Part shown: positions 1-43,191 of the stretch, piece after piece
How positions within the stretch are numbered: the stretch's first letter is position 1
Layout: each line of letters opens with the position of its first letter
Origin: a bacterium
GTDB lineage: Bacteria > Pseudomonadota > Gammaproteobacteria > Methylococcales > Methylomonadaceae
DNA: 43,191 nucleotides
Assembly: GCA_030591965.1 (NCBI GenBank)
Contig: JAUVAA010000006.1
Coordinates: forward strand, 1 to 43,191
Direction: 5' to 3'
The notes under the pieces: model-generated
The model's input: only the letters and a program-made list of their open reading frames with translations
What the model was told of the DNA's origin: nothing
Databases searched by the model: none
Position numbers and translations under genes: made by a program

Positions 1-145
1 AAGTCTTCTACTGGCATGATGGCTCTCCGATAAGTTACTTTTCGTAAAAAATAACTGTACGCTTGAGTTATCATGCCTTCAACTTTTTATCAGTTCAGCT
101 TAAAATTAAAGTCGAACATGGCGTAACTATTGGTTCAAAATAAAT

Positions 146-1054
146 ATGGATAATAAAAAATCGCCCACAAAGTTGGCGAAAGCTCATTGGAGTGATATTT
201 TTTTAGAATATTTTTTTCGCTTTGCAGCCAGTGGAAAAATACCTGCCAACTGGTTTTTGCCTACAGTTCCTTCCGGCTCTGAGAAAGCATCTAATTCAGG
301 TCATTTAAGTTTAGAGCTTGTAAGTCATTGCTGGAACTATGCTTATTTATTGGATTACCAATTAAGCTCTTTAGTAAATTATCCACCTACTAAACTTGAC
401 CTTACTGTCACTATTTTTTACTCAGCTGAAGATGAGAAGACAGTGGCAATGCTAGATTTTTTTGGCAAAAAGGAAGTTACTAACGTTACTTGGAACTGGC
501 AAGAACTACCTAAAGAAATGTTATTCAGGCGTAGTATAGGTCGCAATAAAGCAGCACTTGCCACTAAAGCAGACTGGATTTGGTTTACTGATTGTGACCT
601 TGTCTTTCATGAGCAGTGCTTAGATAGCTTGGCAGATGCAGTACAAGGCAGAAAAGATGCATTACTATACCCTCAGACTGAACATATCACCACCTTATTA
701 GCTGAAGACGACCCTATCCTAGTAAAGGGAGCGGAACCCCAGTTATTAGATATTGACACCAACACATTCAGTGTTATGAAGGTTAATCGTGCAACAGGTC
801 CATTACAAATAACCCATGGCGATGTAGCTCGCTCCTGTGGTTATTGTAATAGTATTAGTATTTATCAAAAACCTGCGAAACACTGGTGTAAAGCCTATGA
901 AGACCGGGCTTTTCGCTGGTTACTTCGTAGCCAAGGGGTTGGCATTGATATACCTAGTGTTTTTCGAATCCAACATTTATTCAAAGGGCGTTATAAAGAG
1001 GGTACTCTAAACTCGGCAATTCGCCGACAGATTAAGCGCCTTAAAAGTATTTAG
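146..1054 (+). CDS. Putative glycosyltransferase (GT-A/family 2-like)
   Basis: 302-aa ORF; 'ADWIWFTDCDLVF' resembles a GT-A DxD context; 'RNKAALATKADWIWFTDCD' pattern. Confidence 0.65.
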   Translation: MDNKKSPTKLAKAHWSDIFLEYFFRFAASGKIPANWFLPTVPSGSEKASNSGHLSLELVSHCWNYAYLLDYQLSSLVNYPPTKLDLTVTIFYSAEDEKTVAMLDFFGKKEVTNVTWNWQELPKEMLFRRSIGRNKAALATKADWIWFTDCDLVFHEQCLDSLADAVQGRKDALLYPQTEHITTLLAEDDPILVKGAEPQLLDIDTNTFSVMKVNRATGPLQITHGDVARSCGYCNSISIYQKPAKHWCKAYEDRAFRWLLRSQGVGIDIPSVFRIQHLFKGRYKEGTLNSAIRRQIKRLKSI

Positions 1055-1240
1055 CGCAATAAATTTCCCTTGTCTAATTCATTATTTTCCTAGTTAAGCC
1101 AAGTATAGCGCTACCCAACCGACACATGTATTAGACTTCGATTCCTTGGAAGCAAGGTGTCTCTATCGACAAACAATGCTCGGTATTGAGAAAAGACATA
1201 AGATAACGCATCAATAACCGAACACAGTCTCTTTAATTCA

Positions 1241-2764
1241 ATGACCCTAAAATACATAGAAAAAATATTACGCGCTAAAGTTTACGATGTTGCTGAAGAA
1301 AGTCCTTTGGATTTTGCTCCGGTCTTATCTGAGCGTATTAATAATCAGGTTTTTTTAAAGCGTGAAGATTTGCAGCCAGTTTTTTCTTTCAAATTACGGG
1401 GTGCTTATAACAAAATTGCCTCATTAACTGAACAAGAAAAAAGTCACGGCGTGATTGCTGCATCAGCGGGAAATCATGCGCAAGGCGTGGCTTTATCGGC
1501 TAAAAAACTAGGCATCAAGGCTTTAATTGTTATGCCTAAAACTACGCCTGAAATTAAAGTGAATTCGGTGCGTGCTCGTGGGGCAAAAGTTGTTTTATTT
1601 GGTGATGCTTTTGATGATGCTTATACGCATGCCAAAACAATAGCGAAAGAAAACAAGATGACCTTTGTGCATCCGTACGATGATCCGGAGGTCATTGCTG
1701 GACAAGGCACTGTGGCGATGGAAATTTTACGCCAAAAAACGGATGCTATTGAAGCGATTTTTGTCCCTGTCGGTGGTGGTGGTTTAATTGCAGGCATTGC
1801 GGCTTATGCAAAATTTGTCCGGCCTGAGATTAAAATTATTGGCGTTGAGCCTGATGATTCTAATTGCTTACAACAAGCATTAAAAGCCCATAAGCGAGTA
1901 ACACTAAAACAGGTTGGCTTGTTTGCTGATGGGGTCGCGGTAAGGCAGATTGGTAAAGAGCCGTTTCGTTTGGCTAGAAATTTAGTCGATGAAGTAATTA
2001 CTGTTAATACTGACGAGATTTGTGCTGCGATTAAAGATATTTTTGATGATACGCGTTCCGTACCCGAGCCTGCTGGCGCGTTGGCAATTGCAGGACTAAA
2101 GAAATATGTTGAACGAGAAAAGATTTGCGATAAAGCTTTAGTGGCAATAGAAAGTGGTGCCAATATTAATTTTGACCGCTTACGCTATGTTGCTGAGCGT
2201 GCGCAAGTGGGAGAGCATAGAGAAATTTTATTGGCGGTAAATATTCCTGAGCAGCCAGGTAGTTTTTTAACCTTCTGTAAACTCTTAGGTAAGCGCAGCA
2301 TTACTGAATTTAATTACCGTTACTTTGATGGCAGTAGCGCACAGATATTTGTCGGTATCACCAGTAGTGGTGATATAAATGATAAAGTTGAAATCATTGG
2401 TCAGTTAGAAGATAAAGGCTTTACCGTCACGGATATGACTCAAAATGAGCTAGCAAAAGAGCATATCCGCTATATGGTAGGTGGTCACGCGCCTTGCGAG
2501 TTAAATGAAATCATTTATAGCTTACAGTTCCCTGAGCGCCCAGGTGCTTTATTGCGCTTTTTAACTTCTTTAGGTAGCCAGTGGAATATCAGTTTATTTC
2601 ATTATCGTAATCACGGCTCAGCGTTTGGTAAGGTATTGATTGGCGTACAAATTGAAGCATCGCAAAAGGTAGCCGTGCAGTTATGCTTCGACGCTTTAGG
2701 ATTTCGTTATATAGAAGAAACCAAGAACCCAGCGTATCAATTATTTAGTGGTGGGAGGGGTTAA
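1241..2764 (+). CDS. ilvA: Threonine ammonia-lyase, biosynthetic (PLP domain plus C-terminal ACT-like repeats)
   Basis: 507 aa; 'SFKLRGAYNKIA' PLP-lysine motif, 'AASAGNHAQGVALSA', 'VPVGGGGLIAGIA'; C-terminal regulatory repeats (EQPGSFLTF..., ERPGALLRFL...). Confidence 0.95.
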   Translation: MTLKYIEKILRAKVYDVAEESPLDFAPVLSERINNQVFLKREDLQPVFSFKLRGAYNKIASLTEQEKSHGVIAASAGNHAQGVALSAKKLGIKALIVMPKTTPEIKVNSVRARGAKVVLFGDAFDDAYTHAKTIAKENKMTFVHPYDDPEVIAGQGTVAMEILRQKTDAIEAIFVPVGGGGLIAGIAAYAKFVRPEIKIIGVEPDDSNCLQQALKAHKRVTLKQVGLFADGVAVRQIGKEPFRLARNLVDEVITVNTDEICAAIKDIFDDTRSVPEPAGALAIAGLKKYVEREKICDKALVAIESGANINFDRLRYVAERAQVGEHREILLAVNIPEQPGSFLTFCKLLGKRSITEFNYRYFDGSSAQIFVGITSSGDINDKVEIIGQLEDKGFTVTDMTQNELAKEHIRYMVGGHAPCELNEIIYSLQFPERPGALLRFLTSLGSQWNISLFHYRNHGSAFGKVLIGVQIEASQKVAVQLCFDALGFRYIEETKNPAYQLFSGGRG

Positions 2765-2767
2765 GGT

Positions 2768-2898
2768 CAATGCTGTTGATTTTAGCCCTCTCTTGCTGGA
2801 GAGGGTTGGGTGAGGAGAATAGAATCATGCATTTATAATCCCCCTCATCCCAGCCTTCTCCCACTGGAGAAGGAGTTGAACTTGAGTCAACAGCATTG
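2768..2898. repeat. MITE-like palindromic element: two GC-rich hairpins inside a 12-bp inverted repeat
   Basis: CAATGCTGTTGA (2768-2779) / TCAACAGCATTG (2887-2898); inner hairpins CCCTCTC..GAGAGGG (2786-2805) and CCTTCTCC..GGAGAAGG (2854-2873); inverted copy near 26307-26387. Confidence 0.7.
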
Positions 2899-2990
2899 GA
2901 GGTTAAATAGGATTTAAAGTGAGTCAGAGAAAGGGTAGGCTGAAGTCCACTCTTGTTTATAACGGTCAAAAATACTGGGAGTAAAGCTGC

Positions 2991-3515
2991 ATGTTTATCC
3001 ACTCATTACCGATCTTTTTCACTTATATACAGTTAGGATCTCCGCTAGATTTACTATTAATAGCTTTGTTAATTTATAGTGTTATCTATTTAACGCTGCC
3101 TTTTATAGCGTCAGCTCAAGAGCAGGAATGTATAGCGTTGAAGGGCCTTTCATTTTATAACTACTTACTCTACTCCTGGATTGGCCCGCTAAAACTATGG
3201 GTTGTTTTCTGGCCGTTTTTCATCTTACTTAATATCAGTTTATACTTTACTGACATGCTCGCGATGCAGGGAAATTTCACAGTATCCAGTTGGGATGAAG
3301 TTCATTTTATCTTGTTAACCCCTGCTATTTTTTGGACGCTTTGCGTGTGGCGTAATTCCTCCAATACAAAATTACGAATCAGTGCTGCCGGCGCGCGCTT
3401 TATGACTCTCACTGTATTTTTTGAGTATGCGTTGAAACTGGTGATCCGTGATGATTACCCGCGAATTTTTTTCGCTTGCCAAGATATTATGCTGGATTAT
3501 GCTTCTTGTTTTTAA
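2991..3515 (+). CDS. Hypothetical multi-pass membrane protein
   Basis: 174-aa ORF with several hydrophobic segments; no family recognised. Confidence 0.55.
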   Translation: MFIHSLPIFFTYIQLGSPLDLLLIALLIYSVIYLTLPFIASAQEQECIALKGLSFYNYLLYSWIGPLKLWVVFWPFFILLNISLYFTDMLAMQGNFTVSSWDEVHFILLTPAIFWTLCVWRNSSNTKLRISAAGARFMTLTVFFEYALKLVIRDDYPRIFFACQDIMLDYASCF

Positions 3516-3533
3516 AGTTAAGAGTTACTGACT

Positions 3534-5390
3534 TTACGATTCCTTTAAGGTAACGGCAACTAACTGTTTTTTCTGTTCTTCGCTAAGTTCACGGATATGT
3601 GTGCAATCGAGTTTATGAATCGCTATGCCGTGTCCATGAGTGACAAAGCCGATAACATTATCATCTTGTTTTGGGTTACAGCAGTGTGCAAAATGAGTCA
3701 AAATATTATCGTATCCAGCAACGGTTATTTCCACTGAATGCGCTTTAGTCGAGGATTTTTTCTTACCCGCTACTTTTTTAGGATGTTTCTTAAGTTCTTG
3801 CAGTGCGAGACTTAATTGCTTATCGCTAATCTCTTTACGCCCTAAAGCAATGCATAACTTATCCACTCCCTTTAATTTGAAGCGTTGCAATAAGCGGCTT
3901 AAGTAAGATTTGTTTAAACCTAGTCGTTTTACTTCTTTATCTAAAGTTTGCTGGCCAATCAAGCTATGCTTATCTTTACTTTGCTGATTAACCCATACTC
4001 TTACTTTTTGAATGGCGCTAGGGGATTTTAAATAGGCTAGATTTGGATCAATCCAATTGGGGTTGGGCGCAATGTCATGATTCGTTAAAATTTCAACTTG
4101 TTCGCCGGTCTGCAAAATATAGGTTAAGGGAACAATACGGCCATTTACTTTAGCGCCGCGACAGCGGTGCCCTATATTAGTATGAATAGCGTAAGCAAAA
4201 TCTAAGGGCGTTGCGCCCTTTACCAAATCAATTAATTCTCCGGCTGGTGTTAATATATAAACGCGATCACAAAATAGTTCGGTACGAAAATTTTTTAGTA
4301 AGCTGTCGTTTTCTGTTTCCTCTAAAAGTTGACGCAATGCTGCGATACTTTTTTCAGTCGCAATATCTTGATTACTACCTTCTTTATAACGCCAGTGCGC
4401 AGCGACCCCTAACTCAGCAAAATCATGCATGTGTTTAGTACGTATTTGCACCTCTATGCGATTCGCATCTTCGGTCAAAATAACTGTATGTAAGGATTGA
4501 TAGCCATTATTTTTGGGATTAGCAATATAGTCATCAAATTCTTTAGGAATGCTAGTCCAATGCTGATGCACTAGGCCTAAAACCTCGTAGCATTGAGCTG
4601 TTTCATTAACCATGACACGTACAGCTAACAAATCATATAGTTCTTCTATGGGTAGCTGTTTACGTTGCATTTTTTGCCAAATGCTATAAATATGCTTAGG
4701 TCGGCCTTTGATTTCCGCTTTGATTCCGACAAGTTTTAGCTTTTCTTGCAATTGCGTAATGAATCCAGCAATACAGTCTTCTCTATTGATGCGTTTGTTT
4801 TCTAATGCTTTAGCGACAGAAAGGTAATGGCTAGGCTCTAAATAGCGAAACGCATAATCCTCTAAGGCCCATTTTAACTGTCCAATCCCTAGGCGGTTAG
4901 CAATAGGCGAATAGAGGTCTAGAGTTTCTTGCGAAATAAAATGGCGTATGTCTTCATTTTCTTGGGGTATTTTTTTTAATCGTGCCAAACGATAGGCAAG
5001 TTTGATCAAAATCGCACGAATATCATCAGCGGTAGACAATAACATGCGTCTTAATATTTCAACTTGAGCCGCTTTAGTTGCAATACTTTCAGAATAGATA
5101 TTGAGTCCATTAAGCTCTTTAACATTAGCCACTAAACTTGCGACAATAGAGCCAAACTCTGTTTTTATAGGATAGTTGTTTAAACGCCAGTCACTTAAAA
5201 TGGCCGCCAAAATCGTTTCCAAATCAACATTGAGCGGTAATAAATTTAATGCGACATCAAGCCCTAGCGGACGTTTGGTATCGTCATTGGGTAAATTTTC
5301 GACGACTGAAATCGCTTGATGAATTAAAACGCTTTCAGTCGCAGAAAAACGCGAAAAAAGGTCTTTTTTTGTAGGTAAATAGGTAGGCAT
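3534..5390 (-). CDS. relA: RelA-type (p)ppGpp synthetase, degenerate HD, TGS present, no C-terminal ACT domain
   Basis: 618 aa; synthetase 'EFDDYIANPKNNGYQSLHTVIL...VQIRTKHMHDFAELGVAAHWRYKEG'; TGS 'VYILTPAGELIDLVKGATPLDFAYAIHTNIGHRCRGAKVNG'; ends after 'HCCNPKQDDNVIGFVTHGHGIAIHKLDCTHI'. Confidence 0.88.
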   Translation of the reverse strand: MPTYLPTKKDLFSRFSATESVLIHQAISVVENLPNDDTKRPLGLDVALNLLPLNVDLETILAAILSDWRLNNYPIKTEFGSIVASLVANVKELNGLNIYSESIATKAAQVEILRRMLLSTADDIRAILIKLAYRLARLKKIPQENEDIRHFISQETLDLYSPIANRLGIGQLKWALEDYAFRYLEPSHYLSVAKALENKRINREDCIAGFITQLQEKLKLVGIKAEIKGRPKHIYSIWQKMQRKQLPIEELYDLLAVRVMVNETAQCYEVLGLVHQHWTSIPKEFDDYIANPKNNGYQSLHTVILTEDANRIEVQIRTKHMHDFAELGVAAHWRYKEGSNQDIATEKSIAALRQLLEETENDSLLKNFRTELFCDRVYILTPAGELIDLVKGATPLDFAYAIHTNIGHRCRGAKVNGRIVPLTYILQTGEQVEILTNHDIAPNPNWIDPNLAYLKSPSAIQKVRVWVNQQSKDKHSLIGQQTLDKEVKRLGLNKSYLSRLLQRFKLKGVDKLCIALGRKEISDKQLSLALQELKKHPKKVAGKKKSSTKAHSVEITVAGYDNILTHFAHCCNPKQDDNVIGFVTHGHGIAIHKLDCTHIRELSEEQKKQLVAVTLKES

Positions 5391-5431
5391 AGCAGGGAGG
5401 GTGGGTTATGAACCCCACCCTCGGACTTTAT

Positions 5432-6712
5432 TTATAATTGATTTAATACACGCTCAGCCGCATTAATAGTGGCGGCAATATCGGCATCACTATGCGCAGC
5501 AGAAACAAACCCTGCTTCAAAAGCAGATGGTGCAAGGTATATGCCTTCTTTTAACATGCCATGAAAAAACTGTTTAAACAGCTCTTGATCACAACGCATG
5601 ACCTGCTCAAAACGACTAATATGATCTTCTTGAGTAAAAAACAAGCCAAACATGCCGCCTACGACATTGATCGACATACCAATATTTGCGGCAATTGCTT
5701 TAGCTTGTATCCCTTCGGCTAAGGCGCGAGTTTTAGCGCTTAATTGCTCATGAAATTTTGATGCTGATAACAACTCTAAAGTTTTATAGCCGGCCGCCAT
5801 AGCAACCGGATTTCCCGATAAAGTCCCTGCTTGATAAACAGGACCTACTGGAGCTAAAGAGCTCATGATTTCATGCGAACCACCAAAAGCACCTACAGGC
5901 ATTCCGCCGCCAATAATCTTTCCTAAAGTGGTTAAATCCGGTTTAATATTATATAGCCCTTGCGCGCAATGTTTATCCACGCGAAAACCGGTCATCACTT
6001 CATCAAAAATTAACAATGCGCCATATTGATCACAGACTGCGCGCAATGTCTCTAAAAAACCAGGGGCTGGCAAAACACAGTTCATATTGCCTGCTACTGG
6101 CTCGACAATAATCGCGGCAACTTGCTCGCCAATGTCAGAAAATGCTTGTTTAACGGCATCGCTATCATTGTAAGCCAAGGTAATTGTATCTTCCGCTACC
6201 GCAGCAGCCACGCCGGGCGAGCTTGGTACACCTAGGGTTAAAGCGCCGGATCCTGCTTTAACCAATAATGAATCCGAATGACCATGATAACAGCCTTCAA
6301 ATTTTACTATTTTATCCCGCTTTGTATGACCTCGTGCCAAACGAATAGCACTCATAGTAGCTTCAGTCCCCGAGCTAACCATGCGTACTTGTTCGATTGA
6401 TGGTACTAATTTACATATTTTTTTCGCCATTAAAGTTTCAAGCTCAGTTGGAGCTCCGAAACTTAAACCTTTTGCCGCTGTTTCATTTACTACTTGCAGT
6501 ACATCGGGATGGGCATGACCCACAATCATGGGTCCCCATGACCCCACATAATCTATGTATTGCTTATCTTCAGTATCATAAAGATACGCACCCTTTGCTC
6601 GATCAATATAAACAGGCGTTCCACCTACGCCACTAAAAGACCGTACTGGCGAATTCACGCCTCCTGGAATAACAGTTTTGGCATCTGCAAATAAAATAGC
6701 GGATTTAGTCAT
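5432..6712 (-). CDS. hemL: Glutamate-1-semialdehyde 2,1-aminomutase
   Basis: 426 aa; '[11 protein letters not shown]', '[17 protein letters not shown]', '[20 protein letters not shown]', '[18 protein letters not shown]'. Confidence 0.97.
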
Positions 6713-6735
6713 ATATACCTCTAGTTTAAAATAGA

Positions 6736-6792
6736 CTTACGCAATCTAGCGTAAGCTTAAAAGCTGGAAATAGCGCATTCGCTAAATACCAG
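6736..6792 (-). promoter_or_regulatory. Two hairpins in the 5' leader of hemL (putative structured leader)
   Basis: CTTACGC(6736-6742)/GCGTAAG(6749-6755); CTGG...AGCG catt CGCT...CCAG (6764-6792). Confidence 0.35.
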
Positions 6793-6880
6793 ATTGTTCG
6801 ATTTGTTAGCAAAAAATAATCCTTACTAAACTCTATCCATTTTGAAATGTGCAGTTTTTAGTTGATACTATTTTCGTATT

Positions 6881-6980
6881 CGTCATTCCTGTCGGTCTTT
6901 GGCAGGAATCTATTGAATATGGTTAGACTCTTGATAAAGCTTGTGCCCACGCTTGACTGGGTACACTTCGGGAGTGACGA
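6881..6980. repeat. CGTCATTCC...GGAGTGACG intergenic repeat (family B)
   Basis: Termini CGTCATTCC / GGAGTGACG (8/9 complementary) with internal 'AGGAATCTATT'; related copies at 9430-9504 and about 39566-39640. Confidence 0.55.
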
Positions 6981-7107
6981 GGTTTTTTATAAACTACGAT
7001 TTTAATTTATATTAGAGTTATTTATGTTCAAAAGAGCATAAAGTATCTATCATTATATTTCTATTTCGTTATATAGCAGAACAAAATACCATAACTAAGG
7101 GCTTACC

Positions 7108-7545
7108 ATGCAAATTAAATCTTACCTATTCCCTATCTTTATCGCGGCCGGTCTGTCACAAGGCTGTTCTTTTTCCGCTAGCTCTGGCAGTCTTTCGGAT
7201 AGTTCAAAGAGCATCTCTGATTCTGTTAGCTCAATCATTAGTAGTCCTTCGTCGTCATCTAAAGATGCAGATAAAGAATATCAAATTCAAATCATGGATT
7301 ACACTACGGCTTACCTTTCAACAGCAGGGTTTGAACGAGCAGCTTATGTTCAAGGGATCTCTGAAATTGCTACCGAAGCTGGCATTAGCAACTGGGAAGA
7401 TGATGAAAACACCTTAATCGGTATCGGTCGTGCATTGAAAAAAGCTAAATTAACAGGAAGTGTTTACGAAACTTATAAAAATAGTTTAGCAGACTCTAAG
7501 GAAAGCAGAGTGCTAATCATTCAAAAAGGTTATGAGCAGCAGTAA
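7108..7545 (+). CDS. Small secreted protein, probable lipoprotein
   Basis: N-terminal hydrophobic segment ending 'GLSQGC' (non-canonical lipobox), Ser-rich linker, ordered C-terminal region. Confidence 0.6.
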   Translation: MQIKSYLFPIFIAAGLSQGCSFSASSGSLSDSSKSISDSVSSIISSPSSSSKDADKEYQIQIMDYTTAYLSTAGFERAAYVQGISEIATEAGISNWEDDENTLIGIGRALKKAKLTGSVYETYKNSLADSKESRVLIIQKGYEQQ

Positions 7546-9397
7546 GGGCTGCTGTCGGGCGGACTTTAGTCCGCCCAATTTTAACTCAATTCTTTTATGT
7601 TTAATTTTTAACTTAATCTGCGCGCAAAACCTTTACGCTCAAGCGGTAAACTATCTTTATATTAATGCCAGCGAAGGCACAGCTAGCGGCGGTCATACGG
7701 CACTCCGTTTCGGCAAGGAAACGTTCCATTTTCAGCACTTTCCAGGCGGCATCATTCGATTAGTCAAGCAGGCTAGCTCAGGTTTTGACTTCCAATATCG
7801 ATATTTAGAAAATAGAACCCTTTATCAAACTAACATAGAGCTTGAGCCCAAGCAATACGCCCAGTTACGTGATCACTTTAATCTGTATTTTTTACAGCAA
7901 AAACAACAAAATACTCTGCTTAAAGAGATTCAACTAAATCTCGCTTTATTAGAGCCAAAAACGATAGACTTTAACTCACTATTAACTATTCGCGGAGCAG
8001 GATTATTTAGCCAAAACGCCGACCCTAGAAAAACAGCTACATTTAATAGTTTGCAAATTAATGCACAAATAAAGCATAGACTAGGTGGTACCTTTTTAAC
8101 TCAAAAAACCACTCAGCTGAAACAAAAACTAGCTAAAATTAAGCTGCAACCTTGGCCTGAAAACGCTTTACACTTAAGAAAAAACACCTTTATATCGGTG
8201 CCTTATTCGTTTGCTCAGCAATATATAGATACCGTTAGCCAGCTATTGTTTCTACAAATCCTAGAAAATAACAGCCCGTTAAACGAATCCAGCTATTTTT
8301 CTCCCGAAGGCCAACTATTTTCACTATCCGACCTAGAAATTGAGAGGTTAGTGCAATTACAGGCTAATTTAATTGATAACTTGCTTAGTCTAGTAAACTC
8401 AAAACGGCCAGATTCAGGCAGTGCTGCATTGGTACTATATGCACGGATTATCAGCCTTTCTTATTCGATTAACTCCGGTCACTGGGTTTTCTTGGATACT
8501 TATGCAGACGGCAGTCCTAGCATTACTTATGCTGAAGTAGAAATCTATAAAACCGCCTTTAAAGCCCAAGAGCAAGATGCTTTACGTTTAATTACTGAAA
8601 TAAAACAGCAACTCTTTAGCCAGCAAGCCATTACCGAAAAAGACTACAGCCACTTTGAGCGATTGAGTAATTACTATTATGAGCGGGAACGCGGCTTAAA
8701 TAAGCAGCATGAAATTAGAATCGCCGGCGAACAAAGATTACCCTCAAAATCAGCAGCTTTACCCACCTATCGACTACCAAAATTAAACCCACAAGAAATA
8801 GAAACGGCAAAAACTAGGTTAATAAATTACCAAGCAAATCTTACTCAGCAGGTGCAGGCACTTTACCCCTATGATTTATTTACCCATAACTGCGTCACTG
8901 AAATTTTTGCTGCTATCCAAAATTCTCAAGTTGATGCAGAGCCGTTAGCCAACTTACTAAACCTTATAAACAACGACCCAGCGGCCTTTATTCCCTATTT
9001 ATCCTTTGCAAATATAGCAGAGCAACACAACCAGCAAGTATTAGCGTCTTTTCGCGAACAACAATTAGAGAAAATGTATGCCGAAGAAAATAATCTGCGC
9101 GTTTATCTACGGGAATTTAACACCTTGAGCGCTCAAGACTATAAGTTTAATGAGCTAGATGCGCCCTTTCTGTTTTTTACTAATGAACAAGTATGGTCAC
9201 GCCCGCTATTCGGTACGTTAAATTTAATTACCGCGGCTAGCATGGGGATTTATGGCAGTGCTACTTGGCCATTTGATTCGGGGGGGAACTTAAAAAAAGG
9301 TGCTATGGGCATCTTAATGAGTTTGCCTGAATTAGCTTTTTTTAATATCCGTAAAGGAACTTATAAGCACCTAGCCTTTCCAGTGAGTTTTGATTAA
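7532..9397 (+). CDS. DUF4105/Lnb N-terminal periplasmic-domain-like protein
   Basis: 621 aa; secretion signal 'ILLCLIFNLICAQNLYAQA'; 'GGHTALRFGKETFHFQ' and 'YPYDLFTHNCVTEIFAAI' resemble His/Cys regions of DUF4105; 5' end overlaps the preceding ORF. Confidence 0.6.
   Translation: MSSSKGCCRADFSPPNFNSILLCLIFNLICAQNLYAQAVNYLYINASEGTASGGHTALRFGKETFHFQHFPGGIIRLVKQASSGFDFQYRYLENRTLYQTNIELEPKQYAQLRDHFNLYFLQQKQQNTLLKEIQLNLALLEPKTIDFNSLLTIRGAGLFSQNADPRKTATFNSLQINAQIKHRLGGTFLTQKTTQLKQKLAKIKLQPWPENALHLRKNTFISVPYSFAQQYIDTVSQLLFLQILENNSPLNESSYFSPEGQLFSLSDLEIERLVQLQANLIDNLLSLVNSKRPDSGSAALVLYARIISLSYSINSGHWVFLDTYADGSPSITYAEVEIYKTAFKAQEQDALRLITEIKQQLFSQQAITEKDYSHFERLSNYYYERERGLNKQHEIRIAGEQRLPSKSAALPTYRLPKLNPQEIETAKTRLINYQANLTQQVQALYPYDLFTHNCVTEIFAAIQNSQVDAEPLANLLNLINNDPAAFIPYLSFANIAEQHNQQVLASFREQQLEKMYAEENNLRVYLREFNTLSAQDYKFNELDAPFLFFTNEQVWSRPLFGTLNLITAASMGIYGSATWPFDSGGNLKKGAMGILMSLPELAFFNIRKGTYKHLAFPVSFD
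7557..7576. repeat. Single REP-like hairpin GGGCGGACTTTAGTCCGCCC
   Basis: Perfect 9-bp stem; same core as the paired element at 31836-31891. Confidence 0.65.
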
Positions 9398-9429
9398 TGC
9401 CAATCCCAATAAATAATTACTGTAATGGT

Positions 9430-9504
9430 CGTCATTCCCGAAGTCTTTAATCGGGAATCCATGCACACACTATAGATTCCTGCTAAAAGCATACAGGAAT
9501 GACG
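9430..9504. repeat. 75-bp intergenic repeat with 9-bp terminal inverted repeats (family B)
   Basis: CGTCATTCC at 9430; GGAATGACG ending at 9504; internal CCCGA..TCGGG palindrome. Confidence 0.65.
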
Positions 9505-9810
9505 GTTTTTCTTAGGTATATGAGTTTAAGTGCAAATATATTGGGGTTGGTATAACAATACCACTGCGCTGTAACTAGCGATAGCCAAGGTAATTCAGAT
9601 TAAATACAATCGTGCTTTACTCGGTCAAGCAAGAAACCAGCTTTAACTATTTTGGTCGTTTCTTTTCCTAGAGAGGTAGAAATGGTTGCAGCTTTAAACA
9701 AACAAACGTTAAAATTACTCTTCAAAGAGTACTAACCTTGGGCGTGGACTCTAACTTAACCGCAAACATTCTTATCCTCTGCGTTTTCTCTCTTAATCCT
9801 ACAGGTATAT

Positions 9811-10731
9811 ATGCTCCTTAAAGTTGTAATCACTATTGGGCTGATCTCGCTCATTGTCTACTATCTAGACTTCGATAACGCCACTGCTATCATGCTTCAA
9901 GCATCAATTCCACTGTTACTGCTTGCGCTTTTTACCCAAACTATCAGCACCCTTATTGCGAGTTTTCGCTGGGGGCTAATTATGCGTAAACTGGAATTTA
10001 GCCGTCCTTTACTTTTCTATTCAAAAGTCTATTTCATTGGTAGTTATTTTAATCAGGCATTACCTAGTAGTATTGGTGGGGATGCTATACGTATTTTAGA
10101 GGTGGGGCGGTGCGGGTATAAAAAACGTAGTGTGTTTATAGGGGTATTTATAGACCGAGCTGTCGGAGTCTTTGGCTTGCTAGTTTTGAACCTTGGTGCA
10201 AATTTAACCTTCGATAGTGATTTTCCCGAATGGTTGGTACAGTTGGTTTATTTAATTACTGTTTCCGGTATTGTTGCTTTTCTTTGCTTTATACTGATTA
10301 GGTACCTGAATTTCTTCGATAAATTCTTTATGCTCAAGCATCTTCGCTCAGCAGCTTGTCAGGCCCATGCACTTTACGGTAACCCTATAACATTGAGCTC
10401 GCATACGCTTTTAAGTGTCGGGTCTCATTTATTTTCCATTCTTACCGTCTTTATTATAGGCTGTGCCTTGGGCATAGATTTGGATTATCAATTATTCCTG
10501 ATCGCTATGCCTCCAATATTTCTATTAACATTTATTCCCATTTCCCTGGCAGGCTGGGGAATTCGAGAAAGCGCTATGGTCGGCTTGTTCATGCTGGTTG
10601 GAGCTGATAAAACGCAAATACTCGCCATTTCAATTCTTTATGGCATCACTTTAATTGTTTCCAGCTTGCCAGGTGGACTGTTCTGGTTGGATAACAAGCA
10701 CCACCACGAACAAGAGGTAAAAGCATCATGA
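9811..10731 (+). CDS. Lysylphosphatidylglycerol synthase TM region / YbhN-like (UPF0104) flippase family protein
   Basis: 306-aa multi-TM; 'GSYFNQALPSSIGGDAIRILEVGR...SVFIGVFIDRAVGVFGLL', 'PISLAGWGIRESAMVGLF'. Confidence 0.85.
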   Translation: MLLKVVITIGLISLIVYYLDFDNATAIMLQASIPLLLLALFTQTISTLIASFRWGLIMRKLEFSRPLLFYSKVYFIGSYFNQALPSSIGGDAIRILEVGRCGYKKRSVFIGVFIDRAVGVFGLLVLNLGANLTFDSDFPEWLVQLVYLITVSGIVAFLCFILIRYLNFFDKFFMLKHLRSAACQAHALYGNPITLSSHTLLSVGSHLFSILTVFIIGCALGIDLDYQLFLIAMPPIFLLTFIPISLAGWGIRESAMVGLFMLVGADKTQILAISILYGITLIVSSLPGGLFWLDNKHHHEQEVKAS

Positions 10732-11939
10732 AGGTTGACACAATGCGCAGTATTGATTATTGGTTAGGAGTTCCATTATGCCTAATAGTCAGTTTGCTAA
10801 GAAAATTAATTCCAAATAATAAATGTAAGCCTGAAAAAGTTCTGCTTATTGAACTCTCAGAGATGGGCTCGGCTATTCTAGTCGACCCGGCAATGCGTAA
10901 GCTGAAAAACAAATTGAATGCAGAGATTTTTTTTGTCATCTTTTCTAAAAACAAACCGAGCTTGCAATTGTTAAATACGGTGGAAGATAAAAATATTTTC
11001 ACCATTCGGGAGGATGGGATATTCATATTGGCGTGGGATAGTTTACGCTTCCTATTTTGGGTGCGCCAACAGAATATAGATACGGTCATTGATCTAGAGC
11101 TTTTTTCACGCTTCACGTCACTGCTATCCGGTTTGTGTGGTGCATCTAATCGAGTTGGTTTTCATGCTTTTCATAATGAGGGGCTGTATCGGGGAGAAAT
11201 GCTGACACATAAGGTAGCTTACAACCCACATATCCACATTGCCAAGAACTTTATTGCCATGGTCAATGCGCTTGAAGCTCCCGGTTCTGAAGTTCCTTAC
11301 TCTAAAACAATAGTTTCTGATACTGAAATACAGTTGGAAAAAGTTGAACTAAACGAAGTTGATATTACTGCCGTACAGGAAATTATAAAAAATCATTTTT
11401 CTGAGTTCGACACCAATACTCACGTACCTATCCTGATTAATGCAAATTCCAGCGATCTACTTCCTCAGCGTTGTTGGGATCGTACAAACTACGCGAATAT
11501 CGCGCTCAGAATTCTGCAAACTAATCCACATGCTCTGATTTTATTAACGGGCTCTGACTTTGAACGTGCGGGGTTAGCACAACTTAAAGATGAGGTTGAT
11601 AGTTCTCGCTGTATTAATTTTGCAGGGGTGGTAAAGTTTCGCCAACTTCCTGCACTTTATAGCTTATCTGCATTTATGATTAGCAATGACTCCGGTCCAG
11701 CACACTTTGCCGCTGTTACAGATATGCCTACTTTTGTACTATTTGGCCCCGAGACACCTGCATTGTACGGCTCACTTGGCTCAACAACTCCTATCTATGC
11801 TGGATTGGCATGCTCTCCTTGTGTCAGTGCGGCTAATCACCGAAAAACGGCATGTCAGGATAATGTCTGCCTCAAAGTTATAACGCCAGAACAGGTCTTT
11901 AAGGCAATAGAGCTTACATTAAAGGAGGCTTTTTCATGA
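10728..11939 (+). CDS. Glycosyltransferase family 9 (heptosyltransferase-like)
   Basis: 403 aa; 'ANSSDLLPQRCWDRTNYANIAL', 'ISNDSGPAHFAAVTDMPTFVLFGPETPALYGS'; ATGA overlap with upstream gene. Confidence 0.85.
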   Translation: MKVDTMRSIDYWLGVPLCLIVSLLRKLIPNNKCKPEKVLLIELSEMGSAILVDPAMRKLKNKLNAEIFFVIFSKNKPSLQLLNTVEDKNIFTIREDGIFILAWDSLRFLFWVRQQNIDTVIDLELFSRFTSLLSGLCGASNRVGFHAFHNEGLYRGEMLTHKVAYNPHIHIAKNFIAMVNALEAPGSEVPYSKTIVSDTEIQLEKVELNEVDITAVQEIIKNHFSEFDTNTHVPILINANSSDLLPQRCWDRTNYANIALRILQTNPHALILLTGSDFERAGLAQLKDEVDSSRCINFAGVVKFRQLPALYSLSAFMISNDSGPAHFAAVTDMPTFVLFGPETPALYGSLGSTTPIYAGLACSPCVSAANHRKTACQDNVCLKVITPEQVFKAIELTLKEAFS

Positions 11940-13603
11940 CTGCTCCTATACAAAATAAGCGGCTCTGGATTTACTGGCTGACTTTAGCATTAGCAATTTT
12001 TACTTATTTTTTTGGACTTGACAGCTTACATATTTTTAAAAATGGAGATGAATATGTCTATGCCCATATTCTGAGAGAGACCGCAGAAAGTCAGCACTTG
12101 CTGCCGTTACAATCTCAGCTAGATGGCATGCGTAACACCAAACCACCAATGATTTATTGGCAAGGTATAGTCTCGACTAACTGGGCGCAGGACTGGGAAC
12201 ATTGGAAATTACGCTGGCCAAGCATTCTTTTTACGTTTCTAACAAGTTTTTTAATCTTTTTATTATTGCGAAAAGAAACGAATATTGAGCAAGCATTTAT
12301 CGGGCTGTTCCTATTTTTGGCTTTTATGACTAGTTATCGCTACGGCCGGCCTTATCTAACTGATTCTCCAATGATCTTTTGGCTAAGTCTCCCTGCTTTT
12401 ATCTTGCTGTTGAACCGACCAGTATTATTTAATTCAAAACTACTCTTTCCTGTGCTCGCTGGGTTAGCGCTAGGCATTGGGTTGTTGTACAAATCTTTCT
12501 TTTTGTTAATTCCTGTCAGCCTGACTTTTAGCATTTGGTATTGGCGTGAGCGGGACTACAAGTTTGCCACCTTTCTGGTTCAGGATGTTTATAAGCTGAT
12601 TTTAATGGGTTTAATATCTCTGGGAGTATTTTCGGTTTGGTTTATATTTGACCCTGACCCTCAGTCTATTCTGCAAGAGTTTGTGTTTCAAGAAAATGTT
12701 GGCAAAATCAATCAGGAAAACTACCTAGCAAAAATGCTCTGGGGTGGCTCAAGTGTATGGAAGTTGGCAATAGGACTGCCTTTTAATACTGGCTTACTAT
12801 TAGTTCCAACTCTGGTGATGTTTTATTTGGCTTATACTGGTCGTAGAGAGCAGAGTGCTACGGAGCGTATGCTATGGATATGGGTTGGTGTTTACCTACT
12901 TATCTTTTGCCTACCAACGCAAAGGTCGGCGCGTTACTTAATGCCTATTATGCCTGCAATAGCTGTTCTGCTAGGTATGTATTGGCAGCGAATTCCAGTC
13001 TGGGCTTTACGAATTGCCTTGTCTTTATCGGTACTATTGATTCTTGCATTCACCGGTCTTATATTCAAATTGAAGGTGTATTTTGGGGATGTAGCAAGCT
13101 ACCCTACTATTGCTTGGGTGATTATTTTTGCAGCTCTGATGCTTAATATATTTACTCTATTGAAGCGCAATTGGATATATCAGCTTACGCCAGCGTCATT
13201 GCTTACTATTTATCTTGTACTATCTACTTTATTCTATCCTTTTGATGGCGAACAGGGGCAGTATGCGGGTGCCACTCGGCTACGTGTGAATAATAAAACA
13301 GTTGGAGTTCCTTACAATTTCCGCGCAAAATATGAACGTTATGGCTTTATGCTGCCCAATGCCAAAATTGTCGGCTACCCTTCTAACGAGCCCTATACTT
13401 TTGAATCGCTCAAACAAGAATTCGAATACTTTGCTTATTGGCATTCCGCAGATATAACTCCAGAATATGGGCAATGTGAAGTTATAGGCTCAAGACTGGA
13501 AGTTCGTTCACGCCAAAATTCGAAAGAGATACAAGAAATATTATTGAAAAATAGAATGGATCACTTGTTTGTTAAAGAAGACTTACTTTATTGTCCAGAA
13601 TAA
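11936..13603 (+). CDS. Glycosyltransferase family 39 / ArnT-like integral membrane protein
   Basis: 555 aa; 'FKNGDEYVYAHILRE', 'NTKPPMIYW', 'YRYGRPYLTDSPMIFWLSLPAF'; ATGA overlap with upstream gene. Confidence 0.82.
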   Translation: MTAPIQNKRLWIYWLTLALAIFTYFFGLDSLHIFKNGDEYVYAHILRETAESQHLLPLQSQLDGMRNTKPPMIYWQGIVSTNWAQDWEHWKLRWPSILFTFLTSFLIFLLLRKETNIEQAFIGLFLFLAFMTSYRYGRPYLTDSPMIFWLSLPAFILLLNRPVLFNSKLLFPVLAGLALGIGLLYKSFFLLIPVSLTFSIWYWRERDYKFATFLVQDVYKLILMGLISLGVFSVWFIFDPDPQSILQEFVFQENVGKINQENYLAKMLWGGSSVWKLAIGLPFNTGLLLVPTLVMFYLAYTGRREQSATERMLWIWVGVYLLIFCLPTQRSARYLMPIMPAIAVLLGMYWQRIPVWALRIALSLSVLLILAFTGLIFKLKVYFGDVASYPTIAWVIIFAALMLNIFTLLKRNWIYQLTPASLLTIYLVLSTLFYPFDGEQGQYAGATRLRVNNKTVGVPYNFRAKYERYGFMLPNAKIVGYPSNEPYTFESLKQEFEYFAYWHSADITPEYGQCEVIGSRLEVRSRQNSKEIQEILLKNRMDHLFVKEDLLYCPE

Positions 13604-13695
13604 TAAATATGCCATTTCCATGCGTGCTGAGTAGGAGTAAGAAGTAAATGCTAAGAGGCCGAAATTAAATAGCATGAGACATGAAAAACTATGAG

Positions 13696-13712
13696 GTAGC
13701 GACGTTAGTCGC
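13696..13712. repeat. GTAG-starting REP-like hairpin
   Basis: GTAGCGACgttaGTCGC; resembles other GTAG-terminated palindromes in the window. Confidence 0.4.
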
Positions 13713-13783
13713 GTTGCTAAAGTCACTTCCACATAAAGCGAGATTCGCATATTATTGATCGCTCATTCCTAACGGCACTAATT

Positions 13784-16711
13784 TTACGAATGATGCATAT
13801 CAAACTCACTAATATCAACGCTATCAATTTGTTCAGGATCAAGGAACTTCTGCGCGTACTCTAAGTAACAACCGCTGTTTAGAAATAAGTTAAATAATTC
13901 AGGGTCGATATGCTGATCTTTTGCCATATGACTCATAATACGAAGCGCTTCACAGAGTGATTTGGCTTTTTTATAAGGTCGGTCAGAAGCCGTTAGCGCT
14001 TCAAAAATATCGGCGATAGCCATTATGCGCGCGGTTACTGGCATATCTACGGCAGTTAAGCGTTTTGGATAGCCTGTGCCATCCATTTTTTCATGATGGC
14101 TGCCAGCCACTAGAGGCACATCCGCTAAATGCTTAGGATAAGGTAGATTTTCCAGCATGATAATCGTTTGTACAATATGGTCATTGATTTTGAAGCGCTC
14201 TTCTTCGGTCAGCGTGCCTTTTTCAATGCTTAAATTATACAGTTCGCCGCGATTATATTTATGCTCAGGCACATCAAGCTTGAATCCCCAAGGGTTGTCT
14301 TGTGGAATCTTATCGCCTGCCTCACGTTCAATAATATGTTCGGCTTTGTCAACTAATAATTTTTCTTGTACAGGCAGAGCTTTAGCGGCTGTTTTTTGCT
14401 GGCGCTGGTTCTCTTCCCAAGATACGCCGAGGCGATCATCTAATGTTCTCATCCAGGTGTATTCGGCAATCTCTGCAAGACGTTGAATTTTTTCTGGAGC
14501 CATGAATTCGCCTCCTTCATTACATTCAGCAATGAAGGCGAAATCATCATCTAACTGTTGTAGTTTAGACTCTAAACTAACACGCAGTGACTCGGGATCA
14601 GCTCCTTTAGCTATTTGCTGCCAATAGTCAATTTCCGCATCTCTTTTTAGTACTTCAACGCGCATTCTAATTTCATGAATCCGGTCGTAGATAGTTTCCA
14701 GTTTAGTGGATTTATCGACTACATATTCTGGTGTAGTCACTTTGCCACAGTCGTGCAACCAGCTTGCGATATGCAGTGATTCCCACTGATCTTGGTCAAG
14801 CTCAAAGTCTTTATAAGTCCCTGTTGTGCTATTGCAGGCAGCTTGAGCAATTAATTTGGCGATTTCAGGCACTCTAGCGCAGTGACCGCCGGTATAAGGT
14901 GATTTAGAGTCAATGGCACCGGCAATTAGCTTAATAAATGAAGCCAGCAAGGCCTTTTGCATCATCAGCAACTGCCGACTTTCTAAAGAAACTGCGGCAA
15001 AGTCTGAGAGCTGCTGTACGAAAGCTAAATGCTCTTCATTGTCCTGATTAGTGCTTTGCTTTTTGTACAATAGACACAGCAAGCCAATAGTTTCTTCATC
15101 TCTATTGCGTAATGGCAGAGCGATGATTTTAACGGCATCAGTCTCTAGTTTATCGAGTAAAGGGGTTAATGAGTTGGGTTGATCTGCTGATAGCTCTATT
15201 TGGCTGCTTTCTTTTTTCTTTAAGGCCTGTGCCAGCGCATTGTCTTCACCGGAAGGGATTTCAGGGAGGTCGCTAAGGTTCTTAACATCTAGCGTACCCA
15301 TGTGCATAAAGCTGGGTTTTAAGCAGCGTTTCTGGTCGTCATAAAGATAAGTTAAAGCGGCATCAGCTTGGCTAATTTGGGTGGTTTGCTGAGTTGTACT
15401 CTGTAATAAATCATCTAAGTTTTGTTCGCCAGCGAGTGAGTGAATAAGCGAGAGAAATTGGCTGATGGTGCTTTTCATCATTTTCATCGCGACAGCAAGT
15501 TCTTCTACTTCAGTAATAGCGGAGCGTGTTGTAATCGGGCTACTAAAGTCAAAGCGGCTAATGAGTCCTGCCTCACCTGCTAAATAGCGTATAGGTTTGG
15601 ATATTTGTCGCGCAAAAAGCCAAATAATAGGAATGGCGATTAAGATAATAATGGCCGCTAGAAGTATTGATTGATCGCGGATTTTGATCGCTGTACTTAA
15701 TAATTCATCTTCTGGGGAAACCATTAAGACAAAAAGGTTAAGCCCTTCTGGTATGTGCATCTCGCGTATCGCTCCGAGCCACTTTTTCTGATTGAACATA
15801 AAATTAAGCGGTTGTGAGACTAGCTGCAAATCTTTGCTTAAAAAGGCAAGCACCTCACTGCCGAGTTCATCGAGTTTAGCTATTTTAAAGTTGTCCTCTG
15901 TAGTTTCAATAATAAGGCGATTAATATCACCATAAACTAGTGCATCACCATTTTTCTCGAAAACAACGATTTTGGTATTGGGCGTTGTTGCATTTTTTAT
16001 GAGGGCGTGAGATAGCTGGTCCAATGTTACATCTGCAGCAATAACAACGCCTTTAGTTGGCGTTTGCAGTGTTAAAGTTGTACCAACTTGGCGGATAAAA
16101 TAAAACAAATAAGGAGCGGTTGAGCTGGCTTTAGGTTCTTCTAGTGCTTGTGTATACCATGGGCGAATACGTGGGTCATAGCTTGTTTCAATGGTTGGAT
16201 CTCGGCTCAATTCTAATAACTGATCAGTATAGAAAATTCTTACTAAGCTGCGCAGGTCTTGCGTATTTGTGTTGATATTATCCACCATAAAGGCGGCGTT
16301 TTGAGGTGCATTAAAGGTCTGGCGTAGAAGCTCAGAATTAATCGGGCGCATAATAAAGTAATCGCCATTTGGATAAGCAATTTGAATGGCCGATAGTTTA
16401 TCTTCATTGTGTAATGCCGTGCTAAATAGAGGCAGTGACTTTAGCCGTTCATCTAAAGAAGTCGCCTGAGTAATCGGCGATAGTGCTAATAGGCTAATGC
16501 TTTGATTGGCTGATTTAAGTAAGCCGCTAAAATTGAGAGTCAGCTCTCGGTTGATTTGTTCGAAGACTAGCTCGCCACCGGCTATAAGAAGTTCTGATGT
16601 TTTGCTGTAGTGTTGCCAGCTGAGTACAGTGCCAAATATCAGCGTAAGGCTGATAAATAATGAGCTAATGGTGAAGTGTAGTGAATATGAACTGCATTTT
16701 TTTGCTGACAT
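13784..16711 (-). CDS. Cache-HAMP-GAF-HD-GYP signalling protein (putative c-di-GMP phosphodiesterase) with a large insertion in the HD-GYP domain
   Basis: 975 aa; N-terminal TM, sensor region 'DPRIRPWYTQA', HAMP-like 'ISKPIRYLAGEAG', 'SWLHDCGK', 'GSHHEKMDGTGYPKRL', 'ARIMAIADIFEALTASDRPYKK'. Confidence 0.9.
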   Translation of the reverse strand: MSAKKCSSYSLHFTISSLFISLTLIFGTVLSWQHYSKTSELLIAGGELVFEQINRELTLNFSGLLKSANQSISLLALSPITQATSLDERLKSLPLFSTALHNEDKLSAIQIAYPNGDYFIMRPINSELLRQTFNAPQNAAFMVDNINTNTQDLRSLVRIFYTDQLLELSRDPTIETSYDPRIRPWYTQALEEPKASSTAPYLFYFIRQVGTTLTLQTPTKGVVIAADVTLDQLSHALIKNATTPNTKIVVFEKNGDALVYGDINRLIIETTEDNFKIAKLDELGSEVLAFLSKDLQLVSQPLNFMFNQKKWLGAIREMHIPEGLNLFVLMVSPEDELLSTAIKIRDQSILLAAIIILIAIPIIWLFARQISKPIRYLAGEAGLISRFDFSSPITTRSAITEVEELAVAMKMMKSTISQFLSLIHSLAGEQNLDDLLQSTTQQTTQISQADAALTYLYDDQKRCLKPSFMHMGTLDVKNLSDLPEIPSGEDNALAQALKKKESSQIELSADQPNSLTPLLDKLETDAVKIIALPLRNRDEETIGLLCLLYKKQSTNQDNEEHLAFVQQLSDFAAVSLESRQLLMMQKALLASFIKLIAGAIDSKSPYTGGHCARVPEIAKLIAQAACNSTTGTYKDFELDQDQWESLHIASWLHDCGKVTTPEYVVDKSTKLETIYDRIHEIRMRVEVLKRDAEIDYWQQIAKGADPESLRVSLESKLQQLDDDFAFIAECNEGGEFMAPEKIQRLAEIAEYTWMRTLDDRLGVSWEENQRQQKTAAKALPVQEKLLVDKAEHIIEREAGDKIPQDNPWGFKLDVPEHKYNRGELYNLSIEKGTLTEEERFKINDHIVQTIIMLENLPYPKHLADVPLVAGSHHEKMDGTGYPKRLTAVDMPVTARIMAIADIFEALTASDRPYKKAKSLCEALRIMSHMAKDQHIDPELFNLFLNSGCYLEYAQKFLDPEQIDSVDISEFDMHHS

Positions 16712-16809
16712 AATACCTAACTTCCTTGAGAAAAGATTTTCTGCGGCCTTACACCTGTCTTTCGTGTTGTTTTATGCTAAATGCAAGGAGAGTACGTTAT
16801 CAAATAAGT

Positions 16810-18039
16810 TTATGCCGGATTATTACTATTTACCACATAATTTAACCACTGGCCTGCGGATTTTCTGGTTTTTTTGTATTTTCGAGCTTTTTGAAATGCG
16901 CTTTTAGCTGCAGATAACTGCTCAGTTTCATAAAGACTCATACCTAGTAAAATATAAGCCTCTCCAGTTTGTTTTAAACCGCCTTTTTTTAGTGCTTTAT
17001 TGATAGCAGCAATGGCATCTTGCCAAAGTTCCTGTTCAACATGAATACGAGCTAGCTGTAAGTAAAGATCACCTTTATTATTTAGGGCTGAAGCTTTTTC
17101 TAGTGCGGCAATGGCTTGTTTGTATTCCCTGGCATTGGTCCATCCACTAGCAAGTAGTTCCCAATGTGCGGAGTTTTTCTTAACCCGTTGACTATTTAAC
17201 TCTTTGGCTAATAAATTGGCCGCTTGATAGGGCTGTTTGTTGTACATGTATAAATTAAACAGCTGTAAAATTTGCGCTTCGGTTTGGAGATAGCCTTTTT
17301 TGTAAGCGAGGTCTTGAATATTGAGGGCTTGTTTAAATCGGCTTAATTGTTGGTATGTTGCTGCAAGTTGTAGCCAATAAGCTTTTTTATTTGGGTAATT
17401 TGCGATCAGTTTTTTTAAAATTCCTGCCGCCGCCGAATAGTTTTCTAATTCATAATGCAGCGCGAGGTTGAGTTGAAACCAGCTCTCTTGTGGTTTTTTT
17501 GACTGTTTAATCGCTCGCTCGATATAAGGTAAAGCTTTGCGGTATTGTTTTAATTGCGCATAAGCATTAGCGAGCAGCACAGAAACTTGCTGATTTGAAT
17601 GCGTTGGATTCTTTTTTACCCAAGGCTGTAAGGTATTAACTGCTTTTTGATATTGTTCCGTAGCCATATATAGCTGACCTAAATTAAGCAGAGCTTGTTG
17701 CTGTTGTTTCTCAGGTAAGGCTTGGGTGGCAAGGCATTTCTCTAGTGATTGAGCTGCCTTCCTATAATTATTTTCTAGCGCATAAACAGAGGACAAGCTA
17801 CGCAAGGCGAGTGCCTGCTCGTAACTTTTATCTTTTAATTCGGGGATAATTTTTTCTAGTTTTTTACGCGCTTGTGGATAAGCTTGGCTGCTAATAAGCT
17901 TTTCGGTTTTAGTTAATTGCTTATATAGCCACGAAGAAATCGGTGGTGCTTTTTCTTCTTCCGCTTGTGCCGGTATTACAGCAAGCAACCCTAGGATGAT
18001 AAACGCCACCTTTAGACTTTGATAAATACGTTTTCTCAT
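16810..18039 (-). CDS. TPR-repeat protein of the TonB2-like cluster
   Basis: 409 aa; signal peptide and repeated helical TPR units; start overlaps upstream tonB-like stop. Confidence 0.85.
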   Translation of the reverse strand: MRKRIYQSLKVAFIILGLLAVIPAQAEEEKAPPISSWLYKQLTKTEKLISSQAYPQARKKLEKIIPELKDKSYEQALALRSLSSVYALENNYRKAAQSLEKCLATQALPEKQQQQALLNLGQLYMATEQYQKAVNTLQPWVKKNPTHSNQQVSVLLANAYAQLKQYRKALPYIERAIKQSKKPQESWFQLNLALHYELENYSAAAGILKKLIANYPNKKAYWLQLAATYQQLSRFKQALNIQDLAYKKGYLQTEAQILQLFNLYMYNKQPYQAANLLAKELNSQRVKKNSAHWELLASGWTNAREYKQAIAALEKASALNNKGDLYLQLARIHVEQELWQDAIAAINKALKKGGLKQTGEAYILLGMSLYETEQLSAAKSAFQKARKYKKTRKSAGQWLNYVVNSNNPA

Positions 18040-18671
18040 CGAGATAGCTTAAATTCTAAAGTTTGCACCGCGCGCTGCTCTTGGGCTTCGCCGGCGATAA
18101 TAAGAGGTTTAAATATCCAGCGTTTAATCGCTTTTAATGCCGCGCGGTTAAAGATTGAGTTTGGTTTTGCATCAATCACTACAGCATCTTTCACCTTACC
18201 TTTTGTAGTGATGGTGAATTCTACTTTTACCCAGCCTTGGATGCGTCGGTTTGCCGCGCGCATAGGGTATTGTGGTGGAATTCTTACCAGTGGGATAACG
18301 CTGGTGCTGATAGCTCCCGCACCCATTTTTATATTCTGGCCACTGAGTACCGAGCCACTAAAATTACTGGTGTGTAAGGGAATATCCAAGTTTGGCATAT
18401 CCATATCTGGCGCAGCAACTTTGGACACTTGGGCTGTATAAGCTTTCATCTTTGGTTGAGCTGGGCGTTTTTTAGGTTTAGGCTTGTTTGGAACCTGTCT
18501 TTCTTTAGTTTGAGTTTTCGATTCATGTTTTATACGGCCAATATTAAATCTACTCTGGTTATCGGTTGGTTTTAGATCTTGCTGGTTGTTCATTATCAAA
18601 TACTGCATGCCCCAAAACAGCGCGAGGACTATGATTAGCCCTAAAAGTAATGAACAGATAATGCGGATCAC
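18036..18671 (-). CDS. Energy transducer TonB
   Basis: 211 aa; single N-terminal TM, Pro/Lys-rich linker, 'PPQYPMRAANRRIQGWVKVEFTITTKGKVKDAVVIDA'. Confidence 0.92.
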   Translation of the reverse strand: MIRIICSLLLGLIIVLALFWGMQYLIMNNQQDLKPTDNQSRFNIGRIKHESKTQTKERQVPNKPKPKKRPAQPKMKAYTAQVSKVAAPDMDMPNLDIPLHTSNFSGSVLSGQNIKMGAGAISTSVIPLVRIPPQYPMRAANRRIQGWVKVEFTITTKGKVKDAVVIDAKPNSIFNRAALKAIKRWIFKPLIIAGEAQEQRAVQTLEFKLSR

Positions 18672-19081
18672 TGTGACTCCGATTGCGTGGCAATAGTTGG
18701 ATTCATTATGCCTGCAAGCCGTACTTGATCAATAACCTGCACTAAAGCATTTGTTTTTGTTTCTTTATCAGCAACAATAACCACTGAGCCTAACGGATTT
18801 TCAGCAAGTAAACGCGCAACATTAGCGCGCACTGCTCGAAAATCAACGAGGCGCTTATCAATCCAGACATCACCATTGGGTTTTATGCCGACAATAATAT
18901 TTCCTTTATCTTTAGTCTCACTTGTTTGTGCGCTGGGGCGATTAACATCAATGCCCGACTCTTTAACAAATGAAGATGTAACAATAAAGAAAATTAGCAT
19001 GATAAAGACGATATCCAGCATTGGCGTCATATCTATATCTGCACTTTGATCAACGGAGGAACGACTACTTCTACGGCGCAT
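18668..19081 (-). CDS. ExbD/TolR family biopolymer transporter
   Basis: 137 aa; 'DIDMTPMLDIVFIMLIFFIVTSSFVKESGIDVNRP'. Confidence 0.95.
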   Translation of the reverse strand: MRRRSSRSSVDQSADIDMTPMLDIVFIMLIFFIVTSSFVKESGIDVNRPSAQTSETKDKGNIIVGIKPNGDVWIDKRLVDFRAVRANVARLLAENPLGSVVIVADKETKTNALVQVIDQVRLAGIMNPTIATQSESQ

Positions 19082-19097
19082 AATGAGTATTAGGTGA

Positions 19098-19622
19098 TTA
19101 ACGATATTTTAATAAATCTGCCAGGTGATGTGATTCATCACTGACACGTTCTTCGATAAGCTTGCTGAAATACAGGCCAGATATGGCAATGACCATGCCA
19201 GCCATTGTAGTAATAGTGGCTTTAGAAATGCCTGACGCCATGGCGCGAGCACTGCCATTGCCCGTAACCGACATAACATCAAATACGTGAATCATACCCA
19301 AGACCGTCCCTAATAAGCCCAGCATCGGGCATAAAGCAATGAGCACTTTTATTAGCGGGACACCTTTACGCATTTGGATTATAACTTCGGAAATCATTGC
19401 CTTGCGAATAAATAGGGCATACGTAGAGTTTTTATCCTTACGTTGATCCCAGCTCTCAAAGCACTGTGTGCGTATTTTCGGGTACAGTTGTTTAAAAAAT
19501 AGCAGGCGCTCGATAATTAAACACCATAAAATAATCGCCACACCTAAAATCAGCCATAATACATCGCCGCCTGAATACAGGAAATTGTGGATATCTTCCA
19601 GAAATTCTAGTTGTTCAGACAT
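19098..19622 (-). CDS. MotA/TolQ/ExbB proton channel family protein (short, ExbB-like)
   Basis: 174 aa; 'ALCPMLGLLGTVLGMIHVFDVMS...ISKATITTMAGMVIAISGLYFSK'. Confidence 0.93.
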   Translation of the reverse strand: MSEQLEFLEDIHNFLYSGGDVLWLILGVAIILWCLIIERLLFFKQLYPKIRTQCFESWDQRKDKNSTYALFIRKAMISEVIIQMRKGVPLIKVLIALCPMLGLLGTVLGMIHVFDVMSVTGNGSARAMASGISKATITTMAGMVIAISGLYFSKLIEERVSDESHHLADLLKYR

Positions 19623-20959
19623 TATTTACCTGCACGACGGCTCATGATGCCTGCACTTTGTTCATCTAAAAGTTGCACTAATGTTCTGCTACGTGAAGCG
19701 AGTAGATTGTGTATAAATAATAATGGCATCGCTACACTCAAACCTAACATAGTAGTGACTAAGGCTTGAGAAATGCCGTTCGCCATTAATTTTGGATCAC
19801 CCGTACCAAATAAGCTAATAGCTTGGAAGGTCGCGATCATACCGGTTACTGTTCCTAATAAACCTAATAAAGGTGCGACGGCAGCAAGAAGTTTTATTAG
19901 CGACAGGCCTTTTTCTAAAGCAGGAACTTCTCGGGTAATGGCTTCATCAAGTACTAATTCCAGCGTGTCTATCTCTTGTGCGGAGCTTTGCTCAGTCGCC
20001 CCTAAAATTCGCCCTAGAGGATTGTCATCGCTTGCCACAGGATTGTTAATTTGTTTTTGTATTTTACTCCCAGTCAGCATCAAAATAATTAAGCGTATTA
20101 AGGCATAGGTAAAGCCTAAACCACCTAAAGCTAGAATAATATAGCCAATGACACCGCCTTGATCGATACGTTCTTGCGTATTTGGTGTTTGAATTAGCAT
20201 GCTAAGTAAGACGCCGCGGGTAGGGTCAATAGCTACTGGCATTTGGCCGGCAGTGGCTTGACTAAAAGGTGTAGCTAAATCTAGGTATTTACTTCCTGGT
20301 TGGCGTGGGAGACTGATTAGTGCTTTTTCGATAGTGTCAGAATCAGATATATAATTCAGGTATTTGCCGTTTGCTATTAAATTAAAGGCGCCAATGCGCG
20401 TAACGCTGGCCTGCTCTCTATTGCCCGAAACTTCGATTTCGCGATTAAACTTAACTACTTTTCCAGTTTCAGTCATTTCATGCTGTAAGGTAAACCATAA
20501 GGTTTCTAGCTGGTCTATCGTGGGTAAGGCTTTACTATTAGCTATGCTATCTAATTTTTCCGTACGGTTTGGATATTGCGCGGAAACTAACGAGCTTAAG
20601 AGGTCTACGTTTAAATCCCCTGCTGCCTGACGAGCAACGCCAAATAATTCACCAAGTTCACCACTATTGTCTTTAAGCTGAGTTTCTAGTTTGCTGAGTA
20701 ATGCTTCATTGCTTTGTAAGTGTTTTTTTAATTGGGTGCTTAGTCTTTCTTGTTTGGTCAATTCGGCTTCAGCGGCATTTAATAATTGTTGTTGCGTTTG
20801 TTTCTCGGCAAGAAATTCAGCTTCACGAGCACGATTAATTTTGCGTTCAATCGATTGAGTTTGTTTTACGTCGCGTAATAGTTGGTCTAGGTTTTGATGC
20901 TCTGCCCAAGCACTATTTGATAGTAAAAAAATAAATAAAAAATAAGGCATTAATTTCAT
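19622..20959 (-). CDS. MotA/TolQ/ExbB proton channel family protein with long periplasmic N-terminal coiled-coil region (TtpC-like)
   Basis: 445 aa; signal peptide, coiled coil, C-terminal 'AAVAPLLGLLGTVTGMIATFQAISLFGTGDPKLMANGISQALVTTMLGL'. Confidence 0.9.
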   Translation of the reverse strand: MKLMPYFLFIFLLSNSAWAEHQNLDQLLRDVKQTQSIERKINRAREAEFLAEKQTQQQLLNAAEAELTKQERLSTQLKKHLQSNEALLSKLETQLKDNSGELGELFGVARQAAGDLNVDLLSSLVSAQYPNRTEKLDSIANSKALPTIDQLETLWFTLQHEMTETGKVVKFNREIEVSGNREQASVTRIGAFNLIANGKYLNYISDSDTIEKALISLPRQPGSKYLDLATPFSQATAGQMPVAIDPTRGVLLSMLIQTPNTQERIDQGGVIGYIILALGGLGFTYALIRLIILMLTGSKIQKQINNPVASDDNPLGRILGATEQSSAQEIDTLELVLDEAITREVPALEKGLSLIKLLAAVAPLLGLLGTVTGMIATFQAISLFGTGDPKLMANGISQALVTTMLGLSVAMPLLFIHNLLASRSRTLVQLLDEQSAGIMSRRAGK

Positions 20960-21735
20960 TGCACTGCCTCCGTTGCTGCAGAAACAGGTAATGTTAATAA
21001 GTCAGGTGCTGCTTCTTTGCGCGCAATACGTAAACCTTGGCGTATCGGGTTGCGATATTCATTAGCTAAAGGTTCCCAGCGTTTTTCAGTTTTATTCCAA
21101 AAACCAGTTTCACTGCCATCAAGGCGTTGGTAATACAAAGCAACACGGCCAAGGCGTAAAAAATCTACCGAGCTAATTGCGTCATTTAATTCGATATTGG
21201 CGCGGTAAGCTTCGATGGTGTTGCCGTAACTATTTTCGATTTGATAAGCTTCGATTAGGCGGCGAAACTTTTCTGCATTAGTCACGTCGGCACGGGTCAT
21301 CATGTCTTTTAGGCTAGCAATACGTTGTTGACGTTCTTCTGGTAAAAACGGTAAATCAAGCTGGACGAACTGTTCTAGGCTATTTTGCATATTTAAAATC
21401 AGAGGCACAATCTCGCGTTGAGTAACTTCAATCTCTTGCAATTGTTGCTCTAAGGAGGATTTTTCTGCTTCTTGAGAATTGAGTAAGTCTTTTAAATACG
21501 CGTTATAAGTGAGCAAGGTCTTTGTTTGGCGGGTTGCCGAACGATACTGCTCTAACATCTTGCGCGTGCGGTCATCTAAGGTATTAATTTTAGACTGTGA
21601 TTTAACAGCGCCGGTATGGATTGCAGCTTCTGTCTTTATGGCTTGTGAAAGAGTGTCAGCATTAGCGGGTAGCGTACATAGGCTTAATGCCGAGGCAACG
21701 GCAATTAATTGAAGCTTGCGAGATAAAAGAAACAT
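20956..21735 (-). CDS. DUF3450 family protein of the TonB2-like cluster
   Basis: 259 aa; signal peptide, coiled coil, 'GRVALYYQRLDGSETGFWNKTEKRWEPL'; position directly upstream of the ExbB-like genes. Confidence 0.88.
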   Translation of the reverse strand: MFLLSRKLQLIAVASALSLCTLPANADTLSQAIKTEAAIHTGAVKSQSKINTLDDRTRKMLEQYRSATRQTKTLLTYNAYLKDLLNSQEAEKSSLEQQLQEIEVTQREIVPLILNMQNSLEQFVQLDLPFLPEERQQRIASLKDMMTRADVTNAEKFRRLIEAYQIENSYGNTIEAYRANIELNDAISSVDFLRLGRVALYYQRLDGSETGFWNKTEKRWEPLANEYRNPIRQGLRIARKEAAPDLLTLPVSAATEAVQ

Positions 21736-21886
21736 AGAAGAGGAGGGCTGCTAATAAAGAAATTATAAAAACTTTAGCACAGCTAGAGCAAAAGGCAATT
21801 GCTTATTTTATTCGTAAGTAGAATAAGAGCGGAGTTTTTGTGAATAAAAACTCCGCGCAGGTTTTTTGTGCTAATTCCGTTTGCAA

Positions 21887-22639
21887 TTATAAAGAATCAC
21901 CAATGGTGCGTTGATAAAAAGGCCATTTTTTAACATGTAAATATTGTCTAATAGGCGATTTAATAACCGAGACACATAAGGCGATAGAAAATAAACACCA
22001 GACTGCAGCAAACTCATTTGGGTCGTCTGTTAATGCATCTGAAAGTACTGGGCCGACCAGTAAATGAAACAGAACAAAGCGGTATGACCCATAAAGAAAT
22101 GGCATATAAAATCCGACCCAAAGATAGACGAAACCATGTAAGCCACCTTCAAATCCTGGGAGCCAAGAAACTGGGGGGGACATAATGTCATTTAAGGGTA
22201 ATTGCCATGCAATATGCCAAGCGCCAGACGTGGAGCATACTTGTGTGCCACAAACCGCTTCGGTACCAATAACGCAAAGTCCAGCCCATGCAAATGGCAT
22301 CATTTTAACGATCATTGCTAATGCAGCGACTGCGCACAAAGTGTAAACCGTTGTTCTGATTCTTAGCTTAACGCTTTCAGGGATAAAGTACATCGCGACC
22401 ATATTGATAAAAAATGGCTGAAATGCAATATGTAGATAGCCAAAGAGCGTGAGTACCTGATTGGTTGGCGAGCTACATTCATCAATATAAACATAAGTCG
22501 CGGCTTGTAATAGTTCCATTAACGCAAAAAAAGTTAACGGAATCCAAAGTTCTTTGGACTCTCTTTTAGAGGCAACATAGACGGCTGTTCCCAGTCCAAT
22601 TGTTGCTAAAACTGCGGACGCTTCTCCACTCCAACACAT
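21887..22639 (-). CDS. MCWS-motif multi-pass membrane protein, paralogue A (possibly DUF5765-like)
   Basis: 250 aa; begins MCWSGEAS; about 80% identical by eye to 22791-23543 with no gaps. Confidence 0.75.
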   Translation of the reverse strand: MCWSGEASAVLATIGLGTAVYVASKRESKELWIPLTFFALMELLQAATYVYIDECSSPTNQVLTLFGYLHIAFQPFFINMVAMYFIPESVKLRIRTTVYTLCAVAALAMIVKMMPFAWAGLCVIGTEAVCGTQVCSTSGAWHIAWQLPLNDIMSPPVSWLPGFEGGLHGFVYLWVGFYMPFLYGSYRFVLFHLLVGPVLSDALTDDPNEFAAVWCLFSIALCVSVIKSPIRQYLHVKKWPFYQRTIGDSL

Positions 22640-22682
22640 ACCAAACCTCGAATAAAAAAATTGTTATTATTATAAAAACGAA

Positions 22683-22733
22683 AGGCTGAGTATTGCAAAG
22701 CGACTACTTAAATCACTTTGCCCTACTCAGCCT
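22683..22733 (-). terminator. Large hairpin between the MCWS paralogues (attenuator or terminator-like)
   Basis: AGGCTGAGTA-tt-GCAAAG / CTTTGC-cc-TACTCAGCCT, followed on the minus strand by TTTCGTTTTTATAA. Confidence 0.6.
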
Positions 22734-22737
22734 ATAA

Positions 22738-22766
22738 AAAGCTATTAGCCTTTAGCTAATAGCTTT
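22738..22766 (-). terminator. Rho-independent terminator downstream of MCWS paralogue B
   Basis: AAAGCTATTAGC/GCTAATAGCTTT perfect 12-bp stem with a minus-strand U-tract (TTTTTATA). Confidence 0.75.
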
Positions 22767-22790
22767 GCTGTGTCATGATGCTTACGCAAA

Positions 22791-23543
22791 CTACAAAGCA
22801 TCACCGACCGTACGTTGATAGTAAGGCCATTTTTTAACATGTAAATATTTCCTAATCGGTGATTTAATAACCGAAACGCATAAAGCAATAGAAAATAAGC
22901 ACCAAACAGCTGAAAATTCATTAGGGTCGTCAGTCGTTAAATCAGCAATCATCGGGCCGATTAAATAATGAAAGCCAACAAATCGCCATGATCCATAAAT
23001 AAGAGGTAAATAAAAGGCGATTAAAATATAGACAAAGCCATGTAAGCCCCATTCAAATCCTGGTAGCCAGGAAACGGGATCAGACATAATGCCATTTAGC
23101 GGCATCTGCCAAGCAATATGCCATGCGCCTGAAACGGAACAAATTTGCTCGCCACAGAAACCTTCCTGACCAATATTACATAAACCTGCCCATGCGAACG
23201 GGAACATTTTTACAATCATAGCTAAGGCTGCAACTGCACATAAGGTATAAACTGTCGTTCTTATTTTTAGTTTGACGCTCTCGGGAATGAAATACATTGC
23301 CACCATATTGACAAAGAATGGTTGAAAGGCAATATGGAGATAGCCAAACAGTGTAAGTATTTGATTTTGCGGGGAACTACAGTCATCTATGTAGACATAA
23401 GTCGCTGCTTGTAACAGCTCCATTAATGCAAAATATGTTAATGGAATCCATAACTCCTTAGACTCCCCTTTTAGTGCAACATAAGTTGCTGTTGCCAGTC
23501 CAACAGTCGCTAAAACCCCTGACGCTTCCCCACTCCAACACAT
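22791..23543 (-). CDS. MCWS-motif multi-pass membrane protein, paralogue B (possibly DUF5765-like)
   Basis: 250 aa; begins MCWSGEAS; co-linear with paralogue A. Confidence 0.75.
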   Translation of the reverse strand: MCWSGEASGVLATVGLATATYVALKGESKELWIPLTYFALMELLQAATYVYIDDCSSPQNQILTLFGYLHIAFQPFFVNMVAMYFIPESVKLKIRTTVYTLCAVAALAMIVKMFPFAWAGLCNIGQEGFCGEQICSVSGAWHIAWQMPLNGIMSDPVSWLPGFEWGLHGFVYILIAFYLPLIYGSWRFVGFHYLIGPMIADLTTDDPNEFSAVWCLFSIALCVSVIKSPIRKYLHVKKWPYYQRTVGDAL

Positions 23544-23816
23544 ACCTAAAGACCTCTAGTAAAAAATTATTATTATTTTTATTGTAAAAAACCGTTAATT
23601 ATACCTTATTCCATCGAGTCAAAACTTATTAATATTGTGCGGTTTTGGCGTTATTTTAGTCAGTTCAGCTCTTTTTTGATGGAGAGTGAGTTGTGTAGAT
23701 AGGATATGGGTTGTGACTTATTCTTGAGGTTTTAGTAGGCGCGTTAATTTCAATCGCAAGCAGATTATTACGAATCGCTAATTTTTTAGAGAGCTTGGGT
23801 GGTTATTTTTGGGTAT

Positions 23817-23843
23817 AAAAAAAGCAGCTGATAGCTGCTTTTT
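23817..23843 (-). terminator. Rho-independent terminator downstream of gltA
   Basis: AGCAGCT gat AGCTGCT with flanking A/T runs, just after the gltA stop codon. Confidence 0.85.
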
Positions 23844-23855
23844 AGAAGATATGGA

Positions 23856-25160
23856 TTATTTCTTTTGAGACTCAAAATCTCGGAAGTCTTTCCCTGTATA
23901 AATCTGTCTTGGGCGACCAATGCGTTGTCCAGGTTCGGCCATCATTTCTAGCCAGTGAGATACCCAGCCAGATGTGCGAGCAATGGTAAACATTACGGTG
24001 AACATATCAACAGGGATATTCAAGGCTTTATAAATAATGCCAGAATAAAAATCAACATTCGGATATAATTTTTTCTCGATAAAGTACTCATCTTTTAATG
24101 CGTACTCTTCCAGTGCTAGAGCAAGCTCAAATAATGGATCATTACCTGGCATTTGCTCAAGAACCTCATAACATGCTTTGCGAATAATTGTCGCCCGGGG
24201 GTCAAAGTTTTTATAAACTCGGTGCCCGAAGCCCATTAATCGGAAAGGGTCGTTTTTATCTTTAGCTTTAGCTATATACTCAGGAATTCGATCAACTGAG
24301 CCGATTTCCTCTAGCATGCTTAATACGGCCTCGTTGGCTCCACCATGAGCAGGTCCCCAAAGCGCACCAATACCTGCTGCAATACATGCATAAGGATTAG
24401 CGCCGGTGCTGCTGGCTAAGCGCACAGTAGAGGTGCTGGCGTTTTGTTCGTGATCCGCGTGCAAGATAAATAATAGGTTCAACGCTTTAACAGCCGTTGG
24501 GCTAATATAATTATCTTTATCGATATACTTCTGAGAAGGCAAAGAAAACATCATATTTAGGAAGTTTTCACAGTAACTCAGGTCGGCGCGAGGATAAACA
24601 AAGGGAAAACCAATAGAGTGACGATGACAGGCGGCTGCAATAACCGGCATCTTTGCTAGCATGCGCATCGCTGAAATGCGGCGATGCTCAGGGTCATCCA
24701 TATTTAATTCGCTATGATAAAAAGCAGATAAAGAACCTACGATTCCAACCATCATAGCCATAGGATGAGCATCATAATGGAAACCATCAATAAAGTTACG
24801 CATTGCTTCGTGAAGCATCGCGTGCTGACCAATTTCATGCTCAAATTCAGCTTGTTCTACTGGATTCCCTAGTTCGCCATTCATTAATAAATAAGCGACT
24901 TCTAGAAATGAGCAATTTTCAGCTAATTGGTCTATAGGGTAGCCCCTATATAGCAAGACACCTTTTTCGCCGTCAATGTAAGTGATCGAACTTTTGCAGC
25001 TGGCTGTTGACATAAAGCCAGGGTCAAATGTGAATAGACCCATTTGCTTATGTAGCGTACTTACATCAATAACGGGCGTACCAATAGTTCCTCTACGTAA
25101 AGGAAAGTCAGCTTCCTTTCCTGTGGAGTTATCTTTTATGGTGAATGTGTCTTGTGTCAT
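23856..25160 (-). CDS. gltA: Citrate synthase (hexameric type II-like)
   Basis: 434 aa; '[21 protein letters not shown]', '[46 protein letters not shown]', '[15 protein letters not shown]'. Confidence 0.97.
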
Positions 25161-25200
25161 TGATTGTTTCCTAATGCTTTTCCGTGAAGCGAAAAATAGC

Positions 25201-25401
25201 TTATTTACTATAACGCTTACGGAATTTATCTACACGACCTGCCGTATCAACGACGCGTTGCTTTCCTGTATAGAATGGGTGGCAAGCTGAACATACCTCA
25301 ATATGTAAATCTTTACCTAAGACTGAGCCTGTAGTGAACTCGTTACCACAACCGCAAGTAACGGTTATTTGTTTATATTCTGGGTGAATTTCTGGTTTCA
25401 T
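25201..25401 (-). CDS. rpmE: 50S ribosomal protein L31 (zinc-binding form); start placed at MKPEIHPEY rather than the longest ORF start
   Basis: '[27 protein letters not shown]...[13 protein letters not shown]'; cysteines typical of the C+ form. Confidence 0.95.
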
Positions 25402-25499
25402 AGTGACCTTTAATACGTCTAAAATTCGACTAACATACAATTTTGAACAGAGTATAATACTTCTTTAACGAAATGTCTGCAAGTAACGATTATATAAAT

Positions 25500-26273
25500 A
25501 TGCGTATTATAACAGTAAATACTAATGGAATTCGCGCTGCAGAGCGCAAAGGTTTTTTTCCTTGGCTCGCACAGCAAAATGCAGATGTTGTTTGCATTCA
25601 AGAAACCAAAGCCCAGCCTGACCAGCTTACAGCGGATGTGTTTCATCCCGAAGGTTATTATTGCTATTATCATAGCGCTATAAAAAAGGGCTATAGTGGA
25701 GTGGCTATTTACAGTAAACACAAGCCAAATAAAATTATCGAGGGCATGGGTTTTGACGATATTGACAGCGAAGGCCGCTACCTAGAAGTGCAAATCGGCA
25801 ACCTTAGTGTTATCTCTTTATATCTCCCTTCTGGTTCCTCCAAAGAGGAGCGGCAGGCCTTTAAATACGACGTTATGGGACGTTTTATGCCGTATTTGCA
25901 AGCGCGCGCTAATGATGGACGTGACTATGTGGTGTGTGGTGATTGGAATATAGCTCATAAAGAAATAGACCTAAAAAACTGGAAAGCTAACCAGAAAAAT
26001 TCAGGTTTTTTACCTGCCGAACGCGCTTGGATGACGCAATTATTTGAGCAAGAGTCGTGGCATGATGCTTTTAGGCTTGTTAATCAAGAAGCGGATCAAT
26101 ACACTTGGTGGTCAAATAGAGGGCAGGCTTGGGCTAAAAATGTCGGTTGGCGTATTGATTATCATGTGATTAGTGAGCAACTTAAAGATAAAGTTTTGAG
26201 TACTTCCATTTACAAAGATGAACGATTTTCAGACCATGCACCTTTGATTGTTGATTATGATTATGCACTGTAA
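25500..26273 (+). CDS. xth: Exodeoxyribonuclease III
   Basis: 'MRIITVNTNGIRAAERKGFFPWLAQQNADVVCIQETKAQ', 'GDWNIAHKEIDLKN', 'RIDYHVIS...DERFSDHAPLIVDYD'; the longest ORF starts at 25473, so the start is uncertain. Confidence 0.93.
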   Translation: MRIITVNTNGIRAAERKGFFPWLAQQNADVVCIQETKAQPDQLTADVFHPEGYYCYYHSAIKKGYSGVAIYSKHKPNKIIEGMGFDDIDSEGRYLEVQIGNLSVISLYLPSGSSKEERQAFKYDVMGRFMPYLQARANDGRDYVVCGDWNIAHKEIDLKNWKANQKNSGFLPAERAWMTQLFEQESWHDAFRLVNQEADQYTWWSNRGQAWAKNVGWRIDYHVISEQLKDKVLSTSIYKDERFSDHAPLIVDYDYAL

Positions 26274-26285
26274 TTAAGGGCGTAT

Positions 26286-26445
26286 AGGTATCCACACAAA
26301 TCTAAAAGCCTTCTCCAGAGGGAGAAGGCTGGATGAAGGGAGGTAGATAAAACCTTGATTTTATCCCCCCTCTCCAGCAGGAGAGGGAGGCTGTCTTGAT
26401 TTGCAACTCGTTGTATTTTAATGTCAAAAAGTTGTGTAGATACCT
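26286..26445. repeat. Second copy (inverted) of the double-hairpin element, in a different outer inverted repeat
   Basis: AGGTATCCACACAA (26286-26299) / TTGTGTAGATACCT (26432-26445), 13/14 complementary; inner hairpins at 26307-26330 and 26368-26387. Confidence 0.7.
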
Positions 26446-26523
26446 CTGGATTAAGGGGGCGCAGGATGTTAGTTATTTATAAGATACAAGTTAAAGCGCT
26501 ATCTCCTCAAATCGGTGCTTAAT

Positions 26524-26543
26524 CATGGCTAAAGCCACTCCCA
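26524..26543 (-). repeat. Solo GTGGGAG...GGCTTTAGCC repeat unit
   Basis: Plus strand 'ATGGCTAAAGCCACTCCCAC'; similar to 28051-28102. Confidence 0.4.
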
Positions 26544-26563
26544 CAAAAAATTTACCTCTTATT

Positions 26564-27898
26564 TTATTGTTCCTGCTTAGGCTGTAAGCGCATTAAATGT
26601 ATTACCAGTATGATCGCAGGTAAGCCCGCGAAAGAGGCGTAGAGGAAAAACATATGATAGCCATAACCATCAACAATTAGCCCTGATAGTCCGCCTAATA
26701 ATTTAGCGGGTAAGGTCATTAGTGAGCTAAATAGCGCGTATTGTGTCGCTGTGTAGGCAGTATTGGTTAGGCTGGATAAATAGGCGATAAACACTGAGGT
26801 GGCGATACCGCCACTTAAATTATCCGCGCTAATGACTAAGGCTAAGAGCTTAAGGTTTGGTTCGGATAGTGCTAACAGTACAAATAGTAAGTTAGTCGCA
26901 GCAACGAGTATTGCGCCTAGTAAAAGCGGTTTCATAAGGCCGTAACGAATTACTAATAGGCCGCCTAATGACGCGCCAAAGATAGTCATAAAAAAGCCAA
27001 ATATCTTACTCACATCAGCTATTTCCTGCTTACTAAAGCCTAAGTCCAAATAGAAGGGGTTGGCCATCACGCCCATGGTGATGTCGCTCATTTTATATAG
27101 AGCAATCAAGCTTAAAATCCAGATGCCTAGCTTACCGCTGCGTATAAAGAATTCTGCAAAAGGGCTGATGACTGAATCAGAAAACCAAGCGCTCAACCTC
27201 GCTAGTAAGCTTTTTTTCTCATGAATACCTAAGGCGTTTTCAATTTTATGCTCTAGTTCTTTTGTTTTGGCATCTTGTTGGCGCTTGGGTTCGCGAATTA
27301 GCATAGTTGTTGTAATGCCAATAAACATTAGTAATGCCATTGCTGAATAGGCGGCATTCCAGCCAATAAAATCAGCGATATAAAAAGCGCCAGCACCTGA
27401 GGCTAATAGAGCAACGCGATAGCCAAAGACGTACATAGCGGCCATCGCTGCTTGATATTCGGGATGTATTACTTCAATACGATAGGCATCAATAACAATA
27501 TCTTGTGTGGCAGAACAAAACGCGATAAATACCGCTACGCCTGCTATTAATTCAATTTGTGTTTGTGGATTTAATTCGGCTAAAGCCATTAATCCGGCAG
27601 CAATACCGATTTGTGCAAGCAGCATCCAGCTACGACGCTTGCCCAGTAAATGCGTTAAAAAAGGAAGTTTTAGGCTATCGACAACAGGTGCCCAAACCAC
27701 TTTGATTGAATAAGTGACGCCTACCCAGCTAAAAAAACCGATAACAGATAAGGTGACGCCAGCATCGCGTAACCATGCTGATAAGGTGGAAAATACTAAT
27801 AAAAAAGGCAGCCCAGCGGAAAAGCCGAGAAAGGACATGCCCAATACTCGTGGTTGTAGGTAAGCAGAAAAGGCTTGTTTCCAGCTGTGTTCAGTCAT
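26564..27898 (-). CDS. AmpG-like MFS permease; start placed at MTEHSWKQAF because the longer ORF (to 27991) runs into a palindromic repeat
   Basis: Multi-TM; 'LGFSAGLPFLLVFSTLSAWLRDAGVTLSVIGFFSWVGVTYSIKVVWAPVVD', 'ATQDIVIDAYRIE'. Confidence 0.88.
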   Translation of the reverse strand: MTEHSWKQAFSAYLQPRVLGMSFLGFSAGLPFLLVFSTLSAWLRDAGVTLSVIGFFSWVGVTYSIKVVWAPVVDSLKLPFLTHLLGKRRSWMLLAQIGIAAGLMALAELNPQTQIELIAGVAVFIAFCSATQDIVIDAYRIEVIHPEYQAAMAAMYVFGYRVALLASGAGAFYIADFIGWNAAYSAMALLMFIGITTTMLIREPKRQQDAKTKELEHKIENALGIHEKKSLLARLSAWFSDSVISPFAEFFIRSGKLGIWILSLIALYKMSDITMGVMANPFYLDLGFSKQEIADVSKIFGFFMTIFGASLGGLLVIRYGLMKPLLLGAILVAATNLLFVLLALSEPNLKLLALVISADNLSGGIATSVFIAYLSSLTNTAYTATQYALFSSLMTLPAKLLGGLSGLIVDGYGYHMFFLYASFAGLPAIILVIHLMRLQPKQEQ

Positions 27899-27956
27899 AA
27901 ATATCCAGGCATTGTTTGTAAAAGTTTCGGGCTTACACTTAAGGCGAAACATTAAG

Positions 27957-28012
27957 GTAGGATACGCGCTGCGTACCTTTCGGTGTAACAAGGTATGCAG
28001 CGCATACCCTAC
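27957..28012. repeat. 56-bp GTAG...CTAC BIME-like pair of REP hairpins
   Basis: GTAGGATACGCGCTGCGTACCTT / AAGGTATGCAGCGCATACCCTAC (20/23 complementary); each half is itself a hairpin. Confidence 0.75.
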
Positions 28013-28059
28013 ATAAACTGTACCGGCTTAAAATACTAGTCTAGGTTTCAGTGGGAGGA

Positions 28060-28102
28060 GTTTTTAGTCGCGACATAAGGCAATTATATCGCGGCTAAAA
28101 GC
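28060..28102. repeat. Imperfect palindromic repeat
   Basis: GTTTTTAGTCGCGA (28060-28073) / TCGCGGCTAAAAGC (28089-28102), 12/14 complementary. Confidence 0.5.
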
Positions 28103-28123
28103 CCCTTCAATAAGGATATAACA

Positions 28124-28158
28124 CAAAAAAAGGGAGTAGAATTTGCATTCTACTCCCT
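28124..28158 (-). terminator. Rho-independent terminator downstream of nhaD
   Basis: AGGGAGTAGAA / TTCTACTCCCT perfect 11-bp stem, minus-strand T-tract. Confidence 0.9.
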
Positions 28159-28197
28159 TCTATAAAGCATTCAGCTTTAAACTGACTGCCTTAGGCT

Positions 28198-29574
28198 TTA
28201 ACCATTGACCAAGTAATGCACAACAATACTTGCCACATAACCAGCAGCAATCACAGGAGTCCATTTTAAATGACTAAAGAATGTGTATTTATGCTTAGAA
28301 GAACCCATTAATGCCACACCAGCTGCAGAACCAACAGACAACATTGATCCGCCTGTACCAGCTGTTAACGTCACTAATAACCACTGATATAAATCCATAT
28401 CTAAGTTCATGCTTAATACCGCAAACATTACTGGAATATTATCAACAATCGCAGACATCACACCGACAAGAATATTCGCTGGAGTTTGACCTAATCCATC
28501 GTACATCGCTTCAGATAGTAACTCTAAGTAACCGATATAACCTAAACCACCCACAGCAAAAACTACACCGAAGAAGAAGAATAAGGTATCCCACTCTGCA
28601 TCGCGAACTTTATCAAAAATATCAAAAGAGCTATGTCGTCCATCATTCCCATGTGATTTGTAGAGTGTTTGTAGTCTATAGCCATAAACCATTAGCACAC
28701 CCAAGCCAGCCATCATACCCATAAAAGGCGGTAAATGTAGTACTTGCTTAAAGCTTACTGCAGTAACAATAGTTAATACAAATAAGACACACACTTGAAT
28801 TGCGCCTGGTTTTAAAACAACAGCTTCTTCATGTGTAGCAGGCGGCTGCTCATCAGGGACAGCAAAATACATAATAGCAGCAGGGACAGCATAGTTAACC
28901 ACTGATGGAATGAATAAGTTGAAGAAATCAAAGAATTCAGCATAACCAGCTTGCCATACCATTAAAGTAGTAATATCACCAAATGGGCTGAATGCACCAC
29001 CCGCATTAGCGGCAATCACCAAGTTAACAAAACCAATAGCAATAAATTTTTCGTTGTCTTTACCAACCGCCAATACTACCGCGCCAACTAATAAAGCAGC
29101 GGTTAAGTTATCTGCAATCGCTGATAAGAAGAAAGTAACTACACCCGTAATTAAAAACAACTGTCTGTAGCCGAATTGCTTTCTAACCATCCAAGAACGC
29201 AAGGCTTCAAACACATTACGTTCAGCCATGGCATTGATGTAAGTCATAGCAACTAATAAGAACAGCATTAATGCCGCATATTCTTTTAAGTTGAACTCAA
29301 ATGCTTCATGTAAGGCTTCAGTAGAAACACCCGCTTCAGCGGCTAAAACAGCCGCATGCGCCCAAATAACGGCCGCAGCAATAATAACAGGCTTAGATTT
29401 ACGTAGCCCAGTGAATTCTTCAGCCATAACAAAGCCATAGGCGATGATAAAGATCAGAACAGTATAAATACCTCGCTCAGTTCCGGTTAAGCCCAAATTA
29501 GAAATGGCTTCCTCGGCCATTGCTAGCTGTGGCATGCCCATCAGTGCAGCAAAAATGAATAATAAACGTAACAA
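28198..29574 (-). CDS. nhaD: Na+/H+ antiporter, NhaD type
   Basis: 458 aa; 'GVVTFFLSAIADNLTAALLVGAVVLAV', 'IAANAGGAFSPFGDITTLMVWQAG', 'VGVMSAIVDNIPVMFAVLSM'. Confidence 0.93.
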   Translation of the reverse strand: MLRLLFIFAALMGMPQLAMAEEAISNLGLTGTERGIYTVLIFIIAYGFVMAEEFTGLRKSKPVIIAAAVIWAHAAVLAAEAGVSTEALHEAFEFNLKEYAALMLFLLVAMTYINAMAERNVFEALRSWMVRKQFGYRQLFLITGVVTFFLSAIADNLTAALLVGAVVLAVGKDNEKFIAIGFVNLVIAANAGGAFSPFGDITTLMVWQAGYAEFFDFFNLFIPSVVNYAVPAAIMYFAVPDEQPPATHEEAVVLKPGAIQVCVLFVLTIVTAVSFKQVLHLPPFMGMMAGLGVLMVYGYRLQTLYKSHGNDGRHSSFDIFDKVRDAEWDTLFFFFGVVFAVGGLGYIGYLELLSEAMYDGLGQTPANILVGVMSAIVDNIPVMFAVLSMNLDMDLYQWLLVTLTAGTGGSMLSVGSAAGVALMGSSKHKYTFFSHLKWTPVIAAGYVASIVVHYLVNG

Positions 29575-29734
29575 AACGACCCCCTAACCCTTAATTTATA
29601 AATTATTTTTAATTGTTTTAAGTATGGTGCAACTCAACCGGCAATAATATCACTAACCAATTAACTTTGTCATTTAATCGCTGGCGGTATATCATAAAAG
29701 TTTCAGCGCAACCCGCCTACATAAGTGCATTTCT

Positions 29735-31390
29735 ATGTATCAATATACCGATAAAGATCAAACAATTATTGATGAACGCGTCACCCAGTTTCGTGATCAA
29801 ACTGAGCGTTTTTTAAAAGGTGAAATTCCTGATGACAAATACCGTGCATTACGTTTAATGAATGGTGTTTATGTCCAAACTCATGCGCCACTATTACGTG
29901 TTGCTGGTCCTTATGGCTTGTTGTCTAGCGATCAAGTCAGAAAATTAGCGTCTATTGCGCGTGATTACGATAAAGGCTACTGCCATTTTACGACCCGTCA
30001 AAATATCCAATTTAACTGGCCCGCACTCGAAAGAGTGCCTGATATTCTTGAAGAATTAGCAAGCGTACAAATGCATGCCATTCAAACAAGTGGTAACTGC
30101 CTTAGAAATACAACCTCTGATCAGTTGGCCGGTGTTTGTAAAGATGAAATAGAAGATCCACGCCCTTATTGCGAAATTATTCGTCAATGGACTATTTTGC
30201 ACCCTGAGTTTGCTTATTTGCCACGTAAATTTAAAATTGCGGTTAGTGGTGCAAAACTTGATCGCGCAGCGACACAATTCCATGATATTGGCTTGCATTT
30301 AGTTGAAAATGAGCAAGGTGTCGTTGGTTTTAAAGTATTTGTTGGTGGCGGTTTAGGTCGTACTCCTGTGATTGGCCAAATGATTAAGCCTTTTCTGGAA
30401 AAAGAGCATCTACTCTCTTATTTAGAAGCTATCGTGCGAGTCTACAACTTAAATGGGCGTCGTGATAATAAATATAAAGCGCGCATTAAAATCTTAGTAA
30501 GAGAAACTGGCCTAGCTGCATTTAGCGAGCAAGTTGATGCTGAATGGGGTTTAATTAAAGATCAACTGGCTATTCCAGCGGAGCATATTACTGCAATGCA
30601 AGCTCAGTTTGCATTGCCTGTTTACCAGGCAGGTGCAGCACAAGATACCTGTTATGCCGAACATTTAGCTAAAGATAGTCGCTTTGCAACTTGGGTTAAG
30701 CATAATACGGTTGAGCATAAAATAGACGGCTATCGTGCTGTTTATATTTCTTTAAAAGCGCCAGATAGTCCGCCAGGAGATTGCACCGATGTTCAGCTTG
30801 ATGCAATTGCCGGTTTAGCGGATGATTACAGCTTTGGTATGGTACGGACAACACACCGTCAAAACTTAGTTTTAGCGGATATTAAACAAGCGGATTTATT
30901 TGTCTTGTGGCAAAAGCTAGAAAGCTTAAAACTAGCAACGCCCAATATTGGTAAAGCAACAGATATCATTTGTTGCCCTGGTTTAGATTACTGCGGATTA
31001 GCACTGGCTGGTTCAATTGGCGTTGCTAAAGAGATCAACGAAAGTTTGGACTCGATTGATTATGTACATGATTTAGGCGATATAAAAATCAATATTTCTG
31101 GCTGTATGAATGGTTGTGCGCATCAAAGTGTGGGTCATATCGGCATTTTAGGTCTGGATAAGAAGGGTGAGGAATGGTACCAAGTCACATTAGGTGGCTC
31201 ATCAGAAAATGATGCGGCTATTGGTGATCGTTTAGGGCCTTCTGTGAGCAAAGAAGAGATTACACCTGTAGTCGTAAAGCTACTGGAAGTTTACCTAGAG
31301 CAACGTCTTAATGAAGACGAAGCTTTTCTGGCAACTTACCGACGTGTTGGCATGAATCCATTTAAGGAGAGAGTCTATGCAACTCATTAA
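29735..31390 (+). CDS. Nitrite/sulfite reductase, siroheme-4Fe4S (probably assimilatory sulfite reductase)
   Basis: 551 aa; 'DIICCPGLDYCGLA...INISGCMNGCAHQSVGHIGILGLDKKGEEWYQVTLGG'. Confidence 0.93.
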   Translation: MYQYTDKDQTIIDERVTQFRDQTERFLKGEIPDDKYRALRLMNGVYVQTHAPLLRVAGPYGLLSSDQVRKLASIARDYDKGYCHFTTRQNIQFNWPALERVPDILEELASVQMHAIQTSGNCLRNTTSDQLAGVCKDEIEDPRPYCEIIRQWTILHPEFAYLPRKFKIAVSGAKLDRAATQFHDIGLHLVENEQGVVGFKVFVGGGLGRTPVIGQMIKPFLEKEHLLSYLEAIVRVYNLNGRRDNKYKARIKILVRETGLAAFSEQVDAEWGLIKDQLAIPAEHITAMQAQFALPVYQAGAAQDTCYAEHLAKDSRFATWVKHNTVEHKIDGYRAVYISLKAPDSPPGDCTDVQLDAIAGLADDYSFGMVRTTHRQNLVLADIKQADLFVLWQKLESLKLATPNIGKATDIICCPGLDYCGLALAGSIGVAKEINESLDSIDYVHDLGDIKINISGCMNGCAHQSVGHIGILGLDKKGEEWYQVTLGGSSENDAAIGDRLGPSVSKEEITPVVVKLLEVYLEQRLNEDEAFLATYRRVGMNPFKERVYATH

Positions 31391-31829
31391 AGACAAACAA
31401 GTGACTCAAGATAGCTGGGCATTTATCGCTGATGATGCGCCACTGAATGCAGATTTTAATATTGTTTCACAAGCTCGCTGGCGCAAAGAAGGGGTTGATC
31501 TTATCAATCGAAAAGATGCTCTGGGTTTGCGTCTAGAGTCTGGTGCGGTAGTTGAAGAGATTGTTGCTGACTTAAAGCATTTTCAGCTTATTGAACTACA
31601 TATTCCCGTTTTTACTGATGGGCGTGCCTTTACGCATGCGCGATTATTGCGTAGTCGTTTTGATTTTACCGGTGATATTCGCGTTAGTGGTGATTTTATG
31701 CGCGATCAGGTATTTTATCTGAGCCGTGTTGGGGTAAGTAGTTTCGAGTTAAATGATCAAGATAGTGCGCTGGAAGTCATTGCTTCTATGGATGATTTTT
31801 CTGTTCAGTATCAAGATTCTGTCGCGTAA
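31377..31829 (+). CDS. DUF934 family protein
   Basis: 150 aa; overlaps the 3' end of the sulfite reductase; 'FTDGRAFTHARLLRSRFDFTGDIRVSGDFMRDQVFYLSRVGVSSFEL'. Confidence 0.9.
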   Translation: MQLIKDKQVTQDSWAFIADDAPLNADFNIVSQARWRKEGVDLINRKDALGLRLESGAVVEEIVADLKHFQLIELHIPVFTDGRAFTHARLLRSRFDFTGDIRVSGDFMRDQVFYLSRVGVSSFELNDQDSALEVIASMDDFSVQYQDSVA

Positions 31830-31835
31830 TAAAGG

Positions 31836-31891
31836 GTAGGGCGGACTTTTAGTCCGCCATTGCTAAAAAAGCGGGCTAAAGTCCGCTCTAC
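31836..31891. repeat. 56-bp GTAG...CTAC BIME-like pair of REP hairpins
   Basis: GTAGGGCGGACTTTT...TAAAGTCCGCTCTAC; inner hairpins GGGCGGACT/AGTCCGCC and GCGGGCT/AGTCCGC. Confidence 0.75.
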
Positions 31892-31906
31892 TATATTATT
31901 AATATT

Positions 31907-32749
31907 TTAGAATATATCGTATTCGCCCAACTCAGGTATTTTCAATTCTTCTTCGGGTTTGGTGTGTGGCGCTTTTTTGTTGGTAGCAAAGGCTAGCTCA
32001 GAAACAGGGACTAACTGCACGCCATAAGCTGAAATTCTATGCAGTTCATCTTGTAGTACAGCCAAGGTATTGACGCGAGGATGAGCAATACCTAAAGCTT
32101 TTCCATGACGCTGAGCTAGAGCAATCAGCTTTCTAAATTGGCGTCTAATTACTATTTGACTTGGGTCACCGTGATCCAAAAAAACATCTCTCCCTATGGT
32201 TGCTAAGCCAAAGTCTGTTGCCGCTTTTTGAGCCACGCTTGCGGGCGCGGTTTTACTATCCACAAAAAATAGAGCATTACCGTATTGCGCTTTAATTAGC
32301 TGCATTATATGGGTCATTGCCGGATAATTTTGTGTTAACAAACTGCCTTTATGATTATTCACGCCTGCAATATGTGGAATATCTTGTAATTGGCGAATAA
32401 ATAAACGTTCAAATGCTCTGCCGCCCATATCTGCACTCAATTCGTGTCTCTCTCGTTCTTCTAGCTCTATTGCCTGCATAGGCGCATGCAGCATCAACTC
32501 TTTGCCTTGTCGGTGCGCTAAATTGGCTAATGCTTGAGTATGAGCAGTAAAGGGTAAAAATGAATAAGTTACCGCACCAGGCAGTTGCAGGGCGCTTAAG
32601 CTGAGATCTTTTTGTATGCCCATATCATCGATAATGAGAGCTATTCTTGCTTGTTCCTTGGCTTGCAAGCTAAAACTAGCGAGCATAAAAAAACTCAGCG
32701 CCCAATAGAAACAAGTTTTTATTGGGCTAACTGAGTTTTTCATAAACAA
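31907..32749 (-). CDS. Divergent polysaccharide deacetylase family protein (YibQ-like)
   Basis: 280 aa; 'ARIALIIDDMGIQKDLSLSALQLPGAVTYSFLPFTAHTQALANLAHRQGKELMLHAPMQ', 'FVDSKTAPASVA'; downstream of envC/ctpA. Confidence 0.92.
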   Translation of the reverse strand: MFMKNSVSPIKTCFYWALSFFMLASFSLQAKEQARIALIIDDMGIQKDLSLSALQLPGAVTYSFLPFTAHTQALANLAHRQGKELMLHAPMQAIELEERERHELSADMGGRAFERLFIRQLQDIPHIAGVNNHKGSLLTQNYPAMTHIMQLIKAQYGNALFFVDSKTAPASVAQKAATDFGLATIGRDVFLDHGDPSQIVIRRQFRKLIALAQRHGKALGIAHPRVNTLAVLQDELHRISAYGVQLVPVSELAFATNKKAPHTKPEEELKIPELGEYDIF

Positions 32750-32763
32750 TAACAGATCAAGAT

Positions 32764-34080
32764 TTACCTGAAAATGGCAATACCTTTTAATAGGTTAAGT
32801 GCTTCGTTTAGTGGGTAATCACGAATATCGACACCCTTCTCATCTTCTGGTTTTTCTGTTTTCTTGTCTGCTTTTTTATCGCTTTTCTTTTTATTGCCAT
32901 TCTCTAAGTGGCCAGATAAGTCAGCTTCTTTAACAGGTTGGAACTTTGCCGCTTCTAGTGCTTCTAATTTAAGGCGATCAAGCGCTATATCTGGCTCTAT
33001 ACCTGTTGCTTGAATGGAGCGTCCAGATGGCGTGAAATAGCGTGCAGTAGTAATTTTTACCGCCCCGCCATTACCGGTAGGTAAGATTGTTTGTACTGAA
33101 CCCTTACCAAAAGACTTAGTGCCCATAATAATGGCGCGTTTATGATCTTGTAATGCACCAGCGACAATCTCAGAAGCGGACGCAGATCCAGCGTTAATTA
33201 AAATAACTAACGGTGCGCCATCCAGTTCATCACCAGGGCTAGCATTAAAGTCCATTTGCGAATTTTTAATCCGTCCTTCTGTATAGACAATTTTACCTGA
33301 ATTTAAAAAGGTATCGCTGACCGAAACTGCGCCGTCTAAAACGCCGCCAGGATTATTACGTAAATCGAGTACCATGCCTTTTAATGCGCCGCCATTCGCT
33401 GTTTTAAGTTCTTGGATCGCTTTTTTAACGGCAGCACCGGTCGGTGATTGAAAACTGCTAATGCGTACATAACCAAAGCCATCTTCTAGGGTACGGCTGC
33501 GCACGCTTTTTACTTTAATAATATCTCGAGTTAAGGTTACGTTAAAAGGTGCATTCTTACTTTTACGTACTATAGTTAATATTATGTCGCTACCCACTTC
33601 GCCGCGCATTATTTTAACGGCTTCGGTCAGAGTCATGCCTTTTACCGGCTTTTCGTCTAGTTTTATAATTAGATCGCCTGACTGAATGCCAGCGCGTTGT
33701 GCGGGCGTTTCATCTATAGGTGAAATGACTTTAACAAAGCCATCTTCCATCGTTACTTGGATGCCTAAGCCACCAAAGCGGCCAGTAGTACCAACTTTTA
33801 GCTCTTGGTATTCTTCAGTATCTAAATAGCTAGAGTGTGGGTCTAAGCCGACTAACATGCCACGGATCGCATTTTCCAATAAATCTTTATCGGAAACTTC
33901 TTCAACATAATCTTGTTTGATGCGTCCGAAAATCTCGGTAAATGTTCTCAGTTCTTCAAAAGGTAAAGTAACTGCTTGCGGCTCAGCATCTTTATCTGCG
34001 AGTACTGTGCCAGCAGTCGAAAGAAAGATGCCTAGAAAACAGCCTATAAATAATATAAAAATATTTTTTTTATTAACCAC
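32764..34080 (-). CDS. ctpA: S41 family C-terminal processing peptidase
   Basis: 438 aa; PDZ 'GRFGGLGIQVTMEDGFVKVISPIDETPAQRAGIQSGDLIIKLD', 'VLDLRNNPGGVLDGAVSVSDTF', 'LINAGSASASEIVAGALQD...GTKSFGKGSVQT'. Confidence 0.95.
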   Translation of the reverse strand: MVNKKNIFILFIGCFLGIFLSTAGTVLADKDAEPQAVTLPFEELRTFTEIFGRIKQDYVEEVSDKDLLENAIRGMLVGLDPHSSYLDTEEYQELKVGTTGRFGGLGIQVTMEDGFVKVISPIDETPAQRAGIQSGDLIIKLDEKPVKGMTLTEAVKIMRGEVGSDIILTIVRKSKNAPFNVTLTRDIIKVKSVRSRTLEDGFGYVRISSFQSPTGAAVKKAIQELKTANGGALKGMVLDLRNNPGGVLDGAVSVSDTFLNSGKIVYTEGRIKNSQMDFNASPGDELDGAPLVILINAGSASASEIVAGALQDHKRAIIMGTKSFGKGSVQTILPTGNGGAVKITTARYFTPSGRSIQATGIEPDIALDRLKLEALEAAKFQPVKEADLSGHLENGNKKKSDKKADKKTEKPEDEKGVDIRDYPLNEALNLLKGIAIFR

Positions 34081-34215
34081 GCGTTTTAAACTCCGTTATA
34101 TAACATCCAAATGAATTCTAGTTCCGATACATTTTATATCAATATAAAGACAAGTAATGTAAAAATTCTGTTGTCTTGTCGTTGCTCAAGCTTTACCAGT
34201 GTAATCGATGAGAAT

Positions 34216-35343
34216 TTAACGCCTTTTTTTACACCATTTTTTTGGGTTAAGTGGCTTATCTTTTTTGCGTATTTCGAAATATAAGCTGGCATCCTCTCGG
34301 CCATCACTTTTCCCAACTGTTGCTATGGTGTCGCCTGCCTCGACCCAGCCCCCTTTTTCTTTGTACAGGCTTTGATTGAAGGCATATAAACTCATATAGT
34401 TTTTATCGTGTTTTATGATTACTAACAAACCATAGCCTTTAAACCAATTGGAAAAAATCACCTGACCATGAGCAATCGCTTGTACTTGTTTGCCTTCTTT
34501 TGCTTTGATTAAAACTCCATCCCACTGGCTATCAGAGCGCTGGTTGCCAAAGGATTTAATAAGTTTTCCTGAAACAGGCCAAGGTAATTTACCTTTCAAA
34601 CTGTAAAAGGGTTGATTTGTATGTTCGGGTAATTCGGTGTCCTGTAGGTTTTGCTGCAATGAAGTAATAAGTCCTTTTAATTTCTTCTCATTTTTTTTTA
34701 GCCTAGATAATTTCGAGGCATTGCTTCGGTAGTCTTTTTTGATTTTAACTAAAAGGGATTTACGTTCTGCTGATGTTTCTTTTAAATGAGCTTGCTGTTG
34801 CTGTTTATTGTTCATTAAATCTGCAACTTGTTGCATTTCTAATTGCTTTTCTTGCTCTAATGTCGTTAAAAGTTCTAGGCTATTATTGATGTGTTGTAGT
34901 TTGTCTAAGCGCGCATTATTGAAATATTGATAATAGGTCATTATGCGGCTAGAGCGACTACCATCCTTTTGATTAAACAGAAGCTTTAATTCTTCTTGGC
35001 GTCCTAGCGCGTAAGCAGCTTTTACTTGCCCTGCTAAGTGTGATTTTTGTGTGCCTAGCCAGTGGTTTTGTACTTTTAATTCCTTGTGTATTTCGTTAAT
35101 GCGTCGTTGTTTTTGTTTAACTTGTTTGCTTAGTTGTTGAACGGTACGTGAAATTTCCCCGTATTGTTTTTCTATGCGTTTTAACTCTGAGCTTGCGTTG
35201 CTTCGTTGTTTTTTTAAGCGCGATAAATTACCCGAAACTGTTTTTATTTTGCTTTGGACTTGGTGTAGTTCTTTATCTTTGTTACTGGCAGCCATACTTA
35301 AGGTATGGCTGAACAGCAAAAATAAAAGTAGGGTAATTTTCAC
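34216..35343 (-). CDS. envC: EnvC-like murein hydrolase activator (coiled coil plus degenerate LytM/M23)
   Basis: 375 aa; signal peptide, coiled coil, 'LPWPVSGKLIKSFG', 'YGLLVIIKHDKNYMSLYAFNQSLY' (catalytic-type His absent), 'SLYFEIRKKDKPLNPKKW'. Confidence 0.9.
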   Translation of the reverse strand: MKITLLLFLLFSHTLSMAASNKDKELHQVQSKIKTVSGNLSRLKKQRSNASSELKRIEKQYGEISRTVQQLSKQVKQKQRRINEIHKELKVQNHWLGTQKSHLAGQVKAAYALGRQEELKLLFNQKDGSRSSRIMTYYQYFNNARLDKLQHINNSLELLTTLEQEKQLEMQQVADLMNNKQQQQAHLKETSAERKSLLVKIKKDYRSNASKLSRLKKNEKKLKGLITSLQQNLQDTELPEHTNQPFYSLKGKLPWPVSGKLIKSFGNQRSDSQWDGVLIKAKEGKQVQAIAHGQVIFSNWFKGYGLLVIIKHDKNYMSLYAFNQSLYKEKGGWVEAGDTIATVGKSDGREDASLYFEIRKKDKPLNPKKWCKKRR

Positions 35344-35369
35344 GTGCGTATATGTTAAATTTTCAGGAT

Positions 35370-36902
35370 TTAATTAAGTAGCGATTTTCCGTTCATTTCA
35401 ACCGGTTGTTCTATGCCTAAAATAGCCAGCATCGTCGGCGCTAAATCTTTCAAACTTCCTCCGTCAGCTAAAGCTCTTCTGCCACCAACATAAACTAAAG
35501 GTACGGGGTTGGTTGTATGAGCCGTTTGCGGGCCATTTTGAGCGTCACGCATTTGTTCAATATTGCCGTGATCAGCGGTTAGCAGCATTTGTCCGCCCAC
35601 TTTTTCTAAGGCAGTGACGATGCTCGCAAGTGCGCCGTCTATGGTTTCTACCGCTTTAAGTGCTGCTTCCCATTTGCCCGTATGGCCGACCATATCGCAG
35701 TTGGCATAATTACAGATAATCACATCATATTTTTGTTCAGTAATCGCATTTACTAGATGTTCGGTTACTTGGGCGGCATGCATTTCTGGCTGTAAGTCAT
35801 AGGTTTTTACTTTAGGTGAGGGTACTAAAATGCGGTCTTCACCGGTATTAGGCTGATCAACGCCACCGTTCATAAAAAAAGTGACATGTGCATATTTTTC
35901 CGTTTCTGCTAAACGCAGTTGTAATAACCCTTGTTGCGCTAATACTTCACCTAAGCTATTTTTTATTTCCGCCGAGGCGTAAGCAACTGGATAAGTAAAT
36001 TTTTCATGATATTCAGTTAAGGTGACATAAACACCTTGATGGCCAGCATGTCCGCGCTCAAAGCCTAGGAAATCTACATCAGTAATCGCTTGGCTGATCT
36101 CCCTTGCACGGTCGGCGCGAAAGTTCATAAACACAACGGAGTCGTTTACAGCTAAAGTCGTTGCTTTACCTTGAACGTCAAGGATAACGGTCGGCTCAAC
36201 AAACTCATCATTTTCATCGCGCTGGTAACTGGCTTGTAATGCTTCAATTGCTGAGGTCTCAGTGTACTCTCCTTGGCCTAGAACAATCAGTTTATGAGCT
36301 TTTTGTACGCGATCCCAGCGGTTGTCACGGTCCATCGCGTAAAAGCGACCAATAATTGAGGCAATACGGCCGACACCGAGCTGGTTTATCTTGTCTTGTA
36401 GGTTTTTTAGGGCGGTCTCTGCACTTTTTGGGGCAACATCACGACCATCTAAAATAGCGTGAATGACAATCTTTTTTAAACCTTTTTGGGCGGCAAGTTC
36501 CAGCAGGGCTAGAATATGGCTGATATGACTATGCACGCCGCCTTCTGACAATAGGCCAAGAATATGCAAAGTGCTGTTGTTCGTTAATGCGTTATCAACG
36601 GCTGAGCATAAGGCTGGATTAGTAAAAAAACTGCCATTTTCAATAGCGTCGCTGACGCGAGAAAAGTTTTGTGGCACGTAGCGGCCTGTGCCTATATGCA
36701 TATGTCCGACTTCTGAATTGCCCATTTGTTGGTCAGGTAAGCCAACAATACGGCCAGAACAGTCGAGTTGGGTCATCGGAAAATTCTTTTGTAAATTATC
36801 CCAGCAAGGCGTGTTGGCCTGAGCAATTGCGTTATACTCAGTTTCTGTACTCAGGCCGAAGCCATCGAGAATTAATAATACGAGAGGTTTTGGTTTTGTC
36901 AT
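35370..36902 (-). CDS. gpmI: 2,3-bisphosphoglycerate-independent phosphoglycerate mutase
   Basis: 510 aa; 'LVLLILDGFGLS', 'QMGNSEVGHMHIGTGR', 'HAILDGRDVAPKSA', 'TADHGNIEQM'. Confidence 0.97.
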   Translation of the reverse strand: MTKPKPLVLLILDGFGLSTETEYNAIAQANTPCWDNLQKNFPMTQLDCSGRIVGLPDQQMGNSEVGHMHIGTGRYVPQNFSRVSDAIENGSFFTNPALCSAVDNALTNNSTLHILGLLSEGGVHSHISHILALLELAAQKGLKKIVIHAILDGRDVAPKSAETALKNLQDKINQLGVGRIASIIGRFYAMDRDNRWDRVQKAHKLIVLGQGEYTETSAIEALQASYQRDENDEFVEPTVILDVQGKATTLAVNDSVVFMNFRADRAREISQAITDVDFLGFERGHAGHQGVYVTLTEYHEKFTYPVAYASAEIKNSLGEVLAQQGLLQLRLAETEKYAHVTFFMNGGVDQPNTGEDRILVPSPKVKTYDLQPEMHAAQVTEHLVNAITEQKYDVIICNYANCDMVGHTGKWEAALKAVETIDGALASIVTALEKVGGQMLLTADHGNIEQMRDAQNGPQTAHTTNPVPLVYVGGRRALADGGSLKDLAPTMLAILGIEQPVEMNGKSLLN

Positions 36903-37033
36903 TTTAATCTCCGCAGGAACCTAAATTAAGTGCAAATAATTTATCTTGTGTCTAAAATAGGTTGTTTTTAGTAGGGTAATATATCTTTGTTACGAATAAT
37001 AATCATTGCTAAATAGGATTGATTTTGCTATTG

Positions 37034-37055
37034 TTAGAGTTTTCTAATGTATAAT
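37034..37055 (+). promoter_or_regulatory. Candidate promoter/operator of the ArsR gene: TATAAT preceded by a TTAGAgtttTCTAA dyad
   Basis: Dyad 37034-37047; TATAAT 37050-37055; no convincing -35 at canonical spacing. Confidence 0.35.
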
Positions 37056-37071
37056 AGTAGTACATATTTAT

Positions 37072-37110
37072 GCGCTAATAGGCTAAGATCGTCTTAGCTT
37101 CTATTAAGCG
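37072..37110 (+). promoter_or_regulatory. Stem-loop in the ArsR 5' leader
   Basis: Inner GCTAAGA tcg TCTTAGC (37082-37098); outer GCGCTAATAG / CTATTAAGCG with one bulge. Confidence 0.45.
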
Positions 37111-37148
37111 TAAAAAATCATCTTTTGTTAAATAGGAAATACATCTAA

Positions 37149-37466
37149 ATGGAAACTATAGATAACCATAACATATACGACGACGCCGATATAGAACGGG
37201 CGGCTCGGTGCTTAAAAGCAATGTCACACCCGCTACGCTTAAAAATTCTTTGTGTCCTAGGGACTGAAGCGATTAGTGTACAAGATATTGTGGAAAAAGT
37301 TGGAACCAGTCAAAGTAATATTTCACAGCATCTCTCTATTTTAAGAGAAAAAGATATTTTAAGCTTTAAAAAAGATGCAAACCGCGTATTCTACTATATA
37401 GATGACCCGCGCATGCTTAAGCTTATTGAAATGATGCGTGAGATTTTTTGTCATCAATGCAACTAA
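37149..37466 (+). CDS. ArsR/SmtB-family repressor with Cys35/Cys101 arrangement of SqrR/BigR-type persulfide sensors
   Basis: 105 aa; 'AMSHPLRLKILCVLGTEAISVQDIVEKVGTSQSNISQHLSILREKDILSFKKDANRVFYYI'; Cys at 21, 35, 101, 104. Confidence 0.92.
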   Translation: METIDNHNIYDDADIERAARCLKAMSHPLRLKILCVLGTEAISVQDIVEKVGTSQSNISQHLSILREKDILSFKKDANRVFYYIDDPRMLKLIEMMREIFCHQCN

Positions 37467-37537
37467 ATAATCGTTATAATATTGCTCCATTGGATTTGCT
37501 ATTTGTCTACTGACAAGTAAATAAAATCTGAGCTAGC

Positions 37538-37559
37538 TATAATATCTATGCCGATTATA
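37538..37559. promoter_or_regulatory. AT-rich dyad upstream of the rhodanese gene (candidate operator/promoter)
   Basis: TATAAT atctatgccg ATTATA, 31 nt upstream of the rhodanese ATG. Confidence 0.35.
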
Positions 37560-37589
37560 TTTTTAATTCTAACTTTCCAATAAAGACTC

Positions 37590-38024
37590 ATGATAGACCA
37601 ATATATCGAATTTGCTTCCAGCCATTGGATGCTTGTTACTGCCTTTTTCGCGGTTACTTTTTTCTTGATTCAAGATATTGTTGAATCCGGTATGCGTAAG
37701 TATCAAACTATTTCTCCAATGTTGACGGTGACTAAGTTAAACTCTGGAAATCCGATTATTGTGGATGTACGTGAAGCCAATGAGTTTAAAAAAGGACATA
37801 TCGCGGATGCTATTCTTATTCCTCTTGCCAGCATAGAAAAGCAACTTAAAAAAATCGAGTTATATAAAAAAGACGATGTTATTGTTGTTTGTCATACCGG
37901 CGCGCGCTCTGGTTCAGCTTGTGCAACACTAACTAAACTAGGCTTTGAAAATATTTTCTTGATGACAGGTGGCATGCAATCTTGGGAAGAAAATAAACTT
38001 CCGATTGTCACTAGCAAAAAATAA
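37590..38024 (+). CDS. Membrane-anchored rhodanese-like protein (YibN-like)
   Basis: 144 aa; N-terminal TM; 'IVDVREANEFKKGHIADAILIPLASI', active-site loop 'VVCHTGARSGSACATL'. Confidence 0.93.
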   Translation: MIDQYIEFASSHWMLVTAFFAVTFFLIQDIVESGMRKYQTISPMLTVTKLNSGNPIIVDVREANEFKKGHIADAILIPLASIEKQLKKIELYKKDDVIVVCHTGARSGSACATLTKLGFENIFLMTGGMQSWEENKLPIVTSKK

Positions 38025-38057
38025 ACTTAACTTCCACACACACTACTTTAAAATATC

Positions 38058-38525
38058 ATGGCTGAAGAAAAACAAGCACAAGAAAAGCAATTTTCCATCC
38101 AAAAAATTTATACCAAAGATATTTCTTTTGAATCTCCTGCATCACCACAACTGTTTACAGAAAAGTGGGAGCCTGCTGTAGATTTTAATTTAGCTACCAA
38201 CGCTACACCATTAGAAGACTCAATGTTTGAAGTGTCTCTTACTGTGACAGTTACGGTAAAAACAGGGGAAACAGTTGCTTACTTAGTTGAAGCAACGCAA
38301 GCAGGTATCTTTTCTTTAGCGGGCTTTACTGAAGCTGAAATGGGGCCTATGGTAGGCAGTTTCTGTCCTAATATTTTATTCCCTTATGTACGTGAAGTCG
38401 TTTCAGATTTAGTGGCTAAAGGTGGCTTTCCGCAATTATTATTAGCTCCTGTTAATTTTGATGCTTTATATGCGCAACATTTGCAGCAAGCTCAACAAGC
38501 AGAAGGCTCTAAAACTTTAAATTAA
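38058..38525 (+). CDS. secB: Protein-export chaperone SecB
   Basis: 155 aa; 'FSIQKIYTKDISFESPASPQLF', 'QAGIFSLAGF', 'CPNILFPYVREVVSDLVAKGGFPQLLLAPVNFDALY'. Confidence 0.97.
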   Translation: MAEEKQAQEKQFSIQKIYTKDISFESPASPQLFTEKWEPAVDFNLATNATPLEDSMFEVSLTVTVTVKTGETVAYLVEATQAGIFSLAGFTEAEMGPMVGSFCPNILFPYVREVVSDLVAKGGFPQLLLAPVNFDALYAQHLQQAQQAEGSKTLN

Positions 38526-38533
38526 TAATCAAT

Positions 38534-39535
38534 ATGACCAGCAAAATTAGCATTTTTGGTGCCGGATCTTGGGGTACCGCATTAGCCATTCAAGCTGCTA
38601 GAAATGGTAATCAAACGATGCTTTGGGGGCACCACCCCAAACATATTCAAAATTTGGCGCGAGATAGACAAAATAAACGTTATCTTGCTGGTTTGTCTTT
38701 CCCTGATTCACTACAGGTCACTGATGATCTAAAATTAGCTGCGCAATTTAGCGACATTATTTTAATATCAGTACCGAGTCACGCCTTTAAAGAAACACTG
38801 CTTAAAATAAAGCCATTTGTGTCTAAGAATGTCAAAATTGCTTGGGCAACCAAAGGTTTTAATCCAGAAACGGGTGAATTACTGCATCAGACGGTGGCTA
38901 ATGTATTCTCTCCCGAAACACCGGCGGCAATCTTATCAGGGCCTTCTTTTGCTAAAGAAGTCGCTGCAGATTTACCAACGGCGGTGACCATTGCCTCAAC
39001 TCAACAAGCCTTTTCTGATGAACTTGCCGCGTTGATGCACAGTCCTCGTTTTCGCACTTATACAACGACTGATATTATCAGCGTTCAAGTCGGTGGCGCA
39101 GTCAAAAATGTCCTTGCAATTGCCGCAGGTATTGCTGACGGCATAGGTTTTGGTGCAAATACTCGAGCGGCTTTAGTGACACGTGGTATTGCTGAAATTA
39201 TTCGCCTTAATACCGCTTTAGGCGGGCAGCAAGAAACCTTAATGGGTTTGTCGGGGTTAGGGGATTTAATTCTGACGTGTACTGATAACCAATCACGCAA
39301 CCGGCGTTTTGGATTGGCTTTAGGCCAAGGTAAAAATAAAGAGCAAGCAATACAAGAAATTGGTCAGGAAGTAGAGGGTATCTCTGCGGCAAGAGAAACT
39401 TATATGTTAGCCAAGAAACATGGTATCGATATGCCGATTACTGAGCAAACTCATCACGTATTGTATGATGGTCTCGCACCTTTAAGTGCGGTACAAAATT
39501 TATTGCAGCGTGATCAGAAGTCGGAAACTGAGTAG
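38534..39535 (+). CDS. gpsA: NAD(P)-dependent glycerol-3-phosphate dehydrogenase
   Basis: 333 aa; 'ISIFGAGSWGTALAIQAARNGNQTMLWGH', 'AILSGPSFAKEVAADLPTAVTIAS', 'GGAVKNVLAIAAGIADGIGFGANTRAALVTRG'. Confidence 0.97.
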   Translation: MTSKISIFGAGSWGTALAIQAARNGNQTMLWGHHPKHIQNLARDRQNKRYLAGLSFPDSLQVTDDLKLAAQFSDIILISVPSHAFKETLLKIKPFVSKNVKIAWATKGFNPETGELLHQTVANVFSPETPAAILSGPSFAKEVAADLPTAVTIASTQQAFSDELAALMHSPRFRTYTTTDIISVQVGGAVKNVLAIAAGIADGIGFGANTRAALVTRGIAEIIRLNTALGGQQETLMGLSGLGDLILTCTDNQSRNRRFGLALGQGKNKEQAIQEIGQEVEGISAARETYMLAKKHGIDMPITEQTHHVLYDGLAPLSAVQNLLQRDQKSETE

Positions 39536-39565
39536 TAAGCACAAATTGTAGACGAATATCCTAAG

Positions 39566-39640
39566 CGTTATTCCCGAGTTTTTTATCGGGAATCTATTTT
39601 ATACGGGAAGCTCGGCAACACGAACATCTCGTATACGCAA
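39566..39640. repeat. Degenerate copy of the CGTCATTCCCG repeat (family B)
   Basis: CGTTATTCCCGA...TCGGGAATC; far end poorly defined. Confidence 0.4.
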
Positions 39641-39653
39641 AGCTTCATACGGA

Positions 39654-41372
39654 TTACTGGATTTTAAATAAAGGAGGCAGTGGCTCTGCTTCTGTTGTTT
39701 GTTTAGTTGTTACCTGCTGATTTTCCTTAAAAGCTGTCCATAATGCCTCACCTTGCCATTCCTTGTTTTCTCCGCCATACAAAATTCCATTCAGAGCTAA
39801 AATTTCAGTCTGTAATGCAGGAGCGCATTGCTCGGCAATTTTAGTCAAATTGGACTGATTAAATTGCTCACGCCCCCACTCAATTAAGGCCTCTTTAGTT
39901 TGTGCGGGTTCGTTACTTTTACACGCTTTTTTCAATGTTTTATCTATAGTTCCAGCCTTTTCATGTACTGCCGAGCTAGCTCCTTTTTGACTTTTTTTGC
40001 GGTTTCTAGATAAAAAATAAATTAATGTAACTAGCCATGCTCCAGCAAAAAATATAGCCAACCAAAACCATAGTGATTCATCGGCTGAGCTTGCGGTCAC
40101 TGCCAGACTATTATCTATAGCTATCGGAACGGGAGTTTCAGGCCCTACCTTTGGCGGAGGTGCTACAGAATTATTAGTACCAGCAACTGCAGTCATTGTT
40201 TGCTCTGCAATACGAGCAACCTCCATTTTCTTGGTTGTTGTATTCCACCAAGGTATCTCAATGGCGGGCAAAGTGTAAGTGCCTGCGAGCCCTGGAATCA
40301 AAGCAATTTTTTCTTTTCTGTAGGCGATCATGCTATCGTCTTTGGCAGTTTCTTTTAACGTAGGCTGGTCTGGATAGGCTTTTACATTGGCTGGCATATT
40401 ATCAGCATATAATTCAGGCAGAGCGCCTTGGGTTGCACCTTTGATAAGTAAGCTTAGCGTGCGCGTGATTGGCTCACCTACTTTCATTTGTGCTATATCG
40501 GCAGACCACTTTTCTTCTAAATAAACCTGTTCAGCAGGTAGCCAGTAGTTATCCGCTGCTTCAGTTGGTTTAGCTTGTACATCTAGGGTGATGGCTTTTG
40601 AACTAATGCGTTGAGTGCGAGTATTTTGCCGACTAAAAAAGCCGTTGTAGCGTGGTTGACTAGCGACAATCACATCGGCTGTTAAAGTCAGCGGTTCAAT
40701 ACGCATGGGTTCGCTTTTTTGCGGAAAAATTGCATATTTACGCTCAGTAACGACATAGTTATCGCCTTGATATTGGCTATTATAATTTTTATCTTCGCCT
40801 AGTTTTTCAATTACTGCATTAGCTAATTTAGGCTCAGTTAGGGCGGCTTGCGAGATATTAACCTTGCGGAATAGCTTTAAAGTATAAATAACTTGTTCTT
40901 GAATATAAGGCTGGGTATTACTAACTTCAACTTGTAGAAATAAATCTTCATTGATATTTTCAGTTACTTGTACTTCATTAACAACAATGGCTGCAAATTG
41001 GCTGTTATCTTGCCCGAAATTAATAGCAGGAATCATGAGCGTTCCTGAATTTTTTGCCATTACGGTTAATACCCATTGAATCAACTTGGTCATTTTAAGA
41101 TTAATAATCTGAGTAGACTGCTGTTGCGATTGATTTAAAATCTCAAAATCTTTTTCTATGGGTGAAAAGTCAGGCTCTCCATCTGGCTTTTCATTGGCGC
41201 TAAAAGTAATTTGAAATGACTCGTTTAAATTAACGGGGTTACGGTCAGTTTGGACACTAATATCGGCTGCAAATAGAGGCGACATCAAGTTGAGTGCGAA
41301 CAAAGCAATAAATAATGGCAATTTATAAACAGAGAAAAGCATATTGATTACGTAGAGGGAATTTAAAAACAA
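39654..41372 (-). CDS. BatD family protein
   Basis: 572 aa; signal peptide, 'DISVQTDRNPVNLNESFQITFSA', 'FEILNQSQQQSTQIIN', 'PYIQEQVIYTLKLFRKVNI', C-terminal TM. Confidence 0.88.
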   Translation of the reverse strand: MFLNSLYVINMLFSVYKLPLFIALFALNLMSPLFAADISVQTDRNPVNLNESFQITFSANEKPDGEPDFSPIEKDFEILNQSQQQSTQIINLKMTKLIQWVLTVMAKNSGTLMIPAINFGQDNSQFAAIVVNEVQVTENINEDLFLQVEVSNTQPYIQEQVIYTLKLFRKVNISQAALTEPKLANAVIEKLGEDKNYNSQYQGDNYVVTERKYAIFPQKSEPMRIEPLTLTADVIVASQPRYNGFFSRQNTRTQRISSKAITLDVQAKPTEAADNYWLPAEQVYLEEKWSADIAQMKVGEPITRTLSLLIKGATQGALPELYADNMPANVKAYPDQPTLKETAKDDSMIAYRKEKIALIPGLAGTYTLPAIEIPWWNTTTKKMEVARIAEQTMTAVAGTNNSVAPPPKVGPETPVPIAIDNSLAVTASSADESLWFWLAIFFAGAWLVTLIYFLSRNRKKSQKGASSAVHEKAGTIDKTLKKACKSNEPAQTKEALIEWGREQFNQSNLTKIAEQCAPALQTEILALNGILYGGENKEWQGEALWTAFKENQQVTTKQTTEAEPLPPLFKIQ

Positions 41373-41449
41373 AACGTATTTTACCTATTTATAAGGCATA
41401 TTTCCTAGATAAGTATATTAGGGGGTGGTTCGCTGCTACAGCAGCTGAT

Positions 41450-41479
41450 GTAGCCTGCATGCAACTTGCGGAATACAGG
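41450..41479. repeat. GTAG-starting imperfect palindrome (REP-like)
   Basis: GTAGCCTGCATGCAACTTGCGGAATACAGG; CCTGCAT/ATACAGG arms plus inner GCAAcTTGC. Confidence 0.4.
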
Positions 41480-41522
41480 TTTTGAGTGCCACTAACTAGT
41501 TAATATAGGACTACAGCTTAGT

Positions 41523-42611
41523 TTAGGACATATTAACTTTCATTCGCTTAGCGCCCCATATTCCAGGTTGTTCCGAAAAATGTCCGGCACATTGAGTGCC
41601 GCAAGCAGTACATGCTCCTTTAGTATTCAAATTCCATTCTGATAGTTGATACCAATCGCGACCTATTAATAATTGCCCGCAGTGATGGCAATAGGTGCTT
41701 TCTGCGGGTTTATGGTGCACATTACCGACATAAGCATAGTGAACGCCATTTTTTAAAGCAATATCGCGTGCTAATAATAGTGATGCGACTGGTGTTGCCG
41801 GTATATCCCGCATTTTCCAGTCGGGATGAAAGGCAGTAAAGTGCATGGGCACATCAGGGCCTAAATTTTCCACGACCCACTGCGTCATTTCTTCTAGTTC
41901 AGCCTGAGAGTCATTTTCGCCAGGAATAAGTAGTGTGGTTAATTCCAGCCATACTGATGTTTCATGCTGTAAATAGCGTAAAGTATCTAATACTGCGGCT
42001 AAATGAGAGCCTGTGATTTTTTGATAGAAACGCTCGGTAAAGGCTTTTAAATCAATATTGGCCGCATCCATATATTGATAAAACTCAGCTCTGGGTTCAG
42101 GGCAAACATAACCGGCAGAAACAGCAACGGACTTTATACCTAATTCACGACAAGCAATAGCGGTATCTATGGCGTATTCATGGAAAATAACAGGATCATT
42201 ATAGGTGTAGGCAACACTCAAGCAACCCTGTTCAGCGGCTTTTTGGGCAATCATTTCCGGCCCAGCAATACTCATAATGGAGTCCATTTGCCGAGATTTG
42301 CTAATATCCCAGTTTTGGCAAAATTTACAGGCTAAATTACAACCTGCCGTGCCAAAAGAGAAAACTGAGGAGCCGGGGTAAAAATGATTTAACGGTTTTT
42401 TTTCTATGGGGTCGATGGCAAAGCCACTAGAGCGGCCATAACTGGTTAAAACAATTTGCTGATCTTGATTTTGTCGAACAAAACATAAGCCGCGCTGGCC
42501 GGCATGTAATTTGCAAAACCGAGGGCAGAGATCACACTGTATACGCCCATCACCTAAGTCATGCCAATAGTGGGTAGCAACAATAGTGTCCGAGTTGATT
42601 TTAGTATGCAT
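41523..42611 (-). CDS. amrS: AmmeMemoRadiSam system radical SAM enzyme
   Basis: 362 aa; 'CDLCPRFCKLHAGQRGLCFVRQN', radical SAM 'TAGCNLACKFCQNWDIS', 'FTAFHPDWKMRDIPATP', C-terminal CxxC motifs. Confidence 0.95.
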   Translation of the reverse strand: MHTKINSDTIVATHYWHDLGDGRIQCDLCPRFCKLHAGQRGLCFVRQNQDQQIVLTSYGRSSGFAIDPIEKKPLNHFYPGSSVFSFGTAGCNLACKFCQNWDISKSRQMDSIMSIAGPEMIAQKAAEQGCLSVAYTYNDPVIFHEYAIDTAIACRELGIKSVAVSAGYVCPEPRAEFYQYMDAANIDLKAFTERFYQKITGSHLAAVLDTLRYLQHETSVWLELTTLLIPGENDSQAELEEMTQWVVENLGPDVPMHFTAFHPDWKMRDIPATPVASLLLARDIALKNGVHYAYVGNVHHKPAESTYCHHCGQLLIGRDWYQLSEWNLNTKGACTACGTQCAGHFSEQPGIWGAKRMKVNMS

Positions 42612-42815
42612 AGAAAATCTCCGTACTTTAGATTACGTAGCAATATATTCCTAGGTAGTGCAGGCTTTAGCTTACTGATGCAGGTCTATTTCAGAGTAAA
42701 CCTATCATGTCGCAATGTAGCGTTAATTGACTAGAATATAGACTAGCTTCTTGTAATTTAACATTAACTGGCTTATACAGGTAATAAAAAGAGATTGATA
42801 ATGGGGAGTAAGATC

Positions 42816-43191
42816 ATGCAAAGCATACGTCAGCCCGCAGTCGCAGGTTCATTTTATCCTGATAACCCAAATATATTAAGCGCAATGCTTGCTGGGTATC
42901 TTAAGCAAGTCGCACCTTCTACTAAAGCACCAAAAGCAATCATTGTGCCGCATGCGGGCTATATTTATTCTGGTGCATGTGCGGCCCAGGCCTATGCGCG
43001 CTTAGCCTCGCAGCACGCGATTATTAAACGTGTGGTTTTATTAGGCCCGTCACATCATGTTGCTTTTTCCGGTCTTGCATTATCCCGTGCGGATGCTTTT
43101 AATACACCTCTTGGTAATATACCGCTAGATAAAAAAGCGATAGACTCTTTATTGCAATTTCCTTTTGTTGAATATCTTGATCAGGCACATG
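42816..43191 (+). CDS. amrB: AmmeMemoRadiSam system protein B (Memo-like), truncated by the window end
   Basis: Own translation: MQSIRQPAVAGSFYPDNPNILSAMLAGYLKQVAP...APKAIIVPHAGYIYSGACAAQAYARL...VVLLGPSHHVAFSGLALSRADAFNTPLG; no stop before 43191; alternative in-frame ATG at 42801. Confidence 0.92.
   Translation, partial: MQSIRQPAVAGSFYPDNPNILSAMLAGYLKQVAPSTKAPKAIIVPHAGYIYSGACAAQAYARLASQHAIIKRVVLLGPSHHVAFSGLALSRADAFNTPLGNIPLDKKAIDSLLQFPFVEYLDQAH

Follow-up and report, generated by a model that had tools for sequence, protein, structure and literature searches.

An ArsR repressor of the persulfide-sensor group and a YibN-type rhodanese share a conserved gpmI/secB-gpsA locus in Gammaproteobacteria

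The window analyzed here is a 43,191-nucleotide stretch of a Methylomonadaceae genome (GenBank assembly GCA_030591965.1, contig JAUVAA010000006.1, positions 1 to 43,191). This genome falls in a clade of methanotrophic Bathymodiolus symbionts, and its closest named match is 96% identical. The order at the locus of interest is divergent gpmI / arsR-rhodanese-secB-gpsA, with the following features:

35370..36902, minus strand: gpmI, phosphoglycerate mutase, transcribed divergently and flanking the conserved block
37006..37034, plus strand: promoter-like TTGCTA-N17-TATTGT with an extended -10 (TGC at 37026-37028), overlapping the dyad below; predicted from sequence
37032..37049, no strand assigned: candidate operator dyad TGTTAG-AGTTTT-CTAATG, matching 10/12 positions of TATTAG-N6-CTAATA
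37149..37466, plus strand: arsR, ArsR-family repressor of 105 amino acids with an ATG start (open reading frame and Pfam)
37590..38024, plus strand: YibN-type membrane-anchored rhodanese with the loop C-H-T-G-A-R-S (catalytic Cys101, codon 37890-37892)
38058..38525, plus strand: secB, export chaperone, within the conserved block
38534..39535, plus strand: gpsA, glycerol-3-phosphate dehydrogenase, within the conserved block

Two further regions of the window were noted. At 29735-31829 (plus strand), about 5 kb from arsR, are a sulfite/nitrite-reductase hemoprotein and a DUF934 protein, probably for sulfite assimilation. At 33051-33363 (plus strand), a match to Rfam RF02800 (Rickettsia sRNA47) is barely over the gathering score (60.7 versus 60) and lies antisense within an S41 protease gene, where the model is possibly tracking coding sequence.

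The window ArsR has cysteines at positions 21, 35, 101, and 104, and its reading frame confirmed the original prediction that C35 and C101 are separated by 66 residues, the spacing found in SqrR and BigR. Pfam HTH_5 (40.5 bits against a cutoff of 22) identifies a winged helix of the ArsR type. When PDB chains were searched with phmmer, YgaV, BigR, and HlyU ranked at the top, NolR and SqrR came next, and metal sensors ranked far lower. Among NCBIfam models, only the broad HTH_metalloreg (ArsR/SmtB) exceeded its cutoff; the BigR equivalog NF040642 scored 69.7 bits against a cutoff of 155. An AlphaFold model (pLDDT 86) contains helices at residues 12-25, 28-37, 44-51, 55-67, and 87-100 and a beta wing, and its best Foldseek matches were NolR, HlyU, YgaV, SqrR, and BigR. 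In this model C101 is the residue just after α5 (87-100), and C35, which had been assigned to the recognition fold, instead lies within α2 (28-37), the recognition helix being residues 55-67. In the alignment, the α3 region reads SVQ rather than CxC, α5 lacks both SmtB histidines, and there is no SmtB-type ligand set.

We placed the protein in a tree of 31 rows, which carries a long-branch warning. A 94/97 branch divided this tree, and all ArsR orthologues formed a single clade (97/96) on the RSS-sensor side, with YgaV and HlyU as nearest neighbors (93/87). There was no clustering with metal sensors, as SmtB, CzrA, and NmtR fell outside that side, together with the arsenic-type ArsR of the same genome. 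Thus, by sequence, fold, and tree, the window ArsR groups with the persulfide sensors YgaV, HlyU, BigR, and SqrR, apart from metal sensors. The closest of these by sequence and tree, E. coli YgaV (37% identity) and Vibrio HlyU (33-34%), share the Cys pair but differ in their operons and targets. SqrR of Rhodobacter capsulatus (PDB 6o8k; 30% identity) likewise has the ArsR fold and α2/α5 cysteines 66 residues apart, although it comes from another class and another locus. Xylella BigR (PDB 3pqj; 32% identity) has an equal dithiol spacing, and its operon holds a sulfurtransferase/dioxygenase (PMC5823870). Such a Cys pair characterizes the RSS cluster (SSN cluster 4) of the ArsR superfamily network (PMC10509353). 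The window ArsR and its relatives are a new orthologue group within a known kind of sensor, not a new kind. No second ArsR of the persulfide-sensor kind was found in the same genome; the other ArsR match there (L001/L243, C49) is a CVC arsenic-type sensor, upstream of GAPDH-like and MFS-like genes in an arsenic-resistance layout.

Conservation of the cysteines was counted in two sets of orthologues. C35 was present in 110/110 and C101 in 109/110 rows from relatives and named genome contigs, and in a separate class sample with nearly one genome per family the counts were 60/60 and 59/60. C21 varied (58/110 and 0/60), as did C104 (23/110 and 1/60), with a CxxC seen in part of the window's genus in the 110-row set. 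The conservation of the C35/C101 pair exceeds chance, whereas a redox or metal-binding role proposed for the extra C104, as a CxxC with C101, was dropped because C104 is not conserved. Two orthologues, L088 and L184 (G367), have Val in place of C101 and are natural variants that could test this cysteine's role.

To place the locus in a wider setting, we compared relatives' loci with loci from 80 named genome contigs, some genomes being in both sets. Methylococcales have gpmI / arsR-rhodanese-secB-gpsA, usually with ctpA and envC. The same order, sometimes without gpmI, occurs in Chromatiales, Thiotrichales, and other Gammaproteobacteria, and at that depth identity is approximately 64 to 78% for ArsR and mostly 28 to 45% for the rhodanese. 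An ArsR orthologue (E about 1e-25 or better) was found in 185 of 377 class genomes, about half, by a hand-tabulated count. One orthologue (L052) is that of the culturable Methylomonas koyamae. In the class sample, the rhodanese stood beside ArsR in 56 of 60 orthologues, nearly all from different families. The arsR gene had been described as inserted between gpmI and the rhodanese block; because the arrangement recurs across many orders, insertion was ruled out and arsR is instead an ancient resident. There was no association to suggest that grxC takes the place of arsR in the operon (28/53 versus 19/49; p 0.17). Between arsR and the rhodanese gene lie a median of 57 nt across loci and 123 nt in the window, so cotranscription is likely from the gene spacing. 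In one genome of the same family (G018), the ArsR reading frame is interrupted by an internal TGA (C12:106258-106497). The open papers that we searched gave no account of the locus, and none of them joined yibN with ArsR, or ArsR with rhodanese, secB, and gpsA.

The neighboring enzyme was confirmed as membrane anchored, as had been predicted, with one N-terminal hydrophobic helix followed by a rhodanese domain (Pfam Rhodanese, 75.9 bits). It shares 28% identity with E. coli YibN (E 4e-21) and fits the YibN type at the secB locus in its membrane helix, its domain, and the adjoining secB-gpsA. E. coli, however, has no ArsR at this locus (gpmM / yibN-grxC-secB-gpsA), and its YibN reads V-D-G-S-G-M-Q-C, a degenerate kind with Asp at the catalytic place, unlike the canonical C-H-T-G-A-R-S of the window enzyme. 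One report remarks on the Asp and places the loop Cys of YibN on the opposite side (PMC12282094).

Using secB-linked rhodaneses from genomes without ArsR as the comparison set, we found the canonical CxxGxR loop in 52/56 genomes with ArsR versus 5/49 without (p 5e-19). For the bare catalytic Cys, the counts were 54/56 and 36/49. In the first locus set, which was rich in Chromatiales, the loop Arg was often Gln and the Cys was kept. When fitted on a SecB tree, a model in which ArsR and loop evolve dependently beat the independent model (LR 65.3, p 2e-13), with only a rough count of changes because the tree comes from a single short protein. Twenty-five independent pairs discordant for ArsR split 22:0 with 3 ties (p 5e-7). 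Thus, the canonical loop is co-retained with ArsR, and where ArsR is absent, the usual active site is mostly lost; secB and gpsA persist where ArsR is gone.

Upstream of arsR, an unsupervised motif search recovered TTATTGTATAATGTTTTnCTAATA-like elements in most of 60 regions, with a log-likelihood of 368 versus 78 in shuffled sequence. Palindrome-constrained models were rejected, as they scored below an asymmetric element. Perfect dyad forms upstream of arsR across the class read TATTAG-N6-CTAATA, and a spacing of 6 stood out most (mean of 8.80 versus 7.69 ± 0.05 in shuffled sequence). Five congeners carry an exact TTTAAG-NGTTTT-CTAATR at the same spot and nowhere else in their genomes. Taken by itself, the window dyad does not exceed chance (4 matches versus 4.9 expected). 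When TDTTAGN6CTAATR was searched in the window's own genome, 7 matches were obtained versus 4 in the control; an exact-motif regulon is thus mostly chance, and only the arsR and sqr promoters were convincing.

At the second of these promoters, the dyad TTTTAG-AGAATG-CTAATA lies inside TTGATC-N17-TAATAT, between a divergent transporter-like gene and an open reading frame whose product matches the 3sz0 group at E 5e-152 and is a true sulfide:quinone oxidoreductase. It is conserved at 27 Methylococcales sqr loci, where N6 was by far the best spacing (9.96 versus 8.09 ± 0.10), and it is absent in some relatives that have ArsR (G024, G046, and G060). Class-wide, a minority of sqr genes have the dyad, with no difference by ArsR status (Mann-Whitney p 0.85), which rules it out as a class-wide mark of this ArsR and suggests that the TATTAG-N6-CTAATA operator is probably common to SqrR/BigR-like repressors. 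Three genomes without this ArsR orthologue (G399, G111, and G230; loci L317, L286, and L314) have perfect or near-perfect TATTAG-N6-CTAATA at sqr and carry weaker ArsR homologues, so the operator may serve related repressors. The G018 genome has no dyad upstream of sqr (L273). In locus L247, a large RND-like membrane protein (about 1-1428, minus strand) faces sqr across the dyad; RND-type pumps have been named as targets of sulfane-sulfur ArsR repressors (PMC12423496). The hand-tabulated ArsR counts were also compared with sqr in the 377 class genomes: 108 had both, 14 had sqr only, 77 had ArsR only, and 178 had neither (OR 17.8, p 5e-28). The tree showed this co-occurrence as well (LR 34), in a fit whose rates reached their bounds.

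Three other explanations of the protein were weighed. A general thiol redox switch would have peroxide or disulfide stress join C35 and C101 in a plain disulfide, with the rhodanese part of an oxidative response. Cysteine pairs react with several oxidants, and the dithiol H2O2 sensor RexT belongs to the same superfamily (PMC10509353, PMC8960804), but RexT has proximal cysteines and sits in a different network cluster (PMC10509353). Furthermore, neither H2O2 nor GSSG reacts with HlyU, which has the same Cys pair as the window protein, but persulfides do (PMC10509353). Retention of ArsR alongside both a sulfurtransferase loop and sqr points to sulfur. We consider this switch unlikely.

Somewhat less probable still is a housekeeping role, in which the protein represses the yibN-secB-gpsA envelope block and answers to no sulfur signal, like ArsR proteins without an inducer site. 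Such a role leaves unexplained both the near-invariance of C35 and C101 and the loss of the rhodanese loop in genomes that lack ArsR and keep secB and gpsA, although the block does encode export and lipid functions, NolR was among the top fold matches, and E. coli YibN is described as working with YidC (PMC12282094). A metal or metalloid sensor using C35, C101, and C104 or a cryptic site is very improbable, since the superfamily membership, the lone HTH_metalloreg match, and the CxxC in part of the genus are set against an unconserved C104, the missing α3 CxC and SmtB-type α5 ligands, and metal sensors that lie outside its part of the tree.

The window ArsR very probably senses reactive sulfur through C35 and C101. 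The reading that we favor, and judge likely, is that it responds to persulfide through its dithiol and represses arsR-rhodanese and, in Methylococcales, probably sqr. The original prediction, in which the protein senses reactive sulfur in the manner of SqrR and BigR and is linked to the rhodanese, thus gains computed support from the grouping, the conservation of C35 and C101, the co-retention of the loop, and the dyad shared with sqr in Methylococcales. A putative ArsR dimer, in its reduced form, would bind the TATTAG-N6-CTAATA-like dyad over its own promoter and hold arsR and the downstream rhodanese low, perhaps with repression reading on into secB-gpsA; in Methylococcales, it would probably repress sqr as well. 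As sulfane sulfur rises, a short polysulfide bridge, C35-Sn-C101, would form within one protomer, and the bridged ArsR would release DNA so that the rhodanese and SQR are made and handle sulfur. That the switch is such a bridge is likely by analogy with SqrR, HlyU, and SoxR (PMC9995734, PMC10509353, PMC10451225); for HlyU, a tetrasulfide, which adds 62 Da, has been reported. In R. capsulatus, SqrR controls sqr and a rhodanese, and losing each enzyme shifts the response oppositely (PMC9995734); these match the target pair predicted for the window ArsR.

What appears to be new here is that arsR has a fixed locus across the class and is retained together with an intact active site of the YibN type. 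A broader and more doubtful proposal, which we offer only tentatively, is an ancient class-wide sulfane-sulfur circuit in which a dithiol ArsR and a competent YibN rhodanese would be a sensor-effector pair at the entry to secB-gpsA, so that membrane-protein insertion and export would be coupled to cellular persulfide; YibN of E. coli would then be a relic left after loss of the sensor and of the active-site Cys. The testable answer given by the data is that the rhodanese keeps its canonical loop when its gene is guarded by a persulfide-sensor-like ArsR, and that the loop decays in genomes without that ArsR. From the favored reading one would also expect sqr in methanotrophs, including the Bathymodiolus gill symbionts, to be switched by sulfur, and the persulfide-sensor family gains a widespread orthologue group.
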